From Thraustochytrium sp. TN22 (Eukaryota > Sar > Bigyra > Thraustochytrida > Thraustochytriidae), in assembly GCA_013306675.1 (NCBI GenBank), contig JABLUY010000198.1:1-64000 (forward strand): DNA of 64,000 nucleotides. The letters are read 5' to 3'. This document shows positions 1-64,000 of this stretch, piece after piece. The notes below the pieces were generated by a model. It was not told the DNA's origin and ran no database searches. It saw nothing but the letters and a program-made list of their open reading frames with translations. How positions within the stretch are numbered: position 1 is the first letter of the stretch; each line of letters begins with the position of its first letter. Both the position numbers and the translations under genes were made by a program.

Positions 1-123
1 CGCGGCCCTCCGCGCTGCCGCGCGCGCCCGGCGCGCCCCGGGCCCGCGCGCGGCGGCGCGGGGAGCCGGCCGGTGAGGTAGGTTCCTGCCTAGCTGGCTA
101 GAGGCCGCCTTCCTTGCGAGGGG

Positions 124-2781
124 ATGCGGGGAGCCGGCAGAGTTCAAACGGCGCGGCGGCGGCGGGCGGCTCGCGCGGCGAGGATGCTGGCGGGCGGCGC
201 CGGGAAGGCGTCGCTGGGGCCGGCGGGCATCGCGGGCGCGGCGGGCGGCGATGACGTGGAGGTGATGATGCCGTCGTCGTCCGGGTCCGCGTCCGGCAGC
301 GGCGTGGCGGGCGGCGGCGCCGGCGCGAACCTGAGCAGCCGCGGGCCGGCGGCCAGCGGCGGCGGCGGCGGCGGCGGCGGGGCCGCGGCGCAGTTCGCGC
401 CGCACATGCACCTGAGGAGGTCGGGGAACTCGGCGCGCAGCCGCAAGACGCTGCAGCATATCATGGTGAACCTGGACATGGTGCCGCGGTCCGGCGTGCT
501 GCGGACCATCGGGGGCGTGCTCGGGTTCGCGCTGCTGTTCCTGGCGCTCTTCCAAGGGCTCATCATGGGGTCCATCCTGGTCATCTGCCTGGGCGCCATC
601 TTCGTGGTCTGGGCGCTCATCTACTGGATGCGGCTGCAGGACGAGGGCCCGGCGGAGATGCGCACCATCGCCGAGGCCATCCGCGAGGGCTCCGACAGCT
701 TTTTCGCGCGTGTTTACGGCACAATCTTCAAGCTCGCCTTCCCCATGGCCTTCTTGCTCTTCGCCGTCTACGCCTTTCGCCGCCCGGCCAAGGGCCAGGA
801 GTCGCTCAACCAGAGCCTGCTGGCGTTTCTCACGGCCGCCTCCTTCTTGATGGGCGCCGCCTGCTCGGCCGCCGCCGGCTACGTCGGGCTGTGGACGTCC
901 GTGCGGGCCAACGTGCGCGTCTCCGCCGCCGCCACGCGCTCCTACCACGCCACCATCCAGCTCGCGCTGCGCTCGGGCGCCGTGGCTGCGCTCATCGTCG
1001 TGCTGCTCGTCGTGCTCGGCATCTCGCTGCTCTTCATCATGCTCTCCTCCGTCTATGAGGGCGTCGACGGCGAGCCCGGCGCCATCCCCTTTGCGCGCCT
1101 GCCCGTCCTGCTCATCGGCTTCGGCTTTGGCGGCTCCTTCGTCGCCATCTTCTCGCAGCTCGGCGGCGGGATCTTCACCAAGGCCGCCGACGTCGGCGCC
1201 GACCTCGTCGGCAAGGTCGAGCAGGGCATCCCGGAGGACGACCCGCGGAACCCGGCCGTCATCGCCGACCTCGTCGGCGACAACGTCGGCGACTGCTCCG
1301 CCCGCGGCGCCGACCTCTTTGAGTCCATCTCTGCCGAGATCATCTCCGCCATGGTCCTCGGCGGCACGCTCGCCATGGACTGCGACATGACCGCCTCCGA
1401 GACCCGCGGCTTTGTCTACTTCCCGCTGCTCATCCATGCCTTCGACCTCGTCGTGTCTACGCTCGGCGTGCTCTCCGTCTCGGACCAGGGCGACACCGTC
1501 GTCACCTCGGCGCGCAACCTCGAGGACCCCATTGCCATCCTCAAGCGTGGCTACCATGTCGCGCTCGCCTGCGCCATCGTTGGCTTCTTCATCGCCACGC
1601 GCTGGATGCTCTACACCGCCTCTGCGCCCTCCGCCTGGTTCTCCTTCTTTCTCTGCGGTCTCGTCGGCATGGCCAGCGCCTACGTGCAGGTCCTCATCAC
1701 CCAGTACTACACTGACTTCGAGTACCGCCCCGTCAAGTCCATCGCTGCCGCCTCCAACGCCGGCCACGCCACCAACGTCATCGCCGGGCTCGCCATCGGC
1801 ATGGAGTCCGTCATGTACCCCGTGCTCGTCATGTGCGCCTCCATCCTCGCTTCCTTTTGGCTCGGGCGCAGCTCCGGCCTCGTCAACGCCGCCGGGGTTC
1901 CCATCGGCGGCCTCTTCGGCTCCGCCGTTGCCACCATGGGCATGCTCTCCTCCGCCGTCTACATCCTCGCCATGGATATCTTTGGCCCCATCGCCGACAA
2001 CGCCGGCGGTATCGTCGAAATGAGCGGCCAGCCCGAGGCCGTGCGCGACGTGACGGACCGCCTCGACTCCGCCGGCAACACGACCAAGGCCACCACCAAG
2101 GGCTTTGCTGTCGGCTCCGCCGCGCTCGCCTCCTTCTTGCTCTTCCGCGCCTTCATGGACGAGGTCGAGCTCTACACCGGCCTCGAGTTCAAGGTCGTCG
2201 ACATCGCCACGCCCGAGGTCTTTTGCGGAGGCTTCATCGGCGCCGCCATGGTCTTTCGCTTCTCCGCCATGGCCATGTCTGCCGTTGGCTCCGCCGCGCA
2301 GACCGTCGTCGAGGAGGTCCGTCGCCAGTTCCGCGACCGCCCCGGCATTCTCGACGGCACCGAGAAGCCCCAGTACGGCGTCTGCGTCGACGTCGTTTCC
2401 AAGGCGGCGCTTTCCAAGATGGTGAGCCCGGGCCTTCTCGTCACCCTCGTCCCCATTGCCCTCGGCGTCGGCTTCCGCATCGTCGGCAAGTCTCTCGACC
2501 GTCCCTTGCTCGGCGCACAGGCGCTCGGTGGCTTCCTCATGATCACCACCATTGTCGGCATCGTCATGGCGCTCTTCCTCAACAACGGCGGTGGCGCCTG
2601 GGATAACACCAAGAAGCTCCTCGAGCTCCAGCACGCCAAGGGCTCCGAGGCCCACAAGGCCGCAGTCACCGGTGACACCGTTGGCGACCCTTGCAAGGAC
2701 ACGGCCGGCCCTGCCCTCCATGTTCTCATCAAGCTCGTGTCCACCATTACGCTCGTCCTCATCCCTCTCTTTACTGGATAG
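124..2781 (+). CDS. Membrane proton-pumping pyrophosphatase, potassium-independent type (AVP2-like)
   Basis: Hydrolyses pyrophosphate and pumps protons across an endomembrane (acidocalcisome, Golgi or vacuole in relatives). The 885-residue frame is multi-pass throughout. It has the catalytic loop DVGADLVGKVE followed by the Asp-rich DNVGD, and a second acidic site near GGAWDN. The cation determinant reads GNTTKA with Lys at residue 655; in this family Lys here marks the K+-independent class and Ala the K+-dependent class. The first 100 or so residues are Arg/Gly/Ala-rich low complexity ahead of the first membrane span, so the protein is longer than the usual 760-800. The ATG at 184 is an alternative start. 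It ends 57 bases from the V-ATPase proteolipid gene on the other strand. Family is certain; the start is not. Confidence 0.95.
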   Translation: MRGAGRVQTARRRRAARAARMLAGGAGKASLGPAGIAGAAGGDDVEVMMPSSSGSASGSGVAGGGAGANLSSRGPAASGGGGGGGGAAAQFAPHMHLRRSGNSARSRKTLQHIMVNLDMVPRSGVLRTIGGVLGFALLFLALFQGLIMGSILVICLGAIFVVWALIYWMRLQDEGPAEMRTIAEAIREGSDSFFARVYGTIFKLAFPMAFLLFAVYAFRRPAKGQESLNQSLLAFLTAASFLMGAACSAAAGYVGLWTSVRANVRVSAAATRSYHATIQLALRSGAVAALIVVLLVVLGISLLFIMLSSVYEGVDGEPGAIPFARLPVLLIGFGFGGSFVAIFSQLGGGIFTKAADVGADLVGKVEQGIPEDDPRNPAVIADLVGDNVGDCSARGADLFESISAEIISAMVLGGTLAMDCDMTASETRGFVYFPLLIHAFDLVVSTLGVLSVSDQGDTVVTSARNLEDPIAILKRGYHVALACAIVGFFIATRWMLYTASAPSAWFSFFLCGLVGMASAYVQVLITQYYTDFEYRPVKSIAAASNAGHATNVIAGLAIGMESVMYPVLVMCASILASFWLGRSSGLVNAAGVPIGGLFGSAVATMGMLSSAVYILAMDIFGPIADNAGGIVEMSGQPEAVRDVTDRLDSAGNTTKATTKGFAVGSAALASFLLFRAFMDEVELYTGLEFKVVDIATPEVFCGGFIGAAMVFRFSAMAMSAVGSAAQTVVEEVRRQFRDRPGILDGTEKPQYGVCVDVVSKAALSKMVSPGLLVTLVPIALGVGFRIVGKSLDRPLLGAQALGGFLMITTIVGIVMALFLNNGGGAWDNTKKLLELQHAKGSEAHKAAVTGDTVGDPCKDTAGPALHVLIKLVSTITLVLIPLFTG

Positions 2782-2838
2782 ACCCGCTACCAATGACTGG
2801 TCGTACTTTGCTTTGCTTGGCTCGTATTGTATTTGGGT

Positions 2839-3366
2839 TCACTTCTTGGAGCCACCGCCGCACAGGAGCAACGCCACAATGTGCCCGTACAGCGCCAGCG
2901 CTTCGATGAACGTCAGCACGAAGAACACAGACAGGTTCACCAGCTGCGGCGCCGCCGCCGACTCTTGATCCTGCTGCTCGCCCGAGCTGCTCTCCTGCAG
3001 ACGCGTGTATCCGGCCGGCGCCTTGCGGCTCGCACCGACGCTGCTCAGCAGGTACCGCGAGAACGCGCCAATCGAGCACCCAGACATGAGCCCCGGCACG
3101 CCCACGGCCAGCCCAGCGCCAAACAGTCTGTTCGCCTCGTCCTCCGAGAGCGACTCGCTCTCGCCCATCCTCCCCACGATCACCACCGCCACGATCAGCC
3201 CGTAGATGCCAATCACACCGGCGAAAATGATGGGCACGAAGGCGGCCAGGGACGCGCCTTGCGCGCGCTGCGACACCGCCACTTGCCCGCCGTACGCAGA
3301 CCCCACCGCGGAACCCGTGCACGTCAGGGCAATCGCCAGCGCCGCCCCCAGGGCCGCGTACAGCAT
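2839..3366 (-). CDS. V-type H+-ATPase proteolipid subunit c
   Basis: Rotor-ring subunit of the vacuolar proton ATPase. From the ATG at 3366 it is 175 residues with four membrane spans. Span 1 is Gly/Ala-rich, span 2 contains FAGVIGIYGLIVAVVI, and span 4 carries the proton-carrying Glu155 in FIEALALYG. A single Glu in the last span indicates subunit c (or c'), not c''. The loop between spans 3 and 4 (about residues 106-140) is Ser/Gln/Glu-rich and some 30 residues longer than in common subunit c proteins. The frame stays open to an upstream ATG at 3468, but the added 34 residues are low complexity and family members start just before span 1. It sits tail to tail with the proton pyrophosphatase. 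Confidence 0.9.
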   Translation of the reverse strand: MLYAALGAALAIALTCTGSAVGSAYGGQVAVSQRAQGASLAAFVPIIFAGVIGIYGLIVAVVIVGRMGESESLSEDEANRLFGAGLAVGVPGLMSGCSIGAFSRYLLSSVGASRKAPAGYTRLQESSSGEQQDQESAAAPQLVNLSVFFVLTFIEALALYGHIVALLLCGGGSKK

Positions 3367-3892
3367 CTTCTTCTCTCGGTGGTGCGTATCGTGACTCGGA
3401 CTTGCGCTTGATCGCGATCCAGGTCTGCTGGCCGCCGCTGTTGGCGAGGATCTTTCCGAGGATAACAACGCTGGTTACTACTCACAGCGACAGTGGGTCC
3501 GGCCAACCAACAAGCAACTTGAAGATGCTCGACTCGAAGGCACTGTGCCACTGGCGAGGGACCGTGGACCGTCGATGTCTCAGACTGGCCATGGTGGCTG
3601 GCTGCAGGCAGAAGCCAAGCCAAAGCCTGCTTTTTTGTTTGTTTGACAACGCACCACCGTTGGATGGTGACCACCGTCGTCGTCTCTACGAGTGTTTCCA
3701 ACGTGGCCTCATCAGCTAGGCTAGCTGGCAGCTCGAAAACGAGGGGCGGCGCGCGCGGCAGGCGGCCTGCGGGCGCGTGAGGCGCTTCGCTCGCTCGGCC
3801 ACCGGCTCGCGGGCTCGCCCGCGCACGCGCTCGCTCGCTCGCTCGCCAGAACGCCCACCCGCTTCGTTCAAGTTGGCTCGGTCTCCAGCGTC
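3367..3892. other. Divergent 5' region between proteolipid and COG1 genes
   Basis: About 525 bases with no convincing gene. It holds a CTAGGCTAGCTGG palindromic patch near 3717 and a GCTC-repeat run at about 3815-3845, just upstream of the COG1 start. Short overlapping open frames on both strands show no family resemblance. Confidence 0.6.
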
Positions 3893-6800
3893 ATGGCGGA
3901 CGAGGGCGGCGTGCACGAGTACCGCGGCGTCGGGTACCTGTATGAGAACTGGGGCGCGGACCGCGTGTGGGTGGCGCTGGAGGACGTGCAAGGACGCGTG
4001 GACGAGAAGCGCGGCGAGCTGCGCGAGCTCATTAGCGAGCGGTACCATGACCTGATCGACTCCGCGGACGCCATCGTCGGCATGGACCGAACGGTGGACG
4101 AGTTCAAGAGCATCGTGGCTAGCGTAGAGTCGTCCAGCCGCGAGCTTGTACGCGGTGGCCTCTTGGAGGCCCCGACGCCAGCCACGCCCAAACGGATCGA
4201 CACACCGCCGCAGGACCGCGATCACGACGCCATCGACGCGCAGTTGCAAGCCGCAGACACACTCACACTGGCGGCCGTCAACATTTGGGAGTCCATCGAC
4301 TCGCATCGCCTCTGGCGCGCCTGCGACCTCTTCGTGGAGGCAGAGCGCGCGTATAACTCGCTGCCGCGCCCTCCATCGCCGCAGAACGAGGAGGCGCCCG
4401 CACAGGTGGCCGAAGCCAGCAGCTTCGCGGCCCTCGGCCTCGACCCGGCCGACTTCGCCGGCCTGAGGGCCGCGAGCCAGCGCGCGCAGCCTGCCGCCGC
4501 CGACCCGGCGCAGCAGCGCTCTGTCTGGGACCTCTATCCGTACCTTCGCTCGCATTGGTCGCTCGTGCAGGAGGCTCGCCACCGTATCCTGCTCGAGGCC
4601 CGCGCGCTGCTGGAGAGCGAGGACTTGAACCTAGACACCACATGCGGTGCCATCCGCGCCGTCATCGTGCTGGGTGACGCGTCCGCAGAGCGCAGCATGG
4701 ACCGCCTACTCGAGGCGCGCAGCAGGGTGCTGGCGCGCACGCTGCAGGACCTCGGCCCGGCTGGCCTCGAGCGCTGCGTCACTGTCGTGCAGCAGACCGT
4801 GGTTGACATGGCCGACCTCTACCTGCCCGGACCGCGCCTCGTGGGCGATGTGAACCCGGCGCGCGTGCGCACCGCCGTCTCGGCCTGGCTGCAGGCGCGA
4901 GCCACCGAGGTTGCCGCGGCCGCGCGCCGCAGCCTCGACCGCGTCGACACGCTCGAGGCGCTCGCACGCCTGCAAAAGCGCGTCATTGACATGGAGGCCT
5001 CGGGCGGCGCATCCGCGGATGCCGCCTCCGAGCTCGACGTCGACACCTGGCGAGCCGCCTGCGAGGCCTGCGTCGACGCCGCCGTCTGGGGGGCGCCCGA
5101 CGGGAAGCCGTCCGAAGACAATCTTCTCCTCTACCCGCGCATGTTCGCCGCGGCCTTTGTAGATCGCGCGGCCGACCTACTGCAGGCCAACTTGGCGGCA
5201 CTCTGCGCCACCCTCGACAAGGGCATTCAGCGCTCGCTCGCCGCCTCTGCGGCCGGAACCGCCATCCCGGCCCCTGCTTCGCCCGGGGCGCCCTCCGCGC
5301 CAGAGGACAGCGACGAGGAAGACCCCGAAGAGGACGAGGACGACGCGCGACTCTTCGCGCGCCTGGGCGAGCAAATTACCTCGGAGAACGCCGTGGACCG
5401 CGCGGGCGCGGCCGTCGTCCTCCTGCTCGGCTTTAGCGCCGGCGTGGCCCGCCTTCATCAGAGCCGTGAGGCGCTCGTCTCCGATGCCGCCGCCGTGGAG
5501 GCGAGCGTGCACCGCCTCGCCGAGACCACGCTCGGCCGCACTGTCGCCAACCTGCGCGAGGAGCTCGCCAAGGCAGCCGACCAGTTCTCCTCCACCGTCG
5601 GCGCCCTCGCCGGCCAGGCCGCCAATCATGACGCGCACCACGATGAGATTGTCGCCGCGCTCAAGCGCACGCTCTTCCTCGCGCGCATGGCTGACGTCCT
5701 GCTGGCCAGCGACCCCGTGCGCCGCCTCCTTGACACGGCGGCGCACGACCGACTCGCCGCGGAGCTCGCCAAGCTCTCCGCGGACGTGCACGGCGTCTGG
5801 GCCGACGCCAGCCTCGCCATGAGCCGCGGGGTGCTCAAGGCGGCGCTGGACGCCCAGGACTGGTCCAACGCGCGTGACTGGCCCGTGCTGCATAGCGGCT
5901 GGGAGCGCATCCCGGTCAGCTTCAAGGACGAGGCCACCAGCGGGAACGATGACGACGACGACGATGACGACGCCCTGCTCGACGATGACGACACCATCGA
6001 GCTCCCGGGCGCCGTCTCCCCGGGGGTCGCGCTCTTCTCCTTTCTGCTCGCCAAGCAGGTCCGCCTGGTCGGCGACTCGCGCTTCATCTCATCCGGCTCT
6101 GTCCTGGCGCAAAACGTCGAGCCGCTGCTCCCGCTGCTCGAGCAGGCATCCGCGCCCACGTCGCCGCCACGTGCGCTGCTGGAGGACGCCGCCGCTCGCT
6201 TCTGCGCTTCCAGCGCCGGCGCGGTGCGCACGCTCGCGGCGCGCGGGCTCGAGGTGGTACAGACGCTCTACCGGGACCACCTCGACGCGCGCGCCGCGCA
6301 GGGCGAGAACGAGCCGGCCGCGCTGCAGACCATCTTCGACCTGCACTGGTTCGAATGGCTGCTCCTCGTCGACCCGTCGCAAGAGGCCTCCAACGAAGTC
6401 CCAGCGCTCATCGACGCGCTCGTTGACCACCACATTGACACCGTCAACTGGACGCTGCAGGAGCCGCACCTCGTCGCGCGTGTAAAGGTCTACCGCGAGC
6501 GAAGCGCGCTGCTCTTCGGGCCCAGTCTCATGGCCAAGGCGCGCGCCGCCAAGACGTGGACCGCCGCCTCCGAGCTCGCACTCGAGAGCGCCGGCGACCC
6601 GCAGGAATCCTCCACAGCGTACGACGCCCACAATCTGCTCCACCTCGGCTTCCTGCCCACCAAGACCCTTCCTCGCATCCCGCTCCTCCCCATCCCGTCC
6701 AACATCCGCTCCATGCAGGGCCGCCTCGCTGCGCATCGCCAGCGGACCTCCTCGCGCACCCTCGCATCGTCGGCACCGCACCACACGCATCGTGGCCAGG

Positions 6801-6916
6801 CCTCTTCGCTCGGTCCCGCCGCGGCCGCTTCCGCCGAGGCTGCCACGGCGCTCAAGTCCATCGGCCAGGTCGGCAGTAACCTCTTCTCGCAGGCCTCCTC
6901 CTGGCTCAACCGCTGA
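3893..6916 (+). CDS. COG1: Conserved oligomeric Golgi complex subunit 1
   Basis: Subunit of the COG tether for retrograde vesicle traffic within the Golgi. The 1007-residue length is close to human COG1 (about 980). The N-terminal helix carries the family signature: KRGELRELISERYHDLIDSADAI is equivalent to the COG1 pattern in which a charged helix leads into ERYRDLI-AADTI (residues about 38-62). The rest is helical, as in Vps51/COG-type tethers. Two acidic insertions, Glu/Asp-rich near residue 475 and an Asp run near residue 687, are probably surface loops. The ATG is preceded by a GCTC-repeat leader. The next gene on the same strand starts 712 bases downstream. The assignment rests mainly on the N-terminal motif and overall size. 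Confidence 0.82.
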   Translation: MADEGGVHEYRGVGYLYENWGADRVWVALEDVQGRVDEKRGELRELISERYHDLIDSADAIVGMDRTVDEFKSIVASVESSSRELVRGGLLEAPTPATPKRIDTPPQDRDHDAIDAQLQAADTLTLAAVNIWESIDSHRLWRACDLFVEAERAYNSLPRPPSPQNEEAPAQVAEASSFAALGLDPADFAGLRAASQRAQPAAADPAQQRSVWDLYPYLRSHWSLVQEARHRILLEARALLESEDLNLDTTCGAIRAVIVLGDASAERSMDRLLEARSRVLARTLQDLGPAGLERCVTVVQQTVVDMADLYLPGPRLVGDVNPARVRTAVSAWLQARATEVAAAARRSLDRVDTLEALARLQKRVIDMEASGGASADAASELDVDTWRAACEACVDAAVWGAPDGKPSEDNLLLYPRMFAAAFVDRAADLLQANLAALCATLDKGIQRSLAASAAGTAIPAPASPGAPSAPEDSDEEDPEEDEDDARLFARLGEQITSENAVDRAGAAVVLLLGFSAGVARLHQSREALVSDAAAVEASVHRLAETTLGRTVANLREELAKAADQFSSTVGALAGQAANHDAHHDEIVAALKRTLFLARMADVLLASDPVRRLLDTAAHDRLAAELAKLSADVHGVWADASLAMSRGVLKAALDAQDWSNARDWPVLHSGWERIPVSFKDEATSGNDDDDDDDDALLDDDDTIELPGAVSPGVALFSFLLAKQVRLVGDSRFISSGSVLAQNVEPLLPLLEQASAPTSPPRALLEDAAARFCASSAGAVRTLAARGLEVVQTLYRDHLDARAAQGENEPAALQTIFDLHWFEWLLLVDPSQEASNEVPALIDALVDHHIDTVNWTLQEPHLVARVKVYRERSALLFGPSLMAKARAAKTWTAASELALESAGDPQESSTAYDAHNLLHLGFLPTKTLPRIPLLPIPSNIRSMQGRLAAHRQRTSSRTLASSAPHHTHRGQASSLGPAAAASAEAATALKSIGQVGSNLFSQASSWLNR

Positions 6917-7628
6917 TTGCGTGTCCGCTTGCGGCTCAAGCTCACTTCAAGCTGCTTGGCAACCATACGAAAGACAATCTGACTGACCTCTTCTGTGCGC
7001 CAGGCATCGCGGTGCCCTTGACGTTCTGCCCGCGCGCGGCGGCGTGGGTCTCGCCTTGCTGCTCGCTCGTACGCCGCCAACAGCTCGCCGTCAGGCCCGC
7101 CCACGCAAGCTGAGCTCCAACCAGAGCTGGAGCACGTGCAGCGCAAAGGGCCTGGCCGCAGCGTCCTCTTTCTGCGCTCATCACAGTCAGGCTTTTGACG
7201 TGCCTTCCGCGTGCCGCCCGCGCTCACCTCGCGTGCGTGGATGGTGCTCGTACGCCACGAAGAAACAGCTCTCCTCCGAGGCTCCCGGCGCCGAGGCGCG
7301 CGTGCGGATCCGCGGCCGAACCCACAGGACCCGGCCCGCGGCAAGTCTTCCGCGGAGGCGCGGCGCCCGGTCCGGTACGCCTTCGCAAGCCGGACAGCAA
7401 CCTAGTTCCGCCTCGGACCCGCGGCGGCGCCTGCGCAGGCAGTCCGCCAAGCCCGAGGTCGGCGCGGCGAGCGCTGCCGGAGCGGTCGGAGGCCCGGCGG
7501 AGGCCGCGCGGTGCTCCCCGAGGCCCGCGGCCGCGCGCGGCGCAGCCTCGAGCAGCTGCAGGCAGGCAGGCGGGCGGGCAGGCAGGCAGATCGAGCTCGC
7601 CGGGTCACTCTCGGCGCCGAGCGAGGAA
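6917..7628. other. Intergenic and probable 5' leader of the GTPBP1-like gene
   Basis: The frame of the downstream GTPase is open back to 7044, but the peptide it would give (7044-7628) is Arg/Ala/Pro/Ser-rich with no family resemblance. I treat it as spacer and leader. It includes a run of GCAG/GGCA short repeats near 7557-7590. Confidence 0.5.
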
Positions 7629-9311
7629 ATGGCTTCGCCCGCGACGACGACGGCGCCGGCGGCTGCGACTGCGACTGCGACTGCGACAGGGACAGGGACG
7701 GCGACGGCAACGACGGCGACGGCGACGGCAACGATGGCGGAGACGACGGCGACGCCGCAGCGCGGGTTCGCGGAGACGCGCGACTTTCGCGCGGCCATGC
7801 TGGGCAACGTGGACGCCGGCAAGTCGACCCTGGTGGGCTGCCTGACGCGCGGTATGCTGGACGACGGGCGCGGAAAGGCGCGCTCGTACGTGCTGCGACA
7901 CCAGCACGAGCTCAAGCGCGGGCAGACGTCTTCGGTGGCGCTTGCATTGCTCGGGTACCGCGAGGGCGAGCAGGTGCTGCCAGCGACGCAGTCCATGGAG
8001 GCGGCGCGCAAGAGCCACCAGAAGGACTTCTTCGAAGTGGCGTCGAAAGCGACGCACCGTGTGACGCTCGTGGACCTGTGTGGCCACGAGAAATACCTCA
8101 AGTCGTCCATATACGGGCTGACAGCCATGAACCCGGACTGCGCCATGGTGGTGATTGGCGCGGAGCGCGGCATCCAGCGCATGACACGCGAGCACATCGG
8201 CCTGTGCTGCGCACTGCGCATCCCGTTCTTCATCGTTGAGACGAAGATTGATATGGTGCCGGAGAATGTTCTCAAGGAGACGCAGATGAAGGTGCGCCGC
8301 ATCCTCAAGCGCGCGGCGCGCAAGGGCTTTTACGTACGCGAGGACGCCGATCTGGAAGGCGCGCTCAAGTGCATGGACACCAACCAGGTAGCCTTTGCGC
8401 CGGTGTTTGAGGTCTCCAGCGTCACCGGCCACAACATGGACCTGCTGCGCGACTTCATCAAGCGCATGGCGCTGCACAAGTCGCGCACTTCGCCCTCGCT
8501 CGAGCACGCGCGCGAGCTCGCCGAGGCCAAGGAGGACTCGACCGGTGACGACGCGGCCGCGTCGGTCGCCGCGGACCCGCCTGCCGCCCCGGGCGCTAAA
8601 GCCAACGGGCCTGGCGCCATTTTGGTTTCGCCGCTTGGCGCCGACGGCGTGGTCGTGGCGCCGCAGTCGATCTCGGCTGCGCAGTCCGCTGCGACTCCGC
8701 TCAACTTCCTCCTTGATGACGTCTTCAACGTGCCGGGCGTCGGCATCGTCGTGGGTGGCACAGTGGCGCGTGGCGAGGTGCACATCGGCCAGCGCATTTG
8801 GATCGGCCCCGACAAGACCGCCGGCTACCGCCAGGTCATCGTTCGCTCGATCCACCGCCAGTGTGTGCCGTCGCAGGCCGCGTTTGAGGGCCAGCACGCC
8901 ACTCTGGCGGTCAAGTCGGTTGGCCGCGGCACGCTCAAGCGCGACGCCTTTCGCAAGGGCATGGTGGCGGTTGGGGAGCCGGACTACGAGGCAACGCTCA
9001 AGCGAACCGTATGGGAGTTTGAGGCTGACGTCAAGGTCCTACACCACTCAACCACCATCGATCGCGGGTACTCACCCTTTATCCACCTCGCTGGCGTCAG
9101 GCAGTCCGCGCGCATAGTACAGATTACTTCCGAGTCTGGTGAGGAGGTCGTAGCGCGCACGGGCTCTCAGGTCCGCGTGCGCTTCCGATTCTTGCACTGC
9201 GCGGAATATCTCGAGGTTGGCCGCCCGCTCATCTTCCGCGAGGGTAACGCCAAGGGCTGCGGCCGCATTACTCGTCTGTTCCGCGAGACGGGTGAGGAGG
9301 TCACATTATAG
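7629..9311 (+). CDS. GTPBP1/GTPBP2-like translational GTPase
   Basis: Elongation-factor-like GTPase of the GTPBP1 family, linked in animals to mRNA turnover and ribosome rescue. From the ATG at 7629 it is 560 residues. After an Ala/Thr-rich leader it shows G1 GNVDAGKST (Gly59, Lys65), the family-typical segment with RHQHELKRGQTSS, G3 DLCGHEKYL, G4 TKID and G5 SSVTG. EF-Tu-like domains 2 and 3 follow, with the family's IGPD-like entry to domain 2. An acidic/Ala/Pro insertion separates the G domain from domain 2. This start was chosen because it sits in a good context and gives a length near the family's; an ATG at 7735 is the alternative. The Thr-Ala run at residues about 5-35 comes from a GCGACx hexamer repeat. 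Confidence 0.9.
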   Translation: MASPATTTAPAAATATATATGTGTATATTATATATMAETTATPQRGFAETRDFRAAMLGNVDAGKSTLVGCLTRGMLDDGRGKARSYVLRHQHELKRGQTSSVALALLGYREGEQVLPATQSMEAARKSHQKDFFEVASKATHRVTLVDLCGHEKYLKSSIYGLTAMNPDCAMVVIGAERGIQRMTREHIGLCCALRIPFFIVETKIDMVPENVLKETQMKVRRILKRAARKGFYVREDADLEGALKCMDTNQVAFAPVFEVSSVTGHNMDLLRDFIKRMALHKSRTSPSLEHARELAEAKEDSTGDDAAASVAADPPAAPGAKANGPGAILVSPLGADGVVVAPQSISAAQSAATPLNFLLDDVFNVPGVGIVVGGTVARGEVHIGQRIWIGPDKTAGYRQVIVRSIHRQCVPSQAAFEGQHATLAVKSVGRGTLKRDAFRKGMVAVGEPDYEATLKRTVWEFEADVKVLHHSTTIDRGYSPFIHLAGVRQSARIVQITSESGEEVVARTGSQVRVRFRFLHCAEYLEVGRPLIFREGNAKGCGRITRLFRETGEEVTL

Positions 9312-9515
9312 TCGGGCGAGGAGGTAACTCCACACATGATGGTCTCGCGGACGATACGATGAGGACGACGCAGCCTGAGAGGAGATGAACTTGGAAAACC
9401 TGTCTTTCGTTTCTTTGGCTTGGTCGCCGTTATTGTTACTGACTATGTGGTAATGTGATGGTGAAGAGAGTACCCGTCCTGGTTCATGTTGATGTGTGTG
9501 AAGTGGTCTCGGTTA

Positions 9516-9552
9516 CTCTCTCTCTCTCTCTCTTTGTGTCTCTCTTTGTGTC
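9516..9552. repeat. CT microsatellite in the 3' region
   Basis: A run of CT dinucleotides then TTTGTGTCTC near-repeats, lying just beyond the stop of the phytochrome kinase gene on the other strand, between convergent genes. Confidence 0.85.
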
Positions 9553-9565
9553 TCTGCGTGTGCCT

Positions 9566-12500
9566 CTATTCCTTGTCAACGCTGGACAAGAGCGTCTTCT
9601 TGAAAACCTTCACGGTGGTGGGCTTGATGATGATGCCCTGCAGTCCGAGGCCCTTGACGCGGTCAGAGAGCTCGGGCGAGGTGTCGGCCGTGTAGAGCCA
9701 GATGCGCAGGTCGGGGTTGTGCTTGAGGGCCTCGGTAGCTGCCGAGATGCCGTCCGTGTCCGGCATGTGGAAGTCGATCACGATGGCGGCAATGGGACAC
9801 GAAGCTAAAGAGAGCTTCCGTGCGAGACGGACGAGGGGCAGCCCGCCATCCACGGCCTTGCAGGGGATGTCTGGGAATGCCGTCTTGAAGAAGCGCTCAA
9901 TGACGATCCGGTTGACGTCATTATCGTCCGCAGCCAGGAGCACAGGCTTCTGCGAGGCAGCCACCTGGGCGACGAAGTCCTTGAACTCCTCCGCGTACTC
10001 GTCGTCGTCGCTCGTGTAACGCTCGAGCTGCACCTTGGCGACCTCCTCGTCGAGGGCCTGCGACGGAGGCGGCGGGCTGGGCGGTGACTGGTTCCGGGCC
10101 GTGAGCATGCGGAAGGTGGAGGTCTCCTCCTCGTCGGGTGAGGCCACCGAGTCATCGAGTTCAGGCGGGGCCTCGACAACGCCGACGGGCACGTAGAACT
10201 GGAAGCAAGTGCCGTTGTCCGGCGTCGATGCGCACCAAATGTTTCCGCCCAAAAGTTCTGCCAGATCGCGGCAAATCGAGAGACCCAGGCCAGTGCCCTG
10301 GTACTTTTTGCACACGCCGACCGAGTGGACCTGGGCAAACTTCTGGAAGAGCTTGGCGCGCATGAGGCCCTCTTCGATGCCGATACCATGGTCCGTGACC
10401 GTGAAGAGCGCGTAGGCTCGTTCCGGCGGCGGCCCGCCGTCCGCGGGAGGCGTCGAGGGCGTCACGGGCGGGCTCGGGCCGTACAGCGACGGCAGTGAGT
10501 CCATGATGGCCTCCGCTGGCTGGCTCAGGCCGACATACGAGCTGATGGTGCTGCGCACGGCGTCATGCAAGGCGCCAGGATCCTGCATGATGCGGCCCTC
10601 GACACGAATCTCGTCGCCGCTGCCGGACTTGGAGAACTTGAGCGCGTTGCCGCACAGGTTCAGAAGGATCTGGCGCACGCGGCCCGGGTCGCCCACAAGC
10701 TGCTTGCCGGTGAGGTCAATGTCGAAGGAGACCTTCTCTGTCAGGCGCAGCTTCTCGTTGGAGACGGCGCGCTCGAAAAGCAGGTAGACCGAGTTGACCG
10801 TGAGCGCGATGTCCATGGGGCTCTGCAGCACCTCGAGCTTGCGCTCATCGAGCTTTGCGGCCGTGAGTAGGTCGTCCAGAATGCTCAGCATGGCGTCTGC
10901 TGACCGCTCGGCCGTGCCGACCAGATCCTGCGCGGCCTCCGGCATGCCCTTCTCCTCAGCGAGTGCGCTGAGCAGACCGACGATGCCGTTGAAGGGCGTG
11001 CGAAGCTCGTGGCTCACACTCGCCAAAAAGCGCTTGGTAATCTTGGATGTGCGGCGACGCTCGTCTGCAGCGAGAACGTCCGAAAAGGACACGTAGGCGT
11101 GCGCACGGAAAGAACTCAGCGCGTCCAGGGTCGTGTCGCTCCACTCGAAGGAGTGGCCGTCGACCAACTCATCGAAAGCCTGGAAGGACCCGCGCGGCTG
11201 CAGCCGAGAACCGGTGGTGATTTCCTTGCCAGTCTTGGCCTTGGCGCCGGCCCAGCGCACGTTCTGCTCCACAATGTTGCGGATGAGGATGATGTCGCAC
11301 AGAACCAGCCGGATAATGGCCATACCCGAAGTGCGGTTCTGCACGAAGGAATCCTTGTAAGCCTCGTAGGCGCTTGGGCAGTCGGCCTGAATGCAGGCTG
11401 TGCTTGGCACCAGATCGTTGTCGTGGTAGTCGCAGAGCTCGCGGCAGGCCGCCAGAACGGCGTCCTGGTCGATTTGCGCGCCGAAACTGAGCGCCTGGCG
11501 CACAATGGAGGACTCCGCTGTCTCCTCCATGTCGTAGCTGACGATGAGCATGGCGTCGGCCTTGGCCGAGTCGCGCAGGGTTGCCTCAGACTCGGACAGA
11601 ACCTCGACCGCCTGGCCCACCGAGTCGAAGCGCGGGAGCAGCACACGTTGGATGCGGGCGGCCATGCGGCGCGAGCGACGCGCGCGAATCGTCTGCAGCA
11701 CGCTACTGGCCGACTTGCACAGCTGCCGCAGGAGCATGCGCTTGGCCGGTCCCATGGTGAGCGGGTCGCTGTTGTGGCACGAAAGCATGCCAACCATGAC
11801 GTCGTCCACAAGAACGGCCGCCGTGCAGCTCGAAGCTAGCCGCATGTTTGTCAGGTACTGCCGGTGGATCGGACCGCACTGCCGAAGGTGCGTGTTGCTC
11901 AGGTCCGTGAGCCGGCCGTCGACGTGCGTGGGCACCAGCTCGATGCCGGGCGAGCTGGTGTCCATGATGTGGCGCACGCGGTTACGCTTCAGCAGCGCGC
12001 GCGCCTGCATCGGGATGTCTGTTGCTGGGAAGCGGTATCCAAGGAACTCCGGCGTGCCGGGCTTGCACTTCTCCGCCACGACCTCGCAGTGGCCGCCAGG
12101 CAAAAAGTTCACGTACATGACGCGGTCGAACTTGGTGAATTCCGCCACGCAGTTCGTCAACAGCTGTGCCAGCTCGTCCTCGTCGCGCGCCGACTCGAGC
12201 TGCCAGTTGAGACGGTCCAGGCGCTCCAGCGCCGAGAGGTTCTCGGAGATGTTCTCAAAGGTCACATCCGACTTCTCCAGTGTGATGAGCACCGACCACA
12301 CCGGCTCAAAGTTCTCCATCGAGTCCCCGGACGCGCTCGGCCGCCGGCTCGCCGCCACCGAGACGTGGACCTCGCCGCAATGATCGAAGTTGACGCGATG
12401 CGTGATGTCACGAGACGCCAGCGGCGGTACCGTCGAGTTCGACTTGAGGAAGACGCGCGCGTCGTCCATCGTGTAGATCGACTTCCACCAGTCGAACATG

Positions 12501-12850
12501 TCCTGGCCCAGCACCTGCTTGCGGAAGCGCTCCGGCAGGTTCGCGGAGCACTCCACGGGCACCATCTCGCAGTTCATCGCGTCCGAAATGAGCTGGTCCA
12601 CCTTGGGCGGCAGCACGTCCTTGACGTTGTGCCCCACCAGCTCCTCCGCGCTCTTGCCGAGCCACTCATTGATGTTGCTCGACGCCTGCCGCACCACGCG
12701 CGACGCCTTGTCCTCGCCAGTCACGTGGACCACCACCACCGACCCCATGCACCCCTGCACCAGCGGGATCAGGTGCACGGGCTCCGTGTCGCACGCCGTC
12801 ATGCCATCGTGCTTGGTCCCCTCCAGGTCCTTCCACCGGTTGTGCGCCAT
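9566..12850 (-). CDS. Bacteriophytochrome-type hybrid sensor histidine kinase
   Basis: Red/far-red photoreceptor kinase of 1094 residues: PAS-GAF-PHY-HisKA-HATPase-receiver. The N terminus has CDTEPVH with Cys20 at the biliverdin-attachment position of bacterial and fungal phytochromes. GAF has PATDIPMQAR (Asp278) and PIHRQYL (His329); the residue before His329 is Ile, so there is no plant-type attachment Cys. The PHY tongue shows RWAG and PRGSF (552-556). The kinase core has the H-box SHELRTP (His614), N-box NLCGNALKF, and DHGIGI and GTGLGLSI boxes. The C-terminal receiver has Asp1026 in VIDFHMPDTDG, with the later Thr and Lys present. The ATG at 12850 was chosen because it directly precedes the photosensory module; the frame continues to 13234 with low-complexity sequence. 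All residues needed for chromophore, autophosphorylation and transfer are visible. Output partner unknown. Confidence 0.95.
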   Translation of the reverse strand: MAHNRWKDLEGTKHDGMTACDTEPVHLIPLVQGCMGSVVVVHVTGEDKASRVVRQASSNINEWLGKSAEELVGHNVKDVLPPKVDQLISDAMNCEMVPVECSANLPERFRKQVLGQDMFDWWKSIYTMDDARVFLKSNSTVPPLASRDITHRVNFDHCGEVHVSVAASRRPSASGDSMENFEPVWSVLITLEKSDVTFENISENLSALERLDRLNWQLESARDEDELAQLLTNCVAEFTKFDRVMYVNFLPGGHCEVVAEKCKPGTPEFLGYRFPATDIPMQARALLKRNRVRHIMDTSSPGIELVPTHVDGRLTDLSNTHLRQCGPIHRQYLTNMRLASSCTAAVLVDDVMVGMLSCHNSDPLTMGPAKRMLLRQLCKSASSVLQTIRARRSRRMAARIQRVLLPRFDSVGQAVEVLSESEATLRDSAKADAMLIVSYDMEETAESSIVRQALSFGAQIDQDAVLAACRELCDYHDNDLVPSTACIQADCPSAYEAYKDSFVQNRTSGMAIIRLVLCDIILIRNIVEQNVRWAGAKAKTGKEITTGSRLQPRGSFQAFDELVDGHSFEWSDTTLDALSSFRAHAYVSFSDVLAADERRRTSKITKRFLASVSHELRTPFNGIVGLLSALAEEKGMPEAAQDLVGTAERSADAMLSILDDLLTAAKLDERKLEVLQSPMDIALTVNSVYLLFERAVSNEKLRLTEKVSFDIDLTGKQLVGDPGRVRQILLNLCGNALKFSKSGSGDEIRVEGRIMQDPGALHDAVRSTISSYVGLSQPAEAIMDSLPSLYGPSPPVTPSTPPADGGPPPERAYALFTVTDHGIGIEEGLMRAKLFQKFAQVHSVGVCKKYQGTGLGLSICRDLAELLGGNIWCASTPDNGTCFQFYVPVGVVEAPPELDDSVASPDEEETSTFRMLTARNQSPPSPPPPSQALDEEVAKVQLERYTSDDDEYAEEFKDFVAQVAASQKPVLLAADDNDVNRIVIERFFKTAFPDIPCKAVDGGLPLVRLARKLSLASCPIAAIVIDFHMPDTDGISAATEALKHNPDLRIWLYTADTSPELSDRVKGLGLQGIIIKPTTVKVFKKTLLSSVDKE

Positions 12851-14741
12851 CTTGCCGCCGCCCGAGCGAGTTCGACGCCTACGTGACGCCGCGCGGGGAG
12901 TAGTAGAGAAGAAGCACGGGCACTCCAAGCGAGTCCGCCGCGGCTCGATGAGCGTCACGCCCGCCGCCGCCCGCCGCCGCCCACCGCCTCGTGCGCCGCT
13001 CCGCGCCGCGCCGCGCCGCGCCGCGCCGCCTGCCGCGCCGCGCCGCCGCGAGCGCGCGGGTGAGTTGAGTCGTGCAGAGGGTTTGAGGTCTGGCCGCCCG
13101 CCCGCCCGCGCGCCGGCCCAGAGCCTCGCGCGCGCCGCCGTCGGCACGCCCCTTGCCCCTGCCTGCTTAGCCTGGTCGCTGTGCTGCGCGCCGCCCTGCG
13201 CCGCGCAGCACAGTGCTGCAGCGCCTGCAGCCACAGTGCCGGCGCGGCCTCCAGGCTGCGCGGGCCGCGAGCTAGCCAGCTTGCGGCGGCTTCGGCGGCG
13301 GCGAGCAGGCCAGCTTGCGGCGGCGAGGGCGGCGGCTTCGTCGCGCGAGCTGCGGCTTCTCTCCGCCGAGCTGGCCGTCCATGGCGGAGCTAGCTAGCTC
13401 GCCCCGCCCCCCGCCCCCGCAGCCCCCCGCCGCCGCCGCAGGCGCTGCACTGTGGACGAAGCTGCGCGGGTGGACCCCCGCAGCGCCTCCAACGCACGGC
13501 CCACCACTGTGTGGCGCCGGAACGAGCAGGCTGCAGGCCTGGCCCGCACAGTGCGCCCGCAGCGAGAACCTGGACACCGCACTGGCCCCGCGAGCTACTG
13601 CTCTCGCTTGCTTCGTCCTGCGAACCGCGTCAACGCCCCCTTGAGAGAGGAAGTCCCGCGGCCTCAGGCTGCGCCCGTCCTGCGAACGGCGTCAACGCCC
13701 CTTCAAAAGTCCCGCCTGCGCCCGCGTGGACGCAACGAGCCAGCCGCCAGGCTGCACTGCAGGCCGCCAGGGCCAGCCAGCCCGAGCCCACCAGGCCACC
13801 GCATCGGCCGCTGCAGGCAGGGGTGGCGGCGCTTCTACCGCCTCTCAAGCCGGAGCCTGCGATGGCGGCAGGGAGGCGGTCGGTTTCTCGAGCCCAGCGC
13901 AGTGCCCCACGGCTCCAGAGTCCAGCATTGACAGTGAACTAAGAAAACGCAGACCGCACTCACTGCAGCTGGCAGGTCGCCGCCGTGGCGTCGCGGCGTC
14001 CCGAGCCTGGACTCCGAGTCCGAGCGCCCTCACATGGCATCCGCGCTAGGCCGCTGTACTACATGGCCTACGCGCGATGGCTGGGTAGTAACGCATCCTG
14101 CCTGGTCAAACGGATTGACTCGGAGGCCAAAGAGCTTTACGCTCGACGCCAACGCAGGCTTCGAGCGGAGGCGCTCCTGGCGCACCTGGACAAGGGCGTG
14201 CCAACGCACGCCGAACGCGAAGCCGCCGCCGTGACCAGTAACGCCGGCTGCGATGCGGATGCCTGTGATGCTTTTCGCGCATCAAGCCTGCAGTGCCAGT
14301 GGTGCAAGATTTCCGACTTGAGTCTTTGGCTTCTTCGCCGTCACTGACTGTGACCATGACCGCCGTGTGATGGACTCGGACATGAACACGAGCACACCTC
14401 GTCCGCTCACGCACACGGGGTCCGCGGTCTAAGTTGATTTGACGGGCCTTTACTAGGCCATCCAGTAGCTTGGACTACGCAGTGGCGCTGGGGGGGTTGG
14501 AGCCGGAGATAGGGCGCTTCTCTAGGAGGGAGGGCGGCCCAGAGGGGGATCTTCGAGCTTCGGAGAGGCGGTCAAAACGCGCTCGCTCGAGTTCAAGCCC
14601 GCGCCCGCGCCGCTCGCCCGCCCGCGCGCCCGCGCTCCCGCGCGTCCACGCGCGCGCGCGCCCCGCGCCCGCGCTCGCGCCCGCGCCCGCCCGCCCGCCC
14701 GCCGCCCGGGCTCGTAGGCCGCGACCGCGCGCTCGTTCGCC
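12851..14741. other. Long divergent intergenic region, no gene seen
   Basis: Nearly 1.9 kb of very GC-rich DNA between the phytochrome kinase and CapZ alpha genes. It contains CGCCG runs near 13005-13030, an AGCTAGCTAGCT palindrome at about 13388-13400, and an imperfect direct repeat of about 26 bases (copies near 13614 and 13676, built on CCTGCGAAC-GCGTCAACGCCCC). The open frames here are Arg/Ala/Pro-rich with no family resemblance. Confidence 0.6.
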
Positions 14742-15614
14742 ATGGCGGCCTTCGGCGAGGAGGACGAGGTGCCGGAGGTGACGGAGGAGGAGAAGCTGGC
14801 GATCGCGTCGCAGTTCCTGCTGCAGTCGCCGCCGGGCCAGATCAAGGAGGTGCTCAAGGACCTGAGGCTGCTGTGCCCCGAGAGCGTGCTGACGGACGAG
14901 GTGGTGGCGAGCGTCTTCCACCGGTACAACAATGCGACGCAGCAGGTGATCGGGCCGGTGGTCTGCGACGAGTGCACCGAGGTGGACGACGAGCACTACG
15001 TGGACCCGGTGGCGCAGACCACCGTGCGCGTCGACCACCTGCACCAAAAGGTCGTCAAGGCCGACGCCTCCGCAGAGGTGCCCATGCCGGACTTTCCCGA
15101 CGATGCGCGGGAGATGCGCGAGGCCGTTGAGGCCGCCATGCAGGAGTACATTGACCAGCAGTACGTCAAGGGCACCACCACGCTCAGCGTCGTCTGCGCC
15201 GCGGCAGGCCGCGCGCTTGTCGTCATCGTCTCGGGCGAGAAGATCAACCTCAAGAACTACTGGTCTGGCCGCTGGCGCTCCCGTTTCGAGGTCGACCTCA
15301 GCGCCAAGCGGCTCTCCGGTTTCATCAAGATCAACTGCCACACCTTCGAGGACGGCAACGTGCAGCTCGAGACCAACAAGACCGTGGACGGCGTCTCCCT
15401 TTCCTTTGCCAACGCCGAGGCCCTCGGCGTCGCTGTGCGCAAGAAGATCTCCGGCTTCGAGTCCAAGGTGCAGGAGTCCCTTGAGGACATGTACGTCAAC
15501 ATGAGCCAGGAGGCCTTCAAGGACATGCGCCGTGCGCTTCCCATCACGCGTCAGAAGATGGATTGGAGCGGCGCCCAGATGCAGCTCGCCAAGGGGTTTT
15601 CCAAGTCCAAGTAA
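14742..15614 (+). CDS. F-actin capping protein subunit alpha (CapZ alpha)
   Basis: Alpha subunit of the heterodimer that caps actin filament barbed ends in the cytosol. The 290-residue length matches the family (about 286). Diagnostic stretches are the N-terminal QSPPGQIKEVLKDLRLL, equivalent to the family's APPGEFNEVFNDVRLL, then NYWSGRWRS, the long FEDGNVQL strand and, near the C terminus, RRALPITRQKMDW, equivalent to RRQLPVTRTKIDW. The C-terminal amphipathic tail that binds actin is present. The start codon is in a strong context and family alignment begins within 15 residues. Confidence 0.95.
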   Translation: MAAFGEEDEVPEVTEEEKLAIASQFLLQSPPGQIKEVLKDLRLLCPESVLTDEVVASVFHRYNNATQQVIGPVVCDECTEVDDEHYVDPVAQTTVRVDHLHQKVVKADASAEVPMPDFPDDAREMREAVEAAMQEYIDQQYVKGTTTLSVVCAAAGRALVVIVSGEKINLKNYWSGRWRSRFEVDLSAKRLSGFIKINCHTFEDGNVQLETNKTVDGVSLSFANAEALGVAVRKKISGFESKVQESLEDMYVNMSQEAFKDMRRALPITRQKMDWSGAQMQLAKGFSKSK

Positions 15615-16066
15615 GAGCGACTGAGCATGTTGTTGCTTATGCGTTGTGTGTGCTGAGGTGTTGCAAGCAAAAGCCACCGGCGCGACAAGCCCTTTTAGGC
15701 TTGCCGCGCCCGCCCAGGAGCTAGCATTGCAGCCCCAACATGCACGCGCTCACACATGCATGCATGCACGTACGTGCGCACTGATGATGACAATTTACCT
15801 TCCTTTTTTTCTTGTACGTGTGATTGTACCACCACCATGGTAGGCAACAGCATCGCACCTATGCGAGCGTCAGCGATAAGATAGAATGCCCAAAGGACAA
15901 CACCCCTGCGAGGTTTCTGCGCAATCCCACGTAGCCAGGGCTAGACTTGGACTACTGTTCTGCAAACAAGTGTGTCACATGCATGCCGGCACTTGCTCGT
16001 ACACGCTCGCACTTTGGTGGCCGGCGCCAACATGCTGCGATTCAGACCAAAGTTGCTCGCTTGCTA
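15615..16066. other. Convergent 3' spacer between CapZ alpha and HAD phosphatase genes
   Basis: Lower-GC spacer of about 450 bases with a CATGCATGCACGTACG alternating stretch near 15758-15778. No gene or RNA seen. Confidence 0.6.
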
Positions 16067-17185
16067 CTACAGTTCGGGCCGCACGAGTTCGTCCACCGCG
16101 GTTAGCACGTTCGGCATCACATGCGCTGCCCCGTTGGTGTCACTACCTGGCCGCCAGACGCCGGTCTCCAGCAAGACACTGCGGAAGGGGTCGCCGGCGC
16201 GGTTCGCGCCCTCAATGTCCGCCTCCGGGTTGTCGCCAATCATGAAGATGCGCTCCAGCGGCCGGCCGTTCTGCTCCTCGAGGATGGCGCGCGCAAAGTC
16301 AAAGGTCACCGCGTGCGGCTTGCCAAAGCGCTGAACCTGCAGGTCTGTGCCCCCCGTGCTACGACGAAAGAGCATGGACAGGGTGTCGATGAAGGATCCT
16401 TGCGCCAGGCGTGGGTGCGGGTATGAAGACGCGTACACGAAGTCGTCGTTGCTGTTGAAAATAGGCACCTGCTGCGTCGGGTTGTCATGCTTCACGAGAT
16501 CGCTGCGCAGCGGGTCGCGCCCCAACAGAATGTCCAGGCACACCTGCACTTCCACATGCCAGTCCACCGGGTCGTGCATGACGAGGATTGCCTCCACCGG
16601 GTCCTCCTGGTGGTCTTCCGCCGGGTGAGGGTCCGCCTTGCGGAAGGCGTACAGCTCCGGGTGCTGCGCATGAAAGGCACGCGGCGTCGTCACCCTGCGG
16701 AAGCCATAGCTGCGCGCCACCGCAGGCTCCTCACGGCAGCCCAAAATCATGACGCGCTTATCGCCAAACTCCTGCACCAACTGCTGCATCGGGCTGTGTG
16801 CCAGGATGACTTGGTCCGGGCTCACCTCCGTCTCCAGTTGCTGCGACAGTCTCTCGGCCCGCAGGCTCTCCAGGTGGCCGCCGCCATTCGTCAAAAACAC
16901 GTACGGCACGTTCAGCTCTCGCAGGGTCGCCACGGCCTCGCGCGCGCCTGGCAGCACCTGTCTGCCGCGCACCAAGACGCCGTCGATGTCGAAGCACACG
17001 CCCACGCGCGAGGCGGCCTTGCGCAGCATCCTGCGGGCCCGCTGCGAGCTGCAAGCGAGCGAGCGAGCGAGCCGGCTCAATCCAGACGCCGCGATGTCGC
17101 CCTCGCCCTCGCCCTTACCCTCGCCCTGGCCGCTCGCAGCGCAGCGAGCGCCTCGTCGATCTGGCTCTGCTGCAGCCGCGGCCAT
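16067..17185 (-). CDS. HAD-superfamily phosphatase, HDHD5/CECR5-like
   Basis: Haloacid-dehalogenase-type hydrolase of subfamily IIA, related to mitochondrial human HDHD5 and yeast YKR070W; the physiological substrate of that family is not settled. From the ATG at 17185 it is 372 residues. It shows the nucleophile motif FDIDGVL (Asp66, Asp68), motif II FLTNGGG, and the late metal site [13 protein letters not shown]. The Arg/Ser/Ala-rich leader before the first motif looks like a mitochondrial presequence. Other in-frame ATGs lie at 17293 and 17029. The first would overlap the start codon of the divergent PLRG1 gene by two bases; the last leaves only 13 residues before the nucleophile. The intergenic distance to PLRG1 is only 106 bases. 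Confidence 0.85.
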
Positions 17186-17291
17186 GTCCAACTTGCTGAC
17201 GTCCTCCACAGGATGGCGGCCACCAGCAGCAGCGCCGCCGCCGCCGCACGGCGAGGCAAAACCCCTCCGCCGGCCAGGCGCGCGGCGCGGC
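17186..17291. promoter_or_regulatory. Short bidirectional promoter region
   Basis: The 106 bases between the chosen start of the HDHD5-like gene and the PLRG1 ATG must hold both promoters or 5' leaders if both starts are right. The stretch is GC-rich with a CAGCAGC/CGCCGCC patch and no obvious TATA element. Inference from gene spacing only. Confidence 0.4.
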
Positions 17292-17589
17292 ATGGCGCAG
17301 CCGGAGGCCGGCGGCGCCGGCGCGCTGGACGACGCGCTGGCCGCGCTCGTACGGCGGCGCGGCGCCGTCTACGCGGGCACGGACCCGCGCGGTGATGGCG
17401 TCGGGCTCGTGGGCAGCGCCACGGAGCACGCGGCGTGGCGCCAGCGCCGCGCCGACGCCAAGGTCCGCGCCGAGTACAAGGACATGGCGCTGCTTGCAGA
17501 GGCCGCCACCCGTCGCGACGCCGCGGCGAGTGCGACCAAGGACGCCGCGGCCGAGCCGCCCACGACGACGGCCGTGACCACCGTCACCC

Positions 17590-17636
<47 letters not shown>

Positions 17637-18824
17637 GCCACAAAGCCGCCCACGCAAGAGGAAACTCGATTGCAGCTGCACGTGGGTAGCCAAGGCCAAA
17701 CGCAGTCGGCGGCAAACGGCGCCAAGCGCAAGCTCAACGAGCGGCTGCGGCAGCTGGGCGCCGCGGACCTCGAAGAGGAAACCACACTGGCCGTGCGGTC
17801 GCGGCGGCGCGCGCCCGAGCCCATCAAGCCGACCTGGCACCCGCCTTGGGAGCTCGCCAAGGTGCTGCCGGGCCACCTGGGCTGGGTGCGCAGCGTGGCC
17901 GTCGACCCGTCGAACGAGTTTTTCTTCACCGGGTCTGCCGACCGCACCATCAAGTGCTGGGACCTGGCCAGCGGCCAGCTCAAGCTCACGCTCACCGCGC
18001 ACTCACACGGCGTGCGCGGGCTGGCAACCAGCGCGCGATACCCGTACCTCTTCAGCGTCGGCGAGGATAAGACCGTCAAGTGCTGGGACCTGGAGACGAA
18101 CCGCGTTGTCCGAGACTACCATGGCCACCTACAGGCCGTGCACAGCGTCGCGCTGCACCCCAAGCTGGACGTTCTTATCACGGGCGGCCGCGACTCGTCC
18201 GCCCGCGTCTGGGACATTCGAACGCGCAAGGAGGTGCACCTGCTGACCGGCCACAACGATAGCGTGGAGTCCATCATCGCTCAGTCTGCTGACCCGCAGC
18301 TCATTACGGGCTCCATGGACAAGACGATCAAACTCTGGGACCTGGCGGCGGGCAAGGTCATGACCACGCTTACCCACCACAAGCGCGGCGTGCGCGCGCT
18401 CGTGCGCAACCCGAACGAGTTCTCCTTCGCTTCGGGCGCCGCGGACTGCATCAAGAAGTGGCAGTGTCGCGACGGCCGCTTTATGCTCAACATGCGCGGC
18501 CACGACGCCATCGTCAACACGCTCGCAGTCAATGGCTCCGATGTCCTCTTCTCCGGCGCCCAGGACGGCACAATGCGCTTCTGGGATTGGGCTAGCGGCC
18601 ACTGCTTCCAAACGCTGCGCACCACGCCGCAGCCCGGCTCGCTCGACAGCGAGGCCTGTATCTTTGCCGCGGCGTTTGACATGACTGGCTCGCGACTCAT
18701 TACCTGCGAAGGCGACAAGTCCGTCAAGATTTGGCGCCAGGACCGCACGGCAACGGAGGACTCCTTCCCGCTGGACTGGGACCGCGACGCGGCGGCGCGC
18801 TCTCTTCTAGATGACCGCTACTGA
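17292..18824 (+). CDS. PLRG1: Pleiotropic regulator 1 / Prp46, WD40 spliceosomal protein
   Basis: Core member of the Prp19-associated complex needed for spliceosome activation, in the nucleus. From the ATG at 17292 it is 510 residues, matching human PLRG1 (514). The N-terminal 190 residues are low complexity, with a Ser tract coded by an AGC repeat. Then comes [22 protein letters not shown], the family's entry into the propeller, followed by seven WD40 repeats with clean GH/WD pairs (for example [39 protein letters not shown]). The C-terminal tail after the last repeat is short, as usual. Its presence implies active splicing even though the genes in this window look intronless. Confidence 0.95.
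17591..17636 (+). repeat. AGC trinucleotide repeat coding a Ser tract in PLRG1
   Basis: About fifteen near-perfect AGC units with one AAC interruption, read as poly-Ser. Confidence 0.9.
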
Positions 18825-18968
18825 CTGACCTCGCAAACAGCTCGGACCACTACCACTAACTCTAAAAGACTTTTTTCTTCGTTCTGAGACTCTTCCCAAC
18901 GTCGTCGTCGCCGCAGCCGCCGCCGCCGTCATCATCACATCATCATCATCGCCACCCTTTCCCTTTCC

Positions 18969-18976
<8 letters not shown>

Positions 18977-19009
<33 letters not shown>
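18977..19009. repeat. CT microsatellite
   Basis: Uninterrupted CT dinucleotide run between the convergent PLRG1 and 6PF2K genes. Confidence 0.9.
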
Positions 19010-19011
<2 letters not shown>

Positions 19012-19054
19012 ACACAGAGACATGTCACACGGGTTGCGAACCTTGCAGGCTTCG

Positions 19055-19262
19055 CTTGCATCAAAGGCTTGGCTTGCATCAGAGGCTTGGCTTGCATCGA
19101 AGGCTTGGCTTGCATCAAAGGCTTGGCTTGCATCGAAGGCTTGGCTTGCATCAAAGGCTTGGCTTGCATCAGAGGCTTGGCTTGCATCGAAGGCATCGCT
19201 TGCATCAGAGGCTCTGCTTGCATCAGAGGCCTGGCTTGCGTCAAAGGCTTCGCTTGCATCAA
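19055..19262. repeat. 18-base minisatellite at the 3' end of the 6PF2K gene
   Basis: Eleven complete tandem copies of an 18-base unit (consensus cttgcatcaaaggcttgg) plus a partial twelfth. Copies differ mainly at AAA/AGA/GAA and near the end of the unit. The last partial copy runs into the stop codon (19259-19261) of the 6PF2K gene, so the array lies in that gene's 3' untranslated region. Being a multiple of three, it stays open in several frames. Confidence 0.92.
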
Positions 19263-21919
19263 ATGTCGTACTCCTTCATCTCCCAAGAGCCGCCCGTGTT
19301 GGGCGTGACCTCGATGAGCTTGTGCATGGGCACCTTGATCTTCATGGCCTCCTCGACCGGGGCGCCGAGAAAGTACGCGAGGAGGACCTGAATGCAGCTC
19401 ACGTGCGAGACAATCAGGCAAGGAGCCGTTTGCTGCTCAACCTCGATAAGCACTGGCTCGAGGCGCGTCACGAGATCCAGGTACGACTCGCCGCCGGGAA
19501 AGCGGTGTGTGTACGGGTGCCGACTCCACAACTCGTGGAACTCTGGATTCAGCTTCTGGATGGCGTCCATGGACAGGCCGCCCAGCTCGCCCTTGTTGAG
19601 CGGGTTGAGCATCGGGCAGAGCTCCGCCACGGAGGTGCCCTCGAGGAGCGAGAGCGCGATTTCCGCGGTCTGCTGCGCGCGCGGCAACGTGGAGCAGAGA
19701 ACCTTGAGCGCTGCGCCGCGCTGCCGAGTGCCGTCCGCCCTGCGCACCTCGCGCTTGCGCTCCGGGTCGAACACACGACCCGGCGCCACCTCGCGGTCAA
19801 TCTCGCGGAAGTTGTGCATGGACGAGAAGGCGCGGCCCAACGAGCTGCTGAGCGTGTTTTCGCCCGCCTCCTCCTCCACCAGCGCCTCGGCGTCGTCCTC
19901 CGTTGTGCCCGTGTCCTCGCGCACCCAGAGCGCCGTCTGCAGCCAGCGCGCGAGGCGCTCCGCAAACTCAAAGCCCAGCTTGCTCAGCTTCGAGGCCTTG
20001 GACTCGGTCGAAGGGTCGAGCAGGTCGAGCTCCGCGGGCCAGTGGTTGAGCGACGAGATGTGCGAGTCCTCCGCCAGGCCGGCGCGCACAAAGTAGATGG
20101 GCCGCAGCCCAACGTGCAGCGACAGCATGTACGGTAGCAGGCTACGTGCCAGGCGACCGTAGATCTTGTTGGCGAGCATCTTGCTGGACATGTTGTAGAT
20201 CTTGATGTACGAGACGTCCTCGTCCACCGGTTCGTACATTCGCTCATACGCCCCGATGCGCGCGCGCAGGTCCCCCAGCGCCTCCTGCTCGTCCATGCCG
20301 GCGAAGTCGGGAGAGTTGCGCACCTTGGATAGCAAGTTCTCCAGAAGGACCTCCTCGTCGTCGCAGATGACTTCGATGAAGACCACGCTGGCGATGCCGC
20401 GCGCCTGGTCCACGATCCACCGTCGCCGCTCCTTGGTGGAGTTGGTCGCGTCGAAGATGCCGACGGCGGAGTGATGACTACGGCGCAAGTAGCCGAGCAG
20501 GTCACTCAGCGCGCGGTTCGCCGCCTCCTTGCGCACACGCGAGCCCTGCTCGTTGTGCTGCTCGAAGAAGTTCGCGTTGTCCGCCTGGCTGCTGTCCGTG
20601 CGCTCGCGCCGGTACTGGCCGGCATTGAAAATCTTGGCGCGGCTGTTGCGCCAGCAGAGAAACCGCTTCAATTTGCGCGCCGTGAACGACTTGCCCCGTG
20701 CTGGCAGCCCCACCATGACCACCACCAGCTTGCTCGCGTCCTTGGTGAGCGCGTCGCGCTCGTTCATGATCATGAGCGTGCGGCTGCGCGTCGTCTCGCG
20801 GCTGCCCTGGTAGTATCCGTCGCCCTGCAGCGAGCTGGCGCGCGACGCTGGGCGCGGGACGGCGCTGCCGAAAATGGGCCGCACCGGCAATCCGCTCGCC
20901 GACTTGACGCGCGCCATGATACTGGCGCTCGACGCGGGCCGCGGCGGCGGGATGAGCACGTGGGGTATGGCGCCCTCACGCTGCGGCCCGTCCGCAGCCG
21001 CCTCATCCTCGTCCTCGGCGCCGTGCCCGCCAGGAGTGATCTGGCCGTCGTGCGAGGAGCTGCGCCGGATCACGTCATCCGCGTCCTCCTCGTCCGCATC
21101 ATCGCGGCCCTCGTCTTCCTCGGTGATGGCCACGCGCGGCGAAAAGACGGCCGCACTCGATCGGACCGAGCGCCCGTCGTCCGTGATGTCCGAGAGGTTG
21201 TCGTCGTCGGGCGCATTCAGCACTTGCTCCGCCATCTCGCCAGCCCTGAAGCTTCCCATGGTGCAGCTCAGGACGTGATTGAGCTTGGCGACGCGCTGGC
21301 AGACCTGTTGCCAGTCGTGCGTCGTGTTCTTGACCTCGAACACGTTGAAGGCGCGCGCGCCGCGGCTCCGGTTCACCTGCGCCACGAGCCGCATGCCCAT
21401 CTCCTTCTCCAAGAGCGTCGCGATGGTGCCCAGCACGCCCGGCACGTTCTCGTTCACGATGCACAGCCGCACGGGCGCCGTCTCCTTGTAGATTTTGCCG
21501 GACAGCGTGCTGAAGGCGCCCAGTGACACGTTGCGCACGCCCTCGATCGAGCGCACATCCGCCACCACCTTGTCCAGGTCCTCCTCCTCCGTCTCGATGT
21601 CCACCACCTGGAACACGAGGTGTCCGCGCGCCTTGCACGTGTTGCCGATGATATTCATGTCCCACTTCCCGATGCGCGTCGTCACCTCCGCGAGCAGGCC
21701 TGCGCGGTCCTCCTCCACGATGCACAGCCTGTGCACCGAGGTGAGCGGCATCTCCGACGACAGCCTTCGCAGCAGCGGCGCCTCGAACACCTGCGACACG
21801 GACTTCTTCATGTCCACGCCCTTGAGCTCCTCGGCCGCCGCCTCCGTGGCCGCTGCCTCCGCCGCCGCCGGCCCTGTCAGCGGCCACCCGGCCTGGGCGG
21901 AACTCGCGCCATCCTCCAT
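19259..21919 (-). CDS. ACT-domain 6-phosphofructo-2-kinase with degenerate fructose-2,6-bisphosphatase half
   Basis: Predicted to make fructose 2,6-bisphosphate, the main allosteric switch of glycolysis. From the ATG at 21919 it is 886 residues. Two tandem ACT-like domains (about 62-135 and 149-220) each open with RLCIV-E/N-E, followed by G(L/V)L. A Ser/Asp/Glu-rich linker follows, then the kinase domain with Walker A GLPARGKS (Lys410), and a phosphoglycerate-mutase-like half. In that half the phospho-accepting His of the RHG motif is replaced: the sequence is VRAG with Ala613. The second His is kept (His839 in VSHVSC), as is GGESY. Loss of the acceptor His, as in yeast Pfk26, argues for a kinase-only enzyme. 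The 126 codons upstream (to 22297) are Arg/Ala-rich and probably untranslated. The ACT call is by pattern, not alignment. Confidence 0.88.
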   Translation of the reverse strand: MEDGASSAQAGWPLTGPAAAEAAATEAAAEELKGVDMKKSVSQVFEAPLLRRLSSEMPLTSVHRLCIVEEDRAGLLAEVTTRIGKWDMNIIGNTCKARGHLVFQVVDIETEEEDLDKVVADVRSIEGVRNVSLGAFSTLSGKIYKETAPVRLCIVNENVPGVLGTIATLLEKEMGMRLVAQVNRSRGARAFNVFEVKNTTHDWQQVCQRVAKLNHVLSCTMGSFRAGEMAEQVLNAPDDDNLSDITDDGRSVRSSAAVFSPRVAITEEDEGRDDADEEDADDVIRRSSSHDGQITPGGHGAEDEDEAAADGPQREGAIPHVLIPPPRPASSASIMARVKSASGLPVRPIFGSAVPRPASRASSLQGDGYYQGSRETTRSRTLMIMNERDALTKDASKLVVVMVGLPARGKSFTARKLKRFLCWRNSRAKIFNAGQYRRERTDSSQADNANFFEQHNEQGSRVRKEAANRALSDLLGYLRRSHHSAVGIFDATNSTKERRRWIVDQARGIASVVFIEVICDDEEVLLENLLSKVRNSPDFAGMDEQEALGDLRARIGAYERMYEPVDEDVSYIKIYNMSSKMLANKIYGRLARSLLPYMLSLHVGLRPIYFVRAGLAEDSHISSLNHWPAELDLLDPSTESKASKLSKLGFEFAERLARWLQTALWVREDTGTTEDDAEALVEEEAGENTLSSSLGRAFSSMHNFREIDREVAPGRVFDPERKREVRRADGTRQRGAALKVLCSTLPRAQQTAEIALSLLEGTSVAELCPMLNPLNKGELGGLSMDAIQKLNPEFHELWSRHPYTHRFPGGESYLDLVTRLEPVLIEVEQQTAPCLIVSHVSCIQVLLAYFLGAPVEEAMKIKVPMHKLIEVTPNTGGSWEMKEYDI

Positions 21920-22014
21920 CCTGCGGCCGCCCGCCCCTGGCCCAGCCCGGGTCCGGCCCGGGCTCGGCGGGCACTCGCGCCGCGCCGCGTCCGCCCTGCG
22001 CCGCTGCGCCTGCG

Positions 22015-22052
<38 letters not shown>

Positions 22053-22645
22053 GCCGCCCGCGCCGCCCGCGCGCCGCCCGCGCGCCGCGCCGCCGGGCAC
22101 CTTTCGGCCGCGCCTTTTTGGATTTGCGACCTCGCCTTGTTGCAGGAAAGGAAGGAGGCGCCGCAAGCAGGGCAGGCGAGGGAGGAAGCAAGCAAGCACG
22201 CAACGCAGGCAAACATGATCAGAACGCACGCCTTGTGAATCCGAGGCGTCGACGACCACGCTGTCGTGGTGGTACTAGGCCCTAACTTAGTTACCACCAG
22301 GGTACGGTGATGCTACGATGATGACTCGGATGCCTCGGATGCTACGATGATGATGCTACGATCGACCGTCGACGCCAGCCACGACCACGGCGGCGGCGCG
22401 GAGCGGCGGAGGAGGACGGGGGCGACGACGAGCGAATCGCAGAGGATGGGGGCAAGGGCATCTTTCTTGCGATGGCGATTGCGCAGCGCAGCACCGCAAC
22501 GGCGAGCGCGGTGGCCACGGGCGGCGGAGGAGGGCTCGCTGGCACGGTGGACAGACACTGTGGATGTGGGTTGCTCAACTTGGAATGGGCTCTACTACGT
22601 TACGTTAGCTTATTACAGAGGCGACAGCAGGTTAGTCATAGTTAA
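21920..22645. other. 5' region of the 6PF2K gene
   Basis: About 725 bases between two same-strand genes. It contains a CGC/GCC triplet run (about 22015-22055) that would read as poly-Arg if translated, and short GATGCTACGATGATGA near-repeats at about 22310-22360. No separate gene supported. Confidence 0.55.
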
Positions 22646-23614
22646 CTAGCTCATGACAAGGCGCATCTCCTGCTCTGAAGGCGCGCTACCTGCGATGGCT
22701 GGTGGGGCGGGCGCCGCGGAGGCCTCGGAAGGGGATGGGGCGGCGGCGGTGCCGTCGATACCGCGCAAGAAGGCGCCTACGGCGGGGTAGTAGAGGTGAG
22801 CGAAGAGCTCGACAATGTCGTTGTGGCCGGCGCCGGCCACCCAGAGCGTGTGACGGCGAGAGGAAGGAACCTTCTCGGCCAGGTCGCGCCCGTGGCGAAC
22901 GGCAACCTGATCGTCGTCCTCGCCGTGCACGACCAGCACCGGGCACTTGACGCGTGAGATGAGGTTGATGTTGGGGTAAATGTCGCAGCAACAGAGCGGG
23001 CCGCGGTTCTCCACGAGCACGCGGAGGCCGGACTTGATGGGCGAGTGCAAGATGAGGCCCGCCACGGGCCGCCGCGAGGCGAGCCAGCAGCTCGGGCCGG
23101 AGCCCACCGACTGGCCCATGAGCACGACCTGGGACGCAGGGTCCTCGACGAGGTGCTTGCAAACGTAGTCGTAGGCGGCCTCGATGTCGGCGTAGGTGCC
23201 TTCCACCGAGGGCCGGCCCGAGGACGCGCCGTAGCCGGCATAGTCGTACGCGAAGACGTTCACCTTGGCCAGGCGGCACAGCTGAATGTAGCCCTCGCGC
23301 ATGCTGCCGCAGTCCGCAGCGTTGCCGTGCGAGAAGAGGACCGTCAGCCTGGCGCCCTCATACTGGTACAGAAAGCCCGGGATGCGGTTCCCGCGCCGCG
23401 TCTTCATGATGTTGACGCGCACGTCCGGGAACTCCGAGAAGATCACATCCGGGTGCAGGATCCACTGCAGCTCGCTCGGGTCCTCGGGCGCCGGCCGCAG
23501 CTCGTAGAACGGCGGCTCCGGCGGCACGAAGGTCAGGGCCGCCGCCACCGACGCAGGCCGGCACTTGTGCTCCACCGTCAGGATGTAGCACAGCTGCGAC
23601 AGCGTCCCCCCCAT
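22646..23614 (-). CDS. ABHD17-like alpha/beta hydrolase (candidate protein depalmitoylase)
   Basis: Serine hydrolase of the ABHD17 group, which in animals removes palmitate from N-Ras and PSD-95 at membranes. From the ATG at 23614 it is 322 residues. The N terminus, MGGTLSQLC, fits an N-myristoylation consensus (Gly2, Ser6), with Cys9 and Cys18 nearby, where animal ABHD17 has a palmitoylated Cys cluster. Then come AALTFVPPEPPFY, the oxyanion-loop FSHGNAAD, the nucleophile elbow GQSVGSG (Ser169), the acid in VVHGEDDDQV and the base His in GAGHNDIVE. The frame is open to 24502, but the family alignment begins right at this ATG. It shares an approximately 500-base divergent region with the yellow-like gene. 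Confidence 0.9.
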   Translation of the reverse strand: MGGTLSQLCYILTVEHKCRPASVAAALTFVPPEPPFYELRPAPEDPSELQWILHPDVIFSEFPDVRVNIMKTRRGNRIPGFLYQYEGARLTVLFSHGNAADCGSMREGYIQLCRLAKVNVFAYDYAGYGASSGRPSVEGTYADIEAAYDYVCKHLVEDPASQVVLMGQSVGSGPSCWLASRRPVAGLILHSPIKSGLRVLVENRGPLCCCDIYPNINLISRVKCPVLVVHGEDDDQVAVRHGRDLAEKVPSSRRHTLWVAGAGHNDIVELFAHLYYPAVGAFLRGIDGTAAAPSPSEASAAPAPPAIAGSAPSEQEMRLVMS

Positions 23615-23620
23615 GATGGC

Positions 23621-23688
23621 CTCGGCCAAGCTCCGCTCTCGGCCAAGCTCCGCTCTCGGCCAAGCTCCGCTCTCGGCCAAGCTCCGCT
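23621..23688. repeat. Four perfect 17-base tandem repeats at the ABHD17-like start
   Basis: Four identical head-to-tail copies of ctcggccaagctccgct, starting seven bases upstream of the ABHD17-like start codon, so they form its immediate 5' leader. Further GAGCC/AGCCG pentamer repeats continue at about 23775-23830 and GAGC repeats at 23895-23912. Confidence 0.93.
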
Positions 23689-24122
23689 CAGGCCCGTTCG
23701 TGCGACTCCACGCGAGCGACAGAGCAACGCGCGCTTCGAGCCGCCACTGGCACGCTGGCAGCCGAGAGCCACGCCAAGCCGAGCCGAGCCGAGCCGAGCG
23801 CAGCCGAGCCGAGCTCAGCCGAGCCGAGCCGAGCCGCGTCCAGCCGGGCCCGATCGCGGCGCCGCGGGCCTCGCCTGCCCGCGCCCGCCAGCCAGCGAGC
23901 GAGCGAGCGAGCGTCGCGGTCTGCCGGCGGCTCGAGCAGGAAACGCGCGGCGGCCTATCGCCAGCCCCAGGCCCGTTGGGCCTCTTCCCCGGGTACGAGG
24001 CCGCCGCCGCCGCGGGCGACCCGCACGCCTTCGCGGGCGGGCGGCAGAACGACCAAGCAGACGAGAAAGGTCGAAGAGCAGCAACTGCTGCAGCGGCAGA
24101 AGCAGCAGAAGCAGCAGCGGCG

Positions 24123-25394
24123 ATGGCGAGCCTGCGCAGGCCGCGGGCCGCGGCGCTGGCCGTGCTGGCGGCGCTCGCGGCGCTCGCGGCGCTCGCGACA
24201 GGCGCCGCGGCCGAGGAGGCGAGCGCCGCGGCGGCGCAGCAGGCGGCGCTCCTGGAGGAGGCGGCGGCGCTGGAGATGCGAAGGCTAGGGCTAGAGGCGG
24301 CGGCCGCCGCAGAGGCAGACGCGAGGGAGCTACCGGTGTTCAGGGACAGGTCGACGCCGCCGCTGAGGGCCAACACGACGCTCGAGGTCCTGGCGGAGCT
24401 GTCGGAGGCGCCGGGCAAGATTGCCGTGCACGAGGCGAGCGGGCGCGTGTTCTTCTCGATGCACCCGTTTGCCGAGCTGGATGCGAGCCAGGGCGAGGCC
24501 AAGGTGAACGAGCTGCGCAGCGGGCGCGCGGTGGCCTTCCCTTCGGTGGAGATTCAGGATGAGCTGCGCACCGTGACGGCGCTGGTCATGGACAATCTGC
24601 GCGGATGGCTTCTGATTCTGGACGTGCACCCGCAGGGCGAGGGCCCAATGCGCGTGGTCACCGTGGACGTGGCGCGCAACGAGGTGGTGCGGCGCTACGA
24701 GATCCCAGAGGACGTGGCCCCGCGGGCCTCGGGCGCCAACATGGCGATTTGCCCCCGCTCGCAGTTCCTCTTCATCGCCGAGAGCGGCACGCACAGCGCG
24801 CGGCCAGTGCTCATCGTGCTCGACATGCATGTGTGGCGGTCGTGGCGCGCGCTCGAGGATCACGACGCGACGCGGGCCCGGGCCGTTTTGCCTATTGTCA
24901 ACAATCATGACCCTGTTGACTACCCGTGGCTGACGGGGCTCACCTCGCTGGCGGTCGACAGCAAGAACAGACGGCTCATTCTCGGCTCCATGTTTGGCGA
25001 CATGCTTTACGGCATTTCGCTGCGCAAGCTTCAGCGCCCGCCCACGGAGGACCTGGGCGAGGCCACGGAGCTGCTCGGGCCCAAGACGGCGAGCGACCAA
25101 ATCTTCGTGGATCCGAAGAAGCAGGTCCTTTACGTGACTGACTTTGAGCACTCCGCTGTCTCCGTCGTGGAGCCTGAGCACGGGTGGGCGCTCATGACGC
25201 TCGTGCAGGACGCGGCGCTGCTGCGCTGGCCATCTGGCCTGGTCGTGGCGCGCGGCCACGTCTACGTGGCGTGCTCCGCTCTAGACAAGCTCATGGAAGA
25301 CAACCACCGCGTGCGCCACGGCCCCTTTCACCTCGTGCGCTTCCCGCTCTATGATCCGGTTTCGGACGTGTACACGGAGCATGACGAGCTCTGA
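24123..25394 (+). CDS. ER-resident yellow/major-royal-jelly-like beta-propeller protein
   Basis: Of the 423 residues, the first 30 form a clear signal peptide (SLRRPRA then an Ala/Leu core) and the last four are HDEL, the ER retrieval signal. The body resembles the yellow/MRJP family: KIAVHEASGRVFFSMHPF near the start, then VTALVMDNLRGWLLILDV, VVTVDVARNEVVRRYEIP, and later LTGLTSLAVDSKNRRL and IFVDPKKQVLYVTDF. These are blades of a six-bladed propeller. Yellow-f proteins act as dopachrome tautomerases and others bind amines; no substrate can be assigned here. The ATG was chosen at the signal peptide although the frame is open to 23613. The family call is by blade pattern; the ER location is strong. 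Confidence 0.75.
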   Translation: MASLRRPRAAALAVLAALAALAALATGAAAEEASAAAAQQAALLEEAAALEMRRLGLEAAAAAEADARELPVFRDRSTPPLRANTTLEVLAELSEAPGKIAVHEASGRVFFSMHPFAELDASQGEAKVNELRSGRAVAFPSVEIQDELRTVTALVMDNLRGWLLILDVHPQGEGPMRVVTVDVARNEVVRRYEIPEDVAPRASGANMAICPRSQFLFIAESGTHSARPVLIVLDMHVWRSWRALEDHDATRARAVLPIVNNHDPVDYPWLTGLTSLAVDSKNRRLILGSMFGDMLYGISLRKLQRPPTEDLGEATELLGPKTASDQIFVDPKKQVLYVTDFEHSAVSVVEPEHGWALMTLVQDAALLRWPSGLVVARGHVYVACSALDKLMEDNHRVRHGPFHLVRFPLYDPVSDVYTEHDEL

Positions 25395-25716
25395 CAGTGA
25401 GATGGCGCGGCGAGCAAGCGACATCAGGACTTCACTTCGTGGGCAAGAATGCGAGAGTGGGGGGCTGGGATGAGCAGTAATAAGCTGTGCCTTCTGTGAC
25501 GACAAGCAGTTTGGGCGCCTGGAAACTTCCAGACAAGGCTGAGCAGCGCCCCCCCCCCCATGGACGCGCTGCTTCCTGGTCGCATCTTGCGAAAGCGAGC
25601 GGAAAGAGTCGCGCTCGTCGGACAGTATGTCGTTCAAGATCTGATCTGACGTCCGTGGCCGTCAAAATGCACAAAAAACAACAAACAAAAAAAAAAAAAC
25701 CGAAAGTGGTCATGGT
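25395..25716. other. Convergent 3' spacer with homopolymer runs
   Basis: Contains a C run at about 25550-25559 and an A-rich run at about 25674-25700, between convergent genes. The A/T-rich part may serve 3'-end formation. No gene seen. Confidence 0.6.
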
Positions 25717-26616
25717 TTACAGAAGCGAGCGAGTCTGCCACTTGGGGTGCTCGGGACCGCGAACCTGGCGAGAGCGGTGCTTAAAGCTCTCGCGAACCAT
25801 TTCCTCCTTGAGGTCTTGAGGGATCTCATCCTGGCCCACAAAGAAGTCGTCGATCAGCTCCTGCGGCACAGTGTCAAAGTCGACCTCGGCGCTCGTGTAG
25901 TGGCACGAGATGGCCTTGCGGAAGCCATCCGTCGAGTTGCGGCCACTGCCGTGGATGAGGAGTGGGTGGAAGAAGACGCAGTCGCCCGTCTCCATCTCCA
26001 GATACGCGCGCTTGTCCATGTCGAGGTCGCCCTTGACGCCGTGGTAGAGCTTGTTGACGCCGCCCTCCCAGTCCGGGACCTCGTGCGTCAGCAGCGGGCC
26101 CTTGTGCGAGCCCGGGATGACGGCCAGGCAGCCGTTCTCGCGGTGCACGTGCTCCATGGCCACCCAGGTCGCCACAATCTTGCTGGCCGGCCGGATCGGG
26201 AAGTAGTGCAGGTCCTGGTGCATGGGGTGGCGCGAGGTGCCCTTGCCCAGATCGGGCGGCTTGTTGATGAGCATGTTGTGGATGGACCGCACCGTCGGGT
26301 CGCCCACGATGGCCTCCACGTAGTCCAGCATGCGCTCGTGCGTGCAAAAGGTGAACATGACCGGGTCCTCGTGGAAGTCCTGGATCTTGGTCACGTCCTT
26401 GCTGGACTCAATCTTGCCCTTGCGCCGCGCGATCTCAATATCCTTCATCACCGTCATGCCCTCGGCGCGCTCCACGCGGCCCGCGCAGATGTCCTCGAAC
26501 CGCTGCCGCCACACCTCGAGCTCCTCCGGCGTAAAGAGCTTCTTGATCACGAAGTAGCCCTTCTCATCGTACTCCTTGCGCAGCCGCGCCACCTCCTCCG
26601 CCGGCAGCGGCGCCAT
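25717..26616 (-). CDS. Phytanoyl-CoA dioxygenase family protein
   Basis: Fe(II)/2-oxoglutarate oxygenase of the PhyH family, 299 residues from the ATG at 26616. Iron ligands are His133 and Asp135 in PMHQDLHYF and His222 in LLIHGSGRN; Arg233 in FRKAIS is the likely 2-oxoglutarate anchor. AMEHVHRENGCLAVIPGSHKGPL is the typical second strand region. Human PHYH is peroxisomal, but this protein ends in RSLL, which is not a convincing PTS1, and I see no PTS2, so location and substrate are open. The frame extends to 26952 through low-complexity sequence that I exclude. Confidence 0.93.
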   Translation of the reverse strand: MAPLPAEEVARLRKEYDEKGYFVIKKLFTPEELEVWRQRFEDICAGRVERAEGMTVMKDIEIARRKGKIESSKDVTKIQDFHEDPVMFTFCTHERMLDYVEAIVGDPTVRSIHNMLINKPPDLGKGTSRHPMHQDLHYFPIRPASKIVATWVAMEHVHRENGCLAVIPGSHKGPLLTHEVPDWEGGVNKLYHGVKGDLDMDKRAYLEMETGDCVFFHPLLIHGSGRNSTDGFRKAISCHYTSAEVDFDTVPQELIDDFFVGQDEIPQDLKEEMVRESFKHRSRQVRGPEHPKWQTRSLL

Positions 26617-28138
26617 CCTCCCCTCCTGCCGCTCGCGCTGCTCCCTGCCACTCCCTCCTGCACCCTGCCCCTCCTGTACCGTATTCGGCTGGAGGCGCCG
26701 CTCGCCGCTCGCTCCGCCAGAATCGCCACGAATGCGGTCTGCCCGCGCCGCCGCGCCGCCGCGCCGCCGCGCCGCAGCTCGCCCGAGGCGCCACCCGCCT
26801 AATGCCGCCCCTGCGCCGCGTCCGCTCCGCCGCCGCGCGCCGCGCCTGCCCGGCCTCGGTTCGTCCGCCGCCCTGGCGCAATCTGCGCCCGCGCCGGCCC
26901 GACCCGCGCCGGCCCAGGCGGGCGGCCCGCCGTTCCCCGCCGCCGCGGGCAAAACGCGGGCGCCCGCCCTCCGCTGCGTCGCGCTCTCAGATCAGTCGGC
27001 CCGACAGGCGAAGCAGAAGAACATCACTTTGATTCACTTATGCGTGCGCGACCTCAGCGCGTGGCGAGCGTGCTTACAACAGACTGCCAGCGGGCCTCAT
27101 CTCGGCCGTGGGCTCGTGGCGCTTGCCGAGGTCGATGACCAGGCGCCATGCGTCCAACACGCTCCAACCAACCGAAGCGTCGCCAGGCCGCGCGAGGCGA
27201 GGCGAGGCGAGGCGAGGCGAGGTGAGTCCAGGCCAGGCCAGGTGAGACGAGGCCAGGCCAGGCCGCGCGCAGCTCGCGCGCGCAGGGCCGGAGGGCGGCA
27301 GCTCGGACGGAGAGCGGCTGCACGCGAGTCGACCCGGCCATCGCGCCGGAGCGAAAATCGCGGGACGGCGGCGAGCACGGGGGGCTTCGTAAGAGGCCCG
27401 GACGCCGGCCCGGCGCCGGCCCCGAACTACCAGGGGCGACGAGGACTGGCGGAACGAGGCCCGAGGGGGGCGCCGGCGGTCTCGCGCGCCGCCACGAATG
27501 GCGACGCGAGGCCGGACACGGGCGCCGGTCCAGACGCGGCGCTGCCAAAGCTGGCCCAGCCCCCCGGGAAGGCCTAGCCGGGAGCGAAGATGGGAGGTCA
27601 TACGCACGGCAGCGTCCCGCGGGGAAATGAACAATCGCGTGCGGCGCGGCGGCGGCTGCAGCGTAAGGGACAGGGTCGGAGCGCTCGCATACGGGCACGT
27701 GTGGGGAGCTCGATCGATTTCGCTCGAGTTCAGTCGTCGTCATTTTTCTTCGGCTTGCCGCTCGCGCACAGACTCTGCAGTGCAGGCAGGCTGAGCCTGA
27801 GCGCCGGCGGAGGTAGGTGCGTGCGAGCAGGACGGCGACAGCGAGGCTTGGTGTAATGCACAAGATCGGAGCGCTAGCTAGCTAGCAAGCGGCACGTGTG
27901 GGATTCCACTCTTGGGCTGGCTCACAGACAGACAGGCCGAGCTGGAGGTTGGTGCGAAAGCGAGTCTTGGTGTAATGCGCAAGATCGGAGCGCGCGCGGC
28001 TCGCACGCGGCACGTGCGTGTGGGAGAGCTCGATTTCACTCGAGGTTGGAGCGCGTTATGATACGTACGTATGTCGATTTCTTTTTACGACTGCCTGCAC
28101 CTTTTTGCTTATTTTCTTTTTCTTTCGCTTGGTCGTCT
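26617..28138. other. Intergenic region with GAGGC runs and G-box repeats
   Basis: About 1.5 kb upstream of the PhyH gene and downstream of the pseudokinase gene. It holds AGGCG pentamer runs at about 27188-27250 and a three-copy dispersed repeat (27.67-28.05 kb) described separately. Open frames across it are Arg/Ala/Pro-rich and unsupported. Confidence 0.55.
27674..28045. repeat. Three-copy repeat block, each copy with a CACGTG box
   Basis: Three related segments begin at about 27674, 27847 and 27964. Each has (A)TCGGAGCGC, then CGGCACGTG or GGGCACGTG, then GTGGG, then a TTTCxCTCGAG-type end (copy 2 is diverged there). Copies 2 and 3 also share CTTGGTGTAATGC upstream. Every copy centres on the palindrome CACGTG, a bHLH/bZIP-type site in other eukaryotes. 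Function unknown. Confidence 0.75.
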
Positions 28139-31100
28139 TCACGAGTCGGCGAGGGAGGAGAAGCCGGAAGGCTTGTGCGGGCCGACGACGAGCTGCTCGG
28201 GCGCCGCGGCGCCGGAGGCGACAGCGAGGGGCGGATCGTCCGGGCCAGAGTCGCGCGCGTGCAGCTCGCAGCGGGCGCCCGAGAGCTCCTGCACGTGGGC
28301 GTAGAGGGCGTCACGCCGGTCGGCCATCTCCGAGGCAAAGGCGTCGGCCTGCACGAAGAGGTCGGCGCCGGGGCGGGCTCCGTGCGGCATGGTCGGGTGG
28401 CCGTAGCCGAGGCCGCTCATGAAGAAGGGCCTGCGCGGCTCCAAGCGGATGGTGACGCGGCGGCCGTCCTGCAGGACCATGACGATGGTACACGTCTGAA
28501 AGTGGCGCGCGCCGCACGTCTGGTACTCGAGCGAGTGCCCCGCCGCCTCCACCTTGCCGTAGGGGGCGTGCTCCGGGCCGAATGGGTCGCCAAAGATGTG
28601 CGCTGCGCCGTTCTGCACGGTGCCCGCGCTGTTCTGCTGCGCATGGTACGTGAAGCCGCCGTGGGCCACGTTCACGGGCGCCCAGAACCAGTACACCTGC
28701 GGCAGGCGGTCCGCAATCGGCCGCAGCGCCACGTTGAGCACGTGCCGGGCGACGGGCATGCCAAGAACCGCCTGCCGCCGCAGATTGGCCGCCGAAGAAG
28801 CGTCCGCTTCCGCGTGCGGCCGCCGGCCCCAGTTGCGGTCACGCACGCCCCACCAGCCGTCCGCGGACAGCGGGGGCGCATCGTCCACAGCGATCGAGCC
28901 CTGCCACTGCACGAGCTGCGTGAACCGCTCGTAATGCAGCTCGCCCACGTTCTCCACGCGCTGCTCGTACGGCGGCTCCATCGTCGGCTCGTATCGCGCC
29001 TGCATGGTCAAGTTGGCCACCAGCGTGCCAGGCACCGTCACTTCGACACGCGCGCGCTGTAGCGGCTCCAGTACCGTGATGCGAATCGGCCCAACGCTCG
29101 TATCCACGGGCGTGGAGGCCTCCTTGCCGTCCTCCTGGCCGTCGCCCTCGAGCGGCAGCGCGCATCGCCGGCCCACGCGGACATTGTGCTGCACGCCGCC
29201 AACCACGATGGAAAAGGCAGCGTCCATCACGCCGCGGCCCGGATACCAGGCCAGCGTGACCGCAAAGAGCGTGTCGCCGCGCGGGTCGTACCCGTTTAGG
29301 AACCAGCGGTCGTAGGTATCGCGGCGCCCGGCGCCCGGCGCCGGCGAGGGTCCGGCCGGCAACCTGGCCAGCGTCGCCGGCGAGTGGTGCGCAAGCGGCT
29401 CGTCGTACGGCATCGCGCTGCGCACCACCACCGGCGCATCGCCCGGCCGGTCGCCCGGCAGCGCGATGCCAGCTGCGTCCCGCTCCAAAAGCTTGTCCTC
29501 CACGTGCCGGTACGTGGTGAGCGCACCGCCTAGCGTGCGTGCCTTGACGCGCCGCGCGACCACATCCCGCAGGACGTCAGCCGCGCGCACGCGGTCCACG
29601 GCTTGACACGCGCGGCGAAACACCGCGGCGCGCGCCGCGGCCGAGGCGCCGCTCGTCCTTGTCGCCGCCGCGATGGGCGCCAGTGCTGCTAGCGCCACCG
29701 CCAGCCGGTACTCGCGCCAGCAGTCCTCCACCGTGTACCCCTGCAAGAGCTGCGGATCCTCCAGCGCCTGCGCCAGCGCGCGATGGTAGCCGGCCACCAG
29801 CGTGCGGTCGCACGAGTCGCCCGCCTCGGGTGCCACCTCCAGGTCCAGGCCCGCAAAGCACGCCAGGTCGTACACGCCCTTGCCCTTGCAGCTCGCGCCC
29901 CAGCCCACGGTCAGCCAGCGCACCTGGCGCCGGTCGTAGGCGTCGTCGAAGGAGAGACCCGCGCGACAGACCTGCTCCTCGCGCAGTCGCTCCACCGACG
30001 ACGGGAAGAGCATGTTGGCCCGCCTGCACGCGCCGTGAATGTACGTGGAGGCGCCCTCCTGCAGGGCCGCAAGCACCACCGGCAGGTGTTCGATGAGCGC
30101 GCGCAGCGTGCGCTGTGTGCCGGGTCGGCAGACGCGGGCCAGGCTCGGCTCGCGCATCAGCGAGTTCAAGCCGTGCCGCGCCGCCTCGCGCACCACGAGA
30201 GGATGCGCGCCGAGCCAGTCGAACTCGAGCTGCCACGCGAGCCCGAAGTCGCGCTCCAGTGCCGCCATGTTCGGCCGCCAGTGGATCGCGTGAAAGCGCG
30301 CGAACCGCGCCGCCACGGAGCACGCCTGCTGCCAGGTGGCCGCGTCCGCGTCGCCGCCGCCGCCGCCGGCTGCCAGCGGTGCCGCATCCTCCAGCACCAG
30401 CAGCATGTCCGCCGTCTTCTCGTCGAAGTGGGCGGCATACGCGTGCGGCGCCTCCAGCATGGGCCGATCCAGCGCCGCCGCACTCTTCTTGAGCCGCGCA
30501 CTCACGTGGCGGTAAAAGTACGTCTCGCGCTGATAGCTGCCCAGCACGCGCAGCAGCACGCGCCGCAGCGTATCGCACGTCGCCACCTTGACCACCAGAC
30601 TGTCTGGCATCTCCGGCATGTCGGCGTCTGAGCCGCGCGCATACTCGACCGTCACGCGCACGGCCTCGCCAGGCTTGATGCTTTCCAGCGCCGCATCCTC
30701 CGCCCCCGGGGCTTCTTCGGCCTCCGCCTGCACCTGTGATGCCGCCGGCCTGAGGCTGGCCACCTTGGCGCTGGCCACCTCGACGCCCAGAATTCGGCTC
30801 AGCCACGCTGCGTTGATCTCGCCGGCCTTCACCGGAAACGAGCGCCGCGGCAGAAGCGGCGTACCCTCCAGCTTCGCAAGTCGCGCGCCCTTGACATAGA
30901 GCACGCGGGCCGCGGCCCACGACACATGCAGTGCGGACCCGGCCAGCGACCGAGGGTGCGAGAGGCACCACGTCACCAGCTGCGCGTGGCCCATCAGCAG
31001 CGCGAGCGCCTGGACCAGTCGGGCGGCACCGCTCCCGCTCGACCCTTGCCAGCGCCGCACCGCGCGCATGAGCAGCAGTTGCGCGCCTGTCGACGCTGCC

Positions 31101-31428
31101 CAGATTGCCGCCGCTGTCCCGCCTTGGCCCTCATCCTGCGTCGCCTGTTGTTGCGGCTGCGAATGCTTCTGGTGCTGGCTCAGCAGCTGCATCAGCTGCT
31201 GCCGCTGCTGGAACAGCAGTCCATGGCAAGCTGCGCGCGCCGCGACGAGGAGCGCCAGCACGCGCGCGCTCGCCCTCCACGCCAGCACGGCCACCACGAC
31301 GTCGGCCGCCTGCAGTGCCTTGGCAACGACCGCGAGCTGCTTGGGCGGCTGCGGGTTCGGGTCGTCCAGCCAGAACGCGGCACCCGAGCCCTGCGCGGGC
31401 CGCTGCGCCTTGCGTGCCATGGCACCGC

Positions 31429-31459
<31 letters not shown>

Positions 31460-31597
31460 GGCCGCGCCGCGCGCCTGCTCGCGGTCCTGCCGCGCCGACT
31501 GTTCGAGCCCCCTCGCGCCGTCATCCGGCGCGCTCCGCCTCGCGAGATCCGCGCCGCCGCGGCCGCCGCCGTCGCCGCCGCCGCGCGGGCTGGACAT
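28139..31597 (-). CDS. Pseudokinase (APH/CHK-like) fused to lipocalin-like CrtC/AttH-type domain
   Basis: From the ATG at 31597 this is 1152 residues. The first 210 are low complexity with two hydrophobic helices. A phosphotransferase fold of the aminoglycoside/choline-kinase-like type follows (about 250-640): hinge-like LLVLEDAAP, then YIHGACRRANMLF where the family has HGD-R--N, so the catalytic Asp is Ala523 although Asn528 is kept. Next is VGWGASCKGKGVYDLACF, where the metal Asp of VDWQ is Gly565. Both catalytic acids are therefore gone. The C-terminal 450 residues hold two beta-rich segments with GWWGVRDRNWGRRP (about 910-925), the hallmark of CrtC/AttH/Svf1-like lipocalin folds. Alternative start ATG at 31420. 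Function unknown; it probably binds a small lipophilic ligand. Confidence 0.8.
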
Positions 31598-32428
31598 GCT
31601 GGCGCTCGCCGCCGCGCGCGCGCGCGCCGCTGCCGAGCGCGCCCTGTCGGCCGGCGGGCGGGCGGGCGGGCGCGAGGAGCCGCGCGGGCGATGAACGATT
31701 GATGCGATTCTGCGGAATTCGACTCGGAGGCCGCGGAAATGGTGCCGCGCGGACGCCTTCCGTGCCCCCCGGCCTATCCGGGTGCACGGGGCCGGGTATG
31801 GCGGCCGGCGCGGTCTAACCGCCCCGTGGGGGTACCGGAAACAGGGTTGCATGCGCGCTCCATATCCTCGTCGAGGACGGCGGCGAGGACCGCCGCTCAG
31901 GCGACCTTCCCCCCCTCCTCGAGGCGGTCCTTCTTGGCCCTTGGACGAAGTTACTTTAGAGCACCCGTACGAGTCATGAGATGGTTCTGGTTGTCGATGC
32001 CAGCCAGGTTGCCTGCCTCTGCGCAAGATTGGCGGCGGTTGTGCGCGCGTGGGATGCAGTGCTGAGGAAAACAAGCAGGCTGCGACGTCGCCTGAACCAC
32101 AGCTCGCTCGTTGCGCGGCTTTGCTCGCGGCTCCAATGACGAGCTTCTGCGGAGCCGAAAATGCGAGGAGCTTTTCTTGGCCATTCTACAACATCGTGCA
32201 CGGAATCGCACATGTTGTTGTTGTTGTTGTACTTTGAAGTGTCGGTTGAGCACTGCCAGACTCAGGGAGTGAGCGCCGAGCGGGAGTGAGTTGGCGACAC
32301 AGCTCGCTGCGGAGGCGTTCCTGGCGCTGTTGCTGCTCTGCTGCTGCGGCGGAGCCGGAGGCAGCGGCGGAGGCTGTCAGATCCTACTTCCTCGTCTCTG
32401 GCTGGCAGGCCGCGTGCGCGGCTGCGAC
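31598..32428. other. Divergent 5' region
   Basis: About 830 bases between the pseudokinase and armadillo-ankyrin genes. It holds a GCGCGC run near 31615-31630, GGGC repeats near 31660-31675 and a TTG microsatellite at about 32214-32228. The frame before the 32429 ATG is open to 32291 but only from a TTG. Confidence 0.55.
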
Positions 32429-35400
32429 ATGACGATGCAGCAGGGGCCGAGTCCGAAGGAGCTCAAGGCGTGCGCCAAGCTCCTGAAACAGACCAAGAAG
32501 GAGGCCAAGCTTCTCGAGGGCCTTGCGCTCGTGGCGCGCAAGGAGCATGTGGCCGCCTTCTGCGAGGAGGGCGCGGCGCTCGTGCCGCTGACGGCCCTCG
32601 TGGACGCCGCAAAGTATGCTGACACTGTCGTACAGCCCGCTGTGCAGGCGCTGGCCAGCTACCTAGCGATGCCCGACCAGGCTGGAGCCGCTGCTTTCGT
32701 GGCAGAAGGCCAGACCAAGAAGTCCTCTCCCTGCAGAGGCGTGGAGCGCTTCCTGCGCCTTCTCAGCGCGGAGAATGCCGTCATCGCGCAGGCCGGCCTC
32801 AGCTGCCTCGCCAGCCTCGCGGCGAGTGTGCGCGCCTTGGACGGCGGCGACTCAACGTTGCAAACCATCGTGGAGCGCTGCGGGGAGCTCGCTCTGCGCG
32901 AGGACGTGCCCTGGGAGACGCGCGCCTTCGCGCTCGACGCCCTGCTCGCGTCGCTGCGTGCCGGGGCGGCGCCGGAGCCCGTGCTCGACGCCATGCTCGG
33001 CACGTGCGCCGCCGAGGATACGGCCAGCGGCCTGCAAGACGCCGCCACGCGCGTTCTTTATGCCGCTACGTCGCTGCCCGCCTGCACGGCGCTTGTGCTC
33101 GGCGATCCAGAACGCCTCAGTGCCATCGGGCGCCTCTTCCTCGCTGCCACGCACCGCCTCACCGCGTACCAGCCCGCCAAGGGCGAGCCCCCTGAGGTGG
33201 CTGAGGCGGCGCTCGCGCGCGCAGAGAGGGGCGCGCACAGTGCTCTGCTCCTCTTCGTGTGGCTGCTCGCGCAGAGCACAGCTCCAACTACCGTCGAGGC
33301 GGAGACCAAAGGCGAGGACGCGGAGGAGCAAGTCCGGTCGCCGTGGAGCCCTCCTGAGGGATCCATGGAGGCGCTCTTGGCGCTCTTGCAGACGAAGCGC
33401 GCCATCGTCGACACCGTGCTAGCCTGCGTGCCTCAGCTCGATGACTCGCATCTGCGCTTGCTCGCAGAGAATGGTGCCCCGCGCATCCTCATGGAGCTCC
33501 TCAACGAGCGAAACGACCCTGCCAACCTGGAAAACCGGAAGCGGAGGAGCAACAGACTGCCGAGGGACGCGAGGAGGGCGAGGCGGAGACCAAGGAAGAA
33601 GAGGAGCAGCAGGAGGAGGAGAAGAACATGGGAGAGCAGGACGCGATCGCCAGCAACTCAACTTCGCATGGTGCGCTGCCTGAGGTGCTCCCGCTCGAGT
33701 ACGCGCTGCACAGAGTGCTCCAGCTCACAGAAGAGCCGGACGTGAAGCTCGAAAATCTGAGCCTGGCCTTACAACGGGCGCCGACCGCCGCCACTCGCAT
33801 CATCACCCTTGTGCACAAGGAACGGGACGCGCGTGACGAGGAGAGCGCGCGAACCTGGCTCGATGGTCTCGTCCGCGGCGAGGTCTTCCAGACACTGCTC
33901 AAGGTGCTTCAGGACGCCGACCTAAGTTGCCCCGAGGCTTGCGCGCGGGGCCTGGCCCTCCTCCAGCACCTCGTTCGCTGGGACGCCGTGCCGGAGAACC
34001 GCAAGGCGCTCAAGAATCCGATCCAGTGGGCCTCCATCTGGGCCACCGTGAAGGAGGTGGTCCTTCGGACTCAGGGCGTTAAAGCGGCACACGGGCGCGC
34101 GCATTGCGTCCTCGTTGATCCAACGCTACGCCCCGCGCCGCGGCCCGACCCAGAGGATGAGCGCTGGCCGCTCCAGCGGATGGCTGCCGAGAAGGAGGTG
34201 CACGATGATGTTCTCGCGTGCGCAATGCGTCTCGTGCAAATTGCGGTCGACACCGACAACGCCAATGCAGAACGGGCCGCGAGCGCTGCTGCCGCAAACG
34301 CCGTCACCGGGGACGCACCCGAGAAGGGGAACAAGGGAGGCGCAGCCAAGGACGCCACCTTCTCACGGGCCTATGACGATGTGCTTCTCAATGACGAGAC
34401 CCAGCTCGGCGCCTTTGTCATGCGCGGCCTCGCGCACGCGCTAGACAGGCAGGTCCCGGACCGTGACGTCCAGCTCGCCGCGCTCTTCGCGTTGCGCGCG
34501 CTCGCCAGTCTGGACGGCGGCCGGTCCATGCTCCTGGCCCAAACCGATGACGGTGCGGAGGTCTCCGTGGAGGGTGACCAGGAGGCGGAGGCGAGTGAGC
34601 CACGCTTTCTAGAGCGCATGCAGGGCGCCACCTTTGCGGCGATGGAAGCTCTCATGCAGCGCTTGGCTGACGTCATGTATGATCCGGAGCAGCCCGACGC
34701 AGCCGTGCAAGCGGCGATCGAGATTGGCCTCGAGCTCTGCAGGGACGCACGAGTGGTCGACGCGTGGGCGCAGCCCGTGCAGGCCGACCTGCTCTGCGCC
34801 GCAGCGCTGCGCGCCGGAATTCTGCCGTGCCTCGCGGCGCTCGCTGGCTACGACGGCCTGCAGAAGGCTGCTGTGGAACTCGCGCACTACCTCGTGAGCC
34901 GCGGTCGCTGCCGCGAGTCGTACTGGAGGACTTGGGAGGAGCCTGAGGTGAACGAGGAGGGCGAGACAGTCGTGGACGAAGAGGGCAAACCGGTGATGGC
35001 CCGCAAGGGTCCCGGCGCGGACCCAAGCCTGGGGCCCACGACCCAGGAGTGGGCCCCCTTGCTCAATGCGCCGTGCCGCGAGGTGCGCGACACGACCCGC
35101 GCGCCCGGCCTGGCCGGTGCCAAGGGCCAGACCGCAGCGGTCCTGCTCGCTAGGCAAGCCGAATGCGAGGCTGGCGTCTCCCTGGTCCAGGCCCTCATTG
35201 ACGCAGGCGCAGACCTTGACGCGAGCGCCGAGGATGGCGTCACGGCACTCATGTGGGCTGTCGGCATGGGCAGCGAGCGCGTGTCCCGATCGCTGCTGGA
35301 GTCCGGCCGCGCTGATGTGGACGCCGTGGACGCTACAGGCTGCAATGTGTGCCTCTGGGCCTTTCTCGGCCGCAAGCTGCTCGGACTGCTGCTTGAGTTC

Positions 35401-37407
35401 GGCGTCGACGTGAATGTGTCCGAGGCACGCGAGGGCTCATACCCTCTGCATTGGATCTGCACGGGCATTCAGCACGCCGGCCTGGGCTCGTCCCCCGGAG
35501 ATTTCCCCCAGGATTGGCTCTCGCTGCTCGCGAGTCATGGCGCGCGACCCGACCTGGTCAACTTCAAGGGCGCCTCACCGCTCCACGCTGCAGTGGCCGC
35601 CGGCAAGACGGAGGTGGCCCGGCGGCTTCTGGAGCTCGGAGCCTCGCCCAACCTCGCCGACTGCGAGGGCAACTTGCCCTTGCATCTGCTTTGCGAGGGC
35701 GCCTGCGGCGACGCCAGCGCCGCCCTCTTGGAGGAGCTGTTGCGCAGGGGCGTGCAGCACCCGATCTGCGAGGGCGTCTTCGAGGACCATGGCAGGTCGC
35801 GTCCGCTGCGCGAGCGCGTCGCCTTCCGCGTGGACCAGATGCTCGCGAACGGGCTCGAAGAGGTGCTCCGGCCGCGCATCATCCACGATGAAGTGCCCAC
35901 CGCGGCGGAGCTCGCGTGTACGCGCAACATGGCGGGCTGGAGCCCATATCTCGTCCTCCTGACCGGGAGCAAGGCACCTGTTGTCACGGTTGCGCTCGAG
36001 GACGAGAGCCCCACGGAAGCCGAGGCGCCCTCGCCCTCTGCGGGCTGGGCGGAGCGGGCGCAGATGCTCGCCGCGCTGCACTCTCACACAGACGGCACGG
36101 TCATGGTTCGCGAGCATGCCGGCCCGGGCGGCCTCAACGCCTTTGCCTGCCTGCTCCAGCGGCGCATCGAAAACTGCAGCGAGACGGCGGGCGCAGCGGC
36201 GCAAATGCTCCAGGCGCTGCTCGAGCAGCACGGCGAAGGCGCAGCGCAGGCGCTCGTGACGCCTGCCGAAAACGGCCTTTCGGCGCTGCACCTGGTCGCG
36301 CTGCACGCCCCGCCCGTTCCGGTCACCGCCCTGGTCATGGATGCCCTGTCCGAGGCGGAGGATGCCTGGGAGGTCCCTGCCGCTGCTGCGCAGGTGAACC
36401 CGTTCATCTTGGCGGCGCGGGGCCGGGACGACTCCGAGGGGGCTGGACTCCTCTTCGAGTGGTTCTTGGACCATGGGTCCCGCTTTACGCCCAAGAAGGA
36501 CTCAGAGGCCGCCGTGGCAGCTGCGACCGTGCCCGAGGCCCTCACTGGCACGGCGCTCACCGTGACGGCGGCGCGCGGCAGGCTGTCCACCGTAGAGGCC
36601 CTTGTGCGAAGCGAGGTGGTGGACCTGGACGCGCTGGAGACAGCCACGGGCCGCACGGCCCTGCACCTGGCTTGCCTGAACGGCCACACGGACGTGGCCA
36701 TCCACCTCGCAGTGAATGGCGCAGACCTGGACTGCGAGGACGCGCTTTTTGGCGAGGTGGCGCTCTTCTCGGCGGTACGAGGCAACAAGCTCGAGGCGTT
36801 CAAGACACTCTCCGGCACGAGCGAGGAGCCCGGCATCCTCTATGCGCAGCTTCAAAGCATCAATCGCGACGGTGACTCGCTGCTTCTTGTGGCGGAACGA
36901 CTCAACATAAATGGCACGGCCAATGATGCCCTCGTGCAATACCTGCTGGACACGATGGCCCCGATCGAGAGCCTCGCTGGGGACAAGCAGCTAAAGCAGA
37001 AGAGGAAGACGGAGGAAGAGAACGCGGGCGGCACGGATGCCAGCCCAGATGCCTGGGGCCCGCTCCGCTTTGTGTCGGAGGACGCGGTCTCGCGCAAGAG
37101 GTATGGCGGAGCCCACGCACACCATTGCTTCTCGCGGGGCATTATGTTCGCGACGTGGGCTGTGGCGGAGGCCGCCCTGGCAGAGGCCGAGGCGCAAGAG
37201 CAGGCTCGTGCTGCGACTCGGATCCAGGCCATCCACCGCGGCCGCACGCAGCGTCGCGCCTATCAAGCCAGCCGTCCCGACCTTGGTGCGGACGAGGGCG
37301 AGGCGGGCGGTGCAAAGAAGGACAAGAAAAAGGACAAGAAGAAGAAGGCCGAGGGCGACGATGGCAAGAAAAAGAAGAAGACGGCAAAGTCGGGCAAGAA
37401 GAAGTGA
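32429..37407 (+). CDS. Large armadillo-ankyrin-IQ repeat protein, split by one frame break
   Basis: About 1,659 residues if read through one frame change near 33530-33540. The first part (from ATG 32429) is helical armadillo-like, ending in ENGAPRILMELLNERNDP. After that the frame turns into an Arg-rich stretch that is clearly the wrong frame. The -1 frame continues with Glu-rich linker and more helical repeats, and is open to 37407. Ankyrin repeats lie at about 35215-35760 (DGVTALMWAV, SPLHAAVAAGKTEVARRLLELGA) and 36640-36800 (GRTALHLACLNGHTDVAIHL). An IQ motif (ATRIQAIHRGRTQRRAY) at about 37213-37263 and a Lys-rich tail follow. The break sits at GGAAAACC: one missing A, or -1 slippage, would join the halves. 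Probably a scaffold; the partner is unknown. Confidence 0.82.
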
Positions 37408-37537
37408 GCAAGCGTCGCGGTGTATGTGCAGTAGGAAGCGAAGAAACGAATGTGTGTTTTCGTGAGATACGTTACCTATTTCGAGATGGAAGCCTTGCGT
37501 GCGCGTGAGATCGGTTCTATGCGTGGTGGCCGCGCGT

Positions 37538-38731
37538 CTACTTGCGGTCGTCCACCGAGCCACCTTGGGCGCGTTCATCACGGCCGTCGTCGCGGTCTTT
37601 GCGGATCTCACGGTCGTCCCGGCGGCGGTCGTAGTCGCGGTCGCGGTCACGGTCGCGGTCATCGCGGCGACGATCATGATCGCGGTCACGATCGCGGCTG
37701 TGGCGGTCGTAGTCGCGATCGCGGTAGTCGTCGCGGCGGCGCCCATAGTCGCGATCGCGGTCGCGATCATCGCGGCGGCGGTCATGGTCGCGATCGCGGT
37801 CGCGGCGGTCGTAGTCGCGGTCGCGGTCGCGGCGGTCGTAGTCGCGGTCGCGGTCGCGGTCGCGGCGGTCGTAGTCGCGGTCGCGGTCGCGGTCGCGGCG
37901 GTCGTAGTCGCGGTCGCGGTCGCGGCGGTCGTAGTAGTCGTCGCGGCGATCGCGGCCGCGGCGGTCGTAGTAATCATCGCGGCGGCGGTCACGGTCGTAA
38001 TCGTCGCGGCGGTCGCGGCGGTCGCGGTCGTGGCCATCGCGACGGTCGCGGTCGTCGCGACGCGGGCGGTCGTCATTGGGATTGCGACGCTTCGAGCGGC
38101 GCTTCGAGGACTCCGCGGGCGTTGGCGCGGTGCGAGGCTTCTGCGCCAGGTTCGCATCCAGCGTAACCCCAGCCAGCTTCAGCTTGCCCTCCTTGGCGGC
38201 CGCAATGGCGGCGTCTGCGTGTGCCTGCTCCATGTACCGCACGAAGGCGTACTTGGGCCGCTTCTTGCCGCGCCGGCGATCGGGCCGATAGATGTCGCCG
38301 ATGTCGCCGAACTCCGAGAAGATGGCGCGCATCTCGTCCGAGGTCACCTCGTCCTCCAGGTTGTCCACCTTGAGCGTGATCATCGAGTCCAGATTCTCCG
38401 GCAGCGCGCGCTTGCCACTCTTGGCCTTGCGCTTCTTCTCGCCCCCTTGCTCCTCGCCGTCTTCCATCTTCTCATCGCCCTGATCCTCGCCGTCTTCGCT
38501 GCGCCGGGCCCTGCCGTTCTCCTCGTCATCTTCGTCCTCCTCCCCGTCCTCCTCCGCTTCCTCGCGCGCCTCGCCGTCGCCGTTGGCCTCGCCGTCTCCG
38601 TCGCCGTCGCCGTCGCCGTCGCCGTCGGCGCCGCGGTCATCGTCGCCGCCCTCCGGCGCCGCGCCGCCGTCCGCCTCGGCCTCGGCGGCCGTTGCCGCCG
38701 CCGCCGCCGCCGCCTCGCCGTCGTCCGCCAT
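37538..38731 (-). CDS. RRM RNA-binding protein with long Arg-Asp tail
   Basis: This 397-residue nuclear RNA-binding protein has an acidic/Ala N-terminal region (1-100), one RRM (about 115-195) with RNP2 ITLKVDNL and RNP1 KYAFVRYM, then about 190 residues of RD/DR repeats built on YDRRDRDRD. It resembles SRSF2-type SR proteins in layout, but the tail has Asp where an SR protein has Ser, so it is charged without phosphorylation. RD tails occur in NELF-E and some splicing proteins. The tail is coded by a nine-base-type repeat that also opens a long Val/Ala frame on the other strand. The stop lies 130 bases from the convergent armadillo-ankyrin gene. Confidence 0.88.
   Translation of the reverse strand: MADDGEAAAAAAATAAEAEADGGAAPEGGDDDRGADGDGDGDGDGDGEANGDGEAREEAEEDGEEDEDDEENGRARRSEDGEDQGDEKMEDGEEQGGEKKRKAKSGKRALPENLDSMITLKVDNLEDEVTSDEMRAIFSEFGDIGDIYRPDRRRGKKRPKYAFVRYMEQAHADAAIAAAKEGKLKLAGVTLDANLAQKPRTAPTPAESSKRRSKRRNPNDDRPRRDDRDRRDGHDRDRRDRRDDYDRDRRRDDYYDRRGRDRRDDYYDRRDRDRDYDRRDRDRDRDYDRRDRDRDRDYDRRDRDRDYDRRDRDRDHDRRRDDRDRDRDYGRRRDDYRDRDYDRHSRDRDRDHDRRRDDRDRDRDRDYDRRRDDREIRKDRDDGRDERAQGGSVDDRK
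37610..38060. repeat. Imperfect tandem repeat coding the Arg-Asp tail
   Basis: Repeating GCGGTCGTAGTCGCGGTC-type units with hexamer GCGGTC substructure over about 450 bases. On the minus strand it codes RD/DYDRRD. Confidence 0.9.
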
Positions 38732-39340
38732 CGCGCCGCGCCGCCCGCTCGCCTCCCGCCGCCGGAGGAGGCTTTGATTTCGATTTCGATTTGGAGCGGC
38801 TCGCCGGTGGTTAGTCAGTCAGTCAGGCGCCAAGCAGGGGCCAAACGGCGGGCACTGGCAGGCGCCACTGCGCGCCACCTCGAAGATCTTTGTCCGAGCG
38901 CACGATCCTCCACGGCATCAAGTCCTCCGCCGCGCGCGCAGGCCGCTAGCTAGCTACCTGCCTGCCTGCCTGCCTGCTGCCTGCCAGGCGAACGGGCGCA
39001 GCTTCAAGAGATGAAAAGCTGCACGAGGTGCGTGGTGACGGGCGTGCTCGACTCGGAGAAGAGCGTGCCAGTCGTGGATGATCAAACCTAGCCTAGATGC
39101 ACGAGCGGGATAAGTACGAGCGGGCAGACAGCGGGCACGCACTCAAGCTTGAGCGCCTGGCTGCTCAGGCTGCCAAAGGCGTGGTGCGTCACAGTGCGTG
39201 GTACCACTGGTACCCGTGACCCCACCTCCTGGTCAACAGCTGGCGGCGGCATGAATGAGTGAAGAGGTCTCGAGCAAGCAAAGTCCGTACGCTGCGCTGC
39301 GCTGCGCTGCGCTGCGCGCGAGCGCGCGCGGGCTGCGAGC
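38732..39340. other. Divergent 5' region
   Basis: About 610 bases between the RRM and RING genes. It holds GCTAGCTAGCTA followed by a CTGC tetramer run (about 38943-38986) and a GCTGC pentamer run just before the RING start (about 39289-39318). No gene seen. Confidence 0.6.
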
Positions 39341-40644
39341 ATGCGGCGCGGGTTCCTGCTGTCGCGGCGGCGCAGCGGCGACGCGGCCGGCGCGCCGACG
39401 TCGCCGGCGTCGGCGGGGGCCGGCGTCGGCGGCAGGGAGGGCGACGGCGGGGAGGAGGAGCCCGACGCGACGCTCGCGGCCGGCGCGGCCGGCGCCACGA
39501 CGGCGAGCGCGACGGCGGCAGGGACAGCGGCCGAAGGCAGGGCTGGAGCAGAGGCAGCAGAGGCGCGCGCAGGAGCTGCGCGCGAAGCAGCTGCCGCTGC
39601 GAAAGAAGAGCAGGAGCAGGGCCAGGTGCAGGAGCAGGAGCGGGAGCAGGAGCAGGAGCAGGGGAAGGAGCAGGAGCAGGAGGAGGTGGCGGAGGCAGGG
39701 CGCGAGCGTGGAGCGCCAGGCGCGACGGCGAGGCGCGCGGCGAACAACGCAGCAGCATCTCCTGCAACAGCGAGCGAGACACAGAGCGGCGTGGAGAGCA
39801 TTTCGAATGCTGGCAGCGCCAGCCAGGTGGGCTCCTCTGAGGGCAGCGCTCTAGGCGCGACGGCTGCGCGGCGGCCTGCGACGCTGGACAGCAGCGCCAG
39901 TGTGGCGTCCGGGCGGTCACTCGCCGCGAGCTCGTCCACAGAGACGCGCAAGCGATGGGAGTACGCCCGCGCAGCAGCGGGCCGCCAGGTCCGGCGCGTG
40001 CAGCAGGCGCACGAGCTGGACCCGCGCGAGTCCTTTCGCAATGTGCTGGAGGATGTGAAGCGCGCGAGCGAGCGACTACCGCGACGGCGGAGGCGGCGAC
40101 GCTCTTCGGCGCGCGAGCGGGGGAGCAGCTCGGGCAGCTCGGGCAGCGTGGGTGACTCCTCCGCGACCTCGGACGCGGAGGACGAGAGCGGCGAGCGCCG
40201 CCGGCACGTGCGCGCCAAAGTGTTCTCACGCATGCTGCGCAACCGCACGCCGGCAGCAAGCGGCCAGCAGGATGGCGCAGCGGCCAGTGGCGGCACTAGG
40301 CCGCAACGCTCGCAGTCCCTCCACGCCCCGCGCGCCGCCGCCGGGTCGGCCTCAGACAACGAGGGGCGTCAAGGCGAGCAGCCGGCGCGGACGGAGGCCG
40401 GCGTCGCGCCAGCGCCCGCAGAAGCCGCGGAGGCGGGCGCTAGTGCAAACCGGCCGCGATTTCTGGGCCGCGTGCAACAGCAGCTGCGCAACTCTCCAAA
40501 GCGCACGCCTCAACAGCTGACCAGCGAAGTGGAGCAGCGCTTCACCTGCTCGATTTGCCTGTCGTTCTTTGACCAACCAGTGCGGACGCCATGTGGGCAC
40601 GTGTTTTGCCGGCCATGTCTCGCCAAGATGAAGCAGCACGACAC

Positions 40645-40683
<39 letters not shown>

Positions 40684-42478
40684 GCCGCAGGGCATGCAGG
40701 TGAACATCAATGTGGTACAGGCCGAAGCGTCGGCGACCAGCGCGCTGCCGGGGGCCGGAGGTGGACTTCGCATCACCGGCGTGATGCCGGCTACGCAGCC
40801 TCCAGCAGCGCAACCCGGAGCGAGCCCGGCAGTGCGGCCGTCGCTGGCGTGTCCGCTGTGCCGCAGTCGTGTGGAAGACAACATTCTGGAACTGCCGCTG
40901 GCCACAGAGCTCATCGCCGAGATGCGGCAGTACCCTGTGGGGTGCGAGAACAAGGGCTGCAAAGCCTTGATCCCCCTCTCCAGCGTGCGCGCGCATCAGC
41001 GCGAGTGCGAGTGGATCGTGACTCCGTGCTACCATGCCGCAGTTGGGTGCGAGTGGCGCAGCCTGCGCAAAGACATGCCCGCACACCTCGAGGTGTGCCC
41101 GTACCACGCGATCCGACGATTCTACCCAGTGGTCTTCAAAAAGCTGGAGCAGCTCCACAAGACGGTGCACACGGTGCAGAACACACTGACGGCGCACGAC
41201 ACGATGATGCGGCACCAACAGCGGCAGCTCGTGCAACTGAACCACCTGCAGGTGGCGAACCCGGCGGACAGCGTGCGCATGCTGTCGCTGCTCTTCTGGA
41301 GCCCGCAGCGCCTTGCGCCGACGCAGACGCAGTGGTTCAAGCTGCCGTTCTTCTCGTACATCTCACTGCTCTTCATCACGCCTTTATTCTGCTTCGTGTA
41401 CATCATGGCGACCGGGCGGCTGCACGCGCTCGACCGGCGCTTCCGCGTGCCGGCAGACCCGAGCGTGACCTTCAGGCAGCTCCTGTGGAGCGCCGTCGGG
41501 CATTCGATCAACGAGACGGCGAGCGGATCCGGCCTGTCGTCGCGCGCGGCCTGGCCCGACGTGCTCGGTCCGAGCGGCAACCCGGTGCGCCTAGGCCTGT
41601 GCGACACGACGCGGTTCCCGGACTGGATGTGCCTTGAGATCCCGGCGATTGTTTTCGGCCTCGTCTTGCTCGGCTCCCTGGTGCAGGTAGCGCTGCTGGA
41701 GGGCGTGCACACGAAGCGGCGCTTCCGCATGAAAATCATCAACACGACGCATCCCGGCACCGGACCGCGGCCCTCGCGTGTCGAGGTGGGTCCTGCGCTC
41801 GCCGGCCTGGAGACGGCAGCGTCAACGGCGGCGGCCGCTGCCGCGGCGGTCTTGAGTGGCAGTGCCGGCGGTGCCAGCGCCCCGACCGCAGCGCCCTCGG
41901 ACTGGCGCTACGTGCTGCGCTCCGTGGCACCCCTGGAGGTCCTCTTGGGCGGCGCGGTGTGTCTCTGTTTCGCGCAAAGCCCGCTCATGTACCAGATTGC
42001 CATGATCGTGGCGCTGCTGCCGGCGATCTCCCTGCACGAGACGCTAGTGGACCACAAGTTCGCCCGGCCTGTACTTTTGGGCGCCTACGTCGGCGTTCAG
42101 AGCGCGTGGCTGCACCCGCGCGTGTTCTTCGTGGCCAGTGTGATTGCGTATCTGCACACGCCGTACTGCCCGGTGTTTCAGGAGGACGACGCCTTTGCGT
42201 CAAGAGTGCGGCTGGCTTCGGTCGGCCTTTTGCACCTCGCGCTGCCGGAAATGTACTTTGTGGGCTTCGCGATGAGCATCGGCCTCTTTTACGCCGCCGT
42301 GACGCTTCTTCCGGCACTCCGTGCTCGTCTGCAGCGCTCCATTAATGAGGCGCGACCCGATCCCGTGATCCAGGGCGTGTTTGCTGCCTCTGCGCTCGCC
42401 AATGGCGTGCTCCTTTGGAAGGCCGTGGTTGTCGCCATTGAGGAGTCCGTTGCAGCAGGCGGCTCGCTCACGGTCTGA
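39341..42478 (+). CDS. Multi-pass membrane RING/TRAF-type zinc-finger E3 ligase
   Basis: Predicted ubiquitin ligase, 1045 residues. The N-terminal 395 residues are low complexity. The RING is split: Cys403-Cys406 (CSIC), then CGHVFCRPC, a poly-Gln-bearing insertion, and CPLC at 504-507, so the finger spans about 105 residues instead of about 40. A TRAF-type Cys/His zinc region follows (GCENKGCKALIPLSSVRAHQ, then a second GC-W---H-EVCPY module). After a coiled-coil-like helix come at least five hydrophobic spans (around 670, 770, 870, 925 and 970), so the catalytic part is anchored to a membrane. Overall order RING-TRAF zinc-coil-membrane. Substrates unknown. The start ATG is preceded by a GCTGC pentamer run. 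Confidence 0.85.
40645..40682 (+). repeat. CAG repeat coding poly-Gln inside the RING finger
   Basis: A pure CAG run of about twelve or thirteen units, in frame as Gln, between the second and last zinc-ligand groups of the RING. Confidence 0.92.
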
Positions 42479-42728
42479 CAGTGAGGAGCGGGCGAACCCG
42501 GTCGCGCCAGGCGTGCCGGCACCGGCACCCCTGTAGTTTGTGTGTTCATTGTCACCTCGCTCGTCTTGTTTTGGATCGGATCAAGAAAAAAGAAAAGGCT
42601 GCTCTTACTTTCAGGCGGCTCCAAGGGCGAGTACGTGGCGTGCTTCGAGTACGATGACGCGCGCCGTTCTCGTGCTTGCGTGCGTGTCGCAGTGCAGCTA
42701 CGACAGCGTGAATTTCGGTTAGCTTCTG

Positions 42729-43538
42729 TCAGATAGAGTACGTAGCAAGATCGTGCTCGCTGAGCCAAACCTCGTGCAGGCCGCAGATCATGTTGTACGG
42801 GACGGCCTCGTCGATCTTGCGCGGGTACGGAAGGTCGAGACTGTCCATGATGATCATAAAGGTCTCCTTGTTCTTGCTGAGGCGCGGATTGAGACGCTTC
42901 TCCTCGTCGACGGTGGACATGGTGCGACCGCGGTAGTCGTGCGCAGGATAGATGAGGGTGTCGTCCGGTAGGCTGAAGATCTTCGCTTGTACATTATCAT
43001 AGAGCGCGCTGCTGTCGCCGCCCTGGAAGTCTGTCCTGCCACAGCCGCGGATGAGCACAGTGTCGCCGGTGAAAACCATGAGCTGGTCCGCACCACGCAG
43101 CAGGAGCGAGTGGCAGCCCTTGGTGTGGCCTGGCGTGTGCAGGAACTCGAGCGAAAAGGGCCCAAAGGAGAGCGCGTCGCCCTCATCTACCTTGACGTCG
43201 GCCGTGGCCTTTTCGTTGCCGGCGGCACCCAGCACGCTCTGCAGCCCCTCGACCTCCTTGCGAAGCTTGCCCGTGGCCGTCAGGTGGTCCGCGTGCACGT
43301 GCGTGTTGATGGCGTACTTGATGCGCGCGTCGCCCAGAACGTCGCGCGCCGTCTGCACATCGCGCTCGCGCTGCTCCAGCACCGGGTCAATGAGCACCGC
43401 CTCGCCGCTTGCCTTGTCGCCCAGCAGATACGTGTACGTGTACGAGGTGTAGTCGAAGAGCTGCCTGAACACGAGCGAGCTCGCCGCGCGCGTTGACAGC
43501 CCGCGGCTCCAGCGCTGCGCCGCGGCCTTGGCGAGCAT
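42729..43538 (-). CDS. ETHE1: Mitochondrial persulfide dioxygenase
   Basis: Oxidises glutathione persulfide to sulfite in the mitochondrial sulfide-detoxification pathway. This 269-residue metallo-beta-lactamase-fold enzyme carries all ETHE1 marks: FRQLFDYTSYTYTYLL at the front, THVHADHLTATG, LHTPGHTKGCHSL, and TGDTVLIRGCGRTDFQGG with the mono-iron Asp and the glutathione-contacting Arg. It also has IYPAHDYRGRTMSTV. The first 20 residues (MLAKAAAQRWSRGLSTRAAS) look like a mitochondrial presequence, which supports this start. Divergent from the dual immunophilin gene across about 690 bases. Confidence 0.96.
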   Translation of the reverse strand: MLAKAAAQRWSRGLSTRAASSLVFRQLFDYTSYTYTYLLGDKASGEAVLIDPVLEQRERDVQTARDVLGDARIKYAINTHVHADHLTATGKLRKEVEGLQSVLGAAGNEKATADVKVDEGDALSFGPFSLEFLHTPGHTKGCHSLLLRGADQLMVFTGDTVLIRGCGRTDFQGGDSSALYDNVQAKIFSLPDDTLIYPAHDYRGRTMSTVDEEKRLNPRLSKNKETFMIIMDSLDLPYPRKIDEAVPYNMICGLHEVWLSEHDLATYSI

Positions 43539-44231
43539 CCTCGGCCAGCGCGCGGCAGCACACAGCCAGGCCTCGTACGCCCTCTCCCGAAGCGGTTTTG
43601 CCGCCGCCCGCCGCCCGCAGCCTCCTGCCCTCGCTCGTCGCCGGCGCGGCCCTGCACGCCGCCGCCCTCGCCCTCGTCTTCAAATTTCCGAGTTTGCGCT
43701 CCGCCGGAGCTGTCGAACCCGCTCGCCGGGGGCTCGGCGCCGGCGTCGGTGCGGCCCGCGCGCCTGAGGCCGGGCCTTCCGGCGCGGCGCGGCGCGGCGC
43801 GGCGCGGCGCAGGAGACCCTGGCAGCGCGAAGAGGATTTGATCGCGCAGAAACTATCTGTCTCTCACATGTCAGTGCCGCGTCCCGGCCGGGTCCCGGGG
43901 GGCGTCCGCGAGGCGTCCGCGAACGCGGGCACGCGGCGCGCCCCGGTGTGCAACAATTTTTTCGCGAAGCCGGATGAGGTCACGGTCTGATCAAAGCTCT
44001 ACGCGGCCAACCGCGGCGACGACCAAAGCCGCAACCACTGCCAGTGCAGCTCGCTCCGGAGGCCAGCAGGTACGTGGCAGCAACGCCTGGCGGGTCGCGC
44101 GCGCGGCGAGCGGGCGAGTCGAGTCGAGTCGAGTCGAGGCGAGGCGAGGCGAGCGAGGAACAGCACTAACCGGAGCGGGACGCGCAGACAGTCAGTCGCG
44201 GAGGAGACAGAGCTTGGAGCCCGCGGACGAG
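43539..44231. other. Divergent 5' region
   Basis: Between ETHE1 and the immunophilin gene. It holds a GCGCG run near 43788-43810 and GAGTC/GAGGC pentamer repeats at about 44116-44155, close to the immunophilin start. Confidence 0.6.
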
Positions 44232-45695
44232 ATGGCGGAGCAGGAGGAGGTGAAGGGCCTGGCGACGGAGGTGGGCCAGGAGCTGGACCTGACGGGCGAT
44301 GGCGGCATCGTGAAGAAGGTGCTGGCGCTCGGCGAGGAGGGCGGCGCGACGCCGCAAAAGGGCGACCAGGTGTGGGCGCACTACACCGGCACGCTGGAGG
44401 ACGGGTCGAAGTTTGACTCGAGCCGGGACCGCGGCAAGGAGTTCGACTTCACGATCGGGCAGGGCCAGGTGATCCAGGGCTGGGACGTGGGCTTCGCGTC
44501 GATGCGCAAGGGCGAGCGCGCAGAGCTCATCATCAAGTCGGACTACGGCTACGGCGACCAGGGTTCGCCGCCCAAGATCCCGGGCGGCGCGACGCTCAAG
44601 TTCGATGTGGAGCTGATCCGGTTCGGTCCCAAGCCCAAGGAGAAGTGGGAGATGGAGACGGCCGAGCGCATTGCGGAGGCGCGCAAGTTCAAGGACAAGG
44701 GCCTGGAGGCCTTCAAGGCCAAGGACTACGCGGCTGCGTGCACCGACTGGGAGCAGGCGGTCGATTACGTGGAGTACATCGAGGGCACGGACGAGGAGAA
44801 GAAGGAGGGCAGCGAGCTCAAGACGACGCTGCAGCTCAACATGGCGCAGGCGTGCCTCCTGGCCAAGGACTTCCCCAAGGCGATCGAGCTGACGTCGGCT
44901 GTGCTGCGTGACGACGCGTCCAACGTCAAGGCGCTCTTCCGCCGCGGCACGGCGCACTCTGCGCTGGCGAACTTTAGCGCCGCCAAGGAGGACCTGCTGC
45001 AGGCGCGCGACCTGGACAAGGAGAACAAGGCGATTCTGCGCGAGCTCGCGACGCTCAAGAAGCGCATCCAGGAGTCCAAGGAGAAGGAGAAGTCTCTCTT
45101 TGGCAACGCCTTCTCCAAGATGGGCGGCGGTGGCATGTACACGGAGAAGAAGTCCGTGGCGCCGGTCGTGGCGCATGACCAGCACAAGGACTGCCCCAAG
45201 GTGTACTTTGACGTCAAGGTCGGCGAGGACGCCGAGCCGGAGCGCATCGAGTTCGAGCTCTTCAAGGACACCGTGCCGCGCACCGCGGAGAACTTCCGCG
45301 CGCTGTGCACGGGCGAGAAGGGCTTCGGGTACAAGGGCTGCACGTTCCACCGCGTCATCAAGGACTTTATGATCCAGGGCGGTGACTTCACCAACCACAA
45401 CGGCACCGGCGGCAAGTCCATCTACGGCGAGAGGTTCGACGATGAGAACTTCAGCTCCAAGCACTCGGAGCCGGGCCTTTTGTCCATGGCCAACGCCGGC
45501 CCCAACACGAACGGGTCTCAGTTCTTCATCATTACCAACGACGATGGCACCCCGCACCTTGATGGCAAGCACGTCGTCTTTGGTCGGGTTACCAAGGGCA
45601 TGGAGGTGGTCCGCAAGATCGAGGACACCGAGGTCGAGGACTCGAAGCCAGTCTCGGCCTGCACCATTGTCGACTGCGGCGAGCTGGACGCCTAA
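44232..45695 (+). CDS. Dual-family immunophilin: FKBP-TPR-cyclophilin
   Basis: Peptidyl-prolyl isomerase chaperone with two unrelated isomerase domains, 487 residues from the ATG at 44232. The FKBP domain (about 30-125) has [22 protein letters not shown] and [18 protein letters not shown], so the drug-pocket Trp and Tyr are kept. Three TPR motifs (about 140-270) follow, the usual Hsp90-tail docking unit. The cyclophilin domain (about 320-485) has [15 protein letters not shown] and NGSQFFI, with the catalytic Arg and Phe present. The Trp that contacts cyclosporin in human CypA is replaced by His442 in [12 protein letters not shown], which usually lowers drug affinity. The order FKBP-TPR-CYP matches the FCBP type known from Toxoplasma. 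Probably cytosolic. Confidence 0.96.
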
Positions 45696-45837
45696 GCGAA
45701 TGCCACACCAGCTTGCAAGCTGCGTGCTGGGAGGGCGCGCACGGCGGTCTGAAATATCTTAGCGAAAGAGAAGAGGGATTGTTTGGCTTATTTCAACTGT
45801 TTTCAACTGCAGGCACGTGGACGGCCTTGATTAGAAC

Positions 45838-45868
<31 letters not shown>

Positions 45869-46137
45869 AGAGTGAGAGTGACAGACAGACACACAGACAG
45901 ACACACAGACAGACAGAGGGAGTCATCCGATCAACTTTTGGTTGAATGGGATTCTAAACGACGTCATCTCCCGAGCTTGTGCTGGTACTGCGCCTTGGCG
46001 GTCACGGCAGAGGTTCCCCTGCTGACGCGGGCCCACGGCCACGAGTGAGCGAGGGCATACCATAACTCGAACAAGGAAGAGAGATAGATGGCTTTCTTGC
46101 TCGCCGCCGCCGGAGAGATGCGAAAATCCATGCTCAA
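45696..46137. other. Convergent 3' spacer with microsatellites
   Basis: Holds a CGTG tetramer run (about 45839-45868) and ACAGACAGAC repeats (about 45880-45918). No gene seen. Confidence 0.7.
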
Positions 46138-47721
46138 TCACCTACCGCCCTTGGAACGCTTCGAGGGGGGCGCCGCGGACGGGCCAGTTCGGTAGTCAAT
46201 GGTCTCACCATTGTCTTGCTTGCCGCGACTCTCGAGTTTGCGGCGCTGCGCCTCGGCGGTCACGGCCGCGGCGGAGGCCGCCGTGCCGTCCCAGGCCAGG
46301 TGCGGCGCCGCGTTAGCGTCGGCCTCGCGCGCGCGCTTCTGCGCGGCTTCGTCGGTTGCGAAAACGTCCGGGCGGTGCGCCGCCATGCGCTCCAGATTGC
46401 GGCCAATGTCCTGCTCCGCGAAAGCCTGCACCTTTTGCTTGGACAAGAAGCGCTCACGCTGCTCCTTCCACTTGGGGTCAAGCAGCTCCACGCGCATGTG
46501 CTCGTTGACGTCCTTTGCGTCCATCTCGCGGCCGTCAGGGAGGACAAGCTTGGTCCCGGCGCTGGCTTGCGCCTTCGCTTGCGGCTTGTAGTCGCGCCGC
46601 ACCGTCACCTGCTCCTCCTCCTCGTCACTATCGTCCATATCCATGTCCACGTCCGAGTCGGAGTCCGCCCCGGCCGCCGCAGGTGCCTTGCCCGGGGCCG
46701 CCTTCTTCGTTGCTGCACCGCCTGGCGACGAAGCGCTCGCGAAAGCGGGACCAGCAGGAGCAGTGCTCGAGTCCCCTGCAGCGGGCGGGGCGTCGAAAGA
46801 GATGGTCTCCACAAGGACAAAATCGTGCCAGTCGATCTCGTGGAAGGCGACGAATTCCTCGCGTTCCTTGGCCTTGGCTTCGCGCTCGCGCTGCGCCTGG
46901 TTTGAGTCCCACTCGACGCGATGCACAGCGCGGTCTAGCACCGTCATGCGGTCTTTGAAGTCCTCCGTCACGGCGCGCATGGTCTCCTGCCAGTCGAGCA
47001 TCTTCTCGTACATGGAGGTCATCGTCTTGAAGTACGCGTGCAGCCGGTCCCCGGGCCGCAAGAAGGTGAACTCGGGGTTGTGCTGCTCCCGCGCAGCCAC
47101 CTTACCAACAAAGGACGGGCCCAATACCGCAGCATACTTGGCCGTGAGCTTGACCAGGTCCACGGTAGCCGCCGCCTCCGTGTCGATCGGGTGCTCCACG
47201 GTGAACTGCAGCGCTGGAGGCGCGCGCGGCCGTCGTTTGCGAAGCGCAACGGCCGTCGCGTCCAGCTTCTCGGGCCTCTCCACGACAGCGTCCTCCTCGT
47301 CCTCCTCGTGATGGGCCTTGACCTTGTTCGGATGCGTCTGCGTCTTGTCCTTGTCCTTCTCCTGCTGCTTCTCCTCCGGCTCCTGCGGCTCATCCTGCGC
47401 GGCCGTGGCGTCCTTTTGGGTTTCAGCGCCGCCAGTCGCGCTCAGGTGCAGCTTGAGCGAGAGCTCGTCCACCTTGTCCACATAGTACCTGTAGTATGGG
47501 TGGCCCGGCTTGAGGAAGCCGAACTTGGGCTTGCCCTTCATGCGCTCCGCGATGCTGGCCTCAAAGGACTTGCCGCGCCTCGCCACATGGTCCGCCGTCT
47601 TGTCCACGAGCAGCCGCAGGTCCGGCGGCGGCTTGATGACGCCCTGCACCGCGCCCTGCCGCGCCTCCGCCACCGGAGTCGTCTCATCGTCGCCCGCCGA
47701 CGAGCTCTCGCGAGCCTCCAT
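46138..47721 (-). CDS. SF3A1: Splicing factor 3A subunit 1 (Prp21-like)
   Basis: U2 snRNP component needed for branch-site recognition, nuclear. The 527 residues show two SURP modules (about 30-80 and 190-245). The first begins IKPPPDLRLLVDKTADHVARRG, close to the SF3A1 signature, and holds PKFGFLKPGHPYYRYY; the second has KYAAVLGPSFVGKVAARE and FTFLRPGDRLHAYF. The Prp21 helical region follows, then an acidic Asp/Glu stretch near 370, and PKWKEQRERFLSKQKVQAFAE. It ends in a Lys/Arg tail without the ubiquitin-like domain found at the C terminus of human SF3A1, as in the yeast protein. Acidic/Gln insertions sit between the SURP modules. Confidence 0.93.
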   Translation of the reverse strand: MEARESSSAGDDETTPVAEARQGAVQGVIKPPPDLRLLVDKTADHVARRGKSFEASIAERMKGKPKFGFLKPGHPYYRYYVDKVDELSLKLHLSATGGAETQKDATAAQDEPQEPEEKQQEKDKDKTQTHPNKVKAHHEEDEEDAVVERPEKLDATAVALRKRRPRAPPALQFTVEHPIDTEAAATVDLVKLTAKYAAVLGPSFVGKVAAREQHNPEFTFLRPGDRLHAYFKTMTSMYEKMLDWQETMRAVTEDFKDRMTVLDRAVHRVEWDSNQAQREREAKAKEREEFVAFHEIDWHDFVLVETISFDAPPAAGDSSTAPAGPAFASASSPGGAATKKAAPGKAPAAAGADSDSDVDMDMDDSDEEEEQVTVRRDYKPQAKAQASAGTKLVLPDGREMDAKDVNEHMRVELLDPKWKEQRERFLSKQKVQAFAEQDIGRNLERMAAHRPDVFATDEAAQKRAREADANAAPHLAWDGTAASAAAVTAEAQRRKLESRGKQDNGETIDYRTGPSAAPPSKRSKGGR

Positions 47722-48853
47722 CGCACCGGTCGCGCCGCCCGGCCCGCCCCGAGTGCCGCCGCCGCCGCGCCGCCGCCGCCGCGGGAGCGCCGCGCGCGCT
47801 CGCTGTCGGAGCCGCGCCGCTCTTGTGGTTTGCGCAGCCTGACACTGGCGAGTGAGCTACGACGAGCTCGACGACGACCTCAGCGACGGCGAGCCGGATG
47901 AGGAGAACGGGGGAGAGGACGAGGAGGAGAGGGGCGTCCAGGAGGAGGAGGCACGAAGGGCATAGACAAGATGAGCGGGGATCGTAGGCCCTGGCAAACG
48001 CCCTGCTTGACTCACGCGGAAGGAATGCGCGACCACGAGCGATGTTGCGGGCGAAAATGCGCTCGCTGACAGTGAGTTCGCAACGTTTGTCAACCACATA
48101 CGAGACGAGAGCTGCTGCAGCGTTCGCCAAAAGCGACGCCCCAGCTCGGCCACCGTTCTGACCTTGAGCTCTGCAGACGACATGTGGAGCACAGAGACAC
48201 CTGATGTGGGTTACGTTTCCAAAGTTATCCTGGTACGTTAGGCTAAGTTAGTCACCCCAAGCATCATTGCATGAGCTTGTCATGAGCTTCAAGTTGCTCT
48301 CAACCAGCGCGACACGGTGACCGTCCCTGGTGAGCACCAGCTGCCAGATCATCAAGCGGGGGCACATTGCACGTCTCGGACGCTGGACCCTGTGCTCTCC
48401 ACGCACAACGGCGCGCCGAGACGACGCAAAGAGACTGAAGCTGCCCCCCGGCCACAGAGCCACTGGTGGCCTCGGCGGCGGCGCAGCGGCAGCAGCAGAT
48501 TCGCATCACCGACCGGTAGGTGGGCAGCGCGACGAGGAGCGTCCCGCGGGCCGCGGCGGCGGCGGCGGCGGCGGCGCGGCGGCACGGCGTGCTTGCCGGC
48601 TGCACGCGCAGCCTTCGACTCTCGCACAGCGAGCGGGCCGCGCACGGCCCTGTCCAGGAACGGTTCGCCGTTGGGTGGCGCGCCGGGCAGCCAGCCGGCC
48701 GCAGCCAGCCAACCAGCACGCACGCACGCAAGCGAGGAGGGCGAGGAGAGGAGAGGATCGTGTGCGGAATGGGAGACTGACGGAGCTTGAGCGTGACGTG
48801 ACAGAGCAGCAGCAGCAGCAGCAGCAGCAGCAAAACCGAGAAGGATAGGCAAG
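47722..48853. other. Divergent 5' region of SF3A1 and eEF1B gamma genes
   Basis: About 1.1 kb. It holds GCCGCC runs near the SF3A1 start, a TAGGCTAAGTTAG patch near 48240, a GGCGGC run at 48550-48575 and a CAG run in the leader of eEF1B gamma. Overlapping open frames are not supported. Confidence 0.6.
48805..48832 (+). repeat. CAG repeat in the 5' leader of eEF1B gamma
   Basis: About nine CAG units ending 21 bases before the ATG at 48854; untranslated if that start is used. Confidence 0.88.
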
Positions 48854-50056
48854 ATGACCATGACGCTGTACGCGCGCGAGGGCTCGTTCCGTGCCCAGAA
48901 GATCATCGTGGCGGCCCAGTACGCCGGCGAGAAGCTGAGCATCAAGGCCGGCGCCAAGGAGGCGGACATCAAGGGCAAGGCGGCCGCGGCTCGCCTGCCG
49001 ATGCTGGAGACCGACAAGGGCTGCCTGTTCACGAGCAACGCGGCGATGAAGTTCGTGGCTGGCGGCAAGGCCGAGCTCGTGGGCAAGGACGCCTTCGAGC
49101 AGGCGCAGGTGGAGTCGTGGATTGACTTCTGCGCCAACGAGATCGAGGTGCCGGCCACGATGACCACGTACCCGATCATCGGCTGGATGGAGAACTCCCC
49201 GGAGGTGACCGCGCGCGCCCTCAAGGAGCTCAAGGCTGCCCTCGCCGTGCTTGAGGAGCACCTCAAGACCGAGACCTTCCTGGTGGGCCGCTCGGTCACC
49301 CTGGCCGACATCGCCGTGGCCGCCGCCCTGGTGCTGCCGATGAAGTTCGTCCTCGACGCCAAGGCCCGCAAGTCGCTGGTGTGCGTGACCCGGTGGTTCG
49401 AGACCTGCGTGAACCAGCCGAACTTCATCAAGGTCATCGGCCCCGTGACCCTGTGCAAGACCGCCGTCAAGTCGCTGGCCGAGCCCAAGAAGGCCGCCGC
49501 CGCCCCGGCCGCCAAGGCCGAGGAGCCCAAGAAGGAGGAGGCCAAGAAGGAGGAGGCCGTCGACCCGGTCGCCGCCCTTGGCCAGCTGCCCAAGAGCGAC
49601 TTCGTGCTGGACGCCTGGAAGCGCGAGTACTCCAACTCCAAGGACCTCTACAAGGCCATGGAGTGGCTCTGGGAGAACCTCGACACGGAGGGCTGGTCCC
49701 TGTGGGTCTCCAAGTACAAGTTCAACGAGGAGCTCAAGGTGGACTTCCAGACCAGCAACCTCGCTGGCGGCTTTATCCAGCGCCTCGACGCTGTGCGCAA
49801 GTACCTCTTCGGCGCCCTGCTCGTGCTCGGCGACAAGAGCGGCCAGCAGCTCGAGGGCGCCTGGCTCTTCCGCGGCGACAACGTCAAGGCCATCCTCGAC
49901 TCCAACCCGGACGCCGAGTACCACGAGTGGATCAAGATGGACCTCACCGAGGAGAACAAGAAGATCATCGCTGAGTACTGGTGCAGCGAGGCCGACACCA
50001 TCACTGGCATTGCCGGCGAGCCCCGCGGCTACCTTGACTTTAAGATCTTCAAGTAA
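48854..50056 (+). CDS. Translation elongation factor 1B subunit gamma
   Basis: Structural subunit of the eEF1A nucleotide-exchange complex, 400 residues. The N-terminal half is a glutathione-transferase-like fold (RLPMLETDKG, then the helical FLVGRSVTLADIAVAA signature). A Lys/Ala/Glu/Pro hinge (about 212-238) leads to the family-specific C-terminal domain: FVLDAWKREYSN, FWEN-like WLWENLDTEGWSLW, LAGGFIQRLD-RKY and GAWLFRG, ending EPRGYLDFKIFK. Codon choice is strongly biased to GCC, AAG, GAG and CTC compared with neighbours, as expected of an abundant protein. A second ATG lies two codons later. Confidence 0.96.
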   Translation: MTMTLYAREGSFRAQKIIVAAQYAGEKLSIKAGAKEADIKGKAAAARLPMLETDKGCLFTSNAAMKFVAGGKAELVGKDAFEQAQVESWIDFCANEIEVPATMTTYPIIGWMENSPEVTARALKELKAALAVLEEHLKTETFLVGRSVTLADIAVAAALVLPMKFVLDAKARKSLVCVTRWFETCVNQPNFIKVIGPVTLCKTAVKSLAEPKKAAAAPAAKAEEPKKEEAKKEEAVDPVAALGQLPKSDFVLDAWKREYSNSKDLYKAMEWLWENLDTEGWSLWVSKYKFNEELKVDFQTSNLAGGFIQRLDAVRKYLFGALLVLGDKSGQQLEGAWLFRGDNVKAILDSNPDAEYHEWIKMDLTEENKKIIAEYWCSEADTITGIAGEPRGYLDFKIFK

Positions 50057-50532
50057 GCTCTCACAAGAAGTTGCGTACGAATGCCCAAAGACCGTGATGA
50101 CAGACAGGTTGCGCAGGTTGCGCAGGAACACTTTAGATTTGTGCGCGACAATCAACGGAAGCCAACGGAAGCAAGGTACTTGATGGGAGTTCCGTCTTCC
50201 AGCTGTGTTTCGTCTTCCAGCTGTGTTACGTCCCGCGCTGTGACGCAATGCGGCACTAACTTTGATTTGCGGTTGATCTTGCCGTGAGCTGTTCATGCAG
50301 CCAGGTGTGGGTGTCGTATACGACGCCACCTGAGACGGGCGCACCATGCGCCAACATCTTGGGCGAGGCAAAAGCACGCAGCGAGATAGATCACTGGCAG
50401 GTCAGAGCGAGAAAGATCATCGACTCAGAATATAACTACAGCGGCGCGCGACTCGGAGCGCCTTCTCTCCCCTTGTCATGTGTGCGATTTTCGAATCAGA
50501 GTTTCTCTCTCTCTCTCTCTCACTCTCTCTTA
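50057..50532. other. Convergent 3' spacer ending in a CT microsatellite
   Basis: Lower-GC spacer. TCTTCCAGCTGTGTTtCG is repeated in near-copies at about 50190-50230, and a CT run at about 50502-50530 abuts the stop of the JmjC gene. Confidence 0.7.
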
Positions 50533-51948
50533 TCAGACCTTCTTAAAGGCCGCAGTGTCCTTGCCGTAGCACCAATAGTTGACCATGACAGAAGAGCCCA
50601 TGTTCTGGACGTGGTGGAACCAGCCGGCGGGGAGGTAGAGGAGCTCGCCGGGCTTGACGTCGACGATCATCTTGTTATAGTGCGAGGAGGACACGCCGGG
50701 CGCGTTGGGGTCGGCCGGGTCGCCGTAGCAGAGGCCCTTGTTCCTGCCCACGCAGCGGGGCTTGAGGAGCTGAAAGTCGGAGGGCGGGGCGATGGTGAAG
50801 CGCTTGGTGCCGGCAATCATGACGACAATGTTGTCGCAGCAGTCGGAGTGCGAAGCGGTGCCGGAGACGCCGTTGCCCATCCAGAGGCTCCCGCGCTGCA
50901 TCCAGCGGCGCGGGAAGAGCGTGGGCGGGCGGACCCCGAGACGGCGCAGCGCGTCGGGCTTGATCTTCATGTTGCGCGGGAGGTTGCGAAGGCCGTTCTT
51001 CTTGACGAGGGTGGCGTTGGCGCGAAGAGCCGCGAGGCCCGGGCCGAGGTCGACCTCGCCGTCAAAGCGCGCGTTAGGACGGTACTGCGCGAAGGTGTTG
51101 GTGCGCACGTCCTTGCCGTCGTAGGGGAAGAGGTCGTAGAGCTCCTCGAAGGTGTAGGCGCGACCGGTGTAGCCGGACTTGCGCATGTTGTCCATGCGGA
51201 AGAGCAGGGGCTGCGCGAAGCGGCGGAAGCGGGCGCGGAAGTTCTGCTCGTTGAGCTGGATGTTGCGCTTGAGCACGGGCACGAAGCGCTTGATCGGGTG
51301 CTCCGTGTACAGGCGCTTGTAGTCCTGCACGCCCCACCACTCGCCGGTCTTGGTGGGCACGTCCGGCACGAAGACGTCCGGGCTCGTGGACCACTCGGCG
51401 TAGTTCTCGAAGAGCTCCGAGGGATCGTACGAGGTGAGGTCCGCGAAGGGCTCCGTGTACAGGTTGGCCACCTGGGCGGCGGCCGAGAGGTCGGCGCGCT
51501 CGTCCTCGAGGCGCTCCGCCTCGAGCTCGGCCTCCTCCTCCTCGTCGCGGTCGCCGTCGCCCGGCGCCGGGTCTCCGTCCACGGGCCGCGTGTACTGCTC
51601 CTCGCCGTTCGCGCTCGTGATCTCGTCGCCGTCGTTGCCCACGGCCGGCAGCGTGGCGAAGCCCCCGCCGCTGCCGCCCATGGTCGGCAGCAGGCTGCCC
51701 ACGGTGGCGAGCGCGCCGTCGCCCTGCTGCTTGCCGTGCGCCGCGTAGCCGAAGAAGAACGAGGCCACCACCAGCACCAGCATCACCGCGTGCAGCGCCC
51801 ACGGCGACTGCCGCGCCACGCGCACCTGCCGCGCCACGCGCTCGCGCAGCGACCCCGCCGCGCCCTGCCCGTGCAGCAGGCCCTCCGTCGGCGAGTCCGC
51901 CCGCGAGTACGGCAGGCTGCCGCTGCTGTGCTTGCGCGCCTTCATCAT
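50533..51948 (-). CDS. Type II membrane JmjC/cupin-8 dioxygenase
   Basis: Predicted Fe(II)/2-oxoglutarate hydroxylase facing the secretory lumen, 471 residues from the ATG at 51948. A short basic cytosolic tail precedes one membrane span (about 50-72, ALHAVMLVLVVASFFFGY). A Gly/Asp/Glu-rich stalk follows, then the cupin-8 fold: SLWMGNGVSGTASHSDCCDN with iron ligands His367 and Asp369, AGTKRFTIAPP, and ELLYLPAGWFHHV with His445 as third ligand. Substrate (protein or otherwise) is unknown. The frame continues to 52128, but the paired ATGs at 51948 start the basic tail. It is head to head with the prolyl 4-hydroxylase gene, which has the same membrane topology. Confidence 0.87.
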   Translation of the reverse strand: MMKARKHSSGSLPYSRADSPTEGLLHGQGAAGSLRERVARQVRVARQSPWALHAVMLVLVVASFFFGYAAHGKQQGDGALATVGSLLPTMGGSGGGFATLPAVGNDGDEITSANGEEQYTRPVDGDPAPGDGDRDEEEEAELEAERLEDERADLSAAAQVANLYTEPFADLTSYDPSELFENYAEWSTSPDVFVPDVPTKTGEWWGVQDYKRLYTEHPIKRFVPVLKRNIQLNEQNFRARFRRFAQPLLFRMDNMRKSGYTGRAYTFEELYDLFPYDGKDVRTNTFAQYRPNARFDGEVDLGPGLAALRANATLVKKNGLRNLPRNMKIKPDALRRLGVRPPTLFPRRWMQRGSLWMGNGVSGTASHSDCCDNIVVMIAGTKRFTIAPPSDFQLLKPRCVGRNKGLCYGDPADPNAPGVSSSHYNKMIVDVKPGELLYLPAGWFHHVQNMGSSVMVNYWCYGKDTAAFKKV

Positions 51949-53144
51949 CCTCGCCGCTCGCGCTCGCGCTCCTCCCCTCCTCCTCCTCCTCCTCCGTTTC
52001 GGCTTTGCCGCCGCGCCGCCGCAGCCCGCCTCCTGCCGCGGGACGCGACGGGACACTCGCTCTCGGTCCCCTGCCCCGCCGGCACTGGCACGGGCAGCGT
52101 CCGCCCAAGCGAAGCCAAGCCAAGCCAAGCGAAGTCAAGCCAAGCCAAGCGAAGTCAAGCCAAGCCAAGCCAAGCCAGAAGCAAAGCAGCGACTCGGCTC
52201 GGCCTGCGCGGGCGCGGCCTGCGGCGGCCGTTGCCGGCCGGCCGGAGTCGGCGGGCCGCGCGGGCGGCCATTGTTCAAGCCCGAGCACGCGCTCTCTCTC
52301 TCTCTCTCTCTCCCCGTCACCGGCGTCCTCACGGGCGAGGGCCAGAGCGCGGGAGCCGGTCGGACGCCGCGCGCGCGCGCGCGGTGCCCCCCGCGGGCGC
52401 GGCGGCGCGGCGGCGCGAGCAGGCGCGGCGCGCGCGGCGGGGGGCGCGCGGCGAGTGGTCGCGCAGGCCGCTTGCCGCGCGCTTCGCGCAAGCGTCCCGC
52501 ACCGCGTGCGCGCAGAAAGCGAGCCAACGTGGCGGACGCCGCGGCCGTGAGCGCGCGCAGGCTGGCTGGCCAGCGTGATGGCCCGGCATGGCCGCGGAGA
52601 ACTAGCTGGTTAGCGGCAACGAATCACAGCTGAGCTGGCGCAGCGGCCACTGGCAAGCGTGGACAAACAACTCAAGTTGAAGGCAGGCTAGCTAGGCTGC
52701 GCGCGGCCGAACGAAGTCGAAGCCTGCCTGGGAAGGAGAAAGACGCGCCTGGCTGGTTGGAACGAGGGGCCGGTCTCCGCGACGTCACCGCGGCGTGGTC
52801 ACGCTCGCGGACGCGGTGAACCTGGACCTCAGGCTGGCCCCGAACTTGAACTTGAAGAAGGTGAAGCAGCTGAGCGCGACGAAGCGGCCTGATCGACCAC
52901 CGCTGCGGTGCCGCAGCACTGCGGCAGCAGGCAGGCGTGATCGCTCGCACGGGGCGCCACCGCGGCGCGCCTGCGGCGCGTGCCGCCGCGGACGGAAGGG
53001 CCGCGGAAGCAGCCTTGCGGTGGCGGGCGTGCAGTGCAGCGGCTTGCGCGGCGGTGGCCCGACCACGGCGACGGCGACGCTGCGACATTGGCATGCCCGC
53101 GGCGCGGCGGTAGGAGGGAGTAGTACTGCAACGAGGTGGAGACC
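51949..53144. other. Divergent region between two dioxygenase genes
   Basis: About 1.2 kb. It holds AAGCC/AAGCG pentamer repeats (about 52105-52180), a CT microsatellite (about 52291-52312), a CGCG run (about 52368-52382) and a GGCTAGCTAGGC palindrome (about 52686). No gene seen. Confidence 0.65.
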
Positions 53145-54758
53145 ATGAAGGACGCGCAGGAGCAGGAGCAGCTGGAGGAGTCAGAGAGACCGCAAGAGCG
53201 CGAGCGCGAGCGCGAACCCGGCGAGACGATGAGCAAGGGCAAGGCAGAGGAGCCGCGCGGCGGGCTGGGGCGCACGGCAGCGACGCTGGCGATGGTGGTG
53301 GCGGCGGCCGCCGCAGTGGTGACAGCTGTGGTGGGCGGCGAGAGGTCCGCGGTGGACGTCCTGGCGGACAAGGTGCCGGTGCTGCAGGCGCAGCGGCGGC
53401 GCGCGGAGGCGCTCAAGTGGCCGGTGAGCTTTAGCGTGCACTACAATGGGCTCGGCAAAGAGGAGGGCCTGGAGACGCGGTCGGATGCCTGGGGCAACCT
53501 GGACGAACTCATCCGCGAGGCGTGCGAGGGCATGGAACCCGTGCAGGAGCTGGCGGACCACGACAACGCAACGCTGCAGAGGCTGTGCGAGCCCTCGGAG
53601 GGCGCGCGGCTGTTCACGCACGGCGGCAGGCGCGTCATGTCGTTCGCCGACGTGCCGGCCAACGGGACCCGGCTCTACGTCGTGCCGCAGGGCCTGCACT
53701 TCGTCTTCCCTCTGGCCGAAGTGGGCGCCGAGATCGAGGCGGAGAACGTGGAGTCACCGCTGGAGGGCAAGCGCGTGCGGCTGCGGCAGCTTACGGAGTC
53801 GCCGCGCGTCTTCAGCATCGAGAACTTCATCTCGGACGAGGAGATCGACGCCATCCTGGAGCACAACATGGAGCTCGTCAAGCCAAGCGAGGTGGGCTTC
53901 GCCGGCTGGCGCGACCGCACGCGCACTAGCAGCACGGCGTGGGACTTCCACTCGCCGGCGTCGCGCAAGGTGCGGCGGCGCAGCTTCGAGCTCCTCGGCA
54001 TGGACTTTGACACGCGCATGGCCGACGCCGTGCAGGTGCTGCGCTACAACCTGAGCGAGTGGTACAAGCCGCACCTGGACGCTTTCGACAAGCAGGCGTA
54101 CGAGGGGTGGAACCCGCGCGAGGACAATGGCACGAACCGCTTCGCTACGGTCTTCCTCTACCTCTCGGACGTCGAGGAGGGCGGCCACACGGTCTTCCCG
54201 CTGTCCACGACGCATGAGGGCTACAACGGCGAGCGCATCGTGCACGATGGCACAATCAACACGCCGGGCTATATCGCGGACAAGGACGCGCGCTGGGCGT
54301 GCAACACCTCCTCGACGGCCTTGCGCTCCGGCACCTCGCGCGGTTCGGCGCTCCTCTTCTATTCGCAGACCGCGGACGGCGCGCTCGACCCGTACAGCCT
54401 GCATGGCGGCTGCCCGGTGGTCAAGGGCATCAAGTACTCGGCCAACGTGTGGATTTGGAACCGCCCCAAGCCCGACAAGTCCGAGGCGCGCGACTCGGAG
54501 CGCCCGGCTCCGGACCACAAGGGCATCCAGCTCCAATTCTCCAACGAGCGCGCCACCACACTCAACCTGTATTGGGACGATGGCACCGACGAGATGGTCT
54601 TCCAGTCCGTCATCGCTCCTGGCGACTCTCAGAGCATGACCACCTACAACGGCCATACCTTCGTGCTGCGTGACGCCACCACCAACGAGACTGTGCACAC
54701 CTTTACGGCCTCTGACAAGCTGCACAAGGGCCGCAACCACGTTGAGGTCGTGCAGTGA
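53145..54758 (+). CDS. Type II membrane prolyl 4-hydroxylase with C-terminal VHL-like beta domain
   Basis: Predicted to hydroxylate prolines in secretory proteins, 537 residues from the ATG at 53145 (a GTG nine bases earlier is ignored). A charged cytosolic tail is followed by a membrane anchor (about 42-64). The P4H core has HxD ligands His310 and Asp312 in YKPHLDAFD, distal His420 in HGGCPVVKGIK and 2-oxoglutarate Lys430. After a short linker (about 450-463), residues 464-530 match the pVHL beta domain: LQFSNERATTLNLYW, PGDSQSMTTYNGHTFVLRD. Against human pVHL hydroxyproline-pocket residues, Trp88, Tyr112 and His115 correspond to Trp477, the Tyr of TTY, and His504; Tyr98, Ser111 and Trp117 are conservatively Phe, Thr and Phe. 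The VHL match is by eye. Confidence 0.9.
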   Translation: MKDAQEQEQLEESERPQEREREREPGETMSKGKAEEPRGGLGRTAATLAMVVAAAAAVVTAVVGGERSAVDVLADKVPVLQAQRRRAEALKWPVSFSVHYNGLGKEEGLETRSDAWGNLDELIREACEGMEPVQELADHDNATLQRLCEPSEGARLFTHGGRRVMSFADVPANGTRLYVVPQGLHFVFPLAEVGAEIEAENVESPLEGKRVRLRQLTESPRVFSIENFISDEEIDAILEHNMELVKPSEVGFAGWRDRTRTSSTAWDFHSPASRKVRRRSFELLGMDFDTRMADAVQVLRYNLSEWYKPHLDAFDKQAYEGWNPREDNGTNRFATVFLYLSDVEEGGHTVFPLSTTHEGYNGERIVHDGTINTPGYIADKDARWACNTSSTALRSGTSRGSALLFYSQTADGALDPYSLHGGCPVVKGIKYSANVWIWNRPKPDKSEARDSERPAPDHKGIQLQFSNERATTLNLYWDDGTDEMVFQSVIAPGDSQSMTTYNGHTFVLRDATTNETVHTFTASDKLHKGRNHVEVVQ

Positions 54759-55044
54759 GTTGGCAGACAAGCAACAAGAAGCCCCTTGGAATCGATCACC
54801 GCCTGGGCCCACCCACCAACCAAGCAACCAAGCAAGCAACCAACCTTGCGCTGTCTCCGAGTGGCAGCATGGGCTTGCGCGATCTGATTTGTAGAAAGCA
54901 AGACACCTGTACTCCTCTTCGTTTGCCACCAAGCAAACATGGCAAGCAAGCTGATGTAAACAACCTCAAAAATGGTTCAACCTTACCACCCTCTTTTACC
55001 GAACACCTACCTGTTCACACAGGCAACCTTTGAGTGAGCGAGCA

Positions 55045-55536
55045 TCAAGACCGCCTCGCGTTGGTCACTGAGTAGCGAATCACCGTAGACTCGACGTCAG
55101 AACCCAGGACTTCAGCCACCTTGCGACGCAACTTGTTCATGGTGGCGCCGCACTTGCCGTTGTCGCCAAAGGGGACCCAGCACAGCACGATATTGAGCAG
55201 CGGCGCCAGGGGCACGACGAGTGGCAGAAAGCCCGTGCTACCATCGCGAACCTTGAGCGTCGTACGGCCCTCCCCGGACGACACGACGGACACCACGATC
55301 TCGTCCAGCCACTTGGCCTTGGTCAGGAAATGCACGGTTACGCTCTTGGCGCTCCGCTTCACGGGCAGGTAGTCGTCCAGCTTCTCCGCCGCGCTCCACA
55401 CGGCGTCCAGCGCCTTGGCCGCCTCGGCCGCCACAGTCCACTCGTGCTCCTCCGAGTGCAGTCGCTTCACGCCCGGCACGAGCAGCCCGGGTCGCAGGCC
55501 GCCCTGCACCTTGCGCTGCGCGTTGATGTAAACCAT
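55045..55536 (-). CDS. Small protein of unknown function, faintly DUF1499-like
   Basis: From the ATG at 55536 it is 163 residues. It has alternating strands (KSVTVHFLTKAKWLDEIVVSVV, RTTLKVRDGS) flanked by helices (AAKALDAVWSAAEKLDDYL and NKLRRKVAEVLG), and a hydrophobic LPLVVPLAPLLNIVLCWVPF that may be a membrane or buried segment. The strand-helix order recalls DUF1499, but no signature decides it. The frame is open to an ATG at 55929; the extra 131 residues include a Ser tract from a CTG/GCT run and look like leader sequence. I do not assign a function. Convergent with the P4H-VHL gene. Confidence 0.6.
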   Translation of the reverse strand: MVYINAQRKVQGGLRPGLLVPGVKRLHSEEHEWTVAAEAAKALDAVWSAAEKLDDYLPVKRSAKSVTVHFLTKAKWLDEIVVSVVSSGEGRTTLKVRDGSTGFLPLVVPLAPLLNIVLCWVPFGDNGKCGATMNKLRRKVAEVLGSDVESTVIRYSVTNARRS

Positions 55537-55547
55537 GGCGTCCGAGC

Positions 55548-55594
<47 letters not shown>

Positions 55595-58204
55595 CTGTCT
55601 GGCTGCTGTCTGCCGCTGCTGTCTGCCGCTGCCTCCGCCGCCGCTGCCTCCGCGCGCAGGTCTGCTAGGTGCTCTGCTGCGTCTGCTCGCGCGCTCCGAG
55701 TCTGCCAGCCCGTACCTACCGTGACTCGCGCTGTCGCTCCCGTGCTCGTGCTCGTTGTGCTGCAGCCTGCACTGCAGTGCACTGTCTCACAAGCAGACCG
55801 AGGCTCGGAGCAAGGTCCGCTTGCGAGCAGAGAACAACGAAGCGGAGAGCAGGCAGCCAGCCACAGGCGCGGCTCGAAGCCTCGCCACCGATTCATCGAA
55901 CTCGGGACAGCCCGGACAGGCGCAGTCATCTGATCATCATCACGGTCGCGACTCGCCCTGCAGCCTCAGCCTGACTCGGAACGAAGCTCGGAGGCTCAGG
56001 TAGGTCTCAGGGCGTCGCCAGTACTTGCTTCAACTTGCCAAGCTGCAAGCAAGCGGCACGCGGCTGGCCGCTGGCGGCGAGACTGTAGGCCTAAAGCCGC
56101 TGGCCGGCGGAAGGCTGGACTCTGGAGAACACGCGCTGCGCTAGCCAGGCTGGGCGGCCGGCCGGGAAGGCCGCACTGCCGCGGCGCAGCAGGCTAGCCT
56201 TCGGTGGCATTGCGGTGGCGGCCGCAGCTGGCTGCTCTTTGATGAACAAGCCTGGCTAGGCCTACCTTAGTGCCAGTGATTCACTGTCAGTGAAGTCAGC
56301 AATCGCGGAGATCTTGACTCTCTGTAAGCTCACCGTCAGCCAGGCAGCTGCCAGCCTGCCCGGCCCTGCCGTCACGCGCCAGTGCCCCCACAGCCCCACA
56401 GTGTTCTCTCATCGCAGCACGCGTGCTCGCCAGTGTGTCGTGAGGGAGCCACGCTCCCCGCTGTTCCCACACCCGCGTTCTCCACCTCTAGCCTGGCGTG
56501 GTATTCACCAACAGTGGCATCAGCACCTCCTGCAAAACTCCCTCTGTTTCCCGCAGCGCCGCGTGTGCGGTGCAAGCGGCGCATCTTGTCCGGCGCCAAG
56601 CAGCGCGCGCGCGGCGCCGCGGCCGCGCTCGAAGCGCCCACCACGACCACGGTGGCACGGACACGCGGCAGCGGCATTCTCCAGCCTACCAGTGAGCTGC
56701 GCCACATTCATTCTCCAGCAGCCAGGCCGCGCGGCCCATCGGTCGAAGGTACGCCTCCGGGCCTCTGCGCGCGAGAGGGATTGCTCGCGGCGCGCGGCGC
56801 CTAGCAAGCACGCCGGCCGCCCGCTGCAGCCGCCTCCGCCCTCCCGCGCGGAGCCCGCCTCGCGCGCGAGCAGGCGCGCGCAACTGACGTGGCGGCGATC
56901 GCCAAACAAAGCCCTTGGCGATCTCGGTCACGGTCCAAGCCTTTTAGCCTCCCTCCAACCAAGGGATTCCAAGCAAGCCAGGGAGCTGAGCTGCCAGCTG
57001 CCGCACCGCGCGCAAGGCCGCCGGCCGGCCGGCCCTCCGCGAGAGGCTGCAGTGCGTGCGCAGCTGAGAGGGTCCCTCCGGCGTCCGTGGCTTCTTCATC
57101 GTATTCAAACAAGCATCGAGCATCGCTCGCATCGCTTGCGTGCCCTGCACTGCCGGCTCACCCCGGGCGCGGCCCGTTCGCTCGCTCGCTCGCTCGCTCG
57201 CTCGCCCGCTCGTTCGCTCGCGCGGCCGCTCGAGCGCTCGACCCTCGCACGCTCGCTCGCGTGCTTCGTACGCTCGCTCGCCGCCTTCTCGCTAGCTAGC
57301 TAGCAGGCGCCGGCGTCGGGGATAGAACCCCGCGACGGAACTCGCCGCCCGAACCCGCCGCGCTGCCGCTGCGCTGGCGAGCGAGCTCAGAAGGTCCAGC
57401 AGCTCAGGCTCGGCGCGCGCGCGACGACCGAGCTGGCCTGCGACACCGACCCGCAAGACCTAGCAAGACCGAGCTCCGAGCTCGCAGGCCCTTTCTTTCT
57501 TTCTTTCCTGCCTGCCTGCCTGCCTGCTGAGCTGCAGTGCAGCAAGGCCCGTCCAGACGCGCGGCCAGAACCGCACTCTCCGCAGCGCAGCGCGGCGGAG
57601 CGGGGCGAAGCGCGGGGAATCGCGGCGCGGGGAATCGCGGCGCGGCGCAGCGCAGCGCGGCGGCGGCGGTGCGGCGTTGCTCTCCACAGCAAGCCTCACG
57701 CGCCGCGGCGCGCGCTTCCTGGTTAGGTGGCAGCGACTGCAGCGCATTGCTGCCATCAAGTCCAGTCCAGCGATCTCCAGCGGCAAGCAAAGCAGGCTTC
57801 GAGTCCGAGCCAAGGAGGAGCGCTCGCGCCCGCGCCTGCGCTCGCTCTCGCGCTCGCGCTCGCGCTCGCGCTCGCGCTCACGCTCACGCTCACGCTCACG
57901 CTCGGCAGTCGTCCTCCAGGGCGCGCGCCCCGGATTTAGCGCCCTGCGCGAGCCAGCGGCGCGGCCGACGAGCTAGCGGTGTCGGCGACCCCAGCACGGC
58001 CGGCCTTGGTCGGCGCCACGCACGCACGCTCGCTCGCTCGCTCGCTTGCCAAAGCTCTCTCGCCCTCTCGCTCGCTCGCTCTGGGTCGTGGCGCGGGGCT
58101 GCGCGACGCGGCGCGGCACGGCACGGCGCGGCGCGGCACAGCTCTGCCCGGCTCGGCTCGGCTCGGCTCGGCTCGCTCGCGCAATTGACCCGGCGGCGCG
58201 CACC
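55537..58204. other. Long intergenic region rich in GC simple repeats
   Basis: About 2.7 kb. It holds a GCT run (55548-55591), GCTC tetramer runs at 57178-57215 and 58025-58085, a CTAGCTAGCTAGC palindrome at about 57288, CTTT and CTGC runs near 57495-57530, GCGCTC hexamers at 57840-57905 and CGGCT pentamers near 58145-58175. The longest open frame (56290-57303, plus strand) is Ser/Arg/Ala/Leu simple sequence. No gene or RNA seen. Confidence 0.6.
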
Positions 58205-59488
58205 ATGATCGACCACAGGCTGCTCGATGGGCAAGCACTGCTGCTGCGGCAGGGAGGAGGCGCCAGCGAGAGTGAGGTGACGGTCGCGCCGGTCTCGCCG
58301 GTCTCGCCGATGGGCGCCCTGACCGTGAGTCCCGCCGTGGCCGGTAGTGGCAGCAGCATGGGTAGCATGGCAGCGGCCATGACGGGGGCGACGGACATGA
58401 TCCCCAAAATGGGACAGCAGATCAACACCGACGTGGTGAGATACGTGGGCCGCACGGCGCATGCCCAGTTTCGGGAGCTCAACCACCAGATGGGCCGCGG
58501 CTTCAACAGCAACACGTTCTGCTTTGAGGCCAAGGACCTCGGCGTCCTGCAGAACCTCTCCGTCACGGTGGGGCACACGGGCGGCGGTCGCTGGCGCCAG
58601 GTCATCGCGGTGGCAGAGGCCAAGCAGCTGCGCAAGACCGCCTTTCTGCTGCCCTTCCACGTGGACCGCGAGCGCAACCACATCGGCGTGCGCGCGCTGG
58701 CCGTCTACCGCACCGGCCAGGGAGTTATCCGCTTTGCGGTACGTGTCGCATCGGTGCGCCGCCCGCTCAAGGCCAAGGAGGAGACACCCTGTAGTGAGGA
58801 GCTCCACGTCTCTCTACGCGTGCACTTTGCCGGTCACACGCCTGCGGAAGCTGTCACGCGCGTGCCATGGTTGTCCAACCTTAATCGCGGTCGCGTCGAC
58901 GTCAATCCGTCCACGCTCATGTTCGCGCGCGATGCCTTCCATTGGTACGAGAACGAGCAGCTCGCATGGTTCGCCTGCTTCGGCGTCATGCACCCGAGCT
59001 ACCCGCTAGAGGTCTGGGGCGACATCAACGAGATGCTCGCCTTTCCCATCCAAAAGGCCCCGGAGACCACGGTCGACTCGCTCGACGTCTTCCTTGAGAC
59101 CGCGCAGCGCTTTGACCGGATCAGAGAGAACATCGCTTCCACGCCCAAGGCCGTGCCGCGCGAGCCGCGCGACCCGGATGGAGACGTCGACATGTCGACG
59201 CCTTATGATGCCACGAACGCCTTGCCGGACCGCATGGGCATGGACGATTTGGAGGAGGTTGATGCGGAGGACCACGAACCGTTCAACTGCGGGCCGATCA
59301 AGAGGAAGAAGGACAGAGGCGCCCGCTTCGTTGTCAGCATTTCGAGCCTTGACGACCGCGCCAACATCGCCAGCACATCCATCGTTCTGCAGCGCCTTTT
59401 TTCTCGTCAGCAGGGCTACGAGACTGCTCCCTGCACACACTCGGACCACGGCGACGATACTTTTACTGTCGCAGTGGGTTGCGTTTGA
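58205..59488 (+). CDS. Protein of unknown function
   Basis: 427 residues from the ATG at 58205 (the frame opens earlier only at non-ATG codons). An N-terminal Ser/Gly/Met linker leads to a folded-looking region (about 75-290) with regular strands: YVGRTAHAQFRELNHQ, LQNLSVTVGHTGGGRWRQVI, IRFAVRVASVRRPL and LHVSLRVHF, then an aromatic helical part (ARDAFHWYENEQLAWFACFG). The C-terminal 120 residues are acidic then basic (KRKKDR), possibly a nuclear signal. Codon use and GC at third positions match the neighbouring genes, so I take it as real. I recognise no family. About 2.3 kb separates it from the 7TM-RGS gene. Confidence 0.7.
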   Translation: MIDHRLLDGQALLLRQGGGASESEVTVAPVSPVSPMGALTVSPAVAGSGSSMGSMAAAMTGATDMIPKMGQQINTDVVRYVGRTAHAQFRELNHQMGRGFNSNTFCFEAKDLGVLQNLSVTVGHTGGGRWRQVIAVAEAKQLRKTAFLLPFHVDRERNHIGVRALAVYRTGQGVIRFAVRVASVRRPLKAKEETPCSEELHVSLRVHFAGHTPAEAVTRVPWLSNLNRGRVDVNPSTLMFARDAFHWYENEQLAWFACFGVMHPSYPLEVWGDINEMLAFPIQKAPETTVDSLDVFLETAQRFDRIRENIASTPKAVPREPRDPDGDVDMSTPYDATNALPDRMGMDDLEEVDAEDHEPFNCGPIKRKKDRGARFVVSISSLDDRANIASTSIVLQRLFSRQQGYETAPCTHSDHGDDTFTVAVGCV

Positions 59489-61777
59489 ACCGTTCTGACA
59501 GCGAAGTGCCTGCGATCCAAGCCGATCTGATACGCCTCGCCTTTGGTGCGAGCTGGTCTGAGGCGCATGCGGTCTGAGGCCGTCTGATTGTGAGGTGCTC
59601 GCAAATCGAGACCCGCAGGGGGGAAAGGGGGGCGGCGGGGGGCGGCGTTCGGGCAGCTCCTGAAAGGACATGCAGCTGTGAGTACAGCTCTATGCAGCTG
59701 TGAGTGCAGCTCTTTTTCTGTTTCCGTCTTCAGTCTGAGTTGGGAGACCGCCTTTTCGTAGTCTTCATGTGCTCGTGCAAGTACGGACGCCCAAGGTGCC
59801 ACGACCCGCTGGATGGATTGAAGAGTCCACTGGCATACACACTCCAATAGGCTTCCCTGAGGCAGTTCTTGCAGGTGTTGGTGTGATGCCCGACGAGAAG
59901 GTAGGCGCACAACGTTTAGCCCTAGCGTATCGCAATGTACAAATTCCATCTCGTGACCACGCCTTGCGCCTTGTCGATCCATTGAAAAGATGCCCATCTC
60001 GACCATCTCCTGCGCTCGTGCATCGTTTGCGGCCCTCACAGTCAAGCATCGACGAGGACCCCGACCTTGGCCCCTCGCTGGCACTTCAGTCAGGAGGGGA
60101 GGGCTCTTGTTCGGTCAGCGACGGTCATCCAAGATCATGAACCAGTTCGGGTCGCGTCCCCTGCCCTCACTTGAGGACATGGTTGGCAGCCTCGGTGCAG
60201 CGAGTCGCTCGCTCTGGCATTGCGAGTCCAGATTCTCGTCCACCGTCTCGACCACCACGCGCAGCGCCGCCTCTCCTGGCTGGCACCTGGCCAGCTAGCT
60301 AGCTAGAGCTAGCGACGAGGTGGTGCTCTCGTCCATGTACATGGTGGGCCTGTCTGCAGTCGCCCGTCCGAGTCAGGGTCCGAGTCGCCGTTGCCGGGCG
60401 CATCGCTATCTCTTCGTATTTCCGAACCATGCGCGGCCACGGCGTGGGACAAGGCTCCCGCCTCCCCCTCGTCTCCTCTGCCACTAGGCTAGGCCTACCC
60501 TGGTTTGGCACCGTCGCGGCCGTCGCAGCGCTCGGCGAGCGCGCGCTGCCACCGGCGGTGAGGGAGGGGTGGACCAAGCAAGCGTCGTGGCCTCCGAGGC
60601 CGCTCTCGCGCTCAGCGCTCTCGCTGTCGACCGCTCGCCTCGTCCCTCGTCCGAGTCCTCGACCAGGCTCGCGCTCAGCTGTGCGCCGCCAGTGTGGGGG
60701 GGTGGGTGACTCGGACAGCGATGACCCAACATCCGCCGCGAGCTCAAGTTCGACGAGCAGCCGGCGCGGCGGCGGCGGCGGCGGCGGCCAGCGGCCGGCC
60801 GACCGGTGCGGGATGTCGCGTGGCTGGAGCCGCGAGCTTCTGACAAGCCGGCCTGCTCAGACCCTGCTGCGTTGGCTTGGCCGCGGCGCTGGCCGCGCTG
60901 GCGGCCACGGCGAGGTTCCGAACCCGGCAAGGCGGACAGCCGTTGCTGTGCGCTAGCTACTACTAACTTAGCTCTTAGAGCATGGAGTGATGAGGAGCGA
61001 TGAGGAGCAATGAATGGCGACGAGCTCGGCCTTGCTTTGCAGTACTTTGCGTTTGCTTTGCGCGGTGAATCGGCGAGGCGGGCGAGCGGGACACGCCACG
61101 GGACGATCAGTTTATTGCGGCCGGCCAGTACCCGCAAGTGGGCAGGTTCGCGCAGGTTCGCTAGCGCTATTGCTCGCCTGCTCTGTCTGGTATTTACCCG
61201 GCGCAACCGGCGAGAATGCGCCCCCATTGAAGTCTCGCCGCCAACGACTGCTGCAGGAGAGAGCCCGCACGGACCAAGACTGCACGGAGAAAGCTAGCTG
61301 GAGCTAGCGAGCTACTTAGCAAGCTAGCTTGCTCGCCAGCAAGCGCAAGCGCGCCGTCTCTGCGCCGGACAAGCAGACTTGGCAGGTGCGCGGGGGCCAG
61401 AGCCATGACGCAGCCCTAACGGAGGCGACCAGCTTGGGGACCACGTGTGAAACTATCCCACCCTCCAGGCGGCGCGGGAGAAGCGACTTGGGGTGCGACC
61501 AGCTTCGGCGGGCGTCGTATGCCGTCGATGCTGGCTGCTTGCGAGCGAGCGAGCTACTAGCTCTTTAGAGCGGCTTGCTTGCACGCCGAGGTCGCCAATC
61601 TCGTGCGTGGCGCGATCGCTGCGGTGCTGTCGTCGCGCTCAGCAGCAGCAATCGCTCGCGCTGCCTGCAGGCCCGCTTAAGCGTACCGCTGCAGCAGCAG
61701 CAGCAGCAGCAGCCAGCAGCAGTAGCAGTCGCAGCCAGTGTCTGCGCTGCTGGCCCTGGCACCGTCTCGTCCTCACC
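59489..61777. other. Intergenic region upstream of the 7TM-RGS gene
   Basis: About 2.3 kb with a moderate-GC first part. A 22-base unit ending in tgtgagtxcagctct is tandemly doubled at about 59668-59711. CTAGCTAG palindromes lie at about 60290-60312 and 61288-61330, and a CAG run at 61688-61733 lies within the 5' leader of the receptor. A 222-codon minus-strand frame (59416-60084) overlaps the preceding gene and is not supported. Confidence 0.55.
61688..61733 (+). repeat. CAG repeat in the leader of the 7TM-RGS gene
   Basis: CAG units with GTA/CCA interruptions, ending 45 bases before the ATG at 61778. Confidence 0.85.
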
Positions 61778-63682
61778 ATGAGCGCCACCTCAGGCAATGA
61801 GACGAACGTCACAATCTCCGTGTGCGACAAGCTCAAACTCAAGGGCATGGAGGAATTTGACAGCAATCCAGAGATGGCCGACGTGGAGTTTCCGTACTGG
61901 ACTCGTGTCCTCGTGCTGGGGCTCTTCGTGACGTCCGTGGCGTACTACGTCATCACCATCGCATGGTGGCTCGCACGGCGAAAGCACTACCTGCTCCGCA
62001 AGCGGAGCACGCTCTTCATGTGCCTCACTGTGGTCGGTACCATCTTTCTGGAGGTGAGCGTGCAGCTGCGCATCTACAGTGGCCTGACCACCTTCCCGTG
62101 TGATATTTATACTTTACGCCTGCTCGCGTTCCCGTTCATCATGGGTCCCATAGTCGTGCGTCTTGTGCTCTTCCGCAACGAGGCGCGCTTCAACCAAATG
62201 CTGCTCGAACGCGGCAGGCGAGATGTGGCGCTCGAGGAGTACTCTCACCTCACCTCCTTCCACGCCTTCCGCCTCTACCTCGTGTCGTTCTGTGGCCTGT
62301 GCCTGGACCTCCAGCAGCGCCGCCGCCAACGCCGCCGCAGGGCGCGCTGCGTCGTGCAAGAGCGTGCCTCTGGCGGCACGGCTGGCGAGGAAGAGGACGA
62401 CGACGTGGTGGAGGGGGGAGAGGACACCCAGCAGGAGCAGGACATGGCGCCTAGCACGGATACCGGAACCCACGCCGAGGTCGCCGTCGTCCCAGTGGCG
62501 CCGAGGAAGCGGCATATGCCCAACCGCCAAACCTCCATGGGCAGTGTGCGCAGCCTTGGCGCGCAGTCGCTGAGCGGCGACGAGGCGCAGCTGCTCATGG
62601 CGTACATCAGGACCACCAACATGTACGGCATGCTCATTTTCGCCCTCTTTTGCGCCATCAGCTTCCTCTACGTCCTATCCAGACACTTCTCGCCAGACTC
62701 GTACTACGGAAAGGGCTGCACAAACTGCCCGCCAGAGCGTACCGACGCAATCGTGGCCGGCCTTACCATTCTGCTCATTTCGCTCGTCGGCTTCTACACC
62801 ATCCACAGGGTAAACAGGCCGGACGATGCGCTCGGCGTCGTCAGAGAGCTCCGTCTGTGCATGATCTTCACGCTCGTTGAATTCATTGCCGTGGTCTTCT
62901 CCTTCACGGACCCGGGCCGTATCCAGCGCGAGCGCATCTTCCCACTCAACGCTTTTGTCCCGGTCTTCTTCATGGCAATCCACTTCGTGCAGTGCCCGCT
63001 GCAGGTGTATCGGACCAACTGCCCTCTTTTCAACTGGTTCCGCAGCTGCGACGAAAGCGAGGGCCGCGCCGCGCGCACGGGAGGGCGCACCAAGCCCAGC
63101 CGCCCGCCCTCCACGTCCTCGGCGTCCACGACCGCGTCCGGAGTGGGTCGGGACATCGGCTTTGGCTCTGAAAAGCAGTGCCGGGGCACCGGCGCCGGCG
63201 CCAACGACACCATCAACCCGTACACGGAGCAGACCGGCGTTCTTGGCTGGAAGCCGTCGCTTGAGGAGGTGCTCGACAGCGCCGAAGGCCGGCAGGCCTT
63301 CGTCAAGCAGCTCAGCCGCGAGCACAGCGTCGAGTCCTACTACCTCATTGACGCTGTGCAGCGCTACCGCGTCATGCAGTCCAGCCTCCCGACCTCGCCG
63401 CTTGTGCGCGACCACGTCTTCAAGATCTACCGCACCTTTGTCATGGACAACTCCATTCTCCAAATCAACGTGTCCAGCCAGGCTTCGCGCGACCTCGCCA
63501 AGGTCGTTGCCGCGCTCCGCGACGACGCGGCCGCGGTCCCGCCCGCAGACCTCTTCGACCGAATTATGCACGAGGTCATTGAGATGATGCGCAGGGACTC
63601 CTTCCAGCGCTTCTTGCTCTCCGACCTCTTCAAGGAGTATATGCAGAACCGCCGGAGCCAGCACCAGGTTGTGTCTGCCTAA
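61778..63682 (+). CDS. Seven-transmembrane receptor with C-terminal RGS domain
   Basis: Predicted membrane receptor that also turns off its G protein, 634 residues from the ATG at 61778. The N terminus (MSATSGNETNVT) has two N-glycosylation sequons and lies outside. Spans include VLVLGLFVTSVAYYVITIAW, LFMCLTVVGTIFLEVSV, LRLLAFPFIMGPIVVRLVLF, a weaker LYLVSFCGLCLDL, then a long Arg- then acid-rich loop, and further spans near 290, 330, 365 and 395. The RGS box (about 490-630) begins SLEEVLDSAEGRQAFVKQL, has YLIDAVQRYR in the middle and ends DSFQRFLLSDLFKEYM, the classic RGS close. Layout resembles plant RGS1 and RGS-GPCRs of protists. Upstream frame to 61493 starts at GTG and is low complexity. 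Confidence 0.9.
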   Translation: MSATSGNETNVTISVCDKLKLKGMEEFDSNPEMADVEFPYWTRVLVLGLFVTSVAYYVITIAWWLARRKHYLLRKRSTLFMCLTVVGTIFLEVSVQLRIYSGLTTFPCDIYTLRLLAFPFIMGPIVVRLVLFRNEARFNQMLLERGRRDVALEEYSHLTSFHAFRLYLVSFCGLCLDLQQRRRQRRRRARCVVQERASGGTAGEEEDDDVVEGGEDTQQEQDMAPSTDTGTHAEVAVVPVAPRKRHMPNRQTSMGSVRSLGAQSLSGDEAQLLMAYIRTTNMYGMLIFALFCAISFLYVLSRHFSPDSYYGKGCTNCPPERTDAIVAGLTILLISLVGFYTIHRVNRPDDALGVVRELRLCMIFTLVEFIAVVFSFTDPGRIQRERIFPLNAFVPVFFMAIHFVQCPLQVYRTNCPLFNWFRSCDESEGRAARTGGRTKPSRPPSTSSASTTASGVGRDIGFGSEKQCRGTGAGANDTINPYTEQTGVLGWKPSLEEVLDSAEGRQAFVKQLSREHSVESYYLIDAVQRYRVMQSSLPTSPLVRDHVFKIYRTFVMDNSILQINVSSQASRDLAKVVAALRDDAAAVPPADLFDRIMHEVIEMMRRDSFQRFLLSDLFKEYMQNRRSQHQVVSA

Positions 63683-64000
63683 GCCTGCCTGGAAACACCA
63701 GCCTGGGACTGACGACGCCTGACGACATGTGCAACCCTTGATCCGTAAAAGTAGGCTGTGAGCTCGCAAGCTTTGGCCAAAAGTCACAATGTCTTCTACT
63801 GTCACTGCGACGCGACAAGCCTCCCTTCTCCTCCCCCCCTCCCTCTGAGGGCAGGCAGATAACCACACACAAAAAAAGGGGGGGAAAGAAAATGCTTGTC
63901 TACAAATGGTGTCATGGCTTGGGGCTGGCCAAGCTCACCTACAATACGCGCAGGCGCTGTTGGTGCAGGTCGCTGGGTTGTGCAGGCCAATGTTCGGGTT
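63683..64000. other. 3' region of the 7TM-RGS gene and window edge
   Basis: No gene seen in the last 318 bases. A C/T-rich stretch and a run of A then G lie near 63830-63890. Confidence 0.6.

Follow-up and report, generated by a model that had tools for sequence, protein, structure and literature searches.

A prolyl 4-hydroxylase joined to a VHL-type beta domain, a candidate (hydroxy)proline-binding arm, in a single-celled eukaryote

Background

In animals, the enzyme that writes hydroxyproline (Hyp) and the VHL protein that reads it are separate proteins, and this writer-reader pair is usually presented as an animal oxygen-sensing device; VHL is a tumour suppressor, and it is its domain that recognises the hydroxyproline mark. 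The excerpted text of PMC9618697 describes the animal EGLN/PHD enzymes and pVHL as separate proteins with HIF as substrate and ubiquitylation as outcome, and reports homologues of PHD, FIH and VHL from a choanoflagellate. The central Hyp site of pVHL is given in the excerpted text of PMC9528729 as Trp88, Tyr98, His110, Ser111, His115 and Trp117; there Ser111 and His115 bind the hydroxyl of Hyp, Tyr98 binds its carbonyl, and the main-chain carbonyl of His110 takes the amide NH.

Two types of prolyl 4-hydroxylase (P4H) are closest to the protein described here. The Chlamydomonas-type secretory P4H (PDB 2jig/3gze) has in common with it the catalytic domain and the residues for iron and 2-oxoglutarate, while the alpha subunit of collagen P4H shares the principle of a P4H with a substrate-binding domain of its own. 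That peptide-substrate-binding domain binds the substrate before hydroxylation, and its fold is different from, and unrelated to, the VHL type. A comparable service is performed in the GalNAc-transferases by lectin domains, which keep the enzyme on repetitive or partly modified substrates. A P4HA gene is also named in PMC10015696, within whose excerpted text it occurs in the abbreviation list only.

In this study, we follow up a gene in a window of 64,000 nucleotides, the whole stretch of DNA analysed, for which a sequence-only reading had proposed that a P4H and a VHL-like hydroxyproline reader are parts of one protein. The architecture is borne out by profiles, by a predicted fold and by five sister genes, and the description of the VHL-type domain as a hydroxyproline reader is plausible from its residues. 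The statement that no protein of this architecture had been described agrees with the open-licence PMC literature, where we found no paper on a P4H-VHL fusion among the matches listed; domain databases may list such a protein automatically, and NCBIfam gave nothing useful.

Results

The window gene encodes a P4H with an apparent membrane anchor

The open reading frame proposed for the gene, referred to below as C108, was confirmed: it starts with an ATG and gives 537 residues with zero internal stops (Table 1). The closest solved structure by sequence is that of the Chlamydomonas P4H, 2jig, and in the alignment with it the HxD...H iron triad and the 2-oxoglutarate lysine follow in the correct order, with His310, Asp312, His420 and Lys430 at the positions claimed for them; we take His420 to be the third iron ligand and Lys430 to bind 2-oxoglutarate. 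The protein has a P4H core with all catalytic residues, for which hydroxylation of peptidyl proline is the predicted activity. Compared with the Chlamydomonas enzyme, it adds an insert between residues 354 and 397, an N-terminal region to which Pfam gave no match (residues ~91-210) and the C-terminal VHL-type domain. Pfam at E<=10 found PF13640 and PF01847 and nothing else, and hence no match to the substrate-binding domain of collagen P4H. Rfam and tRNA scans of the 64-kb window were empty.

A charged N-terminus precedes a hydrophobic segment whose Kyte-Doolittle mean over 19 residues reaches 2.41 at residue 45. This segment, judged by hydropathy, suggests a secretory setting, and the protein is very probably a luminal, membrane-anchored P4H. 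Sequons after the segment are in mild excess (6 against 2.8 in shuffles, p=0.048), an excess that is not significant in the other five VHL-carrying genes of the genome. Near the N-terminus, hydropathy is high in five of the six VHL-carrying proteins (mean over 19 residues >2.3), and the sixth shows a weaker, signal-like segment (1.72). Among the P4Hs that lack a VHL-like domain, C75 is also without the hydrophobic segment (0.29), and C425 is an anchored ShK-P4H (2.57) and yet carries no VHL-like domain.

Table 1. Features of the window gene, with residues numbered on its product and positions on the window
Feature	Residues	Position	Strand	Basis or conservation
Complete CDS, apparently anchored P4H with C-terminal VHL-like domain	537 aa + stop	53145..54758	+	frame open from 53124
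Hydrophobic segment, likely signal anchor (type II orientation presumed)	45-65	53277..53339	+	hydropathy only
P4H catalytic domain, PF13640	296-438	54030..54458	+	Pfam E=2.5e-11; PDB 2jig E=3.1e-25
Iron ligands	His310-x-Asp312	54072..54080	+	aligned to 2jig; residues read from translation
Presumed third iron ligand to presumed 2-oxoglutarate-binding residue	His420 to Lys430	54402..54434	+	aligned to 2jig
Charged linker	442-459	54468..54521	+	fast-evolving, C108 vs C57
VHL-type beta domain	461-537	54525..54755	+	PF01847; AlphaFold2 model; Foldseek
Equivalent of pVHL Trp88	Trp477	54573..54575	+	W in 6/6 own and 13/13 bacterial domains
Residue at pVHL Tyr98, with Phe486 just before	Gln487	54603..54605	+	own Q,Q,Q,Q,V,S; bacterial Y 13/13
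Equivalents of pVHL Ser111 and Tyr112	Thr500, Tyr501	54642..54647	+	S/T 6/6 and Y 6/6 in own domains
Equivalents of pVHL His115 and Trp117	His504, Phe506	54654..54662	+	own H, F 6/6; bacterial H, W 13/13

The C-terminal domain is of VHL type

The match to the pVHL beta domain that had been placed at residues 464-530 was recovered by Pfam, PF01847 scoring 24.8 bits on the isolated C-terminal segment (E=2.3e-5; curated cut-off 21) and 20.6 bits, just below that cut-off, over residues 461-517 of the whole protein. When the segment was compared with the PDB as a single sequence, methylphosphonate synthase came first (E=0.2), ahead of pVHL (E 0.6-1.6); this lead to a cupin was overturned by a profile of the six domains from the organism's own genome, for which pVHL makes up the top 24 of 27 PDB rows (E 8e-4 to 7e-3), with a gapless alignment to pVHL in the three alignments shown. 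The same profile aligns with 13 bacterial VHL-like domains over 53 columns (profile-profile probability 97.1%, E=6.8e-11), and the bacterial alignment by itself finds pVHL in the PDB in 24 rows (E 9e-8 to 3e-7).

Structure prediction, which the sequence-only reading had also named as a check, points the same way. The AlphaFold2 model of the segment, built template-free from an alignment of that segment with 16 bacterial relatives by a network whose training data possibly included pVHL, is a seven-stranded beta sandwich (mean pLDDT 85.2, pTM 0.76). A Foldseek comparison with the PDB gave pVHL-containing entries in all 50 listed rows, the best 50 of 75 at E<=0.001, with a best E of 1.5e-5, TM by query length of 0.73-0.80 and rmsd of 3.0-4.7 among these 50. 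The predicted fold agrees with profile searches run in several directions, which rules out a chance resemblance, and the C-terminal domain is almost certainly a true VHL-type homologue. A pVHL-type alpha domain with its elongin C-binding BC box was not found in the window protein by Pfam at E<=10, and the protein stops 20 residues past the stretch matched by Pfam (461-517 of 537).

The hydroxyproline pocket is partly kept

In the gapless alignment, the six pocket positions of pVHL are occupied in the window protein by Trp477, Gln487, Thr499 (at His110), Thr500, His504 and Phe506. The sequence-only reading had counted three identical residues (Trp, Tyr and His) and three conservative ones; Trp477 and His504 are indeed identical and Thr500 and Phe506 conservative, but the pocket tyrosine does not hold, since the residue meant is Tyr501 at pVHL Tyr112, outside the central six, and the Tyr98 position has the non-conserved Gln487. 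The count is thus two identical and two conservative residues of six, with Tyr98 lost. Of the two outcomes that the sequence-only reading named as refuting it, the first, a profile search empty of VHL, did not occur; on the second, that Trp477 and His504 fail to share a pocket, the fold matched by the model and the gapless alignment bear indirectly and suggest that the two may lie together.

Across the six domains of the genome, positions 88, 98, 110, 111, 115 and 117 read WWWWWW, QQQQVS, TTNNQN, TTTSST, HHHHHH and FFFFFF; in the 13 bacterial domains position 110 is mixed and the other five do not vary (W at 88, Y at 98, T at 111, H at 115 and W at 117). Phe at the Trp117 position also occurs in one bacterial copy, L161. 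Column permutation gives p=0.019 for pocket conservation in the own six, a modest value, and 2e-5 in the bacterial set, both indicative only, because the BLOSUM score favours W and H and so inflates the enrichment of the pocket. From these alignments the pocket appears partly kept, with the hydroxyl-contacting residues and one stacking Trp retained and the Tyr98 contact not.

Six genes of the genome carry the domain in varied orders

Sister genes were found by searching the window protein and the VHL-like domains against the organism's own genome, in which six genes carry the domain: the window gene, C57, C375, C194 and two genes at C130. Four of these are P4H-type carriers, with the VHL-like domain C-terminal in C108 and C57 and N-terminal in C375 and C194. 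C57 is a close paralogue of C108 with the same P4H-VHL order (65% identity over the matched stretch, 59% overall), C375 has the order VHL-ShK-P4H, and C194 has the order VHL-P4H in a frame that runs into an apparent intron before the last P4H strand, its C-terminal exon being unseen. Between C108 and C57, dN/dS is 0.55 for the VHL part, 0.32 for the P4H core and 1.16 for the linker (17 codons, residues 443-459).

The two genes at C130 converge, and each has the VHL-like domain C-terminal on an oxygenase-like part in which an HxD...H pattern can be discerned by eye. Pfam PF13640 matches one of them weakly (E=0.073) and the other not at all, a profile comparison of the oxygenase part with P4Hs was negative, and searches with it gave nothing relevant in the PDB and no match among plasmids. 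It matched 16 phage records, some annotated as 2OG oxygenase, most as hypothetical and two as ferrochelatase; the closest phage relative (E=3e-13) is annotated as a 2OG-Fe(II) oxygenase and has its own best Pfam match in the same family at E=0.011, under the cut-off. The part also resembles annotated cyanophage 2OG proteins. By these comparisons four of the carriers are firmly P4H-type oxygenases and the C130 pair are probable 2OG oxygenases.

The other five domains are 26-49% identical to that of the window. Taken in isolation, three of the six pass the PF01847 cut-off of 21, two of them being sister domains (C130a with 22.5 and C375 with 22.1); C130b (17.6) and C57 (13.0) fall below it and C194 gives no match. 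Over the six-frame translation of the 37.9 Mb genome PF01847 has no match at E<=0.001 and four at E<=10, all in C108, C375 and the C130 pair; three of the four exceed the cut-off, and the strongest is that in the window gene (23.9 bits, E=0.0013). The same searches of 14 control genomes gave no match and so supply no positive control of their own; run on four bacterial genomes in which the domain had been found beforehand, the PF01847 search was positive in all four.

With an HMM of the 13 bacterial domains, the top places among 1519 ORFs, a number that includes overlapping loci of the same genes, go to the window ORF and its five sister genes, with E values of 1e-7 to 4e-6 for four genes, 0.024 for C194 and 0.24 for C375. 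A consensus query recovers all six, each at E<=1.2e-7, and adds a single weak match, C277 (E=0.14). Intron-containing genes are seen exon by exon in such searches, which distant stand-alone VHL proteins could escape.

The domain is present on four of the 15 PF13640 matches in the genome and absent from 11, of which C425 is one. ORFs within about 1.5 kb on each side of these 11, on both strands, were scanned with an HMM built from all VHL-like domains and gave no match below E=0.5; a span of this length cuts long genes. C70, a P4H outside the list of 15, is also without the domain. The VHL-like domain is therefore dispensable for P4H in this genome. At least three joining events would be implied by where it sits: at the C-terminus of two P4Hs, at the N-terminus next to ShK in C375, at the N-terminus of C194 and at the C-terminus in the C130 pair.

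A full-length PfaA-type PUFA synthase is encoded in one 3044-residue frame of the genome, and a divergent 2083-residue frame beside it matches part of the same model; this suggests a labyrinthulomycete of thraustochytrid-like kind.

Bacterial relatives and viral scans

A Nostoc VHL-like protein found 17 loci in bacterial and archaeal genomes, of which six are small proteins and 11 (L041-L051) are long ORFs that look DPP IV-like by eye; Pfam found DPPIV_N and Peptidase_S9 in all three of the 11 that were scanned. The hosts of L041-L051 are Verrucomicrobiota, Planctomycetota, Armatimonadota and one unnamed bacterium. PF01847 itself reaches E<=0.01 in three of the five bacterial proteins scanned (L037, L041, L047, L048 and the Nostoc plasmid protein). 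One alignment (A2) holds 16 of the 17 loci, L036 being dropped as the same protein as L035, and another (A3) holds 13, with the incomplete L040, L045 and L049 dropped as well.

In 288 genomes of one bacterial phylum, that of L043 (Limisphaerales), which we take to be Verrucomicrobiota, there are 24 VHL-like domains in 19 genomes. By Pfam, 19 of the 24 ORFs have DPPIV_N and Peptidase_S9 and two have a sulfatase, and the rest are two small single-domain proteins and one protein with five VHL-like repeats; some copies in these settings outside DPP IV, among the sulfatases and repeats, are without the Trp or the His of the pocket. In an alphaproteobacterium, a copy is fused to an MVL domain, which binds mannan. 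The bacterial domains are thus homologous to that of the window P4H and keep pocket residues, and differ in their partner, which is a peptidase, a sulfatase or none; no 2OG oxygenase partner was seen in the 17 loci (ORFs by eye, five proteins scanned with Pfam) or in the 24 ORFs (Pfam).

A viral origin of the fusion is unsupported. Viral contigs scanned with four queries from the organism's own genome and one phage query yielded no VHL fusion; relatives were found for the phage P4H query only, at 79 loci of phage-type oxygenases, and VHL-like-domain HMMs on the 1422 ORFs of these loci gave nothing better than E ~1.

Discussion

The human pVHL beta domain (PF01847; PDB 1lqb, 1lm8) and the window domain have in common the seven-stranded beta sandwich, Trp88, Ser/Thr111, Tyr112 and His115. 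They differ in that the window domain is without an alpha domain, is fused to an oxygenase, has Gln at Tyr98 and Phe at Trp117, and is predicted to be luminal. Our preferred explanation, to which we give an even chance, is a membrane-anchored secretory P4H in which a true VHL-type beta domain acts as a (hydroxy)proline-binding arm. The P4H would face the ER or Golgi lumen and hydroxylate proline-rich cell-surface or secreted proteins, and the beta domain would hold the client by a stretch with proline or hydroxyproline, via Trp477, Thr500, His504 and Phe506. Such holding may keep the enzyme on repetitive or partly modified substrates, by analogy with the lectin domains of GalNAc-transferases. 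Since the domain may be N-terminal or C-terminal in these enzymes, a flexible tether would fit better than a shared composite active site.

That the domain binds a client or product containing proline or hydroxyproline is predicted and seems rather probable; that it reads hydroxyproline selectively is a prediction that we hold to be less likely than not. On the supporting side stand the P4H core, the VHL homology, the recurrence with a swap of order, and the retention of Trp88, Ser/Thr111 and His115 in all six domains, and on the other side the replacement of Tyr98 by Gln or another residue in all six and of Trp117 by Phe. The weak Pfam-VHL scores, the weak Pfam evidence for an oxygenase in the C130 pair and the P4Hs that do without the domain also count against it, whereas the N-terminal hydrophobic segments of the carriers count in its favour. 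DPP IV-like peptidases are proline-specific and cut after Pro, so proline is what the main partner enzymes of the domain act on, and this speaks for proline or hydroxyproline as the ligand. The occurrence with sulfatases and in repeats, where the Trp or His of the pocket is missing from some copies, speaks for a broader role in binding.

This broader role defines the first alternative, a generic accessory module that serves secreted enzymes for peptide or glycan binding or for packing and does not single out hydroxyproline; we regard it as possible while falling well short of probable. The sulfatases, small single-domain proteins and five-repeat protein among the 24 bacterial ORFs (two, two and one), the fusion to an MVL domain and the loss of Tyr98 in the own six domains are what one would expect of it. 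The pocket columns, however, are among the best kept, with W, Y, T, H and W invariant in the 13 bacterial domains, and proline is the target of both of the commonest enzyme partners, P4H here and the bacterial DPP IV-like peptidases.

Alternatively, the domain may bind unmodified proline, taking up proline-rich substrate before hydroxylation and feeding it to the active site with no reading of the product. This alternative, somewhat unlikely in its own right, overlaps with the preferred explanation, since the latter leaves the choice between Pro and Hyp open, and for this reason the probabilities of the readings overlap as well. The collagen P4H domain offers a precedent of another fold, the loss of Tyr98 together with Phe at Trp117 may shift specificity, and the bacterial relatives sit on peptidases that cut after Pro; against this, none of the six domains has lost either of the hydroxyl-contacting positions of pVHL, Ser/Thr111 and His115.

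It is improbable that the domain is a relic, fused without a ligand pocket and merely stabilising or dimerising the enzyme. Its faster evolution than that of the P4H core between C108 and C57 would suit such a part, but W, S/T, Y, H and F at pVHL 88, 111, 112, 115 and 117 are kept in six domains whose other members have diverged to 26-49% identity with that of the window, and the domain is found at both ends of the enzyme.

An oxygen-sensing switch, in which hydroxylation would be linked to degradation as it is in the HIF pathway of animals, is very improbable: the protein does combine the two halves of the animal pair, writer and reader, but Pfam at E<=10 finds no alpha domain beside PF13640 and PF01847 in a protein that ends at residue 537, the N-terminus carries a hydrophobic segment, and the excerpted text of PMC9618697 states that the HIF/PHD/VHL pathway is absent from protists. 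The EGLN/PHD-VHL pathway consists of a separate cytosolic PHD and a VHL E3 receptor, where here the parts are fused and follow a hydrophobic segment. A VHL-type E3 receptor was rejected on the missing alpha domain and this segment, and the lack of an alpha domain with the predicted luminal topology makes a ubiquitin-ligase role of VHL type unlikely.

Conclusions

Both folds of the animal writer-reader pair are found in one apparently secretory enzyme of a single-celled eukaryote, with the VHL-like domain on six genes in varied orders. The preferred explanation, of a (hydroxy)proline-binding arm, can be taken a step further, and only as a tentative proposal, to a write-and-read enzyme in which the VHL-type domain would bind the Hyp made by its own P4H, such readers having been joined to oxygenases at least three separate times and the bacterial DPP IV-type copies being Hyp or Pro readers too. 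If this is true, VHL-type hydroxyproline reading predates and stands apart from the animal HIF pathway, and the bacterial VHL-like domains with a full five-residue pocket on DPP IV-like peptidases are readers of Hyp or Pro. It becomes directly testable whether (hydroxy)proline reading by the VHL fold is older than HIF. The domain is also a natural scaffold for hydroxyproline-binding reagents, and tethering of product or substrate is a possible mechanism by which a P4H may work along repetitive proline-rich proteins.

VHL-like domains in bacteria and in a converging pair of probable oxygenases

In a sample of 24 VHL-like ORFs from one bacterial phylum, the partner of the VHL-like domain is a DPP IV-like S9 peptidase in 19. 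In an alignment of 13 bacterial VHL-like domains, 9 of them taken from DPP IV-like peptidase ORFs, the five core positions of the pVHL hydroxyproline pocket are conserved as W, Y, T, H and W. Within such peptidases (loci L041-L051, L147-L165 except L151, and L167) the domain is either N-terminal or inserted. VHL-like domains also occur in other bacterial settings (see table); the pocket His is absent in one of the two sulfatase-borne domains (L170), and in the five-repeat ORF the pocket Trp or His is gone from the later repeats.

In the converging pair of probable oxygenase-VHL genes of the thraustochytrid's own genome (locus L020), the catalytic part is similar to cyanophage proteins annotated as 2OG oxygenase, hypothetical protein or ferrochelatase, the last of which may be a wrong annotation.

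Genes around the P4H-VHL gene

Residues 91-210 of the P4H protein (window 53415-53774) are covered by no Pfam match; the region is conserved, with 54% identity in the close paralogue C57. On visual inspection it looks like a possible ubiquitin- or doublecortin-like domain, and C70, a P4H without a VHL-like domain, appears to have a similar region.

The single-frame gene for FKBP, TPR and cyclophilin domains, at a distance of some 7 kb from the P4H gene, has as its product a predicted prolyl isomerase of two families. The Cupin_8 protein has a hydrophobic stretch at its N-terminus, judged by eye, and its gene is transcribed divergently from the P4H-VHL gene, the two possibly forming a head-to-head pair of 2OG oxygenases.

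Features of the window and of the compared loci
Feature	Location	Strand	Remarks
Probable oxygenase-VHL gene, first of converging pair	L020:1554-3584	+	
Probable oxygenase-VHL gene, second of converging pair	L020:4097-6106	-	
VHL-like and MVL mannan-binding domains fused	L037:2992-3483		alphaproteobacterial; Pfam
Sulfatase with C-terminal VHL-like domain	L168:1447-3162		bacterial
Five tandem VHL-like repeats	L169:1-1818		bacterial ORF
Sulfatase with C-terminal VHL-like domain	L170:1429-3168		bacterial
Phytochrome-type histidine kinase with response regulator	window 9566-13234	-	PAS_2, GAF, PHY, HisKA, HATPase, REC
FKBP, TPR and cyclophilin in a single frame	window 43974-45695	+	Pfam
Cupin_8 protein	window 50533-52128	-	Pfam E=2.2e-27; JmjC models under cut-off
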